From SAR202 cluster bacterium bin16 (GTDB lineage: Bacteria > Chloroflexota > Dehalococcoidia > Lucifugimonadales > Australimonadaceae), in the NCBI GenBank assembly GCA_002238425.1, contig MPMJ01000002.1, forward strand, positions 81,790 to 145,789: a DNA stretch of 64,000 nt, given 5' to 3'. The notes beneath the pieces are model-generated. The model had not been told where the DNA came from, searched no databases, and saw only the letters and a program-made list of their open reading frames with translations. This document shows, piece by piece, positions 1-64,000 of this stretch. A program made the position numbers and the translations under genes. The first letter of the stretch is position 1, and the number at the start of each line of letters is the position of its first letter.

Positions 1-126
1 CACCAGGAAGCGCCGGAGATCCGAGAGCGATTCGAATCTGAACTGGGCAAGCGAGGGCTGAAGAGCGAGATGCCCCCCGAGTGCTACACGGACCCCAACT
101 ACAAGTTCGAGAACGAGAAGGACTGA
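1..126 (+). CDS. Cupin-family protein, C-terminal end only (partial at window start)
   Basis: The frame is open from base 1 and ends at a TGA, giving the last 41 residues. The tail contains IRERFESELGKRGL followed by a Y-K-F segment. This lines up with the C-termini of the two other cupin proteins of the window (IREYFENQLAERGL near 40770-40810 and IREKFEGELGARG near 63170-63210), so it is most likely a third member of that roughly 330-residue two-cupin family. No metal-binding residues are visible in this fragment. The reaction is unknown. A perfect hairpin terminator follows directly, so this is the last gene of its transcript. Confidence 0.7.
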   Translation, partial: HQEAPEIRERFESELGKRGLKSEMPPECYTDPNYKFENEKD

Positions 127-151
127 CCCGAAAGGGCACCAGAGAATCGTC

Positions 152-184
152 GAGAGGGGCCGGTACGCCGGCCCCTCTCTTTTT
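152..184 (+). terminator. Rho-independent terminator after the cupin gene
   Basis: Bases 152-163 (GAGAGGGGCCGG) pair perfectly with 168-179 around a TACG loop, and a run of T follows at 180-184. It lies 26 bases after the cupin stop and just before the ribosome-binding site of the next gene. Confidence 0.9.
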
Positions 185-201
185 GTCTACGGAGGTACAG
201 G

Positions 202-1158
202 ATGACAGAAGAGATCATGTTCGAAGCAGTAGCCCCGACCCACCCGGATGCGGAGGCGCTGATGGTGATGCTCGATGCGGAAGTGAACGAGGTCTACTGG
301 GACGTGCTCGAAGACCCAACCAGCATGAGCGCGGAATTAAGGGCAACGTTCAATGGCACATTGAGCCCGGAACTGAAAGCAGCTTTCAATGGCGTCTTCC
401 TCGTCGCACGGCGCAACGGCGTTCCGGTGGCCTGCGGTGGGGTGCTGTTCCTCGATGACACGACCGGCGAAGTGCGCCGCATCTACGCCCTGCCCGAAGA
501 ACGCGGCTCCGGGGTTGCACGAAAACTCATGTCCGCTCTGGAAGACGCAGCGGCTGAGCGTGGGGTGCTACTGATGCTCCTGGAGACGGGCGACCGCCAA
601 CCCAGGGCGATGCGTTTCTACGAGGCGCTTGGTTACGCGCACATACCACCCTATGGAGAGCACATCGGAAAGCCATGGTCAGTCTGCTACGAGAAGCGAA
701 TCGCGCCCTCGGACATCACGTTCGAGGAGGCATCGCCGGACACACCGGAGGTCGCGGCGCTCCTCGCTGCGTACGAGAAGGAGTTCCTGTCGCTGAATAC
801 GGTCGAGGAGTCGGGCTGGACCGGGGAGGCTGTGCACCAACACATCGCGGCCATGCTGCTCGTTCGCCGCGACGGCCAGCCCGTCGGCTGCGGCGGTCTG
901 CGGATGCGCGATGCCGCCACCGCCGAGTTGAAGCGCATGTACGTCACCCCCGAGGAGCGCGGGAAAGGTGTCGCCACGGAACTCGTGGCCCGGTTGGAAC
1001 GCATGGCTGCTGAGCGGGGTGCATACCGGATTGTGCTGGACACCACGGTGCACATGACGAGCGCCATCCGCCTCTACCAGCATCTGGGCTACGTCTCCAC
1101 GGAACCGTTCGGCGCCCCAGCGCCCTCCCTGGTCTACTTCGAGAAGCGCCTGGCCTAG
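202..1158 (+). CDS. Tandem GNAT N-acetyltransferase
   Basis: The 318-residue protein has two GNAT domains, about residues 5-165 and 170-318. Each has the acetyl-CoA pyrophosphate-binding motif: RGSGVA at 101-106 and RGKGVA at 253-258, both after a strand of the R-x-Y-(A/V)-x-P-E-E type. GNAT enzymes move an acetyl group from acetyl-CoA to an amine; the acceptor cannot be told from sequence. GGAGG at 191-195, seven bases before the ATG, supports the start. The gene ends tail to tail with the next gene, overlapping it by 4 bases, and no operon partner is visible. Duplicated GNAT proteins often keep only one active domain; both motifs look intact here. Confidence 0.85.
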   Translation: MTEEIMFEAVAPTHPDAEALMVMLDAEVNEVYWDVLEDPTSMSAELRATFNGTLSPELKAAFNGVFLVARRNGVPVACGGVLFLDDTTGEVRRIYALPEERGSGVARKLMSALEDAAAERGVLLMLLETGDRQPRAMRFYEALGYAHIPPYGEHIGKPWSVCYEKRIAPSDITFEEASPDTPEVAALLAAYEKEFLSLNTVEESGWTGEAVHQHIAAMLLVRRDGQPVGCGGLRMRDAATAELKRMYVTPEERGKGVATELVARLERMAAERGAYRIVLDTTVHMTSAIRLYQHLGYVSTEPFGAPAPSLVYFEKRLA

Positions 1159-2270
1159 TCGCGGATGTCCTGCAGGAACATGCCGGTCGGCATCTCGTGG
1201 CCGAGGCCCATCTCGCGCGCCTTTTCATAGACCACCTTCCCGACCGCGGCGAATTGCAGGCCCTGGTTGCCGCCGTTCAGGTAGAGCGTGATGTCGTCCG
1301 GTGACGTGCGCCCGTCCACGACGCCGTTCACGAGATCGGTGAACGACGGCAGCTCGGAACCGGAGCCGAACTGCTGCATCCGCCGTCCGGCGGGCGGCAG
1401 GCGCTTCATCTCCTCCTCGTTCCCGGCGACGAACGCCACAGGGCTGTGGCCGCGTCCGTACTGGATGCGCGGGTCTTCCTGCAGCCTCGCGCCGCCGATG
1501 CCTTGGCGGATGATGACGTTTGCCTTGTCGAACACAACCTCGTCGAGTTCGTAACCGCCCAGGTTGGTTACGTGCATCCCCGGCTCCAGCCACTCGCCGT
1601 TGAACACGGGGCGCATCGCGTCCGTGCAGGTGGAGACGATGTCGGCGCCGCGCACGGCGGACTCGGGGTCGTCGACCGGCTCGATGTCGATGTCCAGCAG
1701 GTCCATCATCTCGGCGGCGTACGTCTCGCGATTGCGCTTGGTGGGGCTGTAGACGCGCACTTTCTCGATGGGGCGCTCGTTGCAGAATGCTTTGAGGTAC
1801 GTCCGCGCCATGCCTCCGGAGCCGAGCATGGCCACGACGCGTGAGTCCTCGCGTGACAGGTAGCGCGCGCCGAGCCCCCCGCCCGCGCCGACGCGCATGT
1901 GCTGGAGTTCCCCGTCGTTGATGATGGCGAGCGGCTCACCGTTCACGGTGCTGAACAGGAAGATCAGGCCGCAGTACGTCCCGGGCTCGACGCAGTACTT
2001 CTCCTCCGTCCAATTCCCGTTCTCGTCCTCGGGCCAGGAGACGACATCCGATTTCATGCGAATGGCGAACACGCCTAGGTCGCGGCTCGCGCCCTCCATC
2101 GTCCCCCAGCGGTAGTAGTCGTCCTCCCTGCCGGTGGGGACGTACATGTCGATGCGCGGGCGATGGATCGCAGCACCGTCGACCAGCCCGCGGAACGCGA
2201 CGTCCTGCGAGTTGATGGCGTCGTCGATGGTGAGTATCTGCTGGACGGTCTGGTTGTCTATGAACAGCAT
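1155..2270 (-). CDS. Ornithine cyclodeaminase / mu-crystallin family protein
   Basis: This 371-residue protein belongs to the NAD(P)-dependent ornithine cyclodeaminase/mu-crystallin family. The N-terminal half carries the conserved RMKSD lysine segment (about 71-75), and the Rossmann motif LGSGGMA is at 149-155. Members act as ornithine or alanine deaminating enzymes, ketimine reductases or related imine enzymes. It is longer than typical ornithine cyclodeaminases (about 315-350) and has extra loops around residues 45-100, so the substrate is open. AGGAG lies 11 bases before the ATG. It has its own transcript on the minus strand, divergent from the transketolase gene. Confidence 0.8.
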   Translation of the reverse strand: MLFIDNQTVQQILTIDDAINSQDVAFRGLVDGAAIHRPRIDMYVPTGREDDYYRWGTMEGASRDLGVFAIRMKSDVVSWPEDENGNWTEEKYCVEPGTYCGLIFLFSTVNGEPLAIINDGELQHMRVGAGGGLGARYLSREDSRVVAMLGSGGMARTYLKAFCNERPIEKVRVYSPTKRNRETYAAEMMDLLDIDIEPVDDPESAVRGADIVSTCTDAMRPVFNGEWLEPGMHVTNLGGYELDEVVFDKANVIIRQGIGGARLQEDPRIQYGRGHSPVAFVAGNEEEMKRLPPAGRRMQQFGSGSELPSFTDLVNGVVDGRTSPDDITLYLNGGNQGLQFAAVGKVVYEKAREMGLGHEMPTGMFLQDIRD

Positions 2271-2324
2271 CGCTTGTGCTCCTTTTGCGTTCGATAAGGA
2301 CGCCGGGTTGAATCCTGTGTGCGG

Positions 2325-2356
2325 TCATGCCCGCTGAGGACCGGCATCCCCTTTTC
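2325..2356. repeat. Degenerate extragenic inverted repeat
   Basis: The stretch GTCATGCCCGC...CCGGCATCCCC resembles a decayed member of the common bacterial intergenic repeat of GTCATTCCCGC-type with an inverted arm. It sits between two divergent genes. The pairing is imperfect and I see it once here; a less decayed relative is at 14254-14283. Confidence 0.3.
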
Positions 2357-2434
2357 TACTCCGCTCAGCCGATTCTCACAAGCGCACGAGCGGCATTTCG
2401 GATGCAAGACTCCCACGCCCGCGCGCGGGTTCGC

Positions 2435-2440
2435 TAGAAT
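2435..2440 (+). promoter_or_regulatory. Possible -10 box upstream of tkt
   Basis: TAGAAT (5 of 6 matches to TATAAT) lies 31 bases before the transketolase ATG. No convincing -35 hexamer is found 16-18 bases upstream, so this is a weak call. Confidence 0.3.
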
Positions 2441-2470
2441 GGAGATAGCACCCCTGTCCATGGAGGCGGC

Positions 2471-4520
2471 ATGACGACCCGGACGAGCGCTCCCCCCGAC
2501 GAACTCTGCATCAACTCCATCCGCTTCCTCTCCATAGATGCCGTCCAGAAGGCGAACAGCGGACACCCCGGCGCGCCGATGGGCGCGGCCCCCATGGCCT
2601 ATGCGCTCTGGGACAGGTTCCTGAAGCACAACCCCGCCGACACGTCATGGCCTGACCGGGACCGCTTCGTACTCTCCGCGGGCCACGCTTCCATGCTCAT
2701 CTACTCGCTGCTCCATCTCACCGGCTACCCGGTAACGCTCGACGACATCCGCGAGTTCCGGCAGTGGGAAAGCCGAACGCCCGGCCACCCGGAGTACGGT
2801 CTGACACCAGGCGTCGAAGTGACGACCGGCCCGCTCGGCCAGGGGTTCGCGAACGGCGTCGGCATGGCCTACGCGGAGCGGCTGCTCGCGGAGCGCTACA
2901 ACCGGCCCGGGCACGAGATCATCGACCATTACGTCTACGGCATCTGCTCGGACGGCGACCTAATGGAGGGTGTCGCGTCGGAGGCTGCGTCGTTCGCGGG
3001 CACGCATAAGCTCGGCAAGATCATCTACCTCTACGACGACAACAACATCTCGATCGAGGGCAATACTGACGTCACGTTCCTGGAGGACGTGGGCGCGCGC
3101 TTCAGCGCCTACGGCTGGCACGGCGTCGGCCCGCTTGCCCGGATGGCGCGGGCTCGTCCCGAGGGCGGGGGTGGTCCTGCCTTCGGTCGAGGCCGCCTTG
3201 CGTGAAGCGCAGGCTGAACGTGAGCGCCCCAGCCTCATCGTGGCCCAGACTACGATCGGCTACGGCAGCCCGAACAAGGCGAACACAGGAGGCGTGCACG
3301 GGGCTCCGCTGGGAACAGACGAGGTCGCGCTTACCCGCGAGACACTGGGATGGCCGTACGAACCGTTCATCGTGCCGCAGGAGGCGCTCGACCACATGCG
3401 GCTCGCCCTGGAGCGCGGCGCCGATGCACAGGCTGACTGGGAGCGGCGTCTGGCCGAATACCGTGCCGCCTACCCTGCCGAGGCCGCGCAACTGGAGGCC
3501 GATCTCAACGGCGAACTGCCGGACGGCTGGGCCGATGCGCTCGCCGATCTCTTCGCCAACGAAGAGAAGCCGCTGGCGACCCGCGAGGCCGGGGGTCGCG
3601 TGATGAACGCGATAGCCGAACGCCTGCATACGCTCGTCGGCGGCTCTGCCGACCTTGCGCCATCCAACAACACCATGCTCCGCGATTTTGTGAATGCGGA
3701 CGGCGAAAAGGTGACCCCGCATAACATGCATTTCGGCGTGCGGGAGCACGCGATGGGCTCCATCGCGGGAGGGATAGCGCTGCACGGCGGAGTCATCCCC
3801 TACACCGGGACGTTCCTCATCTTCTCCGACTACATGCGCCCACCGATGCGCCTGGCCGCGCTGATGGGCCAGCGCGTCATCTACGTCTTCACGCACGACT
3901 CCATCGGGCTCGGTGAGGACGGCCCGACACACCAGGCGGTGGAGCAGCTCATCGGGCTGCGCAGCGTACCGAACATGGTCGTGCTGCGCCCCGCGGAGGC
4001 TACGGAGACCGCAGTGGCCTGGCGCGCCGCGATCGAGCGTAAGACAGGCCCGACCGTGCTCGTCTTCACGCGCCAGGGGCTTCCCGTGCTGGACAGGAGC
4101 GTCTACCCGACTGCTGACGGCGTATTGCGCGGCGCCTACGTGCTCTGGGAGTCCTCGGCCAACCCGGAGATCATCCTCATCGGCACCGGCTCCGAGGTGC
4201 AGATCGCGCTCGATGCGGGCAAGGCGCTCGCCGGGAAGGACATCGCGGCACGGGTCGTTTCGATGCCGTCGTGGGAGCTGTTCGACGCGCAACCGAAGGA
4301 GTACCGCGACGCCGTGCTGCCGCCCGCCGTCAGGGCGCGTGTGTCGGTCGAGGCCGGGCGAACGATCGGCTGGGAACGGTACGTGGGCCTGGAGGGAGTC
4401 TCGATAGGCGTGGATACGTTCGGTGCGTCCGCCCCGTACCAACGCATCTACCAGGAATACGGTCTCACCGCGGAGCGCGTTGCGGAAGCTGCGGAATCGC
4501 TCGTGCGTGGCGGGGCGTAG
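2471..4520 (+). CDS. tkt: Transketolase, interrupted by a frameshift near 3122-3182
   Basis: Transketolase moves two-carbon ketol units between sugar phosphates with thiamine diphosphate in the pentose phosphate pathway. The first part (from 2471) has SGHPG near residue 31, the TPLGQG-like TGPLGQG segment and the thiamine diphosphate motif SDGDLMEG. The second part, in the +1 frame, has VREHAM with the catalytic glutamate and the C-terminal domain. Translation is clean up to YGWH (3110-3121) and again from SVEAAL (3183 on). Between them lie 61 bases where E. coli TktA needs 33, and the frame changes. As written the gene gives a 244-residue truncated product. I suspect a sequence or assembly error rather than a true pseudogene, because both halves are well conserved. 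GGAGG precedes the ATG. Confidence 0.85.
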
Positions 4521-4586
4521 TCTGGTGGCGCTTGCTCTATACTGCGCCCGGTCAGTGACACGGAACGGCAGAAGCGACGGACACGC

Positions 4587-6218
4587 ATGACGCAAAGAAC
4601 GCAACAACCCACCTCTCCCCTCGGCCCACATCAACGGGCAGTGACGAATGCGCTGACGCGGCTTGCGCGCAGCAACGTCATGGCGCGTATCTGGGACAAG
4701 GACCACACGGTCTGGAACGACGACCCCACCGAGATTGCCGACCGGCTCGGCTGGCTGACCATCTCCCGCGACATGACGGAGCACGTGAGCGACCTGCGCT
4801 CGTTCGCAGAAGAGGTCCGCAACGAAGGCACCCGGGACGTGGTGCTGCTCGGCATGGGCGGCAGCAGCCTGGGGCCGGAGGTGCTGCGGCAGTGCATCGG
4901 CAGCGCGCCGGGCTTCCCTGCCCTCACCGTCCTCGACTCCACTGTCCCTGCGCGGGTTGGCACCGTTACGCGCTCCATCGACCCGGCGCGCTCGCTCTTC
5001 ATCGTCTCCTCCAAGTCCGGCGGCACGATAGAGCCGAACTCGTTCTACAAGCATTTCCGCACCATCGTGGAGCGCGCGGTCGGCGTGGAACGGACTGGCA
5101 GGCATTTCGTCGCGATCACAGACCCGGGGACGTCGCTGGAAGAACTCGGCGCTTCCCAGGGCTTCCGCCGCGTGTTCGAGAACCCTCCCGACCTCGGCGG
5201 GCGCTACTCCGTTGGCTCGTTCTTCGGACTCGTACCCGCCGCCCTCTGCGGGGTGGACTGCGGCAAGCTGCTGGACCGCGTCTCGCAGATGGCCGCGCGT
5301 TGCGAGGCAGGGGCCGGCGTCCGGAACAATCCCGGCGGCTGGCTCGGCGCTGCCATTGGGGGGGTGACGCTTCAGGGACGCGACAAGCTCACGCTCGTCG
5401 CATCTCCGGAGGTCGCGAGTTTCGGCCTCTGGGTCGAGCAGCTCATCGCGGAGAGCACCGGCAAAGACGGCAAGGGCATAGTCCCCGTCGTCAACGAACC
5501 GCTGCTCGAAACCGATGCGTACAGCGATGACCGTCTCTTCGTGCACGTACGCCTCTCCGGCGGTGACAACGCGGCAGCGGACGTAGGCCTGGAACGCATC
5601 CGGGATGCGGGGCATCCGGTCATCACGTTGGAGATGGACGACGTGTACGACATTGGTGCGGAGTTCTTCCGCTGGGAGATGGCCACCGCGGTCGCGGGAC
5701 ATCTGCTTGGCATCCAACCCTTCGATCAGCCGAACGTGCAACAGGCGAAGGACGTGACGAACCGCGTCCTTGAGACGTATGTGAATGAGGGCGCGCTGCC
5801 GGATGCCGATGAGGGCTCGGTCACCGGCCTGCTCGGTGAGGCAGCCGAGGGGGATTACCTCTCCATCATGGCGTACGTTGAGGAGACCGACGGCGTCACG
5901 AACGCCGTGAACATGCTCCGCCAGTACGCCATGCGCAAGCATCGCATCGCTACGACACTGGGCTACGGCCCGCGCTTCCTCCACTCAACCGGCCAACTGC
6001 ACAAGGGCGGGCCGAACACGGGCCTCTTCCTGCAGATGGCTGCCGACGTGCGCTCGGACATCCCCATACCGGGGGAACGCTTCGGGTTCGGCACCCTCGC
6101 GGCGGCCCAAGCCATCGGCGACTACGAGGCGCTCAAAGAAACCGGGCGGCGCGTCGTCCGGATCAACCTGGGCAGGGATGCAGAGGCTGCCGTGTTGCGC
6201 CTGTTGGGAAGCCTCTAA
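4587..6218 (+). CDS. pgi: Glucose-6-phosphate isomerase (Tal-Pgi type)
   Basis: This 543-residue protein interconverts glucose-6-phosphate and fructose-6-phosphate. It has the sugar-isomerase (SIS) phosphate site GMGGSSLGPE, the SSKSGGT segment, and a C-terminal GPRFLHSTGQLHKGG stretch. That C-terminal form is typical of the isomerase half of bifunctional transaldolase-isomerase proteins rather than of E. coli Pgi; the transaldolase half is absent. It sits between tkt and zwf, forming a pentose-phosphate block, with 66 bases to tkt and 10 to zwf. A 960-codon open frame on the opposite strand is a G+C-driven shadow. Confidence 0.85.
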   Translation: MTQRTQQPTSPLGPHQRAVTNALTRLARSNVMARIWDKDHTVWNDDPTEIADRLGWLTISRDMTEHVSDLRSFAEEVRNEGTRDVVLLGMGGSSLGPEVLRQCIGSAPGFPALTVLDSTVPARVGTVTRSIDPARSLFIVSSKSGGTIEPNSFYKHFRTIVERAVGVERTGRHFVAITDPGTSLEELGASQGFRRVFENPPDLGGRYSVGSFFGLVPAALCGVDCGKLLDRVSQMAARCEAGAGVRNNPGGWLGAAIGGVTLQGRDKLTLVASPEVASFGLWVEQLIAESTGKDGKGIVPVVNEPLLETDAYSDDRLFVHVRLSGGDNAAADVGLERIRDAGHPVITLEMDDVYDIGAEFFRWEMATAVAGHLLGIQPFDQPNVQQAKDVTNRVLETYVNEGALPDADEGSVTGLLGEAAEGDYLSIMAYVEETDGVTNAVNMLRQYAMRKHRIATTLGYGPRFLHSTGQLHKGGPNTGLFLQMAADVRSDIPIPGERFGFGTLAAAQAIGDYEALKETGRRVVRINLGRDAEAAVLRLLGSL

Positions 6219-6228
6219 CCGACGACCC

Positions 6229-7689
6229 ATGTCCAAGACAACCATCGTCATTTTCGGCGGTACCGGCGACCTTGCACAGCGCAAGCTCATCCCTGCGCTC
6301 TACAACCTGCGACGCAAGCGCAGACTCGACGGCGAAGTGAATGTCGTCGGTTTCGCCCGCGCTCAGCATGGCGACGACTCATACCGTGGTCTACTGCAAG
6401 AGGGCGCGCGCGAACTCGGAGGGTTGGAGACGACTCCTGAAGAATGGGCAGAGTTCGCGCGCTGCCTCCACTATGTCTGTGGAGACCTGGGTGACGCAGC
6501 GGCATTCGAGGAGTTGGGACGCAAGCTCGCTGAAGTCGAGGGAACTGACGGCGCGAACCGCTTGTTCTATTTTGCCATCGCCCCTTCCCTGCACCGGCTG
6601 GCGGCGGAGGGGCTGCGCGACGCGGGGCTCACCACGGAGGAGAGCGGCTGGCGCAGGGTCATCGTCGAAAAGCCGTTCGGCAAGGACGAGGAGTCCGCAC
6701 GCGAACTGAACCGTGCGCTGCACAATGTCTTCCGCGAGAACCAGACCTTCCGCATCGACCACTATCTCGGTAAGGAGACGGTACAGAACCTGCTGGTGTT
6801 GCGATTCGGCAACGCCATCTTCGAGCCCCTGTGGAACCGCAACTACGTGGACAACGTGCAGGTGACGGTGTCCGAGGCCGTGGACGTTGAAGGCCGTGCG
6901 GGCTACTACGACGGTTCCGGCGTCGTGCGGGACATGATCCAGAACCACCTCATGCAGCTGATGTGCCTCGTGGCGATGGAGCCGCCCGACTCCCTGGCCC
7001 CCGAGTCGGTGCGCGACCGGAAAGGCGACCTCCTGCGCGCGGTACGCCGTTGGACTCCGGAGGAGTTCCGCGAACACGCCGTCCGTGCCCAGTACGCGGG
7101 CTACTCCGACGAACCGGGCGTCGCGCCGGGTTCGGTGACGCCAACCTACGCCGCGCTGCGCTTGTACGTGGACAACTGGCGCTGGCAGGGTGTCCCGTTC
7201 TACCTCCGCTCCGGCAAGGCCATGGAGGAGAAGGTGTCCGAAATCATCATCCAGTTCAAGAACCCTCCTCTCGCGATGTTCGAACGCCTTGGCGGGAGCG
7301 GGTTCGCACCCAACATCCTCTCCATCTGCGTTCAGCCCGACGAGGGGGTCCACCTCCAGATCGACAGCAAGGCGGTCGATGCCGGGTTCATCACGCATCC
7401 GGTGGACCTGAGCTTCCACTACAAGGATGAGCTTCGGCTCGGCCAGGAATTGCCGGAGGCGTATGAACGGCTGCTGGAAGACGCGATGGAGGGAGATGCC
7501 AGCCTCTTCATCCGCGCCGACCAGATCGAAGAGGCGTGGAATATCGTCGACCCGCTCCTGAAGTGTTGGGAGTCGCCGGAGGCGAGCCCGCCGGAGACAT
7601 ACGGACAGGGCACGTGGGGGCCGTCGGGCTCGGCAGGGCTGTTGCGGCAGGACGGCTTTCTCTGGCAGACGCTCTGTGGCGGGCACTAA
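6229..7689 (+). CDS. zwf: Glucose-6-phosphate 1-dehydrogenase
   Basis: The enzyme oxidises glucose-6-phosphate to 6-phosphogluconolactone with NADP, the entry step of the oxidative pentose phosphate pathway. The 486-residue product begins MSKTTIVIFGGTGDLAQRK, a dinucleotide-binding glycine motif followed by the family lysine, and has EKPFGKD and the catalytic signature RIDHYLGKE in the middle. I chose the ATG at 6229 because it places the glycine motif at the normal distance; an upstream ATG at 6178 lies inside pgi. Only 10 bases separate it from pgi. No 6-phosphogluconate dehydrogenase or lactonase is in the window. Confidence 0.93.
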   Translation: MSKTTIVIFGGTGDLAQRKLIPALYNLRRKRRLDGEVNVVGFARAQHGDDSYRGLLQEGARELGGLETTPEEWAEFARCLHYVCGDLGDAAAFEELGRKLAEVEGTDGANRLFYFAIAPSLHRLAAEGLRDAGLTTEESGWRRVIVEKPFGKDEESARELNRALHNVFRENQTFRIDHYLGKETVQNLLVLRFGNAIFEPLWNRNYVDNVQVTVSEAVDVEGRAGYYDGSGVVRDMIQNHLMQLMCLVAMEPPDSLAPESVRDRKGDLLRAVRRWTPEEFREHAVRAQYAGYSDEPGVAPGSVTPTYAALRLYVDNWRWQGVPFYLRSGKAMEEKVSEIIIQFKNPPLAMFERLGGSGFAPNILSICVQPDEGVHLQIDSKAVDAGFITHPVDLSFHYKDELRLGQELPEAYERLLEDAMEGDASLFIRADQIEEAWNIVDPLLKCWESPEASPPETYGQGTWGPSGSAGLLRQDGFLWQTLCGGH

Positions 7690-9167
7690 CCACGCCGGGC
7701 GCCGCGCATCCACAGGGACGGGATTGCCGCAAGGATGACGAGCACCAGCCCGGACCGGAAGAAGAGTCTGAAGACGTCGAACGAAGCGTTGGAGATGCCT
7801 TCCTCGTAGGCGGCGACGCGGTCCGAGAACGCTGCGGCGCTCTCGCCGGGCAGCTGTATCGGGACTGGCAGGCCGCCGGCGAGCGACTGCAGGTAATCCA
7901 CGCCCAGGGCGGACATCGCCGCGAGCCCCGCCGTCATCCCGAACATCCGCGACGCCGTTATCCACGCGGCGGCGGTCGCCCGGTATTCGTTGCCCGCGGA
8001 TTCGACCGCAGCCACGGTGAACGGTGCGATGAGCAGTCCGAATCCCAGGCCGCCTATCGCGAGGTGCAGCGTCAGGCGAGGGTCGGCTATCGTCTCGTCC
8101 CACGTCGTCAGCAACACGAAACAGACTGCTGCGAGCGCCAGGCCCACCAGCGCCGGAACCCGGATGCCGATGCGCGACGCAGCGTAGCCGCCCAGCAGCG
8201 CGCCGACGGGTATCGCTCCGGTGAAGCGCATCAGCCGCAGACCGCCCTCCAGCGGCGGTTCGCCCAGCACGGTGTTGGTCATCAGCGGAACGGTGACAAG
8301 GATGAGCACGAGCGCACCGCCGGCCAACAGTTGTGCGCTCATCGCTGCGGCGAAACTACGCGCCCTGAAGAGGGCCGTGCTCACGACCGGCGCGAGCGCC
8401 CGACGCTCCGCGAACGGCAGCGCCACCAGCAACAGCACACCGACTCCGATGAGCACGTACGGCAGCGCTGAACCTCCTCCGAAAAGCGAGCGCTGCGCGA
8501 GCCCGCCGGTCACCAGCGACAGTCCGCCTGCAAGCAGCACACCGCCGGTCACGTCCAGCCGCCCGCCGGAGCGTCCTGCCTCCGGCATGCCGAGGAGCGC
8601 AACTGCCAGCACAGCCACGATAGGCAGGTTGCTCCAGAACACCCAGCGCCATCCGATCCAGTCGACGATCAGCCCCCCGTAGAGTGGGCCGAGCACTCCG
8701 CCTGCCTCGGCCGCTGCTCCGACGATGCCGAACACGATGGCACGCCGTGCCGGAGGAAGCCCTTCGCCCGCTAGCGCTATCGCCGCCGGGACGAGCGCAC
8801 CGCCGCCCACTGCCTGCACGACGCGCGCGGCAATGAGCCAGCCGAGATTCGGGGCGAGCGCGACAGCGGCGGAGCCCACGCCGAAAAGGAGCATCGCACC
8901 GAGATAGAGACGACGGTAGCCGTACACGTCCCCTGCCCGCCCCAGCAGCGGCATCGCCACCGTGAATCCGAGCAGATAGGCCGTCACAACCCAGGCGAGG
9001 TCGTTCAGCCGGTCGATGCTGATCCCCAGGTCGACCATGACGGCGGGGAGAGCGGTAACGACCGAGGTCTGGTCGAGCGAAGCAAGGAACACGCCCGCGC
9101 AGACGACCACGAGCGTGGCGTTGGGCGAGAGCCGGAGCGGCATTCGGGTGGACTCCGGAGAGGCCAT
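7686..9167 (-). CDS. MFS multidrug exporter, 14-helix DHA2 (EmrB/QacA) type
   Basis: This 493-residue membrane protein has the drug:H+ antiporter layout. The first helix contains the LDQTSV...LP segment typical of DHA2 (equivalent of LDxTVVNVALP), helix 2-3 has GRAGDVYGYRR (motif A), and helix 5 has the antiporter-type G-rich stretch AEAGGVLGPLYGG (motif C). About 14 hydrophobic segments are visible. It probably exports hydrophobic or cationic compounds. It overlaps the zwf stop by 4 bases tail to tail and lies 8 bases downstream of the lipoprotein gene on the same strand, so it may be the last gene of that operon. Confidence 0.85.
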   Translation of the reverse strand: MASPESTRMPLRLSPNATLVVVCAGVFLASLDQTSVVTALPAVMVDLGISIDRLNDLAWVVTAYLLGFTVAMPLLGRAGDVYGYRRLYLGAMLLFGVGSAAVALAPNLGWLIAARVVQAVGGGALVPAAIALAGEGLPPARRAIVFGIVGAAAEAGGVLGPLYGGLIVDWIGWRWVFWSNLPIVAVLAVALLGMPEAGRSGGRLDVTGGVLLAGGLSLVTGGLAQRSLFGGGSALPYVLIGVGVLLLVALPFAERRALAPVVSTALFRARSFAAAMSAQLLAGGALVLILVTVPLMTNTVLGEPPLEGGLRLMRFTGAIPVGALLGGYAASRIGIRVPALVGLALAAVCFVLLTTWDETIADPRLTLHLAIGGLGFGLLIAPFTVAAVESAGNEYRATAAAWITASRMFGMTAGLAAMSALGVDYLQSLAGGLPVPIQLPGESAAAFSDRVAAYEEGISNASFDVFRLFFRSGLVLVILAAIPSLWMRGARRG

Positions 9168-9175
9168 GCCGTTAC

Positions 9176-9895
9176 CTATGCCGGAGGCTCGATAGTGACG
9201 GGTTCGTCGAACCGGGAGAGTTCCAGCACTCGGACGATGTCCGGGGTATCGGCTTCCACGAGCCTGCCCGTCAGACGGACCTTCCGCACGAGGTGGTCGT
9301 CACGCCCGATCCAGACTTCCATGCGCAGCGTCTCGTCTTCCGGTGCGCCAGGCACGAGCCCGCGCATGGATGTCGCCGGTGTCGTACCGGTGAGCTTGTG
9401 CACGGACGCACCGTCTATCGAGCCTCCGTCCGCAAGTTCGAGCTCGCCGAGTGAGGAGAGAGCATCGGCGATGCTGCCGTTGATGTTCGCGAAGTTGATG
9501 GCGAGCGTTCCAGCCGGGAGGGCCTGCCAGACCATGCTGATGCGGTCGCGCAGGTGAGTCGTCTCACCGTACTGCACGATGTCCAGTTGCAGCGTGGCGT
9601 TCCCGAAGAGCGTGCTGGTGGCCGTTGCCAGGAACTCCGCCTTGTCCGGGAAGACGCCATCGCCTTCCGCCTCGGTGAGTGTCGAAGAGAAGCCGATGTC
9701 CGTGCCGCCTACTTCGTGCGTCACGAGGAAGTGGACGGTCGAGAGGTTGCGCAGGGTTTCGGCTCCCTGGTCGCGGACGTCCTCTGCCGTGATGGATGGC
9801 GTCGGCGTCGCTTCGGGGCCACAGGAAACGGCGAGCAAAGCAGCGGCCATCGCCAGGATGGCCGCCGCTGCGCTTGTCTGTAACGCTGCCCTCAC
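9176..9895 (-). CDS. LppX/LprAFG-like lipoprotein
   Basis: The start is GTG at 9895, preceded by GAGGAG and overlapping the slipin stop by 1 base (TAGTG), giving 239 residues. The N-terminus is a lipoprotein signal peptide ending LLAVSC, so the mature protein would be lipid-anchored at the cysteine on the outer face of the membrane. The rest resembles the mycobacterial LppX/LprAFG fold, with alternating strands and an AEG-D-G start of the domain; relatives bind lipids. The acidic linker TPTPS after the cysteine resembles other lipoproteins in this window. A longer ORF starting at 9982 would overlap the slipin gene by 88 bases and hide the signal peptide. Confidence 0.7.
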   Translation of the reverse strand: MRAALQTSAAAAILAMAAALLAVSCGPEATPTPSITAEDVRDQGAETLRNLSTVHFLVTHEVGGTDIGFSSTLTEAEGDGVFPDKAEFLATATSTLFGNATLQLDIVQYGETTHLRDRISMVWQALPAGTLAINFANINGSIADALSSLGELELADGGSIDGASVHKLTGTTPATSMRGLVPGAPEDETLRMEVWIGRDDHLVRKVRLTGRLVEADTPDIVRVLELSRFDEPVTIEPPA

Positions 9896-10764
9896 TACTC
9901 CTCGCTGTTGCCGGAGGAAGTGGCCTGTGCTCCTTGCAGGAACGGCTGCAGCATGGACGTGAACTCCATCGGGAAGATCCACTTGGTGGAGGGGCTGCCG
10001 CCGATGTCCTTGAGCGTGTCGAAGTACTGCAGGCTCATCGTGCGGGGATCGGCCTGCATCGCAACTTCGTTGATGCGCTGCATACCCAGGCTGAATCCTT
10101 CCGCTCTCAGGATGGCCGCCTCCCGGTCGCCCTGAGCCTCGAGAATCGCCGCCTGCTTGGCGCCTTCCGCGCGCAGCACGGCGCCCTGCCGTTCACCCTC
10201 AGCGCGGTTGATCTCGGCGTCGCGTTCGCCTTCCGCCTCGGTGACGGCGGCGCGGCGGGTGCGCTCGGCGGAGAGCTGGCGGTTCATCGCGTCCTGCACG
10301 TCGCGCGGGGGCTCGACTTCCTTGATCTCGACCCGGGTCACTTTCACGCCCCAGTTGACCGTGACCTCGTCCAGTTTCACCTGGAGCTGGGAGTTGATGC
10401 GCTCGCGCTTGGAGAGCACGTCATCCAGGTCCATCTCGCCGACGACCGCACGGAGCGTCGTCATGGCCAGCGCCTGCGCTGCCGCACCGAAGTCGCTGAT
10501 GTTCAGGATGGTGTCCTGCGGGCGGTCCTCAATGACGCGCATGTAGACGAAGAAGTCGATGTCGATCGGGGCGTTGTCCCGTGTGATGCTCGTCTGCCGC
10601 GGGATAGGCACGGGTACCTCCCTAAGGTCTGCAGTGGATGAGCCGTTGTTGACGAACGGCCAGAGCCATCGGATGCCCGGCCCGCGCGTCCCGGTGTACG
10701 AACCGAATGTGAACACGACGAGTCGCTGATACTGCTTGATGACATTCAGACCCCAGTTAGCCAT
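9895..10764 (-). CDS. Slipin / stomatin-family (band 7, SPFH) protein
   Basis: This 289-residue SPFH protein has the band 7 domain at about residues 20-190, followed by an Ala/Glu/Arg-rich coiled-coil segment with repeated AEGERQGA, AEGAKQAA and RAEGFS units (about 185-235). It overlaps the preceding nfeD gene by 8 bases, the classic STOPP (stomatin operon partner protein) arrangement. It likely scaffolds membrane microdomains with the NfeD protease as partner. The usual N-terminal hydrophobic hairpin is weak: the start reads MANWGLNVIKQYQRLVVF. Membrane attachment may therefore depend on NfeD or on an acyl group. Confidence 0.88.
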   Translation of the reverse strand: MANWGLNVIKQYQRLVVFTFGSYTGTRGPGIRWLWPFVNNGSSTADLREVPVPIPRQTSITRDNAPIDIDFFVYMRVIEDRPQDTILNISDFGAAAQALAMTTLRAVVGEMDLDDVLSKRERINSQLQVKLDEVTVNWGVKVTRVEIKEVEPPRDVQDAMNRQLSAERTRRAAVTEAEGERDAEINRAEGERQGAVLRAEGAKQAAILEAQGDREAAILRAEGFSLGMQRINEVAMQADPRTMSLQYFDTLKDIGGSPSTKWIFPMEFTSMLQPFLQGAQATSSGNSEE

Positions 10765-12181
10765 GCGCTGACTCCTTCTCCGTTTCCTCTGCCCGTCTTG
10801 GTCCTACTCGTTCCACTTCCAGCAGCGCACCGTGCTCCGTCTGTACTACGACTGACGCTCCGCGTGCTATGTGCGAGCCATCCACCGCGCGGGCGTTCCA
10901 TGTTTCGCCGCGTACGCGCACCTTCCCTTCCGGTGCGAGCGCCGCCGATACCATACCAGTCATGCCGATGAGGATGGGCTCGGGCGTACCGTGCCTGAAC
11001 TGTTCACGGCGCACGCGTCCCACCTCCCGCGAGAAGAGCAGGACGCCGATGCCCATGGTAACCGCGACCGGCGTGATGGCCCACCAACTCACGCTGATGT
11101 CCGGGAGCACGGGCGACGGTGTGCCGAAGTGCGAGAAGAGCAGGATGCCGCCAAGGACGAGGCTTGCGATGCCCAACGCGCCGACTACACCGAACCCGTC
11201 TATGTTGAACTCGACGCTGAACAGCACGAATGCCAGCAGGATGAGCGCCACGCCCGCCCAGTTGCCCGGCAGACTTCCCAGCGCCGCGAGCCCCAGCACG
11301 AGCGCGACGAGTCCCGCCACACCGGGGAAGATGAGGCCCGGGTTCCAGAACTCGACGAACAGACCGAGCCCGCCAAGCGAGATGAGCAGGAACGCGACGT
11401 TCGGGTCAGCGATGTAGGAGAGGATGCGGTCGAACAGCCCCATGCTGATGTTCCGCACCGGCGCCTCCGCGGTGTGCAGTGTCACGGTGCGCTCGCCGGT
11501 TGCGGTGACCACGACGACGCTCTGACCGTCGATCTGCTTCAGCAGGTCGTTCATGTTCACGGCGATGACGTCCACGATACCGAGTTCCACCGCCTCCTCT
11601 GCGGTGTACGACTTCGCTTCGAGCACAGTCGCTTCCAGCGGCTCGGACGGCCTGCCGCGCACCTCGGCGATGGAGCGGATCAGCGCAGCGGTGTCCTCGA
11701 ACACCTTGCTCTCGAGCGTCTCATTCAGCTCCTCGCCCTGACCGCCGACCGGGCTTGCCGCGCCGATGTTCGTGCCGGGCGCCATCGCCGCGATGTGCCC
11801 CGCAGCGGTGATGAACGTTCCGGCGGACGCGGCGTGCGCCCCCTGCGGGAACACGTAGACGATCACGGGAACGGGCGCAGCAAGGAGTGTTTCGGTGATG
11901 TCGCGCGTTGCGCTCAGGAGTCCGCCGGGTGTGTCGAGCGTGATGACGACTGCCTCGGCGCCGCTTCGTTCAGCTTCCTCCAGCGCTCGCGTGATGTAGC
12001 GGTCGGTGATGGGACTGATGATGCCGTCGACCTCGACGACGTGCGCTTCGCGCGATTGCGCCAGCGCAGTGCCGGCGAACCCGGCCGTCACGAGCAACGC
12101 GCACATCGCGAGCCACGTAACGCGCGCCCACGCAAGGAGGGCTGGCCGGGGGCGGGAGCGGGTTGTGGAGGAACGCGGCAT
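10757..12181 (-). CDS. NfeD-like membrane-bound serine protease (ClpP class)
   Basis: The 474-residue protein has a signal/anchor segment at about 20-40, then a ClpP-like domain with the catalytic serine in HAASAGTF (about residue 120) and the lysine of the Ser-Lys dyad in the ESKVFED region. Four to five membrane helices follow, then a C-terminal OB-fold NfeD domain (KVRVRGETWNARA). Archaeal and bacterial relatives cleave stomatin-family proteins. The next gene is a slipin and overlaps by 8 bases, which fits that role. It begins 57 bases after the lactonase-like gene on the same strand. Confidence 0.9.
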   Translation of the reverse strand: MPRSSTTRSRPRPALLAWARVTWLAMCALLVTAGFAGTALAQSREAHVVEVDGIISPITDRYITRALEEAERSGAEAVVITLDTPGGLLSATRDITETLLAAPVPVIVYVFPQGAHAASAGTFITAAGHIAAMAPGTNIGAASPVGGQGEELNETLESKVFEDTAALIRSIAEVRGRPSEPLEATVLEAKSYTAEEAVELGIVDVIAVNMNDLLKQIDGQSVVVVTATGERTVTLHTAEAPVRNISMGLFDRILSYIADPNVAFLLISLGGLGLFVEFWNPGLIFPGVAGLVALVLGLAALGSLPGNWAGVALILLAFVLFSVEFNIDGFGVVGALGIASLVLGGILLFSHFGTPSPVLPDISVSWWAITPVAVTMGIGVLLFSREVGRVRREQFRHGTPEPILIGMTGMVSAALAPEGKVRVRGETWNARAVDGSHIARGASVVVQTEHGALLEVERVGPRRAEETEKESAHG

Positions 12182-12238
12182 AACAGGGCCTCACGTCCTA
12201 TTGTAAGGCCTCTGCCCTGCCCGCTCTGCCCTTGCGTG

Positions 12239-13120
12239 TCAGTTGACGTTGAAGTAGAGCGTGTCCGGGTTGTCCACGAGGATCTGCTTCTGGACGGCAG
12301 GGTCGTCCGTGTACATGCCGAACAGGTCGACGAGGTGGCCGTCGTTGGGCATGTGGCGCACGTTCGGGTGCGGGAAGTCGGTGCCCCAGAGCACGCGGTC
12401 CGGCGCGGCGGCGATGAGCGCCTGTGCGAACGGGACAGCGTCCGTGAATGGCGGGCCGTCGGTTGAGACGCGCTCGCCGCCGCATATCTTCACCCACGCG
12501 TTCGGGCGCTCCATCAGCCGCAGCAACTCCTGGAACGGCGTCTGTTCCAGACCGTCGCCCGCCTTCACCCGCGCCATGTGGTCTATGACGAAGGGCACGG
12601 GCAACCCGAGCAGCATCGGTGAGAGCTCGACGATGTCCTCCGCGTCCAAGTGAACGACGAGGTGCCAGCCCATCGATCCGATGCGCTCAGCCATGCGCTT
12701 GACGACGTCCGGTTCCGGCACGCTCTCCAGGTGGCGCACGAAGTTGAAGCGCACGGCGCGGATGCCTCCCTCGTGGTAGCGGGCAAGCTCCGCGTCGCTG
12801 ATGTCCGGCTCCACGATGCTCGTGCCACGGTACGCCCCGCCCGACCACGCAATTGCGTCGAGCGTGGCGTCCATGTAGACGCCGTGGCAGCTCGCGTGGA
12901 CGATGACCGCACGGGCGATGCCGAGATGATCGTGCAGCGCCTTCAACGTCTCCTTCGAGGCGTCGGGCGGTGTGTAGGACCGGTTCGGGTGGTATGGAAA
13001 GACGTCACCGGGGCCGAAGATATGGCAGTGCGCGTCGCACGCGTTCGCAGGCAACTGCAGGTCAGGCTTTTTGGGGTTGGGGTCAGGTCCGGCGATCAGG
13101 CGTATCTCGCGCTCCGTCAT
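12239..13120 (-). CDS. Amidohydrolase, LigI-like (2-pyrone-4,6-dicarboxylate lactonase type)
   Basis: This 293-residue amidohydrolase-2 protein has the N-terminal metal motif DAHCHIFGP (about 29-37) and the C-terminal GTDFPHPN with the catalytic aspartate. Both are the pattern of LigI, which opens 2-pyrone-4,6-dicarboxylate to oxalomesaconate in the protocatechuate 4,5-cleavage pathway. Its start codon overlaps the stop of the upstream PrpF/LigU-like gene by 4 bases (ATGA), and a LigK-like aldolase precedes that, so the three genes form a lower-pathway operon. Other amidohydrolase-2 lactonases look similar, so the substrate is inferred from context. Confidence 0.72.
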   Translation of the reverse strand: MTEREIRLIAGPDPNPKKPDLQLPANACDAHCHIFGPGDVFPYHPNRSYTPPDASKETLKALHDHLGIARAVIVHASCHGVYMDATLDAIAWSGGAYRGTSIVEPDISDAELARYHEGGIRAVRFNFVRHLESVPEPDVVKRMAERIGSMGWHLVVHLDAEDIVELSPMLLGLPVPFVIDHMARVKAGDGLEQTPFQELLRLMERPNAWVKICGGERVSTDGPPFTDAVPFAQALIAAAPDRVLWGTDFPHPNVRHMPNDGHLVDLFGMYTDDPAVQKQILVDNPDTLYFNVN

Positions 13121-14232
13121 CGTGCCGCTGCTCCGGTGAGGGCGCCCCGCCCCGACCAGACTTCGGCCGGGATGTAGACCTCGCCCTCCATCAGTTTGCG
13201 GGCCGTCCGTAGTAGCGCGGCGCGCTCGATGGTTGGTTCTTCGTCGGTGCCGCCCACCTCGACCTCAACTGCAAAGTCGCCGGTGGGGTGTTCCAGTCCC
13301 AGCATCTTGCGGCGTCCCTCCGGACGCACCGCGTAGTCGTAAGCCGTCGTGCCGGGGAAGACGGCAGCAGTCGCGACCGTCACCGCGGCGAGGACGCCTA
13401 TCGAGGCGTGAGCTACCTTGGGAATGAACGAGCGCGTGCAGATCGCGCCGCCGTTGACCGGAGGCGCGAGCAGGAACATCTTTGGCACGACGTTGTCCGT
13501 CACGTCGCCGAGGTTCATCAGGTGCCCCGCCTGCAGGCGGATGCTCTCGATGCGCTCCTTCAGCTCGGTGTCCGCGTTCAGCTCGTCGCGCGTCTCGTAG
13601 CCGGTGCGCCCGAGGTCGGCGGCGCGCATCGCGACGACCGGCATGCCGTTGTCCATCAGCGAGCACTCGATGCCGTCAATCACGTCCGCGCGGTTGCCCG
13701 TGGGGAAGAGCGCGCCGTAGAACGAGCCCGCCGTGTCCTCGACGTCAATCATGATTGGCGCGGAGGTGCCGGGCACACCGTCGATGCGCGCGCTGCCCTG
13801 ATACTCCACCTGCCCGCCCGGTGTCATGATGCGGGCGATGGCACGGTCGCCGGAGTTGACCATGTGGATGCGTACCACGGTCTCGTCATCAGCGGCGGGG
13901 ATGAGGCCGTGCTCGATGGCGAACGGCCCGATGCCTGCGAGCATGTTGCCGCAGTTCGGGCTCACGTCCACGACTGCCTCGTTCACGACGACCTGCGCGA
14001 AGAGGTAGTCGACGTCGCAGTCCTCGCGCGTCGCGGGGCTGACGATGGCGACCTTGCTCGTGAGCGGGTCCGCACCGCCGAGGCCGTCTATCTGGCGGTC
14101 ATCGGGCGAGCCCATGACCGCGAGCAGAACCTTGTCGCGCGTCTCAGGGTCGCTCGGCAGGTCGGACGCGAGGAAGTACGGCCCCCGCGACGTGCCGCCG
14201 CGCATGAATACGCAAGGGATGGAAGTCTGCAT
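13117..14232 (-). CDS. PrpF-family isomerase, 4-oxalomesaconate tautomerase type (LigU/GalD-like)
   Basis: The 371-residue product has the PrpF fold, related to diaminopimelate epimerase. It begins with the family signature CVFMRGGTSRG, then has the GLGGADPLTSKVAIV segment and SPNCGNM with the conserved cysteine near residue 92. Members shift a double bond in tricarboxylate substrates: LigU and GalD convert tautomers of 4-oxalomesaconate, PrpF acts on 2-methylaconitate. The neighbours (LigK-like aldolase, LigI-like lactonase) favour the oxalomesaconate role. AGGAGG lies nine bases before the ATG. The downstream gene overlaps by 4 bases. Confidence 0.8.
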   Translation of the reverse strand: MQTSIPCVFMRGGTSRGPYFLASDLPSDPETRDKVLLAVMGSPDDRQIDGLGGADPLTSKVAIVSPATREDCDVDYLFAQVVVNEAVVDVSPNCGNMLAGIGPFAIEHGLIPAADDETVVRIHMVNSGDRAIARIMTPGGQVEYQGSARIDGVPGTSAPIMIDVEDTAGSFYGALFPTGNRADVIDGIECSLMDNGMPVVAMRAADLGRTGYETRDELNADTELKERIESIRLQAGHLMNLGDVTDNVVPKMFLLAPPVNGGAICTRSFIPKVAHASIGVLAAVTVATAAVFPGTTAYDYAVRPEGRRKMLGLEHPTGDFAVEVEVGGTDEEPTIERAALLRTARKLMEGEVYIPAEVWSGRGALTGAAAR

Positions 14233-14253
14233 CGCTCACTGCCTCCTGTGTCT

Positions 14254-14283
14254 CGTCACTCCCGCGGAAGCGGGAATCTCGCC
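14254..14283. repeat. REP-like extragenic hairpin repeat
   Basis: CGTCACTCCCGC-GGAA-GCGGGAATCTCG forms a short hairpin (CCCGC/GCGGG). It matches the general form of a dispersed intergenic element known from many bacterial genomes. It lies in the 73-base gap between the LigK-like and LigU-like genes. One clear copy is seen here, so genome-wide copy number is untested. Confidence 0.45.
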
Positions 14284-14305
14284 TGGCAAGGAACCGCTTG
14301 CGGGC

Positions 14306-14980
14306 CTACACCCTGCTCTGCAGCTGGTGGTAGCGGAACTTCTCGCGGGCCGCGTCCAGCCGTCCGCCGAGCATGATCTCGTTGCGGATGCGCTCCTCGG
14401 CCTCGTCGATCTCCTGTGCGGCCTTCAGCACTTCCTGCTCGTGCTCCTGCGCGATGACGAGCACGCCGTCGCCGTCGCCGAGCAGCAGGTCGCCGGGCAG
14501 CACTCGGACCTCGCCGAGCGACACCGGCTCCTGGTAGGCGTCGGCGCGGACGCGGTCCTTGCCCGTGCGCATGTAGGTGCCGCGCGAGAAGATGGGGTAG
14601 TTCAGCTTCAGGGCGCGGTTGGAGTCCCGGCAGACGCCGTGGATGACTGTGCCGCCGAGGTTGTTGCGGTCGGCCATGATGGTGAGGATGTCTCCCCAGA
14701 CCGTGGCGTCAAGCCGCCCGCCGTTGTCGATGACGACCACGCCGCCGGGCGCGACCTCGTCGATGTAGTCACCGACGCTCTCGCCCTTGTGGCCTGCGGT
14801 CATCGGCTCGTTACGGACGGTGTGGGCGCGCCCACAGAGCGTGAAGTCGCGGTCGACCGGCTTGATGCCGAAGCACTGTCCTCCGAGGCCGAGCCTGTCC
14901 ATCGCGTCGCTCACCGGCGTCGTGCCGAGTTTCGCGAACGCCTGCACTACGGGGTCGTTGGGGTCGAGATAGCCTGACAT
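14306..14980 (-). CDS. RraA-family aldolase, 4-carboxy-4-hydroxy-2-oxoadipate/HMG aldolase type (LigK-like)
   Basis: This 224-residue RraA-fold protein has the divalent-metal and substrate residues of class II pyruvate aldolases: GDILTIMA followed by GGTVIHGVCRDS, where the R-D pair binds substrate and metal water. It also has the C-terminal GDLLLGDGDGV strand. LigK/ProA relatives split 4-carboxy-4-hydroxy-2-oxoadipate into pyruvate and oxaloacetate, the last step of the protocatechuate and gallate 4,5-cleavage pathways. It is the first gene of a minus-strand operon with LigU-like and LigI-like genes. AGGTGAT precedes the ATG. RraA itself, a ribonuclease E inhibitor, is smaller (about 160 residues). 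Confidence 0.78.
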   Translation of the reverse strand: MSGYLDPNDPVVQAFAKLGTTPVSDAMDRLGLGGQCFGIKPVDRDFTLCGRAHTVRNEPMTAGHKGESVGDYIDEVAPGGVVVIDNGGRLDATVWGDILTIMADRNNLGGTVIHGVCRDSNRALKLNYPIFSRGTYMRTGKDRVRADAYQEPVSLGEVRVLPGDLLLGDGDGVLVIAQEHEQEVLKAAQEIDEAEERIRNEIMLGGRLDAAREKFRYHQLQSRV

Positions 14981-15062
14981 ATCACCTGCTCTCGTCGTGT
15001 TGATTACTCCTCACAGGGGCGCGGAGGAGCGATGCTAGGTTCCTACGGGTGGGCGTGCTCCG

Positions 15063-15974
15063 TCAAGCGCGGAGTGTCTCCAGCGCACGTACGGCGAGCG
15101 AGTTCGCATCTGGGTGCCACGCGATGCGCTCGTCGGTTGCCTTGAACCACGTTGCCTGTCGTCGGATCAGGCGGTGCGTGGCGCTCTTCACTCGCTCAGC
15201 CGTCTGTTCGAGTGTCATGCTGCCCCGCACGTAGGCCGCAACCTCGCGGTAGCCGACGCTTGAGAACGACGGCAACTCCGGGCCGTAGCCGGCGTGCAGG
15301 AGTTCTCGCACCTCTTCCGGCCAGCCGCTGGTCAGCATGGCGTCGACGCGGTCCGCGGCGCGTTGGCGCAGCGCGGCCCGTTCCGGCGCGATGCCGAGCA
15401 GCACCGGCTCGAACCCCGGCGGCGACTTACGGCGCTGGCGCGAGAATGGCGCGCCAGTCTCGTGCCACACTTCAAGCGCACGAACGACGCGCCGTACGTT
15501 GCGTGGGTCTATCGCGTCCGCTGCGCGGGTGTCGACGGCGCGCAGGCGCTCGTGCAGCGCCTCGGGGCCGCTGCGCCACGCCTCCTCGGTGAGCTCGGCA
15601 CGCAGTTCCGGGTTGGGCGGCACGGCCGGGGCGTGCCAGCCTTCGGCGAGTCCCCATACGTACTGCCCAGTGCCTCCCACGACGACGGGCGTCGCGCCCC
15701 GCGATGCGACGTCGGCGATGATGGTGCGCGCTTCAGAGAGGAACCGTGCGAGGTGGTAGCGCTCGTCCGGAGCGGCCACATCGATGAGGTGATGGGGTAC
15801 GGAGGCGAGTTCGGCGGGCGTTGGTTTGCCCGTGCCGATGGACATGCCCCGGTACACCTGGCGGCTGTCTGCGTTGACGATCTCAATGCGAGCCTGGGTC
15901 GCGAGTTCCAGCGATGCGGCGGTCTTGCCGCTCGCGGTGGGTCCGACGATGAAGAGGACGCGCGGCCCGGGCAT
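15063..15974 (-). CDS. miaA: tRNA dimethylallyltransferase
   Basis: MiaA adds a dimethylallyl group to A37 of tRNAs reading codons that start with U. The 303-residue product begins MPGPRVLFIVGPTASGKT, a P-loop, followed by NADSRQVYRGMSIGTGKP, the second MiaA signature; VVGGTGQYVWGL and the C-terminal SSVGYREVAAY are also present. The start at 15974 lies 5 bases after the tpiA stop; an upstream extension to 16181 runs inside tpiA and is a shadow. It is the last gene of the tsaC - prenyl synthase-like - pgk - tpiA - miaA cluster. Confidence 0.93.
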   Translation of the reverse strand: MPGPRVLFIVGPTASGKTAASLELATQARIEIVNADSRQVYRGMSIGTGKPTPAELASVPHHLIDVAAPDERYHLARFLSEARTIIADVASRGATPVVVGGTGQYVWGLAEGWHAPAVPPNPELRAELTEEAWRSGPEALHERLRAVDTRAADAIDPRNVRRVVRALEVWHETGAPFSRQRRKSPPGFEPVLLGIAPERAALRQRAADRVDAMLTSGWPEEVRELLHAGYGPELPSFSSVGYREVAAYVRGSMTLEQTAERVKSATHRLIRRQATWFKATDERIAWHPDANSLAVRALETLRA

Positions 15975-15979
15975 GGGTA

Positions 15980-16738
15980 TCAGGCCGGCGCGAACGCCCT
16001 GACGATGGCGGCGAAGTCCGCCGCGACGAGGCTTGCGCCACCTACGAGCGCGCCGTCGATGTCCGGCTGCGCCGCGAGCGAGTCCGCATTTCCGGGGTTG
16101 ACGCTGCCGCCGTAGAGCACCGGTACGATGCCACCGTCCGCGTCGAGCGCCACGCCTACTTCGGAGCGAACGACGGCGCACATCTCCTGTGCCATCTCGG
16201 GCGTCGCCGCCCTGCCCGTGCCGATGGCCCAGACCGGTTCGTAGGCGACGACGATGCTGTTTGCCTGCTCAGGCTCAACGCCCGCCAGTCCCGCCGACAC
16301 CTGACGCCGCACGACGGCCTTCGCGCGGCCAGAGTCGCGCTCGTCCATCGTTTCTCCGACGCACAGGATGGGCATCAGACCTGCCGTGAGCACTGCGTTG
16401 ACCTTGGCGTTGATGAAGGCGTCCGTCTCGCTGAAGAGCTGCCGACGCTCCGAGTGACCGACGATGACGTACGCGCACAGACCGGCCAGCATCCCCAACG
16501 GGACCTCGCCTGTGAATGCGCCCTTCGCCTCGGGGTGGGCGTTCTGCGCACCGACTCCGATGCCGGAGCCCGCTAGTGCGCCCGCAACGGCGGACAGTGC
16601 CACGAACGGCGGGCAGGCGACACGCGTCACGCCGTCGACGCCGCCGACGGCTTCGACAAGCTCCGAGGCGAGTGCTTCGGCATCCGCCATGGATGTGGGG
16701 TTCATCTTCCAATTGCCTGCTACGAATGGCGTTGGCAC
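15980..16738 (-). CDS. tpiA: Triosephosphate isomerase
   Basis: The enzyme interconverts dihydroxyacetone phosphate and glyceraldehyde-3-phosphate. The 252-residue product has NWKMN with the active-site Asn and Lys (residues 9-13), VGHSERR with the catalytic histidine, and YEPVWAIGTG with the catalytic glutamate and the mobile loop 6. LYGGSVNPGN near the C-terminus binds phosphate. It lies 44 bases downstream of pgk and 5 bases upstream of miaA, a glycolytic pair in one operon. Confidence 0.96.
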   Translation of the reverse strand: MPTPFVAGNWKMNPTSMADAEALASELVEAVGGVDGVTRVACPPFVALSAVAGALAGSGIGVGAQNAHPEAKGAFTGEVPLGMLAGLCAYVIVGHSERRQLFSETDAFINAKVNAVLTAGLMPILCVGETMDERDSGRAKAVVRRQVSAGLAGVEPEQANSIVVAYEPVWAIGTGRAATPEMAQEMCAVVRSEVGVALDADGGIVPVLYGGSVNPGNADSLAAQPDIDGALVGGASLVAADFAAIVRAFAPA

Positions 16739-16782
16739 GTCTTCTCCTTAGCGCAAGATGTGTCTGCTGCCTACGCGTCGTC

Positions 16783-17985
16783 TCAGTGTGTGCCCTGGAC
16801 TTCATCCAGGGCGGCGACGCCGGGCAGCTCTTTGCCTTCCAGGAATTCCAGCGACGCGCCGCCTCCTGTCGAAACGTGCGACATCTGTTTGGCGAGCCCC
16901 AGGTGCGCGACCGACTCCGCCGTCGAGCCGCCGCCGATGACCGTGACCGCGTTGCTCGACGCCAGCGCCTCCGCGACGATGCGCGTGCCTTCGTGGAAGG
17001 GAGGCACCTCGAACACGCCCATCGGTCCGTTCCAGACGACCGAGCCCATCGCGGCGAGACGCTCTGCGTAGGAGGCAGCCGTACGCGGGCCGATGTCCAG
17101 GATCATGGCGTCGGCGGGGATATCGCTGATGGACACGGCGGACGTGGGAACGTTTGGCTCGATGCGTTCGGCGATGACGACGTCGTCCGGCAGTGTGATG
17201 GGCGTCGAGGTCGCGGCCGCGCGTTCCATCGTCTCGGTGCAGAAGTCGATGAGGTTTTCCTCGAGCAGCGACGCGCCTATCTCGTAGCCCTGCGCCTTGA
17301 GGAACGTGCCTGCCATGCCGCCGCCGACGAAGAGCCCGTCCGCGTGACCGATGAGCCGTCCGAGCACCTGCAGTTTGTCACTCACCTTTGCTCCGCCGAG
17401 CAAGGCCGCGAGGGGGCGCGTGGGGTTCTCCAGTACGCCACCGAGGAACGTGATCTCCTTCTCCATGAGGAGGCCCGCCATGGCAGGAAGGTGGTGCGCG
17501 ACGCCCTCGGTCGAGGCGTGCGCTCGATGGGCCGTGCCGAACGCGTCGTTCACATAGCCGTCGGCCAGCGACGCGAGCGACGCCGCGAACTCAGGGTCGT
17601 TCGCTTCCTCGCCCGGCCAGAAGCGGATGTTGTCCAGCATGAGCACACCGCCGGCGTTCAGCGTTCGGGCGGCAGCCTTTGCGTCGTCTCCCGGAGCGTC
17701 GTGCACGTAGCCAACCGCTGCGTCGAGCAGTTCGCTCAGCCGTTCGACGATGGGGCCGAGTTCGAGTTCGGGCGAGCGCTTGCCGTCGGGGCGTCCGAGG
17801 TGAGTGCAGAGGATGACGGACGCGCCCTGCCCGCGCAGGTAGTCGATGGTCGGCACGGCCTCGCGGATGCGCACGTCGTCCGAGATGCGCGTCGTGCCGC
17901 GCTCGAACGGTACGTTGAAGTCGACGCGGACGAGCGCGCGCTTGCCCTGCCAATCGAAATCCCTGAGCGTTCGCTTCATGCCCAT
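16783..17985 (-). CDS. pgk: Phosphoglycerate kinase
   Basis: Phosphoglycerate kinase transfers phosphate from 1,3-bisphosphoglycerate to ADP. The 400-residue product has the N-domain signature RALVRVDFNVP near residue 17, the THLGRPDG segment with substrate-binding histidine and arginine, FVGGGMAGTFLKAQGY in the hinge and GGGSTAE in the nucleotide domain. Its start overlaps the upstream prenyl synthase-like gene by 10 bases, which suggests translational coupling. Confidence 0.96.
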   Translation of the reverse strand: MGMKRTLRDFDWQGKRALVRVDFNVPFERGTTRISDDVRIREAVPTIDYLRGQGASVILCTHLGRPDGKRSPELELGPIVERLSELLDAAVGYVHDAPGDDAKAAARTLNAGGVLMLDNIRFWPGEEANDPEFAASLASLADGYVNDAFGTAHRAHASTEGVAHHLPAMAGLLMEKEITFLGGVLENPTRPLAALLGGAKVSDKLQVLGRLIGHADGLFVGGGMAGTFLKAQGYEIGASLLEENLIDFCTETMERAAATSTPITLPDDVVIAERIEPNVPTSAVSISDIPADAMILDIGPRTAASYAERLAAMGSVVWNGPMGVFEVPPFHEGTRIVAEALASSNAVTVIGGGSTAESVAHLGLAKQMSHVSTGGGASLEFLEGKELPGVAALDEVQGTH

Positions 17986-19004
17986 GGTTCTCCCGTGAGT
18001 CCGTTGACGATCTCTCCCCAGCCATCAAGCTGGAGTATCGTCAACTCGGTCTCTTCGAGCGCTTCGATGGCGCTCCGTTTCGTCTGGTCCAGCACGGTGC
18101 GTGTCTGGCGGCGGGCGCCCGCGTCCTCCAGCACCGGGCGGATGCCCGCGAGGTCGTCCGGCTCCATCACGCGCTTGAAATAGTAGCCACCGAGCGCCCG
18201 CTTCTGGGCGAGCGTCCCGTGCTGCAGCGCGGCAACCACCGGGTAGAGCTTGCTCTTGTTCAGCGCGCGCCCTGTCTCTCCCCCCTCGCCCCAGAAGAGG
18301 CGTTCCTCGCTTGCTATGAGCGCCGCCACTCCCATCTGGATGCCCGCTTCGCGGAAGGCCAGCACCGTGGCATCGTCCGCTCCTGCAGCAACCGCGCCGA
18401 GCGCCAGCGCACCACCGGTGAGCGCCCCGTATTTCCCGCGCGCCATGCGCATGTACTGCTGCTCCGTCACATCCACGCGTTCCTGGAGTTGGAGGTCGTG
18501 GTACTGGCCCTGGTAGTACTCCAGCGCCGCGGTGTCCAACTCCGTGAGCGTTGCGGGGAGCCGGGCCACGGCGTCGCCGCTGAGCGTGTCGAGTATCGAG
18601 AGCCGCGCGAGCGCGTAAAGGCCGTCGCCCGCGTTGATCGCCTGCGCCGGGCCCCACACCCACCAGACCGCGTCCTGCCCTGCCCGCTGCTGGGTCGCGG
18701 TCTGCATCTCCTCGTGCACGGCGGCCGATTCGCCCAGCAGTTCGATGGCAGCCGCGCTCGGAGCGCACTGCTCCGGGTCGCCTCCCAGCGATGACGCCGC
18801 TTCGAGGCAGAGCGCGCCGAGGGTGCGGACAGTCTCGGCATGGCGCTCCTCGCCCGCAGCGTCTATCCAGCCAAGCTGGTAGCGCATCATCCGGTAGAGC
18901 GGGAGCGTGGGGTCGTTGGGGAGATCGAGGCTCGTGCGCAGCGCCTGCTCGATGAGTGGCTGGTGCGCGCGCAGGCTGTCGGGTGTCCAGGGTGCGTCAG
19001 GCAT
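17976..19004 (-). CDS. Polyprenyl synthetase-like protein with degenerate aspartate motifs
   Basis: The 342-residue protein follows the isoprenoid synthase fold. The stretch around VWWVWGPAQAINAGDGLYALA matches the segment after the first aspartate-rich motif of prenyl diphosphate synthases. The first motif itself, normally HDD..D, reads HEEMQT here. The second, normally Q..DD..G..G near FQIxDDxLGI, reads ALIASEERLFWG. Both metal-binding motifs have therefore lost their aspartates. It may be a non-catalytic subunit or an enzyme with another reaction. I chose the ATG at 19004, 10 bases after the tsaC stop; a start at 19055 would overlap tsaC. It overlaps pgk by 10 bases. Confidence 0.65.
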   Translation of the reverse strand: MPDAPWTPDSLRAHQPLIEQALRTSLDLPNDPTLPLYRMMRYQLGWIDAAGEERHAETVRTLGALCLEAASSLGGDPEQCAPSAAAIELLGESAAVHEEMQTATQQRAGQDAVWWVWGPAQAINAGDGLYALARLSILDTLSGDAVARLPATLTELDTAALEYYQGQYHDLQLQERVDVTEQQYMRMARGKYGALTGGALALGAVAAGADDATVLAFREAGIQMGVAALIASEERLFWGEGGETGRALNKSKLYPVVAALQHGTLAQKRALGGYYFKRVMEPDDLAGIRPVLEDAGARRQTRTVLDQTKRSAIEALEETELTILQLDGWGEIVNGLTGEPWA

Positions 19005-19014
19005 CGGGTCAGCG

Positions 19015-19656
19015 TCAGCAAGCAAGCGCGTCCGGGCCTGCGACCTCGCAGACATCGCGCATCTGCTCCAAAGTGATACCGCCGGGGCGGAGCACTTTCG
19101 GCGGGTTCTGTGTGGTGTCGACGATGGTGGACGGGACCGCCACGGGGCTCTCGCCTCCGTCCAGGATCATGCTGAGGCGGTTGCCGAGCTGCCGCTGCAC
19201 CTCGGCCGCGCTCGACGGTTCCGGCCCGTTGTGGCGGTTCGCGCTCGTGCCCGTGATCGGCTTCCCGAGCGCCTGCACGAGCGTCTGCGGGCACGGGTGG
19301 TCCGGCAGCCGCACGGCTATCGTGTCGCCGTAGCCTGCGACGAGCGCGGGAACGTTCGTGTTGCGCGGTACCACGAGCGTCAGTCCGCCCGGCCAGAAGC
19401 GTTCCGCGAGCGCGTAGGCGCTGTCCGGCACGTCCGACGCCACCTCCGGCAGCTGCGATTCCGATGCGATGAGCACCGGCAATCCCTGGTCCCTGCTGCG
19501 GTTCTTGATGACGAAGATCATGGAGACCGCCGCGTGGTTGAACGCCGACGCACCGAGCCCGTAGACCGTGTCCGTGGGGAACGCGATGACGCCGCCCTCG
19601 CGCAACAGGATGGACGCGACGGAGCGGTTGTTGGGGTTGTCGGGGGCGAGAGGCAT
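19015..19656 (-). CDS. tsaC: L-threonylcarbamoyladenylate synthase (Sua5/YrdC/TsaC)
   Basis: TsaC makes threonylcarbamoyl-AMP from threonine, bicarbonate and ATP for the t6A37 modification of tRNAs reading ANN codons. The 213-residue product has [14 protein letters not shown] near the N-terminus, [10 protein letters not shown] in the middle and PSTIVD followed by VLRPGGI at the end, all YrdC-domain signatures. It lacks the C-terminal Sua5 domain. The start at 19656 gives the standard N-terminus; the frame is open further upstream only because the repeat array there lacks stops. It is the first gene of a minus-strand operon with a tRNA-modification gene (miaA) at the other end. Confidence 0.9.
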
Positions 19657-19780
19657 CAGAGTACCGTCCTTACGAGCAAGACGGTTCCGAGTATAGCACC
19701 GGCCTCCCTCATCCCATCTCTTGCCCCGTCGCGTGCCCTGTGGATGGACAGCCCGCGATGAAGCCTTCACAGGGAAATTC

Positions 19781-19914
19781 TGCTCAATTCTGCTCATCCG
19801 CCCTGAATTCACCTCTGGACACGTCCTTACCGATGAGCAGTCAAACTGCTCATTACTGCTCATCCGCTGCTCATTTACTGCACTTATCTGCTCTTTTCTA
19901 TCCATTTCTGCTCA
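19781..19914. repeat. Array of TGCTCA(T) repeats phased at about 10.5 bases
   Basis: TGCTCA or TGCTCAT occurs at 19781, 19791, 19847, 19857, 19868 and 19909, once inverted (ATGAGCA) at 19833, and with one or more changes at 19879 (TGCACT), 19889 (TGCTCT) and 19899 (TATCCAT). Steps within the array are 10, 10, 11, 11, 10, 10 and 10 bases, i.e. one DNA turn each. Such spacing places each copy on the same face of the helix. It lies between two divergent operons, so a binding site for an oligomeric protein is the likeliest reading. Confidence 0.65.
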
Positions 19915-20016
19915 CCTGCCATCTACGGCGGCTACAGTCGTCTGCGCCAGCGATGGAGGCAGCGTACGTGGGCACGACGCGACCGCGAAAGGGGCGCGTG
20001 TCACAAATCCCATGCG

Positions 20017-20043
20017 TTGACCGGCGACGCGCGCCGTTATACA
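20017..20043 (+). promoter_or_regulatory. Candidate guaA promoter
   Basis: TTGACC (20017-20022) and TATACA (20038-20043) are separated by 15 bases, slightly short for a sigma-70 promoter. Transcription would begin near 20050, only a few bases before the guaA ATG at 20058, implying a nearly leaderless mRNA. Confidence 0.35.
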
Positions 20044-20057
20044 TTGATCAGTACCGC

Positions 20058-21752
<1,695 letters not shown>

Positions 21753-21757
21753 CTTCG

Positions 21758-21952
21758 ATGGGCATAGTCAACCTCAGACGCGCCGTGCGGACAGTGTTCG
21801 GCGCGTTCGGCATCACATTTATCATCGGCGGCCTGGCCCTGGGCATCGCGGGCGAGTGGGACGTGCCGACCGTCTTCATCTCGATGGGCATCGGCATCGT
21901 CTGCCTGGTGATCGCGTTGGTCATGTTGCGGCAATCGAGGAACAAGGAGTGA
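21758..21952 (+). CDS. Small two-helix membrane protein
   Basis: This 64-residue ORF sits between guaA and purD: five bases after the guaA stop, and its TGA overlaps the purD GTG by 4 bases. Two hydrophobic segments (about residues 13-30 and 37-57) with a short WDVP turn and a basic tail RQSRNKE predict two membrane helices. I do not recognise the family. Tight placement supports that it is translated. Confidence 0.55.
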   Translation: MGIVNLRRAVRTVFGAFGITFIIGGLALGIAGEWDVPTVFISMGIGIVCLVIALVMLRQSRNKE

Positions 21953-23211
21953 AGGTATTCGTCGTTGGGAGCGGCGCACGTGAGCACGCCATCCTGTGGA
22001 AACTCGCTCAGAGCCCGCGCAACCCGGAATTGTTCGTGGCGCCGGGCAATGCAGGAACCGCCGCGATTGCGACAAACCTTCCGATCGCCGTGACCGACTT
22101 CGGCGCGCTCGTGTCGGCTGCCCGCGAACACGGCATCGACCTCACCATCGTCGGACCTGAGCTACCGCTGACCCTCGGCATCGTGGACCGTTTCCAGCGC
22201 GAAGGGCTGCGCATCTTCGGCCCGACGCAGGCCGCTGCCCGCATCGAGGGCAGCAAATCGTTCGCCCGACAGATCATGCGCGACGCCGGAGCGCCGACGC
22301 CTGCATTCGAGGTCTTCGACGACGCTGACGCCGCGCGCGAGTACGTGCGCTCACAGGGCGCGGCTCTCGTCATCAAGGCAGACGGCCTCGCCGCGGGCAA
22401 GGGCGTCGTGGTGGCGCAGAGCGTCGACGAGGCGCTCGAAGCAGTGGACGACGCGATGGTAACCCGGGCGTTCGGAGCGTCGGGCGAGCGCGTCGTCATC
22501 GAGCAGTGTCTCGTGGGGCAGGAGCTCAGCGTGTTCTGCTTCACGGACGGCGAATGCGTCACACCGCTCGTGCCCGCATGCGATTACAAGCGCGTGTTCG
22601 ACGGCGACCAGGGACCGAACACCGGCGGCATGGGCGGTTACAGCCCGCCCCCATGGTGGGACGCCGCGATGGAGCGTCAGATACGCGAGACGTGTATCGA
22701 GCCGATCATCCGCGAGATGGCGCGTCAGGGTTCACCGTTCACCGGCGTCCTCTACGGCGGCCTCATGCTCACCGACGACGGGCCAGCGATCATCGAATTC
22801 AACGCCCGCCTTGGTGACCCCGAGGCGCAACTCATCCTTCCGCGTATGGAGAACGACCTCTTGGACGTCGTCGAGGCAGCGCTGGACGGCTCCCTGCCCT
22901 CGATCGACCTGCGCTGGAGCGGCTGCACGGTCGGTGTCGTGCTGGCGCCAGGCGGCTATCCCGGCCCTCACGAGACCGGCAATGTGCTGGCAGGGCTGGA
23001 GGAGGCGGAACGCGAGGCGGTCGTCTTCCAGGCCGGCACTGCCCTGGCCGACGATGACAGACTCGTCACTGGCGGTTCGCGCACCATGACCGTGGTGGGA
23101 TGCAGCGCAACGATGGCCGAGGCCCGCGCCCGCGCCTACGCGGCAGCGGACATGGTGACGTTCGAGGGCAAGCACTACCGCAGGGACATCGCGTCGTTCG
23201 CGGTGGGGTGA
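21949..23211 (+). CDS. purD: Phosphoribosylamine-glycine ligase
   Basis: PurD joins phosphoribosylamine and glycine with ATP to give GAR. The start is GTG at 21949, placing the N-terminus as MKVFVVGSGAREHAI, the standard PurD opening. The 420-residue product has the ATP-grasp elements KADGLAAGKGVVVA and the metal-binding end EFNARLGDPE. It overlaps the upstream small gene by 4 bases. It ends two bases before the stop of the convergent toxin gene. Confidence 0.94.
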   Translation: MKVFVVGSGAREHAILWKLAQSPRNPELFVAPGNAGTAAIATNLPIAVTDFGALVSAAREHGIDLTIVGPELPLTLGIVDRFQREGLRIFGPTQAAARIEGSKSFARQIMRDAGAPTPAFEVFDDADAAREYVRSQGAALVIKADGLAAGKGVVVAQSVDEALEAVDDAMVTRAFGASGERVVIEQCLVGQELSVFCFTDGECVTPLVPACDYKRVFDGDQGPNTGGMGGYSPPPWWDAAMERQIRETCIEPIIREMARQGSPFTGVLYGGLMLTDDGPAIIEFNARLGDPEAQLILPRMENDLLDVVEAALDGSLPSIDLRWSGCTVGVVLAPGGYPGPHETGNVLAGLEEAEREAVVFQAGTALADDDRLVTGGSRTMTVVGCSATMAEARARAYAAADMVTFEGKHYRRDIASFAVG

Positions 23212-23213
23212 GG

Positions 23214-23519
23214 TTAGAGGTCACCGTACACTTCCGAGCGGTGGGCGACTCGCGTGATAACCACCGAGTTCCCCTCTATTCGATAGCGGATGCGGTAGTT
23301 CCCTACCCTGATGCGCCACTCTCCGCTTGCCGGGTCGGCGACGTTGTGCAGTCGGCAGACAGCGTCCTGTGAGCCTGAGGGGTTCGGCAACGGGTACGGA
23401 TTGCCTTCCAGCCGCGTTAAGGCGTCGTTCAGGTTTCGACGGGTGGCAGGATTGGCGGATCGGATTATCGCGCTGAACTCGCGTTGCGCCTTCGGTTTGA
23501 ACGAGACACTATAGGCCAA
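23214..23519 (-). CDS. RelE/ParE-family toxin
   Basis: The 101-residue product starts at a TTG (23519) that overlaps the upstream antitoxin-like gene by 11 bases and reads LAYSVSFKPKAQREF, matching the usual RelE opening. The core has NPYPLPNPSG and the C-terminal WRIRVGNYRIRYRI strand pair with the arginines typical of RelE mRNA interferases, then a VVITRVAHRSEVY end (the His/Arg-Y tail). RelE proteins cleave mRNA in the ribosomal A site. The order antitoxin then toxin is normal for relBE. An ATG at 23561 would give a 14-residue extension without homology. Confidence 0.82.
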   Translation of the reverse strand: MAYSVSFKPKAQREFSAIIRSANPATRRNLNDALTRLEGNPYPLPNPSGSQDAVCRLHNVADPASGEWRIRVGNYRIRYRIEGNSVVITRVAHRSEVYGDL

Positions 23520-24162
23520 GTTCCGCCCTGACCTCGCCCAGCGACACGGCACCGCTTTCATCGTCGTACCTGGCGAGGCTCATAAGGGCGTCCTCGACCT
23601 CGGTCCAGCAGCGGTCAACGAATTCAGCGAGGGCTGGAATCGCCATGGGAGTAGACCCGGGCATTCCCTTGATGACCATACCAACGGCAAGGAGCGCTGC
23701 TTCTGCAGCAGCCACATCCAGCCCTACCTGTTCAAGAACCTCAGTTACGCGTCGCTTTTCATCGGTGTCGAGGTTTTCGTAGCTTCGGTGAATCCAACCG
23801 AAATAGCCCATCGAGGACTCCAGTGCACCGTAGAGCTTCTCCTTGATGTCTTCGGAGACCATGTCGGAACGGCCGATGTCATCAAACAACGGGCTTCGGG
23901 CGGTTACCTCGGGAAGAGAACTGAATTTGCGAAGCCAGGTTTGTCCCCATTGCATCACCAAATAGGCGTATCCGGGTGCAACCAGTACTGCCTGTTCCTC
24001 CGCCATGGGCAGCGAATGGATCTGGGTCAGTGGAGCGACAATGGCATGCATCTGCTGCTCAATCTTATTGAGCTCGGCGCGCGTGTCCCCAGGCAAGCCA
24101 GCGGGTGACAAATCACCCACCGGCTCAGTGGCCAGTTCCGGTCGATGGGTCAGCGTTGCCAT
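23509..24162 (-). CDS. Putative antitoxin with an unusually long N-terminal region
   Basis: The 217-residue product has a GGAGG site seven bases before the ATG at 24162. The last 20 residues, DDESGAVSLGEVRAELGL, look like the toxin-binding tail of RelB/ParD-type antitoxins, and the toxin gene follows with an 11-base overlap. The first 190 residues are mostly helical and acidic and I do not recognise them; no DNA-binding motif is evident. Typical RelB antitoxins are 70-95 residues. It could be a fusion of a tail to an unrelated domain, or a helical protein controlling the toxin in another way. Confidence 0.6.
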   Translation of the reverse strand: MATLTHRPELATEPVGDLSPAGLPGDTRAELNKIEQQMHAIVAPLTQIHSLPMAEEQAVLVAPGYAYLVMQWGQTWLRKFSSLPEVTARSPLFDDIGRSDMVSEDIKEKLYGALESSMGYFGWIHRSYENLDTDEKRRVTEVLEQVGLDVAAAEAALLAVGMVIKGMPGSTPMAIPALAEFVDRCWTEVEDALMSLARYDDESGAVSLGEVRAELGL

Positions 24163-24213
24163 TCCTTGTCCTCCAGAGAAGGCACCTTGCCTGAACGCTG
24201 AGTCGGTTGTGTC

Positions 24214-24219
24214 ATTGTA
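24214..24219 (-). promoter_or_regulatory. Possible -10 box of the antitoxin-toxin pair
   Basis: On the minus strand these bases read TACAAT, 5 of 6 matches to the -10 consensus, 51 bases before the antitoxin ATG. No clear -35 was found. Confidence 0.3.
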
Positions 24220-24224
24220 GCAGG

Positions 24225-24244
24225 CGACCCCCAAGTAAGGGTCG
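24225..24244. other. Small hairpin between divergent antitoxin and purE genes
   Basis: CGACCC (24225-24230) pairs with GGGTCG (24239-24244) over an 8-base loop. There is no T-run, so it is not a standard terminator; it could be an operator-like palindrome in the shared promoter region. Confidence 0.35.
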
Positions 24245-24292
24245 TCTGATAAAGTACGGGTACCGCTAACCTACCCCCAGAGGAGAAGCCCC

Positions 24293-24751
24293 GTGCCACA
24301 GGTAGGAATCATCGTTGGAAGCGCGACCGACCAGCCCGTGATGGAAGACACGCTCAAGACGCTCACAGACCTCGGCGTCGAGGCCGAGCTCATCGTAGCG
24401 TCGGCCCACCGGAACCCGAAGAAGGTGCAGGAGTACGTGGAGAACGCTCCGAGCACCGGAGTCGAGGTGTTCGTTGCGGCAGCGGGTGGCGCAGCGGCGC
24501 TGCCGGGCGTCGTCGCGTCGCACACCACCTTGCCCGTCATCGGCGTGCCGATAGCATCCAGCGAGCTCGGCGGTGTTGACGCGCTCTACTCCATCGTGCA
24601 GATGCCCCCCGGCATACCGGTTGCGACGGTCGCTGTCGGGGCGTGGGGCGCGCGGAATGCGGCCCTGCTCGCAGCGGAGGTTCTGGGCATCAAGTATGCT
24701 AATATTCGAGATGCGGTGGAGCAGTACCGCGAGCGGCTCCGCCAGCGCTGA
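24293..24751 (+). CDS. purE: N5-carboxyaminoimidazole ribonucleotide mutase
   Basis: PurE class I moves the carboxyl group of N5-CAIR to give CAIR. The 152-residue product starts at GTG with AGGAGAAG upstream. It has GSATDQPVM, the ASAHRNP histidine motif and GGAAALPGVVAS with the nucleotide loop, all standard. PurK is not in the window. An HAD hydrolase gene follows 25 bases later, then purB, purC and purS. Confidence 0.93.
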   Translation: MPQVGIIVGSATDQPVMEDTLKTLTDLGVEAELIVASAHRNPKKVQEYVENAPSTGVEVFVAAAGGAAALPGVVASHTTLPVIGVPIASSELGGVDALYSIVQMPPGIPVATVAVGAWGARNAALLAAEVLGIKYANIRDAVEQYRERLRQR

Positions 24752-24776
24752 ACGAGACCCCGCAACGCCCCGCCGA

Positions 24777-25466
24777 ATGATCATCCTCTGCGATTTCGAC
24801 GACACCGCCGCCGTGCAGAACGTCGGTCAGATGTTGCTGGAACGCTTCCAGCCGGACGTCTCCCTGCCCGGCATCGTCCACTGGCGGGACGTGAGCAAAC
24901 GCCGCGCCGACGGCGAGATATCGCTCGCCGAATACCAGGAGATCGCGTTCCGCCAGATGACCGCGACCGTCGAAGAGCAGACGGACTACGTCCGCTCCAA
25001 CGCGCAACTGCGCCCCGGCTTTGCCGAACTCGCGGCGTACTGCGCGGAGAACGGCATACGCCTGGTTGTTGCGAGCCACGGGCTCGACTACTACGTCGAG
25101 GCGCTCTTCGACGAGCATGGCGTGGACGTGGAATCGCACACGGTGCGCACGCACGGTCCAGACGCCAAGGCGTACGAGTACACCTTCGCGGATGAGTCGT
25201 GCGCGTGGTGGCCGGGGAACTGCAAGTGCATGGCACTGGAGCGCTCGCGACGCGACGGCGAGCAGGTCGTCTACATCGGCGACGGCGTCTCGGATGCCTG
25301 CCCCGCCGCTCGTGCCGACATGGTCTTCGCCCGCGAACCGCTTGCGGGTATCTGCCGTGAACGCGGCATCGCCTTTCGGGAACTGCCTGACTTCTTCCCC
25401 GTGCTTGAGTATGCGAAAGCGCGCGTGTTGGAACACGCCCGGACGCACGCGCAGGTCAGGCCATGA
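24777..25466 (+). CDS. HAD-superfamily phosphatase, MtnX-like
   Basis: The 229-residue product has the HAD catalytic motif DFDDTA near residue 6 (nucleophile and acid aspartates), a motif II serine/threonine region after LVVASHG, and motif III GDGVSDAC. The size and the CDFDDT opening fit MtnX/phosphoserine phosphatase-like enzymes; MtnX acts in methionine salvage. Its ATGA overlap with purB and position after purE suggest co-expression with purine genes, but the substrate is unknown. A cysteine cluster (CAWWPGNCKC) in the middle is unusual and might bind metal. Confidence 0.7.
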   Translation: MIILCDFDDTAAVQNVGQMLLERFQPDVSLPGIVHWRDVSKRRADGEISLAEYQEIAFRQMTATVEEQTDYVRSNAQLRPGFAELAAYCAENGIRLVVASHGLDYYVEALFDEHGVDVESHTVRTHGPDAKAYEYTFADESCAWWPGNCKCMALERSRRDGEQVVYIGDGVSDACPAARADMVFAREPLAGICRERGIAFRELPDFFPVLEYAKARVLEHARTHAQVRP

Positions 25467-26797
25467 TCGACCGCTACGCCCGCGAGGCGATGAAGCAGAT
25501 CTGGAGCGACCAGGGCAAGTACGACCGCTGGCTGGCCGTCGAGATCGCCGTGTGCGAAGCGTGGGCGCGCCTCGGCGTCATCCCTGCTGAGGACATGCAG
25601 CGCATACGCGGGGCCTCATGGGACGCGGCGAAGCTGGACGAGAAGTTCGAACAGACACGGCACGACGTGACTGCGTTCCTCTACTCCGTCACCGAAGGGC
25701 TCGGTCCGGAAGGACGCTGGATACACTACGGCCTCACGTCCAACGACGTGTGGGACACCGCGACCGGCCTGCAGCTGCGCGACTCCGCCGCGATACTGCT
25801 CGCGGACGTGGACGCGCTCATCGAGACGATCGCCGAGCGCGCCCTCGAGCACAAGCACACGCTCATCATGGGTCGCACCCACGGCGTACACGCGGAGCCG
25901 ACCACATTCGGGCTCAAACTCGCGCTCTGGTGGGACGAGATGCGCCGCAACCGTGGGCGTTTGGAAAGCGCCGCGCGGGAAGCGTCCGTCGGAAAGATAT
26001 CCGGCGTCGTTGGCACGCACGCCACCGTTCCGCTGGAGGTCGAGACTTACGCCTGTGAAGCGCTCGGCATCCCCTACGCGCCGCTCTCCAACCAGATCGT
26101 GCAGCGCGACCGACACGCCAACTTCATGACGGCGCTCGCGGTCACCGCCGCGTCGCTGGAGAAGTTCGCGACCGAGGTACGCGGGTTGCAGCGTACCGAG
26201 GTGCACGAGGTCGAGGAGCCGTTCGGCGCAGGCCAGACCGGCTCGTCCGCGATGCCGCACAAACGCAACCCCGACCTCTCTGAGCGTGTCTGCGGGCTCG
26301 CACGCCTCATCCGCGGCAATGCCCTCACCGCGCTGGAGAACGTCGCCCTGTGGCACGAGCGCGACATCTCCCACTCGTCGGCGGAGCGCATCATCCTGCC
26401 GGACGCCTGTATGGCGCTCGATTACATCCTCGACCTGTTCACCGGCATCGTGCGCGGGATGAACGTCTTCCCCGAGCGGATGATGGCGAACATCGAGTCG
26501 ACGCGCGGGCTGCTCTTCTCACAGCGCGTCATGCTCGCACTCATCGAGGCGGGTATGCCTCGCGAGGGCGCCTACCGCATGATGCAGCGCCACGCTGCCG
26601 CGACCTGGGACGAGCGCGGGGACTTCCGCGAACTCGTGAAGAACGACCCTGACGTGCAGGCGCACCTCGATGCGGGGAAGCTTGCCGAACTGTTCGACTA
26701 CGGCTACTACACGGCGAATGTCGACGCGCTGTTCGAACGCGCCGGCCTCGCCGCGAATGCTGATTCCATACGGGAGCGAGACCATGCCACTGCTTGA
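25463..26797 (+). CDS. purB: Adenylosuccinate lyase
   Basis: PurB removes fumarate from SAICAR and from adenylosuccinate. The 444-residue product has TSNDVWDT, GRTHGVHAEP with the catalytic histidine, and the fumarase/lyase signature GSSAMPHKRNP. It overlaps the HAD gene by 4 bases upstream and purC by 14 bases downstream, so the block is one translationally coupled operon. Confidence 0.96.
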   Translation: MIDRYAREAMKQIWSDQGKYDRWLAVEIAVCEAWARLGVIPAEDMQRIRGASWDAAKLDEKFEQTRHDVTAFLYSVTEGLGPEGRWIHYGLTSNDVWDTATGLQLRDSAAILLADVDALIETIAERALEHKHTLIMGRTHGVHAEPTTFGLKLALWWDEMRRNRGRLESAAREASVGKISGVVGTHATVPLEVETYACEALGIPYAPLSNQIVQRDRHANFMTALAVTAASLEKFATEVRGLQRTEVHEVEEPFGAGQTGSSAMPHKRNPDLSERVCGLARLIRGNALTALENVALWHERDISHSSAERIILPDACMALDYILDLFTGIVRGMNVFPERMMANIESTRGLLFSQRVMLALIEAGMPREGAYRMMQRHAAATWDERGDFRELVKNDPDVQAHLDAGKLAELFDYGYYTANVDALFERAGLAANADSIRERDHATA

Positions 26798-27686
26798 GAC
26801 GCCACTTCCCAACCGCCTCTACCGAGGCAAGGTGCGCGACACGTACGACCTCGGCGACGGCCTGTTGCTGATGGTCGCCACCGACCGCATCTCCGCGTTC
26901 GACGTCGTGCTGCCCACGGCCATACCGGACAAGGGCCGCGTCCTGTCGCTCATGTCGAAGTTCTGGTTCGACCAGACGCGCCATATCGTGCCGAACCACT
27001 TCATCGCGCTCGCGGAGGACAAGGATCAACTGGGCGACCTGGCCGAGCACCCGCTGCTGAAGGACCTCGCGCCGGAGATCGCGCAGCAGGCGATGGTCGT
27101 GAAGCGCGCGGACCGCATCGACGCCGAGTGCGTCGTGCGCGCGTACCTCACCGGCTCCGCGCTCGTCGACTACAACGCGACCGGCACGATGTTCGGCGTC
27201 CCGATGGCGCTCGGCCTCGTGGACGGCAGCAGGCTCCCTGAGCTCATGTTCACGCCCACGACGAAGGCTGAGATCGGGCACGACGAGCCACTCAATGCCG
27301 AGGAGATGTCGAGCCTCGTTGGCGCGGAGATGGCAACGAAACTCCAGGAACTCTCATTCGCTGTCTTCCAGCACGCCCACGACGTCGCCGCGGAGCGCGG
27401 CATCATCATCGCTGACACCAAGTTCGAGTTCGGCGTTCGGGACGGTGAGGTCATCCTCATCGACGAGGTGCTCACGCCCGACTCCAGCCGGTTCTGGGAC
27501 GCGAGCGGATGGAACCCCGGCAAGTCGCAGCCCAACTACGACAAGCAATTCGTGCGCGACTGGCTCCTCACGCAGAAGGACTGGGACCGCACACCTCCCG
27601 CACCCGCACTACCGGACGACGTCGTAGAGAAGACGACGGAGCGCTACTGGGAGGCCTACCGGAAGCTCACCGGCCAGACCGCCTGA
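26784..27686 (+). CDS. purC: SAICAR synthetase
   Basis: PurC joins aspartate to CAIR with ATP. The 300-residue product opens YRGKVRDTYDLGD, the standard first motif, followed by TDRISAFDV, and has DTKFEFG and DEVLTPDSSRFW late in the protein. The ATG at 26784 lies inside the end of purB (14-base overlap). Forty bases separate it from the DUF3105 gene. Confidence 0.95.
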   Translation: MPLLETPLPNRLYRGKVRDTYDLGDGLLLMVATDRISAFDVVLPTAIPDKGRVLSLMSKFWFDQTRHIVPNHFIALAEDKDQLGDLAEHPLLKDLAPEIAQQAMVVKRADRIDAECVVRAYLTGSALVDYNATGTMFGVPMALGLVDGSRLPELMFTPTTKAEIGHDEPLNAEEMSSLVGAEMATKLQELSFAVFQHAHDVAAERGIIIADTKFEFGVRDGEVILIDEVLTPDSSRFWDASGWNPGKSQPNYDKQFVRDWLLTQKDWDRTPPAPALPDDVVEKTTERYWEAYRKLTGQTA

Positions 27687-27725
27687 GGCACTCCGCGATA
27701 CCACCACACTTGAAGGACACCTCTC

Positions 27726-28430
27726 TTGGCAGACGACAACCAGCAGCAATCCACTCGTGCCGTGCGGGAAGACGGAGCTCTGACCCCAGCACAGCTCGAA
27801 CGCAGGGCATCGCGCCGGACCGTTTCGCGGCAGGAGCGCCGCCAGCGTTCCGCCGCGAAACGCGCACGCAAGCGCCGCTTCTTCATGGCGGGCGGCCTCA
27901 TCATCGCGCTGGCCCTTATCACCGGCCTCGCCCTGCCCTCATTCGGCGTCACGCCGACTCCCGTCGATCCGCAACCGCGCGACATCGCCGGGACGCAGCT
28001 TGCCATCCAGGAGGGCGACCTGCTCGAACCCGGCGCAACGGCCGAGTACGACACGTCACCACCGACATCCGGACCGAGCTGGGCTGAAGCCGCCGCATGG
28101 GGCGTCCACGAGGAACAAGTGGCAGACGAAGCCGTCGTGCGCAACCTTCGCAACGGCGCCATTGTGTTCAACTACCAACTCTCCAGCGACTCGCAGCGTG
28201 CAGAGCTGCAAGCGTTCGTTGAATCGCTTCCCGGGTACCCGGACTGCTACGTGATGCACCCGCACTCCGCAGTTACCGAAGGAGAGATCGAGGTCACTGC
28301 GTGGGGCTGGCTGGACACCGTAACGCCGAGCGAGACCGGCGCGATGCGCGACTTCGTCGACGATCACCGCGCCAACGGTCCAGACTCCGAAACCCGTGGT
28401 GAGTCGTGCGGTACGGGAAGCGGCGCGTGA
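27726..28430 (+). CDS. DUF3105 membrane-anchored protein
   Basis: The 234-residue product starts at a TTG with AAGGA upstream. A strongly basic segment (about 28-50) precedes one membrane helix (about 52-72, ending LALPSFG). The outer domain has YDTSPPTSGPSW and VVRNLRNGAIVFNY, matching the DUF3105 pattern, followed by a C-terminal CYVMHPHS segment. Function is unknown. It stands between purC and purS and overlaps purS by one base, so it is transcribed with the purine genes, although the domain would face outside the cell. Confidence 0.75.
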   Translation: MADDNQQQSTRAVREDGALTPAQLERRASRRTVSRQERRQRSAAKRARKRRFFMAGGLIIALALITGLALPSFGVTPTPVDPQPRDIAGTQLAIQEGDLLEPGATAEYDTSPPTSGPSWAEAAAWGVHEEQVADEAVVRNLRNGAIVFNYQLSSDSQRAELQAFVESLPGYPDCYVMHPHSAVTEGEIEVTAWGWLDTVTPSETGAMRDFVDDHRANGPDSETRGESCGTGSGA

Positions 28431-28681
28431 TGCGGTTCACCGCCCGCATCCAGGTAATGCTCAAGCCCGCCGTCAACGACCCGCAGGGCAACGCCGTGCT
28501 CGGTAGCCTGCATTCCCTCGGGTTCGACGGCGTGCGCGACGTGCGCGTCGGCAAGATGCTCACGCTCGATGTGGAAGCGCCAGACGAACCCGCAGCCCAC
28601 CGGGACGTCCACGAGATGTGCGACAAACTCCTCGCCAACCCTGTCATCGAGGCCTACGAGGCGGACATCAGGCCGGGGTGA
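28430..28681 (+). CDS. purS: Phosphoribosylformylglycinamidine synthase subunit PurS
   Basis: The 83-residue product begins MRFTARIQVMLKPAVNDPQG, the PurS opening, and contains the FDGVRDVRVGK segment. PurS bridges PurQ and PurL in the three-subunit enzyme that makes FGAM. The ATG at 28430 overlaps the DUF3105 stop by one base (TGATG). purQ and small-type purL are not next to it, so they must lie elsewhere. Confidence 0.9.
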   Translation: MRFTARIQVMLKPAVNDPQGNAVLGSLHSLGFDGVRDVRVGKMLTLDVEAPDEPAAHRDVHEMCDKLLANPVIEAYEADIRPG

Positions 28682-28704
28682 GTAAACCAACCTGGAAAAC
28701 CGTT

Positions 28705-29142
28705 CTACTCGGATAGGCGCTTCGCCTCAGCGCGAACCATGTCGAGCGAGACGCCAAGGCTCTCCAGAACTCCTGCAGCGACGCCGTCTCCCCGCGTGAT
28801 GCCCATCAGCAAGTGCTCCGTCCCGATGAGGAAGCAGCCGGACCGGCGGGCCTCGTCTACTGCGAATTCGACCATTTCTTTTACATGAGGGGTGAGATGG
28901 AAATCGTCCAGAAACGGGCGCTCGCCTCTGACGATCGTCGGTTCAATCGCAGCCCGCACGTCATCGGGTTCAACGTTCATGCTGCCCAGAACACGAACTG
29001 CTAGTCCATCCGTCACTTGAACGAGGGCGAGCAGGACATGCTCTGTCCCAATGTGGCTATGGTTGAACCGCCGTACTTCTCGCTCAGCGGTCGAGAGCAC
29101 TTCACGACTTTGGTTGGAGAGCTTCGGGAATTCGGCTGCCAC
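28705..29142 (-). CDS. Stand-alone Clp N-domain protein (ClpC/ClpA N-terminal repeat only)
   Basis: The 145-residue product consists of two Clp_N repeats: LSNQSREVLSTAE with HSHIGTEHVLLAL, and TPHVKEMVEFAVDEA with FLIGTEHLLMGI. No AAA+ ATPase domain follows. In ClpC this domain binds adaptors and substrates; stand-alone versions are reported as possible adaptors or decoys. The start is GTG at 29142. It lies 12 bases after hisB and is the last gene of the his operon. Confidence 0.85.
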   Translation of the reverse strand: MAAEFPKLSNQSREVLSTAEREVRRFNHSHIGTEHVLLALVQVTDGLAVRVLGSMNVEPDDVRAAIEPTIVRGERPFLDDFHLTPHVKEMVEFAVDEARRSGCFLIGTEHLLMGITRGDGVAAGVLESLGVSLDMVRAEAKRLSE

Positions 29143-29154
29143 GGCGAGAGCGTC

Positions 29155-29754
29155 TTACCCGATCACGCCCTTGGTGCTTGGCGTGTTGCCACCTGCGCGC
29201 GGGTCGATCTCGACAGCGTCGCGCAGCGCCTTGGCGAGCCCCTTGAACGAGGCCTCGACTTTGTGGTGCGAGTTGACGCCGTGCAGCACGTGGACATGCA
29301 ACGTGATCCGCGCCTCGACCGCAAACGACTCCAGGAAGTGGCGCACGAGGTCGCCCGGCAGGTCGGCGATGGTGGCGCCGCTAACGCCGAGGTCGACGAC
29401 TGCGTAGCCGCGGCCGCTGATGTCCAGCGCCACGCGTGCGAGCGTCTCGTCCAGCGGGGTGATTGCGTGGCCCATGCGGCGGATACCTGCTCCGCTGCCG
29501 ATGGCATCGGCGAACGCCCGCCCGAGTGCGATGCCGCAGTCCTCCACGGTGTGGTGCCAGCCGGTCAATGCGCTGTCGCCGGTGGCCTTGATGTCGAGGT
29601 CGAAAAGGCCGTGGCGGGAGAGCTGGTTCAACAGGTGGTCGAGCATCCCGTTGCCGGTTGCGATGCTCCCCTGCCCGGTGCCGTCCAGTCCGATGGTGAC
29701 CGATACGGACGTTTCGCCCGTGGCCCTGCTGTATGTTCCGATGCGGTCCGTCAT
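29155..29754 (-). CDS. hisB: Imidazoleglycerol-phosphate dehydratase
   Basis: HisB removes water from imidazole glycerol phosphate in histidine synthesis. The 199-residue, single-function form has GMLDHLLNQLSRHG, WHHTVEDCGIALG and NSHHKVEASFKGLA, giving the metal-binding histidine/glutamate sets. Its start overlaps the hisC stop by 4 bases. Confidence 0.96.
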   Translation of the reverse strand: MTDRIGTYSRATGETSVSVTIGLDGTGQGSIATGNGMLDHLLNQLSRHGLFDLDIKATGDSALTGWHHTVEDCGIALGRAFADAIGSGAGIRRMGHAITPLDETLARVALDISGRGYAVVDLGVSGATIADLPGDLVRHFLESFAVEARITLHVHVLHGVNSHHKVEASFKGLAKALRDAVEIDPRAGGNTPSTKGVIG

Positions 29755-30851
29755 GCTGTCTGCTGCAAGGCTGCGCGCAGCGCCTCGATGAACCGCCCGG
29801 TCTGTTCCGGCGTTCCGACGCTGACGCGCAGGTAGTCGGCGAGTTTGCCGCGTGAGTAGTATCGCACCGACACGCCACGGTCAGCGAGCGCGTCGTATAT
29901 CGCCTTGCCGCGTCCTTCGGGCAAGCGACAGAGGATGAAGTTCGCGTCGGATGGCATCGGGTCGACTCCCTGCATCTCCGCAAGCAAGCCGGTCATCTGC
30001 TCACGTTCCTGGACGATCAGCCGCGCGCGTTCGTCTAGTATCTCGGCGTCTTCCAGCGACGCCAGCAGCGCTGCCTCCGCCACCTGCGAGACGTTGTATG
30101 GCGGTTTGCCGCGCATCAGCACCTCGGCCATCTCCTCGTTCATCATGCCGTAACCCGCGCGCAGTCCGGCCAGTCCCGCCCATTTGCTCATCGTCCTCAG
30201 CACGACGAGGTTCGGGTGTTTGTCCACGAGGGGGAGCACGCTGCGTCCGGCGAACTCGGCATACGCCTCGTCCACGACGACGAGGCAGTCTGCGCTCAAC
30301 AGCCGCTCCACGTCTTCGAGCGGCGTGCCGTTGCCGGAAGGGTTGTTCGGGGACGCGAGCACGATGAGCTTCGCGCCCTCGGCCGCTGCGAGCATGCCGC
30401 CAACGTCGATGTCGAAATGTTCGTCACGTTCGACCTCGACGATAGCGCCGCCGCAGATATGCGCGATCACGTCGTACATGCCGAACGTCGGCGGTGCATT
30501 CACGACCACGTCGCCGGGTTCGAGCGTCGCACGGAAGACGAGGTCGATGATCTCGTCGCTGCCGTTCCCGACGACGATCTGCTCCGGCCTCGCGCCGGTG
30601 TAACCGGAGAGCGCACGACGCATCGCGACCTGTGCCGGGTCCGGGTAGATGTGCGCTCGCGCGGAGTGGTTCAGCGCTTCCAGCGCCTTCGGCGACGGCC
30701 CGTACGGGTTCTCGTTCGCGTTCAGCTTGACGACTTCAGCCTCCGTGATGCCGCCGCGCTCTGCGAGGGACTCAGGGGGTTCGGCCGCCTCATACGGATG
30801 GAGGTTGCGCCAGTGCGGCTGTACGAAATCGAGTACGTTCCGGCGCGTCAT
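29751..30851 (-). CDS. hisC: Histidinol-phosphate aminotransferase
   Basis: HisC is a PLP enzyme of fold type I that aminates imidazole acetol phosphate. The 366-residue product has NENPYGPSP near residue 45, VGNGSDEIID, the SPNNPSGN segment, DEAYAEF and the PLP lysine in TMSKWAGLAGLR. It overlaps hisD upstream and hisB downstream by 4 bases each. Confidence 0.95.
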   Translation of the reverse strand: MTRRNVLDFVQPHWRNLHPYEAAEPPESLAERGGITEAEVVKLNANENPYGPSPKALEALNHSARAHIYPDPAQVAMRRALSGYTGARPEQIVVGNGSDEIIDLVFRATLEPGDVVVNAPPTFGMYDVIAHICGGAIVEVERDEHFDIDVGGMLAAAEGAKLIVLASPNNPSGNGTPLEDVERLLSADCLVVVDEAYAEFAGRSVLPLVDKHPNLVVLRTMSKWAGLAGLRAGYGMMNEEMAEVLMRGKPPYNVSQVAEAALLASLEDAEILDERARLIVQEREQMTGLLAEMQGVDPMPSDANFILCRLPEGRGKAIYDALADRGVSVRYYSRGKLADYLRVSVGTPEQTGRFIEALRAALQQTA

Positions 30852-32182
30852 GGGCGCCTCCTTCCGGACGGTTCGCCGGCGCCTTCCAGCCGCATCTCTG
30901 CCGCGCGGGCGTGCGCCGTCAGGCCTTCCGCTCGAGCCAGCGCCGACGCTGCCGGGCCGATCTCGCGCGCCGTCTTCGATGAGAGTCCGACGATCGGCAC
31001 GTGCTTGAGGAACGTGTGAACGCCGAGGCTCGACGCGAAGCGCGCCGTCGCGCCCGTCGGCATGACGTGGCTCGGCCCCGCCGCGTAGTCGCCCATGACC
31101 TCGGGCGACGTCTCGCCGACGAAGATACCTCCCGCGTTGCGTATCAGGCCGACGCAGGCGTGTGGGTCGGCGGTGAGCAGGCAGAGGTGCTCCGGTGCGA
31201 ACGCGTTGGCGACCACAGCCGCCTCCGTGATGCTGTCCACGATGACGATCGTTCCCTGTCGCGCCAACGCCTCGCGTGCTATCGGCTCGCGCTCCAGCAG
31301 CGCGACCTGGCGCTCCAACTCGCGCTCGACCGCATCCGCGATCGATTCGCTCGTCGTCACGAGCACGGGTGAAGCCAGTTCGTCGTGCTCCGCCTGCGCG
31401 AGCAGGTCCGCGGCGACGATCTCCGGGGTGGCGGTATCGTCGGCGATGACGAGCGTCTCGGTCGGGCCGTAGAGGCCGTCGATGTCCACGTGGCCGTAGA
31501 CCAGCCGCTTGGCGATTGAGACGAACACGTTACCGGGACCGCAAATCTTGTCGACCTGGGGAACGCTCGCCGTTCCGAACGCCATCGCCGCCACCGCTTG
31601 CGCCCCGCCGATGCCGAACAGCCGGTCCACGCCTGCGGCAAGCGCGGCGGCGAGCGTCACGGGCGACGGGTCCGGCGTGCAGACGATGACTTCCGACACG
31701 CCGGCCACTTTCGCCGGTATCGCCGACATCAGCACGGTCGAGGGGTACGCGGCCGAGCCGCCTGGCACGTAGAGGCCGACGCGTTCGATGGCGACGCTCC
31801 GCAGTCCGTAGCCCGCGTCCGCGTCGTCCCATGCACGCGGCATGGCAGCCTCGTGGTACGCGCGTATCCGCCCTGCAGCGATCATGAGCGCATCCTGCAA
31901 CTCAGGCCCTATCCCGTGCGCGGCGTCCTCCCAGGCGCTGCGCGGAACCTCCAGAGCATCCAGCTCTGCGCCATCGATGCGGTGGGCGTAGTCCTTGATA
32001 GCCGTGTCGCCCTGCGCGCGAACGTCAGCGACGATGCGTTCGACCGCCTGGCTCGCGGTGAGCGGTCCCCCGAACAACGCCTCGGTGCGCGCGGCAGACG
32101 CGGGCGTCAGCTCCGGCTCCTCGTAGCCCGGACGCCGCGTCAGCGCCGCTAGTCCCGCATCGATGCCGCGCAGTACGCGCAT
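30848..32182 (-). CDS. hisD: Histidinol dehydrogenase
   Basis: HisD oxidises histidinol to histidine in two NAD-linked steps. The 444-residue product has VGLYVPGGSAAYPS, IGGAQAVAAMAFG, GPGNVFVSIAKR and QAEHDELA with zinc and catalytic residues. I took the ATG at 32182 (MRVLRGIDAG), which overlaps the hisG stop by one base; a frame open to 32866 lies inside hisG. It overlaps hisC by 4 bases. Confidence 0.95.
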   Translation of the reverse strand: MRVLRGIDAGLAALTRRPGYEEPELTPASAARTEALFGGPLTASQAVERIVADVRAQGDTAIKDYAHRIDGAELDALEVPRSAWEDAAHGIGPELQDALMIAAGRIRAYHEAAMPRAWDDADAGYGLRSVAIERVGLYVPGGSAAYPSTVLMSAIPAKVAGVSEVIVCTPDPSPVTLAAALAAGVDRLFGIGGAQAVAAMAFGTASVPQVDKICGPGNVFVSIAKRLVYGHVDIDGLYGPTETLVIADDTATPEIVAADLLAQAEHDELASPVLVTTSESIADAVERELERQVALLEREPIAREALARQGTIVIVDSITEAAVVANAFAPEHLCLLTADPHACVGLIRNAGGIFVGETSPEVMGDYAAGPSHVMPTGATARFASSLGVHTFLKHVPIVGLSSKTAREIGPAASALARAEGLTAHARAAEMRLEGAGEPSGRRRP

Positions 32183-33219
32183 CACGACAGTCCCAGCGCG
32201 CCGAGCAGCCGTGCGTAGATGTTGCTCTCCTCGCGGAAGAGGTATACGGCGTCCGACACGCTGACCGACGCTCCGCCGATGCTGCGCAGGTGGTCGACCG
32301 CCGCGGTCAGGTCGCGCTTGGGGATGGAGACCGTTATCGAGTAGACCTGCCGTCCGTCGCGTGAGTACACCGGCGATATCGTCGGGCCGCTGATGCCGCT
32401 CGCCTCCGGCAGCTCCAGCACCTTCGCGGCCACCGCCTGCTCGCTCTCGCCCTCGATGTTTGCGGTAAGCCGCGAGTATGCCGATGCGGACTGGCTTGCC
32501 TCGATGCGCTCGATGATCTCCCGGGCCGTCTCCAGCCGTTGGGGGTGCTCCCGCAGCATGCGCCTGTTCGCGATCAGTGCGCCTTCCGATTCCAGCACCC
32601 TGCCGTCCGCGACCTGCTTCAAGTGGTTCTCTCGCAGCGTCTGGCCGCTCGCCGTCAGGTCGACAATGAAGTCCGCGTAGCCGATGGCCGGAGTGGGTTC
32701 CACCGCACCGGAGAGGCGCTTGAGCGTGAAGTAGTTGACGTCGTGCTGGTGCAGGAAGCGGCGCGTGAGCACCGGGTACTTCGTCGCGATGCGCAGTTCC
32801 CGCCCGCTCTCCTGGAACTCGATCGAGAGGTCCGCGAGGTCGGCCATCGACTCGACGTCCACCCACGAGTCCGGCACCGCCGTCACGAGCTCGCAGTGGC
32901 CGTAGCCCAGCGCCTCGATCACGACGAGCGCGTCGCCGTCGTCTATGCGCGTTTCCGCGAAGTTGTCGAACCCCACGAGGCCGAGGTCGGCGTCACCTTC
33001 CTCCACGCGCGCCGTGATGTCCGAATTGCGCTGGAAGACGATCTCCACGCCGCGCAGCGTGCGCATCTCGCCGGTGTAGCCGCGTGGGTTCGGACGGCGC
33101 ACGCGCATGCCGCTGCCGCTCAGGAAATCGAGCGTGCCCTCGTACATGACGCCGTCGCTCGGGATAGCCAGGCGCAGACTGTCCCGCACCTGGCCGTTAG
33201 ACGAACTGTTCTGCAACAC
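32182..33219 (-). CDS. hisG: ATP phosphoribosyltransferase, long form
   Basis: HisG starts histidine synthesis by joining ATP and PRPP. The 345-residue product opens LRLAIPSDG, has DADLGLVGFDN and the signature segment ATKYPVLTRRFL, and then a C-terminal domain of about 90 residues ending in a VDHLRSIGG-type ACT-like repeat. Long-form HisG normally carries its own histidine-sensing domain. Start: GTG at 33219 with AGGACG upstream overlaps the previous gene by 23 bases; a GTG at 33189 would avoid overlap but has no ribosome site. The neighbour upstream is a HisRS-like protein. Confidence 0.88.
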   Translation of the reverse strand: MLQNSSSNGQVRDSLRLAIPSDGVMYEGTLDFLSGSGMRVRRPNPRGYTGEMRTLRGVEIVFQRNSDITARVEEGDADLGLVGFDNFAETRIDDGDALVVIEALGYGHCELVTAVPDSWVDVESMADLADLSIEFQESGRELRIATKYPVLTRRFLHQHDVNYFTLKRLSGAVEPTPAIGYADFIVDLTASGQTLRENHLKQVADGRVLESEGALIANRRMLREHPQRLETAREIIERIEASQSASAYSRLTANIEGESEQAVAAKVLELPEASGISGPTISPVYSRDGRQVYSITVSIPKRDLTAAVDHLRSIGGASVSVSDAVYLFREESNIYARLLGALGLS

Positions 33220-34597
33220 GGCCGTCCTGCCCTACCCGCATGATGGTCTCGATGCCGCGCTGCCTCGCGTACTTCGCAGCCGCAGCGTCGTTCTTGCTTT
33301 CCAGGTCCAGCTCCACCGGGATGCCCTGCGCGCGCAAGCGTTCCGCAGTGGCCACCGCTTCGCTGAACGCGGTCTCCTGCGCCGTCACCAGCACCTGTGC
33401 CGGGCCGTCGACATCGTCCTCGGCGAACCCTGCCGGCAGCAGGCGCGCCACGTGGTCCAGCCCGTAGGCGAAGCCGATCGCCGGTGTCTTGCGTTTTCCG
33501 CCGAGCGCTTCGATGAGGTCGTCGTACCGTCCGCCGCCACCTAGCGCGTGCGTGCCGCGTACCCGTGGGTGTTCGATCTCGAACTGCAGGCCGGTGTAGT
33601 AGGCCAGTCCGCGCGCGAGTCCGAGGTCGAGCACGACCGGCACGCCGCGCAGGTCGTACTGCTCGAGCGCGGTCAGCACGCCTTCCAGAGGCGCGAGGGC
33701 GCTCTTGCGGATGCGGAACCGCGATGCTATGCGCTGGAGCTTGCCGCGCACGCGCGCCGCAGGGCCCGTGGCACGGGCGAGCTCGCCACAGAGGGCGAGG
33801 CCTTTCTCGAACGCACCCGGCTCGTCGGCCAGGCGCAGTTTCTTGAGGTAGCGACGCAGTATCTCGTCAGGCGTGCGTTGCCCGGTTGAGCCAGCGACGC
33901 CCTGCCCCACGAAGCTGCGCACCATCTCTGCGGCGTCCTCGGGCGCCATCGCCCTTGTGATGCGTGAGACGTGTTCGCTTGCTTCCGGAGCGAGCAGTCC
34001 AAGGCGCGCCGCCTTTGCCCGCACGTCCTCGGGCGATTCGCTTCCGGAGCGCAGCGCGGCGAGGCTTCCCATGAGGAACACACTGGAACGCTCGGAGAGG
34101 CCCAGCGCCCCGTACATCGCCGCGACGACGCCGACGTGCCCGATGCGCAGCCGGTGGCCGCGTACGCCAAGCACGGTCAGCCCCTGCACGGCGAGCGCAA
34201 GCATCTCAGCATCCGCCGCGACGCTACCGGCGCCGATCAACTCCGCGCCGAGTTGCTCGAACTCGCCGGAGTCGCCGCCCTTCTCGTAGCGGAAGACAGG
34301 ACCGGAATAGCACCAGCGTTGCGGCAGCGGGCCCGGCAGTTCGCCGACGACGAACGCCTGCACGACGGACGACGTGAACTCCGGACGCAGGCTGACGCGC
34401 CGCCCGCTGGGGTCGGTGAATGAGTACATGCGCGCCGCGAGCTCGCCGCCCGACTTCTTCAGGAAGAGGTCGGTCGGCTCGAGCATCGGCGTCGTTATGG
34501 GCTGGTAGCCCCTGCGCTGCAGGAATCGCTCCAGGCGCAGGCGGCTGCCCGCGACGACGCGCTGGCGGGCAAGCGATTGCTCTCGTGCGTTACTCAT
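33197..34597 (-). CDS. Histidyl-tRNA synthetase-like protein (HisZ or HisRS)
   Basis: The 466-residue class II synthetase-like protein has motif 2 (SGPVFRYEKGG...FEQLGAELIG), the histidine-A loop RGLAYYTG and motif 3 (GGGRYDDLI ... AIGFAYGLD). Residues that contact histidine in HisRS appear kept: E in LRPE, Q in FEQLG, R and YY in RGLAYY. A helical insertion (about 150-290) and a C-terminal domain of about 90 residues like the anticodon-binding domain are present. Being first in the his operon next to hisG suggests HisZ, the HisG regulatory subunit. HisZ usually lacks the C-terminal domain and partners short HisG, so a true HisRS is possible. Confidence 0.8.
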   Translation of the reverse strand: MSNAREQSLARQRVVAGSRLRLERFLQRRGYQPITTPMLEPTDLFLKKSGGELAARMYSFTDPSGRRVSLRPEFTSSVVQAFVVGELPGPLPQRWCYSGPVFRYEKGGDSGEFEQLGAELIGAGSVAADAEMLALAVQGLTVLGVRGHRLRIGHVGVVAAMYGALGLSERSSVFLMGSLAALRSGSESPEDVRAKAARLGLLAPEASEHVSRITRAMAPEDAAEMVRSFVGQGVAGSTGQRTPDEILRRYLKKLRLADEPGAFEKGLALCGELARATGPAARVRGKLQRIASRFRIRKSALAPLEGVLTALEQYDLRGVPVVLDLGLARGLAYYTGLQFEIEHPRVRGTHALGGGGRYDDLIEALGGKRKTPAIGFAYGLDHVARLLPAGFAEDDVDGPAQVLVTAQETAFSEAVATAERLRAQGIPVELDLESKNDAAAAKYARQRGIETIMRVGQDGRVAEQFV

Positions 34598-34626
34598 GGG
34601 ATGCGCCGAATCGGGACTGTTCCGTC

Positions 34627-34632
34627 ATTGTA
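34627..34632 (-). promoter_or_regulatory. Possible -10 box of the his operon
   Basis: The minus strand reads TACAAT 29 bases before the first his gene start at 34597. No clear -35 hexamer was found upstream. Confidence 0.35.
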
Positions 34633-34682
34633 ACGCACACGAGACGAGGTGCAGGCCGGATAAGAGTGCCTCTACTCACGCG

Positions 34683-35438
34683 TCAGGCCGGCGCGATCTC
34701 TCCGTCACCCAGTGCGCGCACGTCGCCCGACGCGAGACGCACCAGCAAGCGCCCCTCGCTGTCCACGCCTTCCGCCATCCCCTGCACCGCGCCGTCCCGT
34801 CGACGCACTGTGACTTCCTTGCCGATCGTCGCGAGGCGCGCCGACCAGTCGCCGACCAGCGCCTGCGGAGCATCGAGGCACTGGCTGTAGCGTTCGCGCA
34901 ACCCGGCTAGGAACGCTTGTTCCGCATCGGCAACCGCGAACTCGATCCCCATCTCCGACGCCAGGCTCGCCGCGCCTTCGGCTATCTCCGCGTGCTCATC
35001 GGGGTGCAGGTTCACGTTCAGTCCCACTCCGAGCACCGCGATGACGTTGCCGTCCGTGTCCGCGCGGACCTCCGTGAGTACGCCGCAGACCTTCCTGCCG
35101 TTCAGCAGCACGTCGTTCGGCCACTTGAACCCGCACGCCAGCCCCGTCAGCGCCCGCACCGCATCCGACGCTGCGAGTGCGCCCGCGATGCTCAGCAGCG
35201 GTGCGGCGTCCACCGGGGGGCGAAGCAAGACCGAGGTCAACAGGTTGTCGCCTTCGCCGGACACCCAGCGGCGTGAGAAGCGGCCCCGGCCAGCCGTCTG
35301 CACCTGGGCGACCACGGTCATCCCGTGCGGCGCGTCCGCCTCCACGAGCTGCCACGCCACGTCCATCGTCGACGTGACGCGCTGGAAGCGCATCACCTGT
35401 CCGCCGATGACGCCGCGCTGGTCGCCTTGCGTACTCAT
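34683..35438 (-). CDS. birA: Biotin-[acetyl-CoA-carboxylase] ligase
   Basis: The ligase forms biotinyl-AMP and transfers biotin to a carboxyl-carrier lysine. The 251-residue product has TSTMDVAW, the biotinyl-AMP loop GRGRFSRRW (about 50-58) and KWPNDVLLNGRKVCGVL. It lacks the N-terminal helix-turn-helix of E. coli BirA, so it is the monofunctional type that does not repress bio genes. It has a small SH3-like C-terminal domain (TVRRRDG...GRLLVRL). Confidence 0.93.
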   Translation of the reverse strand: MSTQGDQRGVIGGQVMRFQRVTSTMDVAWQLVEADAPHGMTVVAQVQTAGRGRFSRRWVSGEGDNLLTSVLLRPPVDAAPLLSIAGALAASDAVRALTGLACGFKWPNDVLLNGRKVCGVLTEVRADTDGNVIAVLGVGLNVNLHPDEHAEIAEGAASLASEMGIEFAVADAEQAFLAGLRERYSQCLDAPQALVGDWSARLATIGKEVTVRRRDGAVQGMAEGVDSEGRLLVRLASGDVRALGDGEIAPA

Positions 35439-35496
35439 GCCCCGATTCTACTCGCGCAATCTTGGACGGCTGTAAGTCCATGCTATCGAGCGTGGG

Positions 35497-35502
35497 TATA
35501 AT
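35497..35502 (+). promoter_or_regulatory. -10 box upstream of mntA-hepT
   Basis: A perfect TATAAT lies 37 bases before the mntA ATG at 35539. It is too close to an earlier in-frame ATG at 35515 to leave a leader with a ribosome site, which supports the later start. The -35 region is not recognisable. Confidence 0.5.
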
Positions 35503-35538
35503 CAGGATGATTGGATGTCCGACACTGAGGGGAGGGTC

Positions 35539-35829
35539 ATGAACAGGAGCGAACTCCTCCGCTTGCTGCAATCGCACAAGCAAACGCTCAGCGAACGCTT
35601 CGGCGTGACAAGCCTCGCCCTGTTCGGCTCGTTCGCGCGTGGCGAGGCCACTGACGATAGCGACCTCGACATCCTGGTCACGTTTGATGGTCCTGCCACG
35701 TCTCGATCATATTTCGGTGTGCAGTTCTACATCGAAGGCCTGACAGGCCGGACAGTTGACCTGGTGACCGACAAGGCGTTACGTCCCGAACTGCGACAGT
35801 CTGTGGAGCGAGACTGCGTACATGTCTAA
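35539..35829 (+). CDS. mntA: Minimal nucleotidyltransferase antitoxin MntA
   Basis: The 96-residue product has the nucleotidyltransferase motif GSFARGEATDDSDLDILV (GS-x10-D-x-D), with a further aspartate in GRTVDLVT. In MntA-HepT modules the MNT protein AMPylates and so neutralises the HEPN toxin. GGAGGG five bases before the ATG at 35539 decides the start over the ATG at 35515. It overlaps hepT by 8 bases. Confidence 0.87.
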   Translation: MNRSELLRLLQSHKQTLSERFGVTSLALFGSFARGEATDDSDLDILVTFDGPATSRSYFGVQFYIEGLTGRTVDLVTDKALRPELRQSVERDCVHV

Positions 35830-36181
35830 TCTCGATGAAGAGCCGCGGAGTTGGCGTCTCTACATCCAGGACATGCTTGCCTGCGGCGAGAAGGTACTGG
35901 CCTACGCTGAAGGGATGACCCAGACGGCCTTCGTTGCAGACAGCCGGACCTACGATGCCGTTCTGCGCAACCTCGAACTCATCGGAGAAGCGGCAACGCA
36001 TGTGCCCGTTGACGTGCGTGAATCGACCCCGCAGGTCGAGTGGCGCAACATCATAGGCGTCCGCAACCGCGTGGCCCACGGCTACCTGGGCATCGATGAT
36101 GACGTCGTCTGGGACATCATTCAGAACAATGTCCCTCGTCTGTTGCCTGAACTCCGGCGCCTGCTACGCACTGCCTGGTGA
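35822..36181 (+). CDS. hepT: HEPN-domain toxin HepT (DUF86)
   Basis: The 119-residue helical protein has the RNase motif R-x4-H as RNRVAHGY (about 80-87), the tyrosine of which is the usual site modified by MntA. It also has RNLELIGEAA, typical of the DUF86/HepT family. HepT cleaves RNA, often tRNA ends. It overlaps mntA by 8 bases, forming a complete type VII toxin-antitoxin pair. No mobile element is visible beside it. Confidence 0.88.
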   Translation: MSNLDEEPRSWRLYIQDMLACGEKVLAYAEGMTQTAFVADSRTYDAVLRNLELIGEAATHVPVDVRESTPQVEWRNIIGVRNRVAHGYLGIDDDVVWDIIQNNVPRLLPELRRLLRTAW

Positions 36182-36205
36182 GAACCACACTTCCCTGCCC
36201 CGTCC

Positions 36206-36219
36206 TTGTTGAATAACAA
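36206..36219. promoter_or_regulatory. Palindrome TTGTT-GAAT-AACAA upstream of the MFS gene
   Basis: A perfect 5-base inverted repeat with a 4-base centre lies 21 bases before the MFS start. Position and form suit an operator, but no regulator gene is adjacent. Confidence 0.3.
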
Positions 36220-36239
36220 CGTAGTACCATCGCCAAGCG

Positions 36240-37490
36240 ATGCGCTCTTCTTCATCCTCCGAGCGGTTCCTGGACCTGCTCACCCCCCGGACGCTCCCCG
36301 TCTTCCTGATGTTCTTCTTCTGGGGGTTCGGCACCGGCGGGCTGTGGCTCGTCAGGCCGCTCTTCGCTTACGAACTCAGCGAATCGTTCCTGCTCGTGGC
36401 GCTCGTCTCCGCCGTAAGCGCCGCGCCACGGTCGTTTACCGGCCCGCTCACCGGCTATCTCACCGACCGTTTCGGCCGGAAGTGGTTCATCATCCTCGGC
36501 GCGGTGATCCACATCGTCGCGCTGATCGGGCAGTACAACTCCAACGCCTATGTCCCTTACTTCCTCATGGAGCTACTCGCGGGCCTGGGCATCGGGACAT
36601 GGATGACCGCTTCCAACGCCCTGATGGCCGACTACACCCAACTCGCGACACGTGGCAGGTCAGTCGCCCTCCGGCAGACGTCGTCCCGCGCAGGAACGCT
36701 CATGGGTCCGCTGGTCGCTGGGTTCGTTGCTTTCTCCGGGGACCTGCGCGACGTCTTCCTGTTCATCGCCGTGTGCAAGGTCGCGGTCATCATCGTGACG
36801 CTGTTCTGGGTGCGCGACTCCCGCAGGAGGCCGAAGCCCGCACAGAGTCCCTCGCGCCGCAGCGGCATCCTCCAACGCCTGAACCTCGCCATGTTCCGGT
36901 CGCGGGCTTTCCTCGTGCTCATCATCGCGACGTTCTCCGTCAACCTCGTCACCGGAGGGACCGGTGTGTTCCGTACGTTCTTCCCGGTGCAGGGAGCGAA
37001 CGCCGCCGGACTGGACGAGGCGCGGGTCGGCACGCTCATCATGTTCTCCGGCATCCTCGCGCTCGGAGCGGCCATCCCCGCCGGGATCGCGAACGACCGC
37101 ATCGGACGGAAGCGCACGCTGGTCTTTGCGCTCCTTGCAACATCGGTAGCCGTCTGGATGATGTCCGGCCTGTCCGACTTCGAGAGCGCGCTCCTGGCCG
37201 TGTTGGCCTTCGGACTCGCAGAGGCGTTCGCCACCGGCACGAACCAGGTCTACGCGATGGACCTCGCTCCGGACGACCGCCGCGGCGCGTTCCTCGGTGT
37301 CTGGTCGCTCTCGATGATCGCAGGCCAGGTATTCGGCCCCATCGTCATCGGCTCGGTCGCCGACAACGCGGGGTTCCAATCCGCGTTCATCACCGTCTCG
37401 GGCTTCCTGGTCGCCGCTTCCCTGGTGGTCGCTATCTTCGGTGTTGAGACGCGCCGCGCACCAGAACAGGCGGACACCCGCCCGCCGTAG
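36240..37490 (+). CDS. Major facilitator superfamily transporter
   Basis: The 416-residue product has about 12 membrane helices in two halves. Motif A appears as GYLTDRFGRKW between helices 2 and 3, and again as GIANDRIGRKR in the second half. A long basic loop (RDSRRRPKPAQSPSRR, about 192-215) separates the halves. The substrate cannot be told; the pattern is closest to drug or sugar efflux members. No strong ribosome site is seen. It ends 32 bases before a tRNA gene. Confidence 0.82.
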   Translation: MRSSSSSERFLDLLTPRTLPVFLMFFFWGFGTGGLWLVRPLFAYELSESFLLVALVSAVSAAPRSFTGPLTGYLTDRFGRKWFIILGAVIHIVALIGQYNSNAYVPYFLMELLAGLGIGTWMTASNALMADYTQLATRGRSVALRQTSSRAGTLMGPLVAGFVAFSGDLRDVFLFIAVCKVAVIIVTLFWVRDSRRRPKPAQSPSRRSGILQRLNLAMFRSRAFLVLIIATFSVNLVTGGTGVFRTFFPVQGANAAGLDEARVGTLIMFSGILALGAAIPAGIANDRIGRKRTLVFALLATSVAVWMMSGLSDFESALLAVLAFGLAEAFATGTNQVYAMDLAPDDRRGAFLGVWSLSMIAGQVFGPIVIGSVADNAGFQSAFITVSGFLVAASLVVAIFGVETRRAPEQADTRPP

Positions 37491-37503
37491 GGGGATGCGC
37501 CGC

Positions 37504-37509
37504 TATAAT
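37504..37509 (+). promoter_or_regulatory. -10 box of the tRNA-Gly gene
   Basis: A perfect TATAAT ends 13 bases before the tRNA 5' end, suiting a short leader. The -35 region is G+C-rich with no consensus hexamer. Confidence 0.55.
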
Positions 37510-37522
37510 GTGAAGGTCACTG

Positions 37523-37597
37523 GCGGGAGTAGCTCAGTGGTAGAGCTCTTGCCTTCCAAGCAAGATGTCGCGGGTTCGAGTCCCGTCTCCCGCTCCA
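37523..37597 (+). tRNA. tRNA-Gly (anticodon TCC), CCA encoded
   Basis: The acceptor stem GCGGGAG (37523-37529) pairs with CTCCCGC (37587-37593), followed by discriminator T and encoded CCA. The D-arm GCTC...GAGC, the anticodon loop CTTCCAA with anticodon TCC, and the T-arm CGGGTTCGAGTCCCG all fold. Length is 75 bases with CCA. It reads GGA and GGG codons. Confidence 0.97.
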
Positions 37598-38080
37598 CCC
37601 CTGGCCATCGATAACTGTTCAGAGTGAGGGGCCTGTCATTCGCCCCTCCTGTCGTCCCTATGTCACCTGTTATCCTTAACCGATGACACTGCCCTGCAAT
37701 GTCCCCACAACCAGCGCCTGCTCCGGGAATGACCCTGGAGGGTCCGGCTACTGGCTCTGGTCCCTTCCGCAACACAACACGCGTTTGCCCGCGCATCTTG
37801 ACGCCTTACCCCCGGAACAAGGCCGTGGCCTGCTCGATATAGATGGCAAAATGTCATCTTACCCCCCTGCTTACGAGTGGGGGGCTCATCAGGAAAGTCA
37901 TGAAGAACGAGGTCAGCCCGTGGTTCGGGCAACTGGTCAGAGTCGATCAGGCCTTGTTGGCGGCAGGCGCTTGCATTGTCATGTTGAGCGTACCCCGCGC
38001 TTAGCGCAACGCACGCCTCGCCGTTCTCTGCTACACTCGCGCACGTACGTCTATCCGCGTTCACTGCAGGGAGGTAATGC
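37598..38080. other. 483-base non-coding region between tRNA-Gly and the Rieske operon
   Basis: No convincing gene. It contains a hairpin at 37626-37648 (GAGGGGC/GCCCCTC) that may end tRNA transcription, a 19-base palindrome at 37841-37859 and a C6/G6 hairpin at 37862-37884. An open frame at 37683-38087 overlaps the Rieske start and shows no homology. Confidence 0.6.
37841..37859. promoter_or_regulatory. Palindromic operator candidate upstream of the Rieske operon
   Basis: AGATGGCA-AAA-TGTCATCT pairs over 8 positions with one G-T pair. It overlaps a possible -10 (TATAGA at 37838-37843) and lies about 220 bases before the first Rieske gene. This suits a regulator site for an inducible catabolic operon. 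Confidence 0.4.
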
Positions 38081-39451
38081 ATGCTGACCGCCGAACAGAA
38101 CGACCGCTTGTCACGAGTCGGGCCCGGCAGCCCGACCGGCGAACTGATGCGCCGCTACTGGCATCCGATCGCCGCCGTCGCCATGATGAACGACCGCTCC
38201 ACGAAGCCCATCCGCCTGCTCGGTGAGGACCTCATCCTCTACAAGAGCAAGCAGGGCGTCTTCGGGCTCGTGGACAATTACTGCCCCCACCGCCGAATGG
38301 GCATGGTCTACGGCATCCCGACCGACGAGGGCATCCGCTGCCCGTACCACGGTTGGATGTTCGATGAGACCGGCCGCTGCCTCGAACAGCCCTACGAGGA
38401 AACCGAGGCGCCGGACAACCGCTTCAAGGACAAGGTGCGCATCAAGGCGTACCCGCTGGAGGTCAAGGCCGGCCTCATCTTCGCCTACCTCGGCCCCAGC
38501 CCCGTGCCGTTGCTTCCGAACTGGGACGTCTTCTCGATTGACGGCGTCGTGCGGGACATCGGTTACACGGAACTGCCCTGCAACTGGCTGCAGTGCCAGG
38601 AGAACTCGCTCGACCCCGTGCACTCCGAGTGGCTGCACGGCGAGTGGGGCAACTACGTCGCCATCATGAACGGCGAGGGCGACAAGGTGCGCACGCGGTA
38701 CGAGAACGTCCGCATCGGCTTCGACAAGTTCCAGTACGGCATCATCAAGCGCCGCCTCGTGAAGGGCGGCGACTACGATGACCCCGAATGGGCGCAGGGG
38801 CACCCCATCGTCTTCCCCTACTTCCTGCGCCAAGGCGGCAGCGGCATCGCGCTCGACTCGTGGAAGGACCCGGGCGACACGCCCGGCATCGCGCGCGGCG
38901 TCGGTCCTTCGTTCCAGATCCGTGTGCCGCTGGACGACCACCGCACCGGCCACTGGTGGGTGATGTGCCACCCGAAGATGTCGGCGGACGATCCCGACCA
39001 GCGCGACGAGGACATCCCTCTCTTCCACCCTCCCCTCATCCAGTTGAAGGAGGACGGACGGGTCCGCTTCGAGATACTCGACTCCAACTCGGCGCAGGAC
39101 GTCGCCGCGTGGATCACGCAGGGCCTCATCGCCGACCGCACGGGGGAGCACCTCGGACGTTCGGACAAGGGCGTCATCATGTTCCGCCGCATGCTGGAGG
39201 AGCAGATACGCATCGTCGAGGACGGCGGCGACCCCATCAACACGTTCCGCGACCCTGAACGCAACGTCTACCTCGGCATGGACACGGAGCACTGGTCCAA
39301 GCGCGCCGAACTTGGCGGCGGCCAGGCGTTCGCGTTTGCACGCCAGGGCATGGCCAGCAAGTACAGCCCCATCATGAACGAGCGCGGCGCCGAGGGCGGC
39401 GAGGACGCCGAGAAGCGCAACCAGGAGATCGCTGAGGGGGTGTCGGGCTGA
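38081..39451 (+). CDS. Rieske 2Fe-2S aromatic ring-hydroxylating oxygenase, alpha subunit type (paralogue 1)
   Basis: The 456-residue product has a Rieske centre, CPHRRMG (about 65) and CPYHGW (about 86), and a mononuclear iron site in QENSLDPVHSEWLHG (two histidines after a DP). These are the layout of phthalate 4,5-dioxygenase and related oxygenases, which use electrons from a separate reductase to add oxygen to aromatic or other ring substrates. No beta subunit or reductase is adjacent. GGAGG lies 7 bases before the ATG. It is followed with 1-base overlap by a 71-residue protein, then a cupin gene and a second Rieske gene. Confidence 0.9.
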   Translation: MLTAEQNDRLSRVGPGSPTGELMRRYWHPIAAVAMMNDRSTKPIRLLGEDLILYKSKQGVFGLVDNYCPHRRMGMVYGIPTDEGIRCPYHGWMFDETGRCLEQPYEETEAPDNRFKDKVRIKAYPLEVKAGLIFAYLGPSPVPLLPNWDVFSIDGVVRDIGYTELPCNWLQCQENSLDPVHSEWLHGEWGNYVAIMNGEGDKVRTRYENVRIGFDKFQYGIIKRRLVKGGDYDDPEWAQGHPIVFPYFLRQGGSGIALDSWKDPGDTPGIARGVGPSFQIRVPLDDHRTGHWWVMCHPKMSADDPDQRDEDIPLFHPPLIQLKEDGRVRFEILDSNSAQDVAAWITQGLIADRTGEHLGRSDKGVIMFRRMLEEQIRIVEDGGDPINTFRDPERNVYLGMDTEHWSKRAELGGGQAFAFARQGMASKYSPIMNERGAEGGEDAEKRNQEIAEGVSG

Positions 39452-39666
39452 TGGGCGCTGAGACGTTGAAAGCAGGCGACAAGGTAGAACTCTCCAACGG
39501 CGCGACGGCGGAAGTTTCCGGCCCGCTCGCCGGTGGCACGGTGCCCGTGACCATCATCGACTCGCCGTTCGGGCCCGAGAGCCCCGGCGACTCCGTACAG
39601 ACCGATCCGGACGACATCTACGGCGTCTTCCTGGACGAAGCGATGACTGAGGTACGCGCTCTCTAA
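39451..39666 (+). CDS. Small conserved-position protein between Rieske and cupin genes
   Basis: The 71-residue product starts at an ATG sharing one base with the Rieske stop (TGATG). It is acidic and predicted mostly beta: KAGDKVELSNGATAEVSG, then a VTIIDSPFGP turn and DDIYGVFLDEA. I do not recognise the family. The coupling to the Rieske gene suggests a partner or accessory role; no cysteine is present, so it is not a ferredoxin. Confidence 0.6.
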   Translation: MGAETLKAGDKVELSNGATAEVSGPLAGGTVPVTIIDSPFGPESPGDSVQTDPDDIYGVFLDEAMTEVRAL

Positions 39667-39722
39667 CCGGAGAGCGGAAAGAACGGCCCGCCCGAACAGA
39701 AAAGGGAAGGAGCGCAACAACT

Positions 39723-40878
39723 ATGGTTCGCAGTTACTTTACGCATGACAACTGGCTCGACGAGCAGGCCGCCAAGGGCGTACCCGTGCTCTCCGATTGC
39801 TACGTTGAGGACCTTCGCAGCCTCGAACTCTCCCACTGGGACGTCCGCGGCTGCGACACGGCCTTCGTCCGCTTCACCAACATGGAAGGCGTCACCGAAG
39901 CGCGTGTGCAGGAGATACCGGCCGGAGCTTCGCTCAGCCCCTTCAAACTGGGCGTCGAGGAGATGGTCTACGTCCTCACCGGGCGAGGCTTCGCTTCCGT
40001 CTGGGGCGAGATCAGCAACGCCAAGCGCGACTTCGAGTGGTCGGACCGCAGCGTGTTCGTCATCCCTCGCAACTCGTGGTGCGAGTTGCGCAATATGGGA
40101 AACGTGCCGGTTCGCCTCCTCTTCTTCAACTACCTACCCATCGCCATGAGCACCATCCCGGACCCCGAGTTCTTCATGAACAACCCCCACGTCAACAAGA
40201 GCATCCTCGACGATGCCGACCAGGACTTCTTCTCGGAGGCCAAGGACATCGAGAAGGACTTCGGCAGCGCGTGGGGCGCCGTTGGCGGCACGGTCTGGCG
40301 CGGCAACTTCTGGCCTGACCTGCTCGCGTGGGACAAGCTCACCGCAGCCGGCAGCCGAGGCGCGGGCGGATCGTCCATCGCCATGTACGTCCCCGGCTCG
40401 GAGATATCGGCTCACATGTCCGTTTTCCCGCCAGGTACCTACAAGAAGGCGCACCGCCACGGGCCCGGGCGGCTCATCGTCATCCCCGGCGGCGAGGGCT
40501 ATTCCATCATGTGGCCCCAGGACGGCGGCGAGAAGAAGGTCTACCCCTGGCACGAGGGCAGCGCCGTCACTCCGCCCGACCAGTACTTCCACCAGCACTT
40601 CAACCTCGGCCTCAAGGCCGCCCGCTACTTCGCGCTGCACCCCCCCGCCGCCCCCCCCCCCCCTCCGCCCCCCCCCGCCGGTCCAGTTCCTCGGCAAGGA
40701 CGAGGACGAGCAGGGCAACGCTGAGGGCGTCAACATCGAGTACGTCGACGAAGACCCGTGGATCCGCGAGTATTTCGAGAACCAGCTCGCCGAGCGGGGC
40801 CTCGAATCGCAGATGGCGCCGGGGGTGTACACCGACCGCGACTTCAAGTTCAAGACAGCGTCGGTATCGTCCACGTAA
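39723..40878 (+). CDS. Two-domain cupin protein, frameshifted in a poly-C tract
   Basis: The protein has an N-terminal cupin (about 45-140, GVEEMVYVLTGRG) and a C-terminal cupin with the metal set HRHGPG...GEGYSIMW...QHFN, as in acireductone- or gentisate-type cupins. Frame 1 runs from 39723 into a C-rich stretch (40640-40680) and would end at 40724 with a proline-rich, then unrelated tail. In the +1 frame the next segment reads VQFLGKDED...EYVDEDPWIREYFENQL and ends at 40878, matching the paralogues at both window ends. So the true product should be about 370 residues or fewer and the break is probably an error. Shares a transcript with both Rieske genes. Confidence 0.8.
40640..40680. repeat. 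Poly-C low-complexity tract inside the cupin gene
   Basis: Forty-one bases contain only C apart from five G and one T. The reading frame changes across it. Paralogues go directly from ALHPP to the following domain with ordinary sequence, so the tract is likely not genuine or is heavily miscounted. Confidence 0.8.
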
Positions 40879-40885
40879 GCAAGGG

Positions 40886-40909
40886 ATGGCCGGGGAACAC
40901 CCCGGCCAT
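40886..40909 (+). terminator. Hairpin between cupin and second Rieske gene
   Basis: ATGGCCGGGG (40886-40895) pairs with CCCCGGCCAT (40900-40909) around AACA. No T-run follows, so it may be a weak terminator or mRNA-stability hairpin within the operon. Confidence 0.55.
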
Positions 40910-40971
40910 TCGCATTGACCGCGTCCCAAGCCGAACATACGATTGAGCGCAGATAACTGAGGAGGTAGGCC

Positions 40972-42309
40972 ATGCTCACCGCGGAGATGAACGATCGCCT
41001 CACGAAGGTCGGGCCCGGCACGCCGATGGGCGAGTTGATGCGCCGCTACTGGCACCCCATCGCCGGAAGCATGCAACTGGACGCCGACAACCCCACGAAA
41101 GAAGTACGCCTCCTCGGCGAGGACCTCGTCCTCTACCGCGACGCCAGTGGCACGGTCGGCTGCATCGAGCCTTCGTGCGCCCATCGCAAGGCCAACCTCT
41201 CCTACGGAATCCCGGAGGAGAACGGCATCCGATGCGCCTACCACGGCTGGATATTCAACGAGCACGGCCAGTGCGTTGACCAGCCCTCGGAACCCGAAGG
41301 CTCCAAGTTCAAGGACAAGGTGCGCATCAAGTCCTACCCCGTGGAGGAGCTCGGCGGCCTCATCTTCGTCTACATGGGCCCCCTGCCCGCTCCTGTTCTT
41401 CCCAAGTGGGACGTGCTCAACTGGGAGGGCCACAAGGACGCCTGGGGGACGCTGCTCCCCTGCAACTGGCTGCAGTGCCAGGAGAACTCGCTCGACCCGC
41501 TGCACTTCCAGTGGCTCCACCGCTACTGGGGCGGCTGGCAGATGAACCGCATCAAGTCGCCCGAAGAGCGCGACGCGTGGAACACCGCCGTCGGCGCGCG
41601 TGGGGCCGACCACCGCAAGATTGGGTTCGAGGTCACGGACTACGGCGTTATCAAGCGCAGGCTCGTCGGCGACGAGCAGGAGAGCGACGACCACTGGGCC
41701 ATCGGCCACCCTATCCTCTTCCCCAACATCCTCCGGGTCAGCCACGGCCTCGAGATCCGCGTCCCCGTTGACGACACCCACACCTACCACATCATCACCA
41801 ACTACCGGCAGTACAACGAGGGCGAGGAACCCCAGACCGAGATCCCGTACGACGAGCGCCCTCTCTTCGACGCGAACGGGCGCATCATCCGCGACTTCGT
41901 TGCCGCGCAGGACCAGGTTGCGTGGGTCATCCAGGGCGCCGTCTCCGACCGCACGACTGAACGCCTCGGCGTTACGGACGTCGGCATCATCATGTTCCGC
42001 CGCATGCTCGATGAGCAGGCCTCCGTCGTGGAGGACGGCGGCGAACCGATGAACGTCCACCGCGAGGAAGAAGGCACCATCGTCCTGCCCTGCGAGCACT
42101 ACATGTACCCAGGCTACGAGGAGATGGGCGGCCCCTACCGCGGCACGACGCCCCGCAAGCCGGACGTGGAGGCTGTGCTCTCCGGCTCGGGCGCGCGCCT
42201 GGGCGAGTGGGATGGCATCAAGGCCGAATACCAGATCTCGGGCAAGCGCATCGACAGCGGCGGCGCGCTCAGGAAGGGCAAGTGGTTCTCTGACGGCCGG
42301 GAGCACTAG
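40972..42309 (+). CDS. Rieske 2Fe-2S aromatic ring-hydroxylating oxygenase, alpha subunit type (paralogue 2)
   Basis: The 445-residue product has Rieske ligands in CAHRKANL and CAYHGW and the iron motif QENSLDPLHFQWLH. It shares long stretches with paralogue 1, for example the opening MLTAE-NDRL-VGPG-P-GELMRRYWHPIA and the C-terminal IMFRRMLDEQ, showing tandem duplication. The C-terminal 60 residues diverge (GGPYRGTTP ... SDGREH), consistent with a different substrate. GAGGAGG precedes the ATG. Electron-transfer partners are not in the window. Confidence 0.9.
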   Translation: MLTAEMNDRLTKVGPGTPMGELMRRYWHPIAGSMQLDADNPTKEVRLLGEDLVLYRDASGTVGCIEPSCAHRKANLSYGIPEENGIRCAYHGWIFNEHGQCVDQPSEPEGSKFKDKVRIKSYPVEELGGLIFVYMGPLPAPVLPKWDVLNWEGHKDAWGTLLPCNWLQCQENSLDPLHFQWLHRYWGGWQMNRIKSPEERDAWNTAVGARGADHRKIGFEVTDYGVIKRRLVGDEQESDDHWAIGHPILFPNILRVSHGLEIRVPVDDTHTYHIITNYRQYNEGEEPQTEIPYDERPLFDANGRIIRDFVAAQDQVAWVIQGAVSDRTTERLGVTDVGIIMFRRMLDEQASVVEDGGEPMNVHREEEGTIVLPCEHYMYPGYEEMGGPYRGTTPRKPDVEAVLSGSGARLGEWDGIKAEYQISGKRIDSGGALRKGKWFSDGREH

Positions 42310-42338
42310 CGGAACGCTGCTTCACGACAGGTCAACGC

Positions 42339-42366
42339 AACGGGGCAGCCTCATGGCTGCCCCGTT
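42339..42366. terminator. Hairpin between convergent Rieske and SRAP genes
   Basis: AACGGGGCAGCC (42339-42350) pairs perfectly with GGCTGCCCCGTT (42355-42366) over TCAT. It lies between the ends of two convergent genes and could stop transcription from both sides. Confidence 0.75.
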
Positions 42367-42375
42367 CCTCGTCCG

Positions 42376-43056
42376 CTAGAGAAGCCTCGTCTGCTGCGGA
42401 GGCTCCCACAGTTCCGGCCCTTCGTTGACGGCAGAGTTGACCAGGGTGGAAACCTCGTGCGCATCCATCAGGCCGGAGTCGTAAGGGACCAGCACGCTGC
42501 TGAGTAGAGCGGGGTCTCGTACCTCCTCGTTCAGCCACAGCGGTTCCAGCTCTCTCGGCAGGATCACCGGCATCCGGTCATGGACAGGCTGGAGCAGTTC
42601 GTTCGCTTCCGTCGTGACGATCGTGCAGGAGGTGACATGCTCGCCGCCGGGGTGGCGCCACGTATCCCACAGGCCGGCGAATGCGAAAGGCTCCCCGGAC
42701 GCCATCGTGACTCGGACCGGTGACCGGCTGCCGCTGCCACGCCGCCACTCATAGAAGCCGTCGGCGGGGATGAGGCAACGCCGTTCCCTCAGAGCAGCGC
42801 GGAAGCTCGGTCGCTCGGAGAGGGTCTCGGCGCGTGCGTTGATCAACGGAGGTCCCACGGACATGCTGTTTGCCCCCGACGGCACCAGCCCCCAGCGCAT
42901 ATACGATGCATACCTAGGTCCGCCGCCCCGAACGGAGAGCACCGGCTGTGTGGGCGCAATGTTGTAGCGCGGAGGCTGCTCCAGCCTGGCGGCTTCGAAT
43001 TCGAACCGCATCGCAAGTTGCGTTATATCCGCTATGAGGCTGTACCTTCCGCACAT
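42376..43056 (-). CDS. SRAP-domain protein (YedK/HMCES type)
   Basis: SRAP proteins bind abasic sites in single-stranded DNA and form a protective thiazolidine crosslink through Cys2. The 226-residue product begins MCGRYS, has the catalytic asparagine in NARAET, the glutamate in ADGFYEW and the histidine in HDRMPVIL, the full set. It is monocistronic on the minus strand and possibly damage-induced; no clear LexA site was seen. Confidence 0.93.
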   Translation of the reverse strand: MCGRYSLIADITQLAMRFEFEAARLEQPPRYNIAPTQPVLSVRGGGPRYASYMRWGLVPSGANSMSVGPPLINARAETLSERPSFRAALRERRCLIPADGFYEWRRGSGSRSPVRVTMASGEPFAFAGLWDTWRHPGGEHVTSCTIVTTEANELLQPVHDRMPVILPRELEPLWLNEEVRDPALLSSVLVPYDSGLMDAHEVSTLVNSAVNEGPELWEPPQQTRLL

Positions 43057-43163
43057 GGCATCGTCCCTCGTGAGTGGATGATACCCGGCTCCTGGCCTCG
43101 TGAGAGCAAGGTGAGACGTTGGTATGGTACGAGCAACCGGATCCTTCAGCAGGCAGTCTTCCT

Positions 43164-44141
43164 ATGCCCTACCCCACATCGGTCTCAGGCCTCCGCATCG
43201 ACGTCAACGACTCCACCGACCTGCCGCTGGCCGAGTCGTCGCGGTTCGTGGTCAGGGCGGAGGCGCTCGGTTTCTCCGGCGTGGGCATGCCCGACCACCC
43301 GCACACCGGCAGGGACGTGTTCGTTCGGCTGGTGCTGGCCGCGCAGCAGACGGAACGGGTGACGGTCTTCCCATCGGTGGCGAACCCCGTTACCCGCCAT
43401 CCGAAGATGCTGGCGAGCCTGGCCGCTACCCTTGGAGAGTCCGCGCCGGGGCGTTCCTGCCTCATGGTCGGCAGCGGCGACCTCGCGGTGCGCTACCTGG
43501 GAGAACCCGGCGCTAGCGCATCGCAACTGGCGAATGCAGCAGAGACCATCCGCCATACGCTGGGCTCCGAGTTCTCACTCGCGGCGCCCGTGCCGGTCTA
43601 CATCAACGCCAGCAGTCCGAGGATGCTGGAGGCCGGGGGAGCTGCGGCCGACGGCGTCTACGCGATGGTGGGCGTCGACCCTGAAGTCGTCGCCACAGCG
43701 ATGGAGCATGTGGCAGCCGGCGCCCGCGAAGCGCAACGAGACGCAGACAGCATCCCGGTTGCGCTCGGACTGCCGGTGTTCATGGCGGACTCCGAGGAGC
43801 GAGCCTACGAGAGCGCCGCCCGTTACGCCCTCTCCGGTCTGCTGAACCGCAACAGGGTCTACTCCCGCCTGATGCGGGAGCGCATGCCCTCGCTCGAAGA
43901 CGTCTCCCAGGTATCCGACCTCTCGATGGGGCAACTGCACCGGCTGGTCGACGCCATGGTTGCGCACGGCACGCCCGAGCGGGCAGCCGAACAGGCGCTC
44001 GTCTTTGCGGAGCGCGCACCGACGCGGCACTTCATCGCCCGCGTGCAGTTCGCAGGTGAGGACCCGGTTCGCGCGATCGAGGCGTTCGCGTCCACGCTGC
44101 GTGCTGTCGGGGGAGAGGACATCCTGCACCCGGCCGATTGA
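43164..44141 (+). CDS. LLM-class flavin-dependent oxidoreductase (luciferase-like)
   Basis: The 325-residue TIM-barrel protein resembles bacterial luciferase/MER-like F420- or FMN-dependent oxidoreductases: LGFSGVGMPDHP at strand 2, VANPVTRHPKMLAS, MVGSGDLAVRYLGEP, and INASSPRMLEAGGAAADGV in the flavin phosphate region. The start at 43164 gives the usual short N-terminus; upstream codons lack a ribosome site. Its end is near an isochorismatase-like gene, and the two may act together. Such proteins are expanded in SAR202-type Chloroflexota (known of the group). Confidence 0.82.
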   Translation: MPYPTSVSGLRIDVNDSTDLPLAESSRFVVRAEALGFSGVGMPDHPHTGRDVFVRLVLAAQQTERVTVFPSVANPVTRHPKMLASLAATLGESAPGRSCLMVGSGDLAVRYLGEPGASASQLANAAETIRHTLGSEFSLAAPVPVYINASSPRMLEAGGAAADGVYAMVGVDPEVVATAMEHVAAGAREAQRDADSIPVALGLPVFMADSEERAYESAARYALSGLLNRNRVYSRLMRERMPSLEDVSQVSDLSMGQLHRLVDAMVAHGTPERAAEQALVFAERAPTRHFIARVQFAGEDPVRAIEAFASTLRAVGGEDILHPAD

Positions 44142-44194
44142 CACCTCTGGGACACGCCTATACCGTCCCCGGAGACCGCCCGCAACGGAGAGGC

Positions 44195-44896
44195 ATGATG
44201 CAGTTGAACCTGAGAGCCGAGCCCGAAGCCATAGATTTCGAGGTGTCGAAGAGTGCCTTGTGCGTCATCGACATGCAGAACTACGACATCAAGCCGGGCG
44301 GATTCTTCGACCTCACCGGCGTCGACACAGAGCACGGCAGGCGCGTCATCCCAACGATCCAGCGCGCACTGGCATACGCCCGGGCAGCAGGCATGCCTGT
44401 CCTCTTCACCCGCATGGTGATCCCTGCCGACCCCATCATGCGCGCCGGCCCTGACTCACCCTGGTACTGGAAGAGCGCCGCCTATCGTGCGGACATCAGC
44501 GACCCAGCGATGGAACGCGCCGTCGGCATCGATGGCACCTGGGGCGGCGAGATCGTAGAAGAACTCAGCCCGCAGGACGGCGAGTACGTCATCGCGAAAA
44601 ACCTCTACAGCGCGTTCCAGCGGACGGACTTCGACCTCGTGCTGAAGCGCCTCGGCGTTCGGCACCTCTTCATCACCGGCATCGGGACACCCACGTGCGT
44701 CGAGGCAACCGCCCGGGACGCGTACTTCTACGAGTACTTCCCCGTCCTCATCGAGGACTGCTGCGGGGGCATCATCCCGGAGACCCATGACCAGGCGCTA
44801 TTCGCCATCAAGCGGCGCTACGGCTGGGTCACCGACCTTGACAGCTGGACCTCAGCAATCGCGGAGGGCGTTCCCGACTTCCAATCACCGGATTGA
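44195..44896 (+). CDS. Isochorismatase-family cysteine hydrolase
   Basis: The 233-residue product has the catalytic triad of the family: aspartate in CVIDMQN (about 27), lysine in YVIAKNLYSAF, and cysteine in TGIGTPTCVEATARDA. This arrangement resembles RutB and N-carbamoylsarcosine-type amidases. GGAGAGG precedes the ATG at 44195; a frame opening at 44138 has no good start. It follows the LLM oxidoreductase by about 50 bases. In the Rut pyrimidine route RutA (an LLM enzyme) and RutB (this family) are also paired, but the LLM protein here is not close to RutA by eye. Confidence 0.82.
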   Translation: MMQLNLRAEPEAIDFEVSKSALCVIDMQNYDIKPGGFFDLTGVDTEHGRRVIPTIQRALAYARAAGMPVLFTRMVIPADPIMRAGPDSPWYWKSAAYRADISDPAMERAVGIDGTWGGEIVEELSPQDGEYVIAKNLYSAFQRTDFDLVLKRLGVRHLFITGIGTPTCVEATARDAYFYEYFPVLIEDCCGGIIPETHDQALFAIKRRYGWVTDLDSWTSAIAEGVPDFQSPD

Positions 44897-44929
44897 CGCA
44901 CTCAGGAGCTGTCCCTTCGCTCTGATACC

Positions 44930-45685
44930 ATGGCTCACATGGAAGCCTTCCTTGCGGCCACCGGCCTCACCAAGAGTTTCGACAGTGTGCAGGTAGTCGA
45001 CTCAGTCTCATTCACTGTTCGCTCGCAGGAGATATTCGGGCTGCTCGGCCCCAACGGTGCGGGCAAGACCACCACGATCCGCATGCTTTCCACCGTCCTC
45101 GATCCCGACGACGGCGACGTGAACATCGGCGGACACTCGGTGGCGAAGGAGAGCGACGCGGTGCGCAGGCTCATCGGCGTCTGCCCGCAGGAGCTCGCTC
45201 TCTACCCGGAACTCTCCGCGACCGACAACCTCGTCTTCTTCGGACGCATGGCCGGACTGTCCGGCAGCCAGGCGAAAGAGAGCGCTGCTGACGTACTGGA
45301 GCGCGTCGGGCTGACGGACCGAGCGAAGGACGCCGTTCGCAAGTACTCCGGCGGCATGAAGCGGCGCGTCAACATCGCTATCGCGCTGATGAGCCGCCCG
45401 CAGATGCTGTTCCTCGACGAACCCACCGTCGGCATCGACCCGCAGTCGCGCAACCACATATTCGATACCGTCCTTGCCCTCCGCGACGAGGGAATGACCG
45501 TCCTCTACACCACCCACTACATGGAGGAGGCCGACCGCCTCTGCGACCGCATCGGCATCATGGACGAGGGGCACATCATCGCCCTCGGCACGCCTGCGGA
45601 ACTCAAGGCGCAGGTCGGGGACGCCGACACTACAACGCTGGAGGAAGTCTTCCTCAGCCTCACGGGCCGGAGCCTCCGCGACTAG
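44930..45685 (+). CDS. ABC exporter ATP-binding protein (ABC-2 type)
   Basis: The 251-residue product has Walker A GPNGAGKTT, Q-loop CPQELALYPEL, signature YSGGM, Walker B MLFLDEPTVGIDP and the H-loop histidine in TTHYMEEA. The DrrA/NodI subtype is indicated by EEADRLCDRIGIMDEG. It energises the two permeases that follow directly. It probably exports a drug, lipid or polyketide. The start could also be the ATG three codons later. Confidence 0.93.
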   Translation: MAHMEAFLAATGLTKSFDSVQVVDSVSFTVRSQEIFGLLGPNGAGKTTTIRMLSTVLDPDDGDVNIGGHSVAKESDAVRRLIGVCPQELALYPELSATDNLVFFGRMAGLSGSQAKESAADVLERVGLTDRAKDAVRKYSGGMKRRVNIAIALMSRPQMLFLDEPTVGIDPQSRNHIFDTVLALRDEGMTVLYTTHYMEEADRLCDRIGIMDEGHIIALGTPAELKAQVGDADTTTLEEVFLSLTGRSLRD

Positions 45686-45686
45686 C

Positions 45687-46871
45687 ATGGTTCGCCCGCT
45701 CCTGCTCGCACTCTTCGAGGTCAAGCGATTCCTTGCAGACCGTGGCGCGCTTGCGTTCAGCATCGCACTTCCCATCCTGTTATTCGCACTGATGGTCGGC
45801 GTTTTCGGCGGTGAGACGTCGTTCAACTCCACCGCCCACGTCGCCGACCTCGACGGCGGAGACGCCGCGCGCAAGCTCATCGAGCGCATCGAGGACGTCG
45901 ACGGCCTGGACGTGAGGCGGTACACGGAAGCGGAACTCAACGATGCGCTCGACCGCTCCGCCGTTCTCACGGGGTTCGTCATCCCCGCGGGGTTCACCAC
46001 CGCACTCGAGTCCGGGATGCCCACTACCGTACGCGTGAAACGGCGCGGCAATGGCGGTGACGCAGGCCAGATAACCGCAGCCATCGTCCAGGGTGTGGCG
46101 GACGGCCTCGCTTCCGAGTACGAACTCCGCCGTGCGCTCGGCACACTGGTCAGCGATGCCATCCCGCCTGAACAGGTGGAAGCCCACACCGGGGTCCTCC
46201 TGGGCGATGCACGCAGGGATCCGCCCGTCCGCGTCGTCAACCAGACCCTCAACGAGGAGTCGGAAGAAGAGGACATCCTCGACCGCCTGCTGCCGGGCGT
46301 CATCGTCATGTTCCTGCTCTTCTCGGTCACACTGAACGCCCAGACGCTCATCGAGGAGCGCCGCAACGGCACGCTGGAGCGGTTGCTCACGACGCAGCTG
46401 AGCACTGGGCAACTCTTCGCGGGGAAGTTCCTCGCAGGCGTCAGTCGCGGCATGCTGCAGACCATCATCCTCCTCGTACTGGCGTTCGTCGTACTGCGCA
46501 TCGCCGGCCTGAACGCACTGGCGCAGAGCGCCGTGCTGGCCCTCGTGGTCTCCGCGGCCGCCAGCGCGATAGCGCTCCTCATCGCCACGGTGGCGCGGAC
46601 GGAGGACCAGGCCACATGGGGCGCCGTGTTCATCACCATGTTCATGACCGTGTTCGGCGGCACCTTCTTCCCCATCGGCGATTCCGGCGTGCTCGAACTC
46701 CTCAGCCGGTTCACGCTGAACCGCTACGCCATCGACGCTTACGAGGGCATCCTCGGTGAAACGGCGACGCTCGGCGACGCCACGTTCGAGATGGCGCTCC
46801 TCGGCGGCGTAGCGGTCGTCTGCCTAATCGTTGCGCGCGTTCTCTTCCGCGTCTCGTCGGAGGCGAAGTGA
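45687..46871 (+). CDS. ABC-2 family permease 1
   Basis: The 394-residue protein has one N-terminal helix (about 18-38), a large outer domain (about 45-205) and five to six C-terminal helices; the segment RRNGTLERLLTTQLSTGQLFAGK is the typical coupling stretch of ABC-2 permeases. It begins one base after the ATPase stop and overlaps permease 2 by 4 bases. Confidence 0.88.
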   Translation: MVRPLLLALFEVKRFLADRGALAFSIALPILLFALMVGVFGGETSFNSTAHVADLDGGDAARKLIERIEDVDGLDVRRYTEAELNDALDRSAVLTGFVIPAGFTTALESGMPTTVRVKRRGNGGDAGQITAAIVQGVADGLASEYELRRALGTLVSDAIPPEQVEAHTGVLLGDARRDPPVRVVNQTLNEESEEEDILDRLLPGVIVMFLLFSVTLNAQTLIEERRNGTLERLLTTQLSTGQLFAGKFLAGVSRGMLQTIILLVLAFVVLRIAGLNALAQSAVLALVVSAAASAIALLIATVARTEDQATWGAVFITMFMTVFGGTFFPIGDSGVLELLSRFTLNRYAIDAYEGILGETATLGDATFEMALLGGVAVVCLIVARVLFRVSSEAK

Positions 46872-48052
46872 TGCGCCTCGTCATCCGGCAAGCCCTGCTT
46901 CTTTCGTTCAAGGACACCCGCCTGTTCTTCAAGGACAGGTTCGCCATGGGGTTCGCGCTCCTCTTCCCCATCCTGTTCATCGTCGCCTTCTCGCTCGCCC
47001 TTGGCGACCTCGGCCCCGAGGACGAACAGCTGCGGATGGCCGTCGCCACGGAGGAAGAGAGCGGCTTCTCCCGTGAGGTCATCGACCTCCTGACCATTGC
47101 CGACGCCACCGGCGTGGACGAATGGGACCCGAAGGATGCCGGGCTGGCGCTGCACGAGGGCCGCATCCCCGGTTATCTGCTCTTCCCCGTGGGCTTCACG
47201 CAGCGCATCTTCAACGGAGAGGGCGCGGAGATATGGGTCATCACCGCCGACGGCGATCCTGAGACCGAGGCTGTGCTGGGCGGGCTCGCGCGTTCCATAG
47301 GCGGACGCATCGGCACGCTCAGCCTTGCCGTGCGTGGTGTCACAGAACTGGAAGGCCTCGGTTCGCTCGATCTCGTGAAACTCGGTCAACTCGGCGCTGC
47401 GCCGCCTTCCATCGTTTTCACCACCGAGCAGGTGGGAGAAGTGGAGCCGTTCAACGCCTCCAACTTCACTCTTCCCGGTTACCTCACGATGTTCCTGTTC
47501 TTCGCTGCTGCGCTGGGGGCGGAGGCCATCGCCCGTGAGCGCCAGACACAGACCCTGGAACGCCTGCTGTCGAACGGCGTCCGGCGCTCCGCCATCGTCG
47601 CAGGGAAGATGCTCGCAAGCCTGTATCGGGGTCTCCTTCAGCTCGCCTTCCTGTGGGCGCTGGGCATCTTCGCCTTCTCCATCGATTTCGGTGTCTCCCC
47701 GGTTGCAGTCATCGCAATCTCCGTGTTCATGGCCGTCGCTTCCTCCGCGTTCGGCGTCATGCTCGCATCGCTGGTCCGCACGGTGAAGAGCGCCTCATCA
47801 GCGGCGGTGCTCGCATCGCTCACGCTGGCGCCGCTCGGCGGATGCTGGTGGCCGCTCTTCATCACGCCGGACTGGATGCAGGCGCTCGGTCGCCTCACAC
47901 CACACGGCTGGGCGAATGACGCCTTCAACAAGCTCATGCTCTTCGGCGCGGAGGGCCAGGATGTGCTCGTGCACATGGCTGCGCTCCTGCTCTTCGCTGC
48001 CGTGTTCCTCACGGTCGCCGTCGCGCGCTTCCGTACCGTCTCGGCGAATTAG
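46868..48052 (+). CDS. ABC-2 family permease 2
   Basis: The 394-residue protein repeats the layout of permease 1: an N-terminal helix after a KDTRLFFKDRFAMG segment, an outer domain, then the ERQTQTLERLLSNGVRRSAI coupling stretch and C-terminal helices ending in MLFGAEGQDVLVH. The equal length and common motifs suggest the two permeases form a heterodimer. A terminator follows. Confidence 0.88.
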   Translation: MMRLVIRQALLLSFKDTRLFFKDRFAMGFALLFPILFIVAFSLALGDLGPEDEQLRMAVATEEESGFSREVIDLLTIADATGVDEWDPKDAGLALHEGRIPGYLLFPVGFTQRIFNGEGAEIWVITADGDPETEAVLGGLARSIGGRIGTLSLAVRGVTELEGLGSLDLVKLGQLGAAPPSIVFTTEQVGEVEPFNASNFTLPGYLTMFLFFAAALGAEAIARERQTQTLERLLSNGVRRSAIVAGKMLASLYRGLLQLAFLWALGIFAFSIDFGVSPVAVIAISVFMAVASSAFGVMLASLVRTVKSASSAAVLASLTLAPLGGCWWPLFITPDWMQALGRLTPHGWANDAFNKLMLFGAEGQDVLVHMAALLLFAAVFLTVAVARFRTVSAN

Positions 48053-48078
48053 GCAATCATTCCCTGCTAACGAGACAA

Positions 48079-48107
48079 ACGGTTCGTGGTGAGCCTGTCG
48101 AAGCACC
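48079..48107. repeat. REP-like extragenic element
   Basis: ACGGTTCGTGGTGAGCCTGT followed by CGAAGCACC is recognisable as a dispersed intergenic repeat type (GTTCGTGGTGAGCYTGTCGAA) that I recall from many bacterial genomes. It is present once in this window, directly before the terminator. Confidence 0.45.
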
Positions 48108-48114
48108 CTTAACC

Positions 48115-48148
48115 AGAAGCGCCGGCGGATGTCCACCGGCGCTTCTTT
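48115..48148 (+). terminator. Terminator of the ABC exporter operon
   Basis: AGAAGCGCCGG (48115-48125) pairs with CCGGCGCTTCT (48136-48146) over a 10-base loop and is followed by TT. It also lies at the end of the convergent dioxygenase gene. Confidence 0.7.
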
Positions 48149-48169
48149 CACACGCTATGAGGGTGCGGC

Positions 48170-49249
48170 TTACACCCAGCGGCCGAATCCCCAACCGCCA
48201 CCGGTGCCCGCCGGCGTCCGGTAGACCGGAACGTACTCGATGGTCTCGAAATTCAGGTCCGTGTCCGCCATCGCGCCGCCGACCGCTATCCAGTTCTGCG
48301 TCTCGGACGCCGCCGAGTACAGGTGATTGCGCGGAATCGTCATGAGCGTCTCGGAGTCCTTCTCTTCCAGCGCCTTCAGCACCGTGCGGTCCAGCCACTC
48401 GTCGACGACGAAGTGGCTCAGCCCACCGGAGCCGATGATCGCGACCCGCGCGTCGCTGTCCCATGCGCGGACCGCGTTCGCGACCGCGCGCCCGAACTCG
48501 AACGACCGCTTGGGCGTCGGCTGGTTCGGCGGGTAGCAGGTGTTCTGGAAGATTGGAAGGATGGTGCGCGGCTCGTTGTTGAACAGCCGCTTCACCACGA
48601 ATGCGAACCCGTGCGGCAGGCCTTGCTCGCGCGGTTCCGTCCTCCGCACCGAGTCCAACTCGCCGTTCTCCTTCGGGTAGCGCCGCGCAACCTGCCCGCC
48701 GTAGGTGTCGTGCAGGTAGGTGAAGTGCGACACGTCGAAGTCGTTCTGGATCATGTACTCGATCACGTGCCGTCCCAGGTTGGACGCCACGGGCACGTCC
48801 AACGCCATGTCGCCGTAGCCGTCCGCGATGGACTGCGTGATGTCCGGGTCGCGGAACCCTGCGGCCAGGCTTCGCGGCTTGATGGGCACCGACTCTCCCC
48901 AGAACACCGAGAAGGTCGGCATGTTGTCTTCGAAGAACCACTCGTCCTGGTCGTCGGAGATGATCACGGTGATGTCCGGTTTCACCTCGCTGAACGTCCG
49001 CGCCAGTTCGGCGATACCGCGCTGGCAGGCGTCCACCTGCGCCGTGAATACCTCGTCCGTCAGCGGCTTCTCCTTCACCGCCGTCGGCACACGGGCCAGT
49101 CCCTCGTCATACGGCATCGCCCAGCCTTCCGGGGGGAAGACCAACTCCGGGTGCCGCAGGTCACCCACGGCATAGCGCGGCCATTGCTCGGCGTTCAACG
49201 CGAGCATGGGGCTGTGTGACGTTCCTGCTCCAAGCACTATCTCGGCCAT
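48170..49249 (-). CDS. LigB-type (class III) extradiol ring-cleavage dioxygenase
   Basis: The 359-residue product resembles the catalytic beta chain of protocatechuate 4,5-dioxygenase. The first iron histidine is in GTSHSPML (about 12), the catalytic histidine in GSGGLSHFV and the iron glutamate in SETQNW. The position of the second iron histidine (NDHA in LigB) reads SDDQDEW, i.e. glutamine. Related uncharacterised proteins also have DDQ here, so the subfamily may use another ligand. No LigA-type alpha gene is adjacent. GGAGGT lies five bases before the ATG. It is divergent from a LigJ-like hydratase. Confidence 0.8.
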   Translation of the reverse strand: MAEIVLGAGTSHSPMLALNAEQWPRYAVGDLRHPELVFPPEGWAMPYDEGLARVPTAVKEKPLTDEVFTAQVDACQRGIAELARTFSEVKPDITVIISDDQDEWFFEDNMPTFSVFWGESVPIKPRSLAAGFRDPDITQSIADGYGDMALDVPVASNLGRHVIEYMIQNDFDVSHFTYLHDTYGGQVARRYPKENGELDSVRRTEPREQGLPHGFAFVVKRLFNNEPRTILPIFQNTCYPPNQPTPKRSFEFGRAVANAVRAWDSDARVAIIGSGGLSHFVVDEWLDRTVLKALEEKDSETLMTIPRNHLYSAASETQNWIAVGGAMADTDLNFETIEYVPVYRTPAGTGGGWGFGRWV

Positions 49250-49402
49250 GTTGACCTCCGTTGTGCGGAATCTCGCGGACGCGGGCGCCCGCTGGAAGTG
49301 TGTTCGGTCTGGGTCCGCGCTTAGTCTACCACGCGCTACAAACCGCGCGCGCTATACGGCACCGCTCGTTATTCGTAGTGAGTCCCAATAATACCTCTGT
49401 AC

Positions 49403-49431
49403 TTGACACCCCATGCCTGCGCATGTAGAAA
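49403..49431 (+). promoter_or_regulatory. Promoter of the LigJ-like gene
   Basis: TTGACA (49403-49408, perfect) and TAGAAA (49426-49431) are 17 bases apart, giving a start near 49438 and a leader of about 90 bases before the ATG at 49529. Confidence 0.6.
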
Positions 49432-49528
49432 CGCAGCACAGCGCTGGCGTATCGTTGCGGCGCTGTTCGTCTGCATGCTCGCCGCCAAAGCCCAACCAGA
49501 CCGCGAGCGGAACACATCAGGAGGAGAG

Positions 49529-50608
49529 ATGCTCAACGGACAGAGAATCATAGACATGCACGCCCACACCGTGGCCCCACCCGAGCTGTACGCAGCCAAG
49601 GCCGGGCTCCTCTCCGGGCGCGGCTACCACGGCAAGAGCGGTATCTCGGAAGAACGCATCGAGCAGTTCGCCCAGAACAACCTGAAGATCATGGACAAGG
49701 TCCAGACCGACGTCCAGTTCCTCTCGCCCCGCCCCTTCCAGCTGATGCACTCCGAGAAGCCTGAGGTAATCGTCCACTGGTGGTGCGAGATGAACAACGA
49801 CGTCATCGCATCCCAGGTGAAGGCGCACCCGGACCGCTTCCAAGGCATCGCGGGTTTGCCCCACGTCTCCGGCGCGAAGGACTCCTCGCACGTCGTTCCT
49901 GAACTCGAGCGCACCGTCAACGAGTTCGGTTTCATCGGCTGCCTCATCAACCCCGACCCTGAAGAGGGCCAGGGCGACCCCACCGACCCGAACCACACCC
50001 CGCCGATGGACCACGAATACTGGTACCCCCTCTACGAGGCGATGGTGAAGCTGGACGTGCCCGGCCTCATCCATTCCGCCGCGTGCAAGAACCCGCACGA
50101 GTCTTACAGCGCGCACTTCATCACCACGGAGTCCCAGACCGTGCTGAACCTCGCCCGCCCGTCGAGCAAGGTCTTCACCGACTTCCCGAACCTCAAGATC
50201 ATCGTCGCCCACGGCGGGGGCTCCGTCCCCTACCAGATCGGCCGCTGGCGCGTCCGCCGTTACAACGACATGAAGAGCAACCCCAACCTGGAGGACTTCG
50301 ACACCAGCCTCCGCCGCATGTACTACGACAGCAACCTCTACACCAAAGAGTCGCTGGACTACTGCCTGCAGATCTGCGGCCCGGACCGCGTGATGTTCGG
50401 CACGGAGAACCCCGGCAGCGGTTCCTCCGTCCACCCGGACTTCAAGTATGAGAAGGGCAAGAAGCTCCCCGCCGGCGACCTCGAAGGCTGGGAGACCGAC
50501 GACCTCGCCCCCGTCATCCTCAACCAAATCGACTGGCTGACGGACGAGGACAAGCAGAACGTCATGGAGGGCAACGCCCGCCGTGTATTCACCCGGGGCA
50601 ACTTCTAA
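49529..50608 (+). CDS. Amidohydrolase-2 family hydratase, LigJ-like (4-oxalomesaconate hydratase type)
   Basis: The 359-residue product has the opening metal motif IDMHAHT, LSPRPFQLMHS, YPLYEAMVKLDVPGLIH, the metal-ligand segment IVAHGGGSVPYQIGRWR and the end EGNARRVFTR. The order and wording match LigJ from the protocatechuate 4,5-cleavage pathway, which hydrates 4-oxalomesaconate. The LigB-like dioxygenase is divergent, with a shared 279-base control region, and LigU/I/K-like genes are at 12-15 kb. The start is ATG at 49529 with GGAGGAG five bases upstream; the frame opens at 49403 but that codon overlaps the -35 box. Confidence 0.75.
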   Translation: MLNGQRIIDMHAHTVAPPELYAAKAGLLSGRGYHGKSGISEERIEQFAQNNLKIMDKVQTDVQFLSPRPFQLMHSEKPEVIVHWWCEMNNDVIASQVKAHPDRFQGIAGLPHVSGAKDSSHVVPELERTVNEFGFIGCLINPDPEEGQGDPTDPNHTPPMDHEYWYPLYEAMVKLDVPGLIHSAACKNPHESYSAHFITTESQTVLNLARPSSKVFTDFPNLKIIVAHGGGSVPYQIGRWRVRRYNDMKSNPNLEDFDTSLRRMYYDSNLYTKESLDYCLQICGPDRVMFGTENPGSGSSVHPDFKYEKGKKLPAGDLEGWETDDLAPVILNQIDWLTDEDKQNVMEGNARRVFTRGNF

Positions 50609-50629
50609 CCCCCGGTTGCCCCTTAGATG

Positions 50630-50673
50630 CCACCGGGCGTCCGCTTGAACGGCGGGCGCTCGGTGGTATATTT
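50630..50673 (+). terminator. Terminator of the LigJ-like gene with an embedded promoter
   Basis: Bases 50630-50644 pair with 50652-50666 (15 pairs, two G-T) over the loop TTGAACG and are followed by TATATTTG. The loop and tail also form a promoter for the next gene, listed separately. Confidence 0.65.
50645..50672 (+). promoter_or_regulatory. Promoter inside the terminator hairpin, for the 69-residue protein
   Basis: TTGAAC (50645-50650, in the hairpin loop) and TATATT (50667-50672, just after the stem) are 16 bases apart. Transcription would begin near 50679 and the small gene starts at 50728. Confidence 0.5.
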
Positions 50674-50727
50674 GACCCTGCGTGCATCCACGCGCTGCAA
50701 CCGCAAACAACGGGGAGGGAACTACCA

Positions 50728-50937
50728 ATGGCGGACAGAGAACTCATCACAGTCATCGAAGGCCCCAAGGGCCGCGCGGAGGTCTACGAGGTCTCCGAGG
50801 GCGGCAGCACGACGTCGGCAACGTCGGGCGTCATGTCCTCCAGCTACGAGGTCGTCTGTGGCAGCACCACCGAGACGGTCATGACCCTCGGTGAGGCGTC
50901 CATCGTCGCCCACGAACTCTCCGGCGCAGACCAGTAA
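50728..50937 (+). CDS. Small protein of unknown function (69 residues)
   Basis: The product has an N-terminal strand-rich half, DRELITVIEGPKGRAEVYEV, then a Ser/Thr/Gly-rich centre and a short helix (GEASIVAHEL). GGGAGGG lies before the ATG, and a strong terminator follows, so it is probably a real single-gene unit. I do not recognise the family. It is too small and unlike LigA to be the alpha chain of the LigB-like dioxygenase. Confidence 0.55.
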   Translation: MADRELITVIEGPKGRAEVYEVSEGGSTTSATSGVMSSSYEVVCGSTTETVMTLGEASIVAHELSGADQ

Positions 50938-50971
50938 ACCGAGCGCCCTGAATCCTGTGTGACTGGAACCC

Positions 50972-51000
50972 AGACAGGGGGTATTGATACCTCCTGTCTT
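50972..51000 (+). terminator. Terminator after the 69-residue protein
   Basis: AGACAGG-G-GGTAT pairs with ATACC-T-CCTGTCT over a TG loop, 13 positions with one G-T pair, followed by TT and an A+T-rich stretch. Confidence 0.75.
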
Positions 51001-51083
51001 TACTATTGCCCGATTCCGATCCACTCCACGCTCAGGTTGCCTCTCAGCAGGTACTCAATGGGTTCCCATGCTAGATTTGGGGT

Positions 51084-54000
51084 ATGGGTTTCCGAGTTTG
51101 TCTGGCTAGAGTTCTCTTACCTGTACTGGTTATCGCAGTTGCCGTTGCATCCTTCGCGCTGTACTCGGTCTACGTGACCCCATCTTCTTCCAACCCCGTC
51201 CATGCACAGGTAACCGGTGCAGCGAACTCCAATGCCCTTGGTGCGGCCAACGCAATCGCCGAAGCCCCCTTCGGCCAGCCTGTCCGCGGCAGGCCGGGTG
51301 ACCTCTGGGCGGACGTGATACTCGGCAAGCCCGATTTCTCCGAGATCGGGCCTGGCGAGATTGTGCCCTTCAAGGTCTTCAACCCTGGGGGAGTCATCAT
51401 CGACCGCTCCACGGCTCCGGGGCGTGCATACGTGTGGGACGCAGGCAACAGCCGCATACTGGGCATAGACCTCGAGAAGTGCTACGCCAGCGAGAGTCCG
51501 TGCAATGCTGACATCGTTATCGGCCAACCTGCAGCCAACGACCACGGGGCCTGTAACGGGGACAGCGGGGTGCAGAACTTCCCGAACAGGGCCCCGGCCA
51601 GCGCCGAGACGCTGTGCGGTATACCCGACGTGTCGCAGAGCCCTACGGAGCACAAGTCGATAGTCTCCATGGCCATCGGGCGCGACGGTGCGCTCTACGT
51701 GCCGGACTCCTTCAACAACCGTGTGCTGCAGTACGACGACCCGTTCGGGTCCGACGCCCGCGCCGACGAGGTCTGGGGACAGCGAGACTTCTCCGGCATG
51801 ATGTGCAACCAGGGCACGTTCGAATCAGCAACAGCCGAAACGCTCTGCTTCCATGCGGACAGCAACCGCTACGAGCCAGGTTTGTACGGCGCCGGAGTGG
51901 AACTGGACGCCGAAGGCAACCTGTGGGTGGCGGACAGCGGCAACAATCGCGTGCTGCGGTTCCCAGCCAGCAGCGGTTCCGGTGCGATTGCGAAGCGCGC
52001 AGACCTCGTACTGGGACAGCAAGGCTTCCGTGGCACTGCACCGGGTACCTCAATGCGCGCATTCCATACGCCGTCGGCGCTCAGGTTCGACACCCGTGGC
52101 AGGTTGTACGTCGTGGACACGGACAACGAGAGGGTGCTCGTATTCCATCCGCCCTTCACTTCGGGGATGGAAGCCGACGCCACTATCGGTCCAAGCTTCA
52201 ACAACCCCGTGTCGATCGAGGTCGACCCCCACGACCGGGGGCTCTGGGTCAACGACCAGCGCAACGGCATGGTCGAGCTGTGGGGCTGGGACGGGAGAGG
52301 GCCTCTCGCGATCATCGGAAAGCCGTCGTACGAGCCGCAGGAAGGCGGCGGGCCCGGCTTCAGCAGTGTGCCGGGATGGCCTCAGCTCTGGGACGCAACG
52401 GGCATCGCCTTCGACACCCAGGACAACATGCTGATCTCACTGGCGGCGTCACCGCAGGACGTGCTCCGCTTTCCCATCGGCAGCCAGGACTTCTCCCGCT
52501 CGGTGGTGTTTGAGCCTGACAAGCGCCTGTTCTACCCGCCGGGTGAGTACAACAATCAGGGGCTCAAGGGTCTTCGCACACCGAGAGGCGTCGCCGTCTA
52601 CGGGGACCAGCTGGTGGTTCCGGACTTCCAGCGCCTGCTGTTCTGGAACGGCTTGGACGAACTCAGCAACGGCCAGGAAGCGGACGGCGCCATCGGCAAC
52701 GCGCGGTGGCGTCCGGGGGCCAACTGCTGCGGAAGGGTCAAGGCCGACGACGCGGGCCGGTTGTGGAGCCTGAGCTGGGAGGGGCGGCATTTCATCGACG
52801 TCTATGATCTTCCGCTGGATGAGTCTTCCGCTCCCGTGGCCACGCTCTGGACAGCGAGCACTTCCTATCCGGTCCTGGGAAGCGGCAGCAGGGTGGAGAC
52901 CGGAGGGCGCATCTTCGGGCTGGCGCCGTCTGAAGGAGGAAGGTTCCTCTGGCTCAGCGATACGGACAACCATCGCGTGCTGCGCATCCGGGACCCTCTG
53001 ACTGAGCCGGTCGTAGACGTCATCCTGGGGCAGGTCGATGCGACCGGGACCAAGTGTAACCGGCGGGCCGACCTGAGAGCACACCAACCGGACATCGCGA
53101 GCGTCTTCGAGAATGTCGCAGCGGACATGCTCTGCTTCCCCGGCGCCCTGTCGCTTGACCGGTTCGGCAACCTGTATGTCTCCGACCATGCACTCGAGAT
53201 CGAGGGCAACCGCCGGTTGCTCATCTTCCCGGCGGAGCGTCTGCCGACGAACAACTCCACAACCCTCTTTGCCATTCGTGCCACCAGGGTGTTCGAAGAA
53301 CACGGAAGGAGCGGCCAGAACCTGGTAGTCAGCGACTACGAACCCCACGTGAACATCGACAACCGCAACCGCGGGCCGCTGGAAGCAGCGACGTGGGAGA
53401 CCGCCTTCGACAGCATGAACAGGATGGTGGTGGGCTACAACATGTACACGGGTGGCAGGTTCGCGGGTGTCTACGAAGACCCGCTGGGCGGAGGAACGCA
53501 GCCGGACGCATACCTCCGTGACCTCTGGTCGATGGCGTATTCCGCCGCCTTCGACGAGAACGACAACCTGTATATGTCAGACATCAACCGCGGAAGGGTC
53601 CTCGTCTACCGAAACCCGTTCGGGAACCCAACGCCAGCGGGCGACAGCACACCTACCCAACCGGCCCCCCTTCCCGAGTACCCGGTAACTGTCGAGTCGG
53701 TCGACCCGGAACCGCCGTTCTGTGCCGTGCGCAACTCAGCGAACACCTACGAGAGACGCTTAACCCTGAAGTTCGAAGGCATTCCGGCGAGCGGCGACCC
53801 CACACTGGAGTTCCGTAAGATTACGTCGGCGAATGTCTACCGGGTCTCCTTCCGCGACAGCAGGACTCAGGGGACCGGCGCCCACCTCATTATCGACATG
53901 GCCCGACTGGGCAGTTCGCTCTGGAGCGACCACGACAGGGTGCAACTGACCGTCAGGGTCGTACACAGCGACGGCACACCGTTGTCCAACTGGTCTCCGG

Positions 54001-54425
54001 CATTCCTGATGGCCGATGATGTCTCCGCGTGTGGTGTCGCCCTTCCGACGCCTACCCCTACCCCTATCCATTCACCCATCGCAACGCCTACACTGCGGCC
54101 AACCGCAACCTTTGCTCCGCCCCCGATCTCCACCTCAACGCCCATGCCGAGGCCAACTTCGACATCCACGCCGGAGCCAACCTCGACCCCTCAACTGCCG
54201 CCTACGCCAACGTCCACTCCGACGCCAACCCCGACATCAACCCCAACGCCTCTCCCACTGACCTCCACGCCCACGCCCGCACCAGAGCCGGTTGCCACGG
54301 CCCTGCCGCCAGTTGCACTGGGGACCGAAGGTGGGAGCATCTCTGCCGAGTTCCTCGTGGCGTTGGCGGTGGCCGGAGCGGCCGTTGCAGTCGCCGCCGG
54401 GTTGATTATCAGACGCCGCCGGTGA
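51084..54425 (+). CDS. NHL-repeat beta-propeller surface protein with Pro/Thr stalk and C-terminal anchor
   Basis: The 1113-residue product has an N-terminal signal/anchor helix (about 8-30). At least seven NHL-like blades are recognisable by (N/R)LY/WVxDxxNxRVL strands near residues 201, 280, 339, 385, 620, 696 and 827, each paired with an AD-x-V-x-GQ-x-DF segment. A Pro/Thr/Ser-rich stalk (about 988-1075), one membrane helix (about 1085-1107) and an RRRR end follow. This predicts a surface protein anchored at the C-terminus and held off the membrane. Paired cysteines (CNADI, CNGDSG, CNQGTF) suggest disulfides. It could bind or process a ligand; no catalytic residues are evident. Its leader lacks a strong ribosome site. 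Confidence 0.72.
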   Translation: MGFRVCLARVLLPVLVIAVAVASFALYSVYVTPSSSNPVHAQVTGAANSNALGAANAIAEAPFGQPVRGRPGDLWADVILGKPDFSEIGPGEIVPFKVFNPGGVIIDRSTAPGRAYVWDAGNSRILGIDLEKCYASESPCNADIVIGQPAANDHGACNGDSGVQNFPNRAPASAETLCGIPDVSQSPTEHKSIVSMAIGRDGALYVPDSFNNRVLQYDDPFGSDARADEVWGQRDFSGMMCNQGTFESATAETLCFHADSNRYEPGLYGAGVELDAEGNLWVADSGNNRVLRFPASSGSGAIAKRADLVLGQQGFRGTAPGTSMRAFHTPSALRFDTRGRLYVVDTDNERVLVFHPPFTSGMEADATIGPSFNNPVSIEVDPHDRGLWVNDQRNGMVELWGWDGRGPLAIIGKPSYEPQEGGGPGFSSVPGWPQLWDATGIAFDTQDNMLISLAASPQDVLRFPIGSQDFSRSVVFEPDKRLFYPPGEYNNQGLKGLRTPRGVAVYGDQLVVPDFQRLLFWNGLDELSNGQEADGAIGNARWRPGANCCGRVKADDAGRLWSLSWEGRHFIDVYDLPLDESSAPVATLWTASTSYPVLGSGSRVETGGRIFGLAPSEGGRFLWLSDTDNHRVLRIRDPLTEPVVDVILGQVDATGTKCNRRADLRAHQPDIASVFENVAADMLCFPGALSLDRFGNLYVSDHALEIEGNRRLLIFPAERLPTNNSTTLFAIRATRVFEEHGRSGQNLVVSDYEPHVNIDNRNRGPLEAATWETAFDSMNRMVVGYNMYTGGRFAGVYEDPLGGGTQPDAYLRDLWSMAYSAAFDENDNLYMSDINRGRVLVYRNPFGNPTPAGDSTPTQPAPLPEYPVTVESVDPEPPFCAVRNSANTYERRLTLKFEGIPASGDPTLEFRKITSANVYRVSFRDSRTQGTGAHLIIDMARLGSSLWSDHDRVQLTVRVVHSDGTPLSNWSPAFLMADDVSACGVALPTPTPTPIHSPIATPTLRPTATFAPPPISTSTPMPRPTSTSTPEPTSTPQLPPTPTSTPTPTPTSTPTPLPLTSTPTPAPEPVATALPPVALGTEGGSISAEFLVALAVAGAAVAVAAGLIIRRRR

Positions 54426-54456
54426 GCGGGATGCTACCCTTAACCCTGACCGCGCC

Positions 54457-55080
54457 ATGACATCCCCCGACGACACACCCCAGACCGACGCGCCACCCAG
54501 CGATACGCCTGCCTCGGGAAGGAGACGCCTGCTCTTCTTCCTGCTGGCAATGACGCCTGTGCTGGCCATCATCGGCTTGCTCTTCTGGGGCCAGTTGCGC
54601 TCCGACGGCAACCCCGGCGGCGTGCTCGTGCATGAAGAGTCGAGCGAATCGCAGGTGCCCGTGCGGCAAGCGCCCTGGTTCGGCGGGTACGACCTCGTCT
54701 CCAAGGGCCGTGTCGACGCGGAGGACTTGCGCGGGCGCGTCGTGATGGTCGACTTCTGGTCGTCGTGGTGCGTTGCCTGCCGGATCGAAGCCGCCGACCT
54801 CGCGGAGGTGTACCGCGAGTACGACTCCGCCAACGTCGAGTTCGTCGGCATCGCCGTCTGGGACCGTCCCGCCGATGCAGAGGAGCACATCGAGCGCTAT
54901 GACGTGACCTACCTCAACATCCTCGATCCACGCGGCACGATGGCCGTTTCGTACGGTGTACGCGGCGTCCCCGAGAAGTTCTTCCTGGACGCCGAGGGGC
55001 GCATCGTCCGCAAGCTCATCGGGCCTGTCTCAGCCGAGGACCTGCGCAGTATCCTCGACGGCCTGCTCACGGCCTCGTAG
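54457..55080 (+). CDS. TlpA-like membrane-anchored thioredoxin
   Basis: The 207-residue product has one membrane helix (about 24-46) and an outer thioredoxin domain with the active site WCVAC (C105, C108) and the cis-proline in VRGVPEKF. Such ResA/TlpA proteins reduce disulfides outside the membrane, for example in cytochrome c maturation. It begins 31 bases after the propeller protein and lies 4 bases before mutY. The cysteine-containing surface protein next door is a possible client (inference). Confidence 0.85.
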   Translation: MTSPDDTPQTDAPPSDTPASGRRRLLFFLLAMTPVLAIIGLLFWGQLRSDGNPGGVLVHEESSESQVPVRQAPWFGGYDLVSKGRVDAEDLRGRVVMVDFWSSWCVACRIEAADLAEVYREYDSANVEFVGIAVWDRPADAEEHIERYDVTYLNILDPRGTMAVSYGVRGVPEKFFLDAEGRIVRKLIGPVSAEDLRSILDGLLTAS

Positions 55081-55084
55081 CGCG

Positions 55085-56005
55085 ATGGTCGACGCTCGCG
55101 CCATCCACGATGCCGTCGCCGCGTGGTACGCGCGCAACGCCCGCGTCCTGCCTTGGCGCGGCATCGCGGACCCGTACGCCATCCTCGTATCGGAGATCAT
55201 GCTCCAACAGACGCAGGTGGAGCGGGTCGTCCCGAAATACCACGCCTTCCTCGACGCCTTCCCCACCCTCCAGGCGCTTGCCGACGCCCAGCCCGCTGGG
55301 GTCATCCGCATCTGGGCCGGCATGGGCTACAACGGCCGCGCCGTCCGTCTGCATAATCTCGCCAGGGAAGTCGTAGAGCGCTACAGCGGCGAACTTCCCC
55401 GCACGGCCGACGAGCTACGGAAGCTCCCCGGTATCGGTCCGTACACGGCCGCTGCAGTTGCATCTTTTGCGTTCGGTGAGCCCGTCGCGGTGCTGGACAC
55501 GAACATCTATCGCGTGTTGAGCCGTACTGTCCACGGCGTTGACGCTCCGTCGCGTGAAGCGATCCATCCGCTCGCCGAATCGTTGCTTCCTCAGCAAGAC
55601 AGCCCCATCACACCAGCCGACTGGCACCAGGCGCTGATGGACATCGGCGCAACGCTCTGCACTTCCCGGCAACCGCGCTGCATGCTCTGCCCGCTGCGAC
55701 CGCGCTGCGCCGCCGCGCCGTACCTGCAGTCCGGCGGCGACCCTGCTCTCGCTGAATCGTCCGTTCCGTACGCGCCGCGTCAGTCGAGGTTCCAGGGCTC
55801 GGCGCGCTACTTCCGCGGACGCATCGTCGACTACCTGCGCGAGCAGCCCGATGCCGGCGTCGAGGAGCACACGCTCGAAGGAGTCATCAGCGACGCCGAA
55901 ACCGCGTCCGGCGCGCCCTGCCCTGTCTCACTGCCCGACCTTCTCGCCGCCCTCGAACGCGACGGCCTCATCCGCCGCGACAGCGGACGCGTACGCCTGC
56001 CGTGA
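55085..56005 (+). CDS. mutY: A/G-specific adenine DNA glycosylase without NUDIX-like domain
   Basis: MutY removes adenine mispaired with 8-oxoguanine. The 306-residue product has the catalytic glutamate in SEIMLQQTQV, the helix-hairpin-helix LPGIGPYTAAAV, the aspartate in VLDTNIYRVLSR, and the 4Fe-4S ligands spaced C-x6-C-x2-C-x5-C (CTSRQPRCMLC...RC, about 191-207). The C-terminal domain is not the usual NUDIX-like 8-oxoG reader; instead about 75 residues look like a winged helix (LLAALERDGLIRRDSGRVRL). The ATG at 55085 follows the thioredoxin stop. The region after the stop is duplicated. Confidence 0.88.
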   Translation: MVDARAIHDAVAAWYARNARVLPWRGIADPYAILVSEIMLQQTQVERVVPKYHAFLDAFPTLQALADAQPAGVIRIWAGMGYNGRAVRLHNLAREVVERYSGELPRTADELRKLPGIGPYTAAAVASFAFGEPVAVLDTNIYRVLSRTVHGVDAPSREAIHPLAESLLPQQDSPITPADWHQALMDIGATLCTSRQPRCMLCPLRPRCAAAPYLQSGGDPALAESSVPYAPRQSRFQGSARYFRGRIVDYLREQPDAGVEEHTLEGVISDAETASGAPCPVSLPDLLAALERDGLIRRDSGRVRLP

Positions 56006-56103
56006 CCTACTCCACCCGCCCCCCCCCCCCCCCCCCGGACCCGGCCGCCCCCCCCCGCGCGGCCGGCGGCGGCGTCCCCCTGCCGTGACCTACTCCACCC
56101 GCC
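55989..56103. repeat. 32-base direct repeat flanking a pure G/C insert
   Basis: Bases 55989-56020 and 56072-56103 are the same over 32 positions with two differences, 83 bases apart. Between them 51 bases contain only G and C apart from one A, with a run of 16 or more C. The repeat contains the end of mutY and the end of the Ham1-like gene. Genes on both sides remain in frame. Confidence 0.85.
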
Positions 56104-56704
56104 CTATCAACCCCCGCAGCGGCTCGCGCAGCGACATCCACGGGTCGCCCAGCCTTTCCGTATCTTCCCCAGACAGCGCCCAGCGGCGCACGCCGTCAGG
56201 CGTCACCCAGAGACCGCCCACCCAGAACCCATTTGTGCCGCCCTCCGGGGGGACGAAGTCCTGTGCGATGTAGCCCTCCAGCCCATTCGCTTCCCACGCG
56301 CCGAGCAGTTCACCCGCCCGTGCGACCGCAACCGCTTCCGTCCACCAGCATGCACGACGCTCGCCTTCGAGGTCGCGCATTCGACGCAGCAGACGATGTG
56401 CGCGCTCCTCATCCGGCACGTCCTCGCCGGTGCCGCGACGCGTGATGAGGCTCGACCAGCCGTCGCCCAGTGCAGGGATGCTCAGCCCGCCGTCCGACGC
56501 CACCACGAGCGCGCTGAGCGCCCGCGACCACGCAACTGCCTTCCCGATGGCAATAGCGAGGTGAGAACCACCCTCCTCGTCAACGTCCGGCGCATCCGTG
56601 AACGACGCCCCGTCCGACAGCTCCACGTCGAGCCCGGCCATCAGTTCACGCAGTTGAGCTGCCTTCGCCTGGTTCCGCGTCGCGAGTACGAGCGTCAAGC
56701 CCAT
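56090..56704 (-). CDS. Ham1/RdgB-like NTP pyrophosphatase, divergent
   Basis: The 204-residue product opens LVLATRNQAKAAQLREL, the Ham1 N-terminal motif that binds nucleotide, and has GSHLAIAIGKA. The usual catalytic stretch ADDSGL reads ASDGGL, retaining one aspartate. RdgB enzymes hydrolyse ITP, XTP and dITP. The start at 56704 shares one base with the mutL stop (TGATG), fixing it; a longer ORF to 56869 lies in mutL. It follows mutL in the same repair operon. Confidence 0.65.
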   Translation of the reverse strand: MGLTLVLATRNQAKAAQLRELMAGLDVELSDGASFTDAPDVDEEGGSHLAIAIGKAVAWSRALSALVVASDGGLSIPALGDGWSSLITRRGTGEDVPDEERAHRLLRRMRDLEGERRACWWTEAVAVARAGELLGAWEANGLEGYIAQDFVPPEGGTNGFWVGGLWVTPDGVRRWALSGEDTERLGDPWMSLREPLRGLIGRVE

Positions 56705-58431
56705 CACAGCCGCCCGAATTGTCTCCCGAGCACGTCCTTCGATACTCGGATGACCGTCGGTCTGCCGTGGGGACAGTGCTGCGGGTTCATTTCGGAGGCC
56801 AACGCTTCGCCGAGCGCCGTCATCTCCTGGTGGTCGAGCGTCTGCCCTGCCCGTACGGCGCTGTGACACGCGATGGACGCAGCCGCCGACAGGTGCGTGT
56901 CCGTCCCGTTGCAGCGCGTCGAGAGACCGTCCAGCGCCTCGGCCACCAGCTTCGCGGCGTCCACGCGGCGCGCCATCACCGGCACTGCGCGCACCAGGAG
57001 TGTGTCGTCACCGAACGGCTCCACGAATAGCCCGTAGCGCTCCAGCACTGCCCGCCCCTCGCCGAGCGCGTCCATCTGCTGCGGTGTCAGGCCCATCGCC
57101 AGCGGCTCCAGCATCGGCTGCACCTCCGGCGCGCTGTTCGCCCACTGTCGCAGCAGCCGGTAGTACAGCACCGACTCGTGCGCCGCGTGCTGGTCGATCA
57201 GGTACATGCCGTCCGGCCCGTCCGCCACGATGTACGTATTCGCGACCTGCCCCAGCACGCGCAGTCGCGACAGCGGAGACGCGCCAGGAGGCGGTGCTAG
57301 TGGCTCGTGCTCATCAGATGCGACAGGCGAGGGTTCCGGCAGCGGTGACTGCTCCCGCTCCTGTGTCGTGAACGTCAGCTCCGGCTGAAGCGACGGCGGA
57401 GCAGCCACGGCCTGCGACAACAGACCTTCCCCTTCCGCAACAGGCGACGCCGCTAGTAGCGCGCCCCGTACCGCGTGTTGCACGCTGGAGAACGCATCGC
57501 CCTCGTGCGACAGCCGCACCTCGCGCTTGTTCGGGTGCACGTTCACGTCCACCTCGCCGGGCGGCACGTTCAGGAACACGACCGCTATCGGGAATCGCCC
57601 CTCTATCAGAAGGCCGCGATACGCCTCCTCGATGGCAACACCGATGGCCCGATGCTGCACCCAGCGGTTGTTCACGAACAGGCTGATGCCGGTCCGGTTC
57701 GCACGGTTCTGCTCGGGCGTTCCCACGAGCCCCCACACGGGGTAGGCCCCCGTCCATGAGCCGACCTCGATCATCGCCTGCGCCAGCTCCGCGCCGTGCA
57801 CAGCCGCCACCGTGTCGCGCAGGCTGCCGTTGCCGGACGTTGCGAGTTGTAGTTTGCCGTCCGTCCTGAGCGTGAACTGGATGTGCGGGTGCGCCATCGC
57901 CAGGTGGTCGACCGTCTGGCGCACACGCGCCGTTTCCGCCGCGGCTGACCGGATGAACTTGAGTCGCGCCGGTATCGTCGAGAAGAGCGCCTCGACCTCG
58001 ATCGTCGTTCCTGCGCCCGCGCCTGCCGCCGACTGCCGAACGATGGCGCCGCCTTCCAACTCGACCGTTGTCGCCGACTCCACGTCCGCCGTGCGCGTCG
58101 TCATGCGCACGCTCGCCGCAGCCGCGATGCTCGCCAACGCCTCTCCACGGAATCCAAGCGTTCCGATGTCGCCCAGGTCTTCCACCGAGGCTAGCTTGCT
58201 CGTCGCGTGGCGTTCGAACGCCAGCGCCACTTCGTCCGCCGGTATGCCGCAGCCGTCGTCCCTAACGCGTATCGAGGCCAGCCCGCCGTGCCGTATCTCA
58301 ACGCCGATGACGCGCCCGCCCGCGTCCAGCGAGTTCTCGACCAACTCCTTGACCACCGAGGCCGGACGCTCGATGACCTCGCCCGCCGCGATCCGCGCCG
58401 CAACCCCAGCAGGCAGCACCCGTATAGTCAT
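56704..58431 (-). CDS. mutL: DNA mismatch repair protein MutL
   Basis: The 575-residue product has the GHKL ATPase motifs: ELVENSLDAGG, DDGCGIP, FERHATSKL and GTLGFRGEAL. The C-terminal endonuclease metal motif DQHA-x2-E-x4-E is present as DQHAAHESVLYY (about 413-424), with the last glutamate replaced by tyrosine. CPHGRPT is intact and the other helper motif reads ACHSAVRAG. MutS is not in the window. The ATG at 58431 overlaps the stop of the selenoprotein-like gene by one base. Extension to 59241 is a shadow. Confidence 0.93.
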   Translation of the reverse strand: MTIRVLPAGVAARIAAGEVIERPASVVKELVENSLDAGGRVIGVEIRHGGLASIRVRDDGCGIPADEVALAFERHATSKLASVEDLGDIGTLGFRGEALASIAAAASVRMTTRTADVESATTVELEGGAIVRQSAAGAGAGTTIEVEALFSTIPARLKFIRSAAAETARVRQTVDHLAMAHPHIQFTLRTDGKLQLATSGNGSLRDTVAAVHGAELAQAMIEVGSWTGAYPVWGLVGTPEQNRANRTGISLFVNNRWVQHRAIGVAIEEAYRGLLIEGRFPIAVVFLNVPPGEVDVNVHPNKREVRLSHEGDAFSSVQHAVRGALLAASPVAEGEGLLSQAVAAPPSLQPELTFTTQEREQSPLPEPSPVASDEHEPLAPPPGASPLSRLRVLGQVANTYIVADGPDGMYLIDQHAAHESVLYYRLLRQWANSAPEVQPMLEPLAMGLTPQQMDALGEGRAVLERYGLFVEPFGDDTLLVRAVPVMARRVDAAKLVAEALDGLSTRCNGTDTHLSAAASIACHSAVRAGQTLDHQEMTALGEALASEMNPQHCPHGRPTVIRVSKDVLGRQFGRL

Positions 58432-58781
58432 CAGAACCCCAGCATCGCGCCAAGCTGCTTCGCGTTCGCTCCGGCCACGAGCCTTCCGTCCACTACTGCG
58501 GTTGGACGCTTCCAGTAGCGCGGCTCCTCCACCAGCAGGTCCAGCATCCGCTCCTCCGTCAGCGATCCCGGGTCGATGCCGCTCTTGCGGAACGTCGCCG
58601 ACCTCAGGTTGAACAGCGTGCTCGGAGGATTGCCGCCCAGCAGCGACTCGATCTCCTCGCGGGAGAGACGTTGCTTGAAAAAGTCCCGTTCTGTGAACGC
58701 GATACCTGCCTGCGAGAGCGCCGCCCTCGCCGTCTTGCACGTTCCTCACCCGGCCCAGTGATACAGCGCGACATCGGCCAT
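58431..58781 (-). CDS. ArsC/Spx-like thioredoxin-fold protein with in-frame TGA (probable selenoprotein)
   Basis: Reading from ATG 58781, which has GGAGGT six bases upstream, the frame gives MADVALYHWAG, then TGA (58748-58746), then GTCKTARAALSQAGI and so on to a TGA stop at 58431, 116 residues with the internal TGA decoded. This matches the ArsC/Spx/glutaredoxin-like opening LYxxxGC-x-x-C-K-x-A, with the TGA exactly at the first redox cysteine (U12-G-T-C15). The rest (ERDFFK, LLGGNPPSTLFNLRS, ERMLDLLVEEPRYWKRP) fits the family. The stop overlaps the mutL ATG, implying translation through the TGA. A hairpin suitable for SECIS follows the TGA. A stop-codon pseudogene is the alternative. Confidence 0.75.
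58712..58730 (-). promoter_or_regulatory. SECIS-like hairpin downstream of the in-frame TGA
   Basis: On the minus strand, 15 bases after the TGA, GCGAGGGC (58730-58723) pairs with GCTCTCGC (58719-58712) with one G-T pair, around a GGC loop. Bacterial SECIS elements have a short hairpin at this distance with guanine early in the loop. In G+C-rich DNA such hairpins also arise by chance. Confidence 0.5.
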
Positions 58782-59167
58782 CAACACACCTCCGTAGTCG
58801 TCTGTCCATGGTACGCACGCGCCGCACGCCTGCGCCAGCGATGCCGGCGGCCAGGATGCACGGGATGTCCGGTGTCCGGCGCATGGAAACCCTGTCAGGC
58901 TGCTCGCCGTCCGGCGCTGTCATCTTCGCACCACTCCTCCCTGTCCCGCGCGCAGGTGTGGGCTGCGCTGCTGTGTCCACTCCATGTGGGACATCCTGAG
59001 ACATTGTGAGACATTCCACTCCTGCGACTTGCCTCGTGCCAAGGCAGGCCCACCACGGCGCTCGTACCGTCACCGACCAACGTACCCGCTCGGAGGGCAT
59101 CCGCGTAAGGGGCGGATGTCGCACTGCGTTGCCGAACGCTCCGCGCTCCCCTACCATGCCGCCCGCT
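58782..59167. other. 386-base region between the mutL operon and a CopD-like gene
   Basis: No convincing gene on either strand. It contains three related 9-base units, GGGACATCC (58988), TGAGACATT (58997) and TGAGACATT (59007), stepping 9-10 bases, which may be an operator in this divergent control region. The rest is G+C-rich with scattered short inverted repeats. Confidence 0.5.
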
Positions 59168-59641
59168 ATGACCGACGCTGCTCTGCTCGCCGCCCGTTGG
59201 GTGCACTCGATCGCCGCCGTGGCATGGGTGGGAGGCGGCATCTTCTACCTGCTGGTCCTGAGGCCTGCCGTCACGAGCGGTTCGCTCTCCTCCGACAGCG
59301 TGCGCGCCGCGACCGAGCGCTTCGGCGGGCTCGTGAAGCTCGCGATGTGGACGCTCGTGGTTACCGGCGCAGTCCTCTTCTTCTCGCGGATCTCGGAGCC
59401 GACCGCCACCGCGCGCTACGCCGCGGTGCTCGCCCTCAAGGTTGCGCTCTCAGCCTGGATGTTCTTCATCGCCATCCGCCGCCGCAGACGTCTGGCAGAG
59501 GCCATCGCGGTACGACCCGGACGCATCCGCGCCGTCGCTGCCGCGCTCGGCCACGTCAACGCGGTCGTCATTCTGGGTATCGTCGTCTTCCTTCTGTCGG
59601 ATGTGCTGCGCTACATCGTCGAACAGGAACTGGCGGGGTAG
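59168..59641 (+). CDS. CopD-like small membrane protein
   Basis: The 157-residue product has four membrane helices. The first contains WVHSIAAVAWVGGGIFY, with the histidine and W-(V/I)-G-G pattern of CopD/YebZ- and DUF2269-like proteins; helix 2 has KLAMWTLVVTG, and helix 4 has GHVNAVVILGI. CopD relatives take part in copper uptake or heme-linked membrane functions. The start at 59168 was chosen because it places the first helix at the N-terminus; ATG at 59156 is possible. It ends 21 bases before the convergent Tct gene. Confidence 0.65.
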   Translation: MTDAALLAARWVHSIAAVAWVGGGIFYLLVLRPAVTSGSLSSDSVRAATERFGGLVKLAMWTLVVTGAVLFFSRISEPTATARYAAVLALKVALSAWMFFIAIRRRRRLAEAIAVRPGRIRAVAAALGHVNAVVILGIVVFLLSDVLRYIVEQELAG

Positions 59642-59662
59642 GCGTCGAGGAAGCGCACTCGC

Positions 59663-61717
59663 TCAGCCGAACAGGTTCTGTAGCAGCAGCCACACAGCGG
59701 GCTGGGGCCAGATAACGAACAGGACGTTGTCGAACAGACCGATCACCAGCGCCGTGATGAGCGCTCCGGTCAGCAGGCCCCACTTTGCATACGCCCTGCC
59801 AGAGACGGCGGCGGGGAAGACCAGGGCGAGGGCGATTGCGGCCCACTTCAGTCCGAGGGTTATCGAGATCAGGACGAAGAGACCCAACAGCGCGAGCAGC
59901 ACCTTGCCGGTGCGGCGTTGCTCATCGGCCTTACTCATCATGCCCAGATCCAGTATGTCCCCGGACTGCACTCCCCTCAACTGAAGCAGTAGCTGCAGAC
60001 CGGCCAGTCCGAGCAACCCGATGCCCACCATCACCGGCATCGACCGCGCCCTCGTGGGGAAGTCGATGGCTTCGACGACGAACACCAGCGCCACCACGAT
60101 CACCGTGAGTGGGAACAGGTGCTCCCAGGAACGCCAGGCGAAGCCGATCCTCCTTTGCGGTTTCTGCGCAGGTCTCGGTGGGTCGGAACTCGCGCCCGAA
60201 GGAGCGCTGCCGCTGACTTCGGCCATCCTGCGCTCGGTCGCTTCGCTCTTGGAGGCGAGGAAGGCAAAACCCACGCCTACGCCGACAGATAGGAGTATCA
60301 GGGTGATGGTTATGGGCCGCGTAAGCATCCCCACGGGGCCATGGATGCTGACAGCCGACAACAGGTTGTGCTCGATGATGGGGCCCAGGATGAAGCCGAG
60401 GATCATCGGTGGACGCGGCCAGCGGAAGAACTTCATGAGCATCCCTACCACCGCGAACCCCAGCACGATGGGAATGGCCAGCCAGTGGCGCATGTCCTGG
60501 AAGGATGACAGGAACGCGAGAGGGATGATGGCGGCGGCGAGCAGCGGGTATGGGATGCGGCTCAGCTTCGCCAGTTGACCGGAGGCGAGCAGTCCGACGA
60601 TAGCCAGTGCCGCGTTGCCAAGCACCAGGCTCACCACGATGAGAGTGGTGATGTCAGCGAAGCGTGTGAGCATCGGCGGGCCGGGAGAGATGCCGTAGGC
60701 CAGCATCGCCACGAGGACGAACGCCCAGCTGAAACCGCCGGGGATGCCCATCGCCAGGGTCGGGATCGCCTGCCCGCCTTCCTTCGAACTCTGCACCGAT
60801 TCGGAGAAGACGAGACCGTCGAACGAGCCTTTGCCGAACTGGCTCTTGTCCTTGCTCAGCGCAATCCCGACGCCATACGAGAGCCAGGAGACCACTCGCG
60901 AACCCACGCCCGGTATGGCGCCCATCATGACGCCAAGTATCGAGTGCCGGATGATGAGTGGTGTCTTACTGAGAGCCAGGCCTGCACCCGCGAATACCTC
61001 CCGGATGTTGAGCGCGGCGCTCGACGATGCCAACGCTCGCCTCGTCATGGTCAGGTCCATCATTTCGGGGAGAGCAAACAACCCCACCGTCATCGCGATG
61101 AGCGGGAGCCCCGAATCGAGCTGCAGAGAACCGAGCGTGTAGCGGTCTGTTCCGGTGAATGGGTCGGTGCCTACCGTGGACAGCAGGATGCCCAGCAGCC
61201 CGGCAGCGAGCCCCTTCACCATCGCTCCACGGCTGAGCGCCCCGACGAGAGCAACGCCGAACAGGCCCATCGCTCCGATCTCGCCGAACCCGAAGGAGAG
61301 GATGAAGGGCTTGAGGACGGGCATGGCGAGCAGCAGGACGACCGCGCCCACTACGCCCCCGATGGCCGACACGACATACACGAAGCCGAGCGCGCGTGCG
61401 GCCTGTCCCCGCTGCGAGAGCGGCCTCCCTTCGATGAACGTGACCTGCCCGCCGCCGGGATGACCCATCGCGATGATGGGCAGCACGTCCAGCATCTCTT
61501 CGACGCCAGTGATGGTCGCGAGGAAGACGATGCCCACGACCGGGTCGTCGATCGTGAAGACGACGAACGGGATAGCCAGCGCCATGAGCAGCGGCGCCGA
61601 CAGTCCCGGTATCACGCCCGCGGCCGCCGCGATCATGACGGCGGCCCCGAACGTGATCCAATAGGTGGAGGTCCCCAGGTGCCCGAGTCCCACGAACACC
61701 TGACTGAAATCAGGCAT
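59663..61717 (-). CDS. Tripartite tricarboxylate transporter, TctA-TctB fusion
   Basis: The 684-residue protein has a TctA domain (about 1-505) with roughly 12 helices and the signatures GHPGGGQVTFIEG-like and AIPTLAMGIPGG, G..PG-type loops. After a charged linker (about 495-530, SEATERRMAEV...PAQKPQRR), four further helices with FPTRARSMPVMVG and KWAAIALAL match the small TctB subunit. In most bacteria TctA and TctB are separate. The TctC binding protein is upstream in the same operon. It imports carboxylates by a proton or sodium gradient. GGAGAGGAG precedes the ATG. Confidence 0.88.
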   Translation of the reverse strand: MPDFSQVFVGLGHLGTSTYWITFGAAVMIAAAAGVIPGLSAPLLMALAIPFVVFTIDDPVVGIVFLATITGVEEMLDVLPIIAMGHPGGGQVTFIEGRPLSQRGQAARALGFVYVVSAIGGVVGAVVLLLAMPVLKPFILSFGFGEIGAMGLFGVALVGALSRGAMVKGLAAGLLGILLSTVGTDPFTGTDRYTLGSLQLDSGLPLIAMTVGLFALPEMMDLTMTRRALASSSAALNIREVFAGAGLALSKTPLIIRHSILGVMMGAIPGVGSRVVSWLSYGVGIALSKDKSQFGKGSFDGLVFSESVQSSKEGGQAIPTLAMGIPGGFSWAFVLVAMLAYGISPGPPMLTRFADITTLIVVSLVLGNAALAIVGLLASGQLAKLSRIPYPLLAAAIIPLAFLSSFQDMRHWLAIPIVLGFAVVGMLMKFFRWPRPPMILGFILGPIIEHNLLSAVSIHGPVGMLTRPITITLILLSVGVGVGFAFLASKSEATERRMAEVSGSAPSGASSDPPRPAQKPQRRIGFAWRSWEHLFPLTVIVVALVFVVEAIDFPTRARSMPVMVGIGLLGLAGLQLLLQLRGVQSGDILDLGMMSKADEQRRTGKVLLALLGLFVLISITLGLKWAAIALALVFPAAVSGRAYAKWGLLTGALITALVIGLFDNVLFVIWPQPAVWLLLQNLFG

Positions 61718-61763
61718 CTGCTCCTCTCCGGCAGGCCTTCGTGCGCATCAGCCCGGCGTCATA

Positions 61764-63038
61764 TCACTCGATGTACTTGCTGAACAACCTCTCCTGTATC
61801 TCGCCGAGCGAGTCCAAGTGCACGCGGTACCCGTTGACCGTATCTATGTAGATCTGCTGGAGCCGCGCTCCCGGCACCGGAGCCACGTCGGTGCCGAGCA
61901 CGCGGGAGAAGTCTGCTTTGAATTCCGGGTCGGCATTCGCGTCGTCCCATGCCTTGCGCAGTGTCGCGAGTACGGCGGGATCCATGCCGGGCGGGCCGGC
62001 GAAGTGCTTCAACGCGATGTGCTGGGGAGACGTCAGTGCGTTGAACAGGGACGCCTGGTCCGGTTCGAGCAGGTCCCGCGCGTGCGGCGCCGTGAACTCG
62101 ACCTCCGCGTTGGCGTGGATCTCCTGTCCGGGGACCAGCAGGCTTGCGAAAGGCTTCAGGAACCCGTCGGCGAACCAACCGGGGCGCCGCGCAGGCAGCG
62201 TGTACCAGGAGCTCCCTGGCGAGATGATCAGCGCGTTGATGTCGCCGCGTTCCAGCATGAGAAGCGATTGTTCCGTGCCCGTGCCTGCAACAACCCTGTA
62301 GTCCATGGGCAGGTTGAGCCAGTCGGCTATCAGCATCCCGCCGAGAGCGCTGCCGGTCACTTCCGGTGCGCTCCCCGGACCTGTCTGGACGAGCGGTTCG
62401 CCGTTCGGGTTCCCCATCGCATCCCTGATGTCCGTGTAGGGCAGCGTTCCGCGGTGGGCCCAGAAGGGGTTGCCGCCCTGGGGCGCGCCGATGAGACCGA
62501 ACTCGGACACCGTGAACTCAGCCTCCGGTTCGAAGGAGTCGGTGATCAGGGTGCCGGCCGTGTACTGGAGCACCGTCCCGTCGGGTTCGGACTTCCAGAC
62601 GAAATTGGAGGCAGCCATCTGCGGCGTGTGGTTGGAGACGACGATGCGCGGATTGCCTGGGATGAACTTGCCCAGGTTGGCTGCGAGGAACCGGGCCTGC
62701 GTATCCGTTCCGCCGCCGGGGTTGAACCCCACGAGCAGCCTGATCGTCTTGCCGCGGAAGTGCGCCTCCGCGTCGAATGACGGCGGCGGAGTAGGCGTCG
62801 GCGCCAGCGTGGGCGTGGGAGTCGGCGGCACGGGCGTCGGGGTTGGAGCGCCCGGCACCGGGGTGGCTGTCGGAGCAGCCGGAGCCATGGCGGTGGGCGT
62901 CGGTGCACCGGGGGCCGCCGGCTCAGGCGTGGGTGTGGGCCGCGGCTGAGTGGGTGTGGGAGTCGCCTCGCTTCCACACGCCACGATGAACAGACAGGTC
63001 AGAAGGAATGCCGCTACGAGAGTCCCCTTGAAGCTCAT
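61764..63038 (-). CDS. TctC-family solute-binding lipoprotein
   Basis: The 424-residue product has a lipoprotein signal ending LFIVAC (Cys 21), a Thr/Pro-rich linker (about 26-90, TPTPTP repeats) and a Bug/TctC domain: GKTIRLLVGFNPGGGTDTQARFLA, then IVVSNHTPQMAA... and the C-terminal WDDANADPEFKADF. The GFNPGGGTD loop binds the ligand carboxylate in this family. The linker presumably lets the binding domain reach away from the membrane. GGAGG precedes the ATG. It lies 46 bases before the TctAB gene and 35 bases after the cupin gene. Confidence 0.9.
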   Translation of the reverse strand: MSFKGTLVAAFLLTCLFIVACGSEATPTPTQPRPTPTPEPAAPGAPTPTAMAPAAPTATPVPGAPTPTPVPPTPTPTLAPTPTPPPSFDAEAHFRGKTIRLLVGFNPGGGTDTQARFLAANLGKFIPGNPRIVVSNHTPQMAASNFVWKSEPDGTVLQYTAGTLITDSFEPEAEFTVSEFGLIGAPQGGNPFWAHRGTLPYTDIRDAMGNPNGEPLVQTGPGSAPEVTGSALGGMLIADWLNLPMDYRVVAGTGTEQSLLMLERGDINALIISPGSSWYTLPARRPGWFADGFLKPFASLLVPGQEIHANAEVEFTAPHARDLLEPDQASLFNALTSPQHIALKHFAGPPGMDPAVLATLRKAWDDANADPEFKADFSRVLGTDVAPVPGARLQQIYIDTVNGYRVHLDSLGEIQERLFSKYIE

Positions 63039-63073
63039 GGTCGAGCCCTCCTCTCATCTCAGGCTTATGTTCC

Positions 63074-64000
63074 CTACGTCTGTGACGACCTCACTTGCGC
63101 TTCGACGGCGCTATAGTCCCATTCGAAGCCACGGTCCTGGTACGCGATCTCCGGCATGAGGCTCCTGGATCCGCGTGCGCCAAGCTCTCCTTCGAACTTC
63201 TCGCGGATGAACGGGTCCTCGTCCGGGTATTCGATCTGATTTGCGGCGGGGTTCTCGACCCGCTCGCCTGTACCGGAGAACGGCCGTGGGGGATGGAGGG
63301 CAAGGTAACGCGCCGGCTCCTCTCCCACGTTGAAATGCTGATGGAACCACCTCGCCGGTGGCACGAATACGCTGCCCTCGTGCCAGGGGATGATGATCTT
63401 GTCATGCCCCTCCGGCCACATGATGGAGTACCCCTCGCCGCGAGGGATGACGATGACGAAGCCCGGCCCGTGGCGGTGGCCCTTCTTGTAGGTGCCTGCG
63501 TCGAATACCGACATGTGGCACGTCATCGGTGAATCGGGGAACTCGATGAATACCGTAGTGCCCCCGGCGCCGCGCCCGTAGAACGGCACGAGCTTGTCCC
63601 AGGAGCGCATGTCCGGGAAGAAGTTGCCTATCCACTGGGCACGGACACGCCCGTTGGCGATAGGCCGGTTGTGCACCTTCGCTTCTGAGTAGAACTCGCC
63701 CACCAGCCGGTCTGCGCCCGAAGCAGAGGGGTTGTTGAAGAAGAACTCCGGGTCCGGCACTCCCACCATCGCTACCGGCAGGTAGTTGTTGTGCAGAAGC
63801 CGCGCGGGGCGGTCTCCCTGGGCGTTGGAGAGTTGGTGCGTGTAATTCCGGGGCAGCAGGAAGAGGCTGTGCTTCTGCCACTCGAACGTCCGCGAGCTCT
63901 GGCCGTCGTCCGAAGAGACGGTGCAGAAGCCGCGACCTTCCAGCACGTAGACCACGTCGTCCAGCGCGAACTTCAGCGGCGGGAGCGTCTGGCCGGGCGC
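63074..64000 (-). CDS. Two-domain cupin protein, start beyond window end (partial)
   Basis: Frame is open to the last base; 308 residues are visible. It aligns with the cupin at 39723: PGQTLPPLKFALDDVVYVLEGRG in the first cupin, HRHGPGFVIVIPRGEGYSIMW and HQHFNVG in the second, and IREKFEGELGARG near the end. The metal histidines of the C-terminal cupin are present. It heads the Tct operon in this window, and unlike its relative the C-terminus is uninterrupted (ALHPPRPFSGTGE), showing what the damaged 39723 gene should look like. The role is unknown. Confidence 0.82.
   Translation of the reverse strand, partial: APGQTLPPLKFALDDVVYVLEGRGFCTVSSDDGQSSRTFEWQKHSLFLLPRNYTHQLSNAQGDRPARLLHNNYLPVAMVGVPDPEFFFNNPSASGADRLVGEFYSEAKVHNRPIANGRVRAQWIGNFFPDMRSWDKLVPFYGRGAGGTTVFIEFPDSPMTCHMSVFDAGTYKKGHRHGPGFVIVIPRGEGYSIMWPEGHDKIIIPWHEGSVFVPPARWFHQHFNVGEEPARYLALHPPRPFSGTGERVENPAANQIEYPDEDPFIREKFEGELGARGSRSLMPEIAYQDRGFEWDYSAVEAQVRSSQT

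Follow-up and report, generated by a model that had tools for sequence, protein, structure and literature searches.

The window analysed here is a stretch of 64,000 nucleotides from SAR202 cluster bacterium bin16, whose genome assembly comprises 3.22 Mb in 101 contigs and is 92.6% complete. Its minus strand carries a short gene with an in-frame TGA, followed by mutL (Table 1). Translation from the ATG gives MADVALYHWAGUGTCKTARAALSQAG..., with one internal TGA, which occupies the place of the first cysteine of a CxxC redox motif and yields U12-G-T-C15. A sequence-only reading had described this TGA, a frame unbroken on both sides of it, a ribosome site before the ATG and a true stop overlapping the mutL start. 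Each was found again: the translated product matches Pfam ArsC over residues 7-112 and Bacillus subtilis Spx over residues 4-110, GGAGG stands 7 nt 5' of the ATG, and stop and start share the sequence TGATG. Read on the plus strand, the same coordinates give no meaningful frame. No sigma-70-type promoter was found upstream of the gene, and the sole terminator-like site falls within it.

Table 1. Features of the selenoprotein locus (positions in the window)
Feature	Position	Strand	Remarks
Selenoprotein gene, ArsC/Spx fold	58431..58781	minus	116 aa, Sec at residue 12
Start ATG of selenoprotein gene	58781-58779	minus	
In-frame TGA, read as selenocysteine (U12 of U-G-T-C motif)	58748-58746	minus	
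Stop TGA of selenoprotein gene	58433-58431	minus	
GGAGG ribosome-binding site	58789..58793	minus	read directly; similar GGAGG in genus members
SECIS-like bacterial hairpin GCGAGGGC-GGC-GCUCUCGC	58712..58730	minus	15 nt after TGA
Apical loop of SECIS-like hairpin, conserved G	58722-58720	minus	
mutL, next gene downstream	56704..58431	minus	Pfam MutL_C + DNA_mis_repair
mutL ATG	58431-58429	minus	overlaps selenoprotein stop as TGATG

We searched 294 genomes of the class for homologues. A match at E <= 1e-6 was obtained in 42, and 37 of these contain exactly one TGA. The motif could be read at 41 of the 42 loci, the match in G112 being partial with the motif outside its span. In the Sec forms the TGA supplies the leading residue of [U/C]xxC, and four of the five remaining matches (L037, L038, L039 and L060) have Cys instead. 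Down to about 31% identity the TGA falls at the same residue, well outside what chance would give, and in all aligned homologues the column holds either Cys or TGA, as the sequence-only reading would predict for a selenoprotein. U/C12, C15 and R92 are invariant in the family alignment. Among three genus members, purifying selection acts on the codons past the TGA (dN 0.05-0.07 versus dS 0.39-0.44), and changes there fall at third positions in 28 of 43 and 28 of 42 cases. Named relatives at 50-89% identity are assemblies of Chloroflexota, Dehalococcoidia and SAR202. Two Syntrophaceae contigs (L057 and L058, about 41% identity) also carry the TGA form with UxxC, so the family extends beyond Chloroflexota, suggesting either transfer or an old family. 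A match in Marinomonas (L059) was rejected as chance, its frame being unrelated. In G264, a genome of the same genus in one contig and 96% complete, SelA is present and no copy of the selenoprotein gene was found; the gene is therefore probably dispensable.

The machinery for selenocysteine is present in the same genome. Alongside a tRNA-Sec with anticodon TCA, we identified SelA (521.8 bits), SelB (346 bits) and SelD (391 bits), each over its curated cut-off, so that selA, selB, selC and selD, the set expected for a bacterial selenoprotein, are all accounted for. Across the class, SelA was matched in 35 of the 37 Sec-form genomes versus 162 of the 257 others (Fisher p 5e-5, not a strict value since the genomes are related); the two Sec-form genomes with no SelA match are drafts, 81% and 90% complete. 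SelD is known to occur as a selenoprotein, and the SelD of this genome (L016:1501-2418; G000:C87:90710-91627) is of that form, with its own in-frame TGA near the N-terminus, as residue 11 of the translated stretch.

Just downstream of the TGA lies a SECIS-like hairpin. In an alignment of 23 Sec forms its stem comprises 8 bp (columns 19-26 with 30-37). Of its cells 97.8% pair, and four pairs have changed on both sides, although the 23 rows were picked for showing the hairpin in register, which inflates the pairing percentage and affects the double changes less. Double-change cells number 28 versus 10.6 in shuffles, a value reached in 0 of 500 shuffles, and pairing falls to 36-70% when the partner is slid. 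RNAalifold recovers the same stem unaided. With every sequence cut at the TGA and no gaps in the alignment, the reading frame sets the register. A G occupies the first or second loop base in 23 of 23 Sec forms, so the element has both the position downstream of TGA and the apical-loop G of a SECIS-type hairpin. The hairpin stretch GCGAGGGCGGCGCTCTCGC is identical in the three genus members compared for selection. Of 27 aligned Sec forms, 26 use CTC or CTT for a paired Leu codon of the 3' arm. The Cys forms L038 and L039 use CTG there, and in the Cys forms the hairpin is not formed. Four of the 27 (L034, L043, L046 and L048) do not show the hairpin in the common register, and their single-sequence folds give other stems that differ in position or sequence. 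Folded singly (49 nt), the window hairpin is moderately better than shuffles (z -2.2); the comparative evidence is stronger than single-sequence folding.

If a Cys gene were decaying, a sequencing error or nonsense mutation would need only one base change, from TGC or TGT to TGA. However, the same TGA recurs in independent genomes as far as the most distant homologues, selection has preserved the codons past it and the hairpin covaries. The homologues refute this explanation, to which we assign a negligible probability. A frame that stays open with TGA taken as any residue would also suit recoding to Trp, or readthrough with some residue other than Sec. This too is very improbable, since the TGA column pairs with Cys and never with Trp, the genome holds the full Sec machinery, and the true stops of the selenoprotein and related genes are themselves TGA. 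From these sequence comparisons, the internal TGA almost certainly encodes selenocysteine. The comparative evidence points to decoding by SelB with Sec-tRNA(Sec), which would be directed by the hairpin.

The product has the ArsC/Spx fold. Pfam ArsC (PF03960) matches with 42 bits, above the gathering cut-off of 24 (E 1e-10), and an AlphaFold2 model has a pLDDT of 93.7, with Spx, YffB and ArsC-family structures in the top PDB ranks of Foldseek. A profile of the family searched against PDB retrieves Spx (E 8e-26) and also E. coli ArsC (E 1e-10). The highest-scoring curated NCBIfam models, those for Spx/MgsR, ArsC and related proteins, all fall short of their cut-offs: TIGR01617 (Spx/MgsR) at 54.6 bits versus 75.05, and TIGR00014 (glutaredoxin-dependent arsenate reductase) at 32.3 versus 106. 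NF041106 (ArsC_rel_Se_1) scores 20.1 bits versus a cut-off of 85, its best E-value among 30 family members is only 3.7e-12, and at E 1e-15 it matches none of the 294 class genomes, a search in which no control matched. The kind of protein is known, but this subfamily is not covered by NF041106 and seems to be without a covering model among those tried. No other ArsC-family gene was found in the source genome. Together, the machinery, the Sec/Cys pairs, the covarying hairpin and the fold bear out the earlier proposal of a selenoprotein of ArsC/Spx type.

We take cd03032 to be the Spx subfamily of ArsC. Under cd03032, the GOS survey of 2008 described a selenoprotein family 'Arsenate reductase 2' with UxxC, comprising 42 Sec sequences and 238 Cys homologues (PMC2398784), and a Sargasso Sea survey of 2005 had reported an arsenate reductase selenoprotein, COG1393, with UxxS (PMC1088965). 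The earlier claim that the protein is new as a kind does not stand, as ArsC/Spx selenoproteins with UxxC were already known from ocean metagenomes in 2008. Compared by description, the GOS family shares with ours the fold, Sec first in UxxC and marine bacterial hosts; it differs in that a 2026 review lists it as 'Arsenate reductase-like protein' under NF041106 (PMC13188914), whereas the window protein falls below that cut-off. The Sargasso protein is likewise of the ArsC family with Sec at the catalytic Cys, but its UxxS lacks a resolving Cys. For selenoproteins in SAR202 we found no report in the open papers searched.

By analogy with related enzymes, and from the fold and the UxxC motif, we infer a role, a substrate and a partner for the protein. 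A thioredoxin-fold selenol/thiol reductase is the most likely function. In such a small oxidoreductase, the U12 selenolate would attack an oxidised substrate, C15 would resolve the intermediate as a selenenylsulfide, and a thioredoxin-type partner would then re-reduce it. Its substrates are more probably disulfides, of proteins or of low molecular weight, than arsenate. The explanation as a whole, Sec inserted through SelB and the hairpin into a small ArsC/Spx-fold selenol oxidoreductase, we regard as probable.

Two alternatives concern this function. The Pfam ArsC match and the naming of such families in earlier surveys (PMC2398784) would suit a genuine arsenate reductase whose nucleophile is Sec. 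The protein shares the fold and nucleophile position of E. coli ArsC, and in alignment with the plasmid enzyme C12 pairs with U12, and all 30 sequences retain R94. Of the three arginines that bind arsenate in E. coli ArsC, at positions 60, 94 and 107, however, only R94 is conserved; the R60 and R107 columns, less certain because the alignment is gapped there, are not kept as Arg, and no reading of the family alignment yields an invariant Arg near either. With the TIGR00014 cut-off missed and CxxC in place of CxxS, a putative arsenate reductase is unlikely. The closest solved relative and best fold match is Spx, with about 30% identity to the B. subtilis protein in the fold match. RRP and the CxxC motif are found in both, the first Cys of the motif being Sec in the selenoprotein. 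The protein could then be a putative regulator that binds RNA polymerase and is switched by a Sec-Cys redox pair. The score below the Spx/MgsR cut-off argues against it, as do a C-terminus that ends where the Spx tail starts and a loop two residues shorter than the one in Spx holding a glycine that contacts the alpha-CTD. A regulator of this type we consider decidedly improbable, and slightly more so a putative transcription regulator switched by the Sec-Cys selenenylsulfide, with DNA-repair genes adjoining. If it were true, selenium would set the sensing potential of a stress response.

The finding adds one more selenoprotein to those of an abundant marine lineage and leaves known principles unchanged. 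In SAR202-type Chloroflexota this gene is cut short or overlooked by standard gene calling, and the Sec form is present in at least 37 of the 294 genomes of the sampled class. Sec/Cys pairs of the subfamily form a clean set, accompanied by a covarying SECIS.

The sequence-only reading had also proposed coupling to mismatch repair, which stands in part. mutL lies directly downstream in eight assemblies (L020, L026, L050-L054 and L056), and those of known placement all belong to family f1, the taxonomic family of the source genome. Among genus members, stop and mutL start overlap in L020, L050 and L052 and almost overlap in L053, while in L051 mutL homology begins about 100 nt further on; genus g2 (L026 and L056) has a gap of about 60 nt. 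Family f16 orthologues at 65-68% identity (L023, L024/L055 and L025) have no mutL within stretches of 1.5-3 kb. Because the overlap was seen in the genus only and the f16 orthologues lack mutL nearby, translational coupling is possible at genus level but, judging by gene order, does not belong to the general biology of this protein family. Past mutL come a Ham1/RdgB-like gene and a convergent MutY-like glycosylase, and by reading, similar frames follow mutL in L054 and L056. Elsewhere in the window, a tRNA gene at 37523-37594 is the single Rfam match. From 54457 to 58781 the window holds a TlpA/AhpC-like thioredoxin, the MutY-like glycosylase, the Ham1/RdgB-like gene, mutL and the selenoprotein gene, a neighbourhood of redox and DNA-repair functions.
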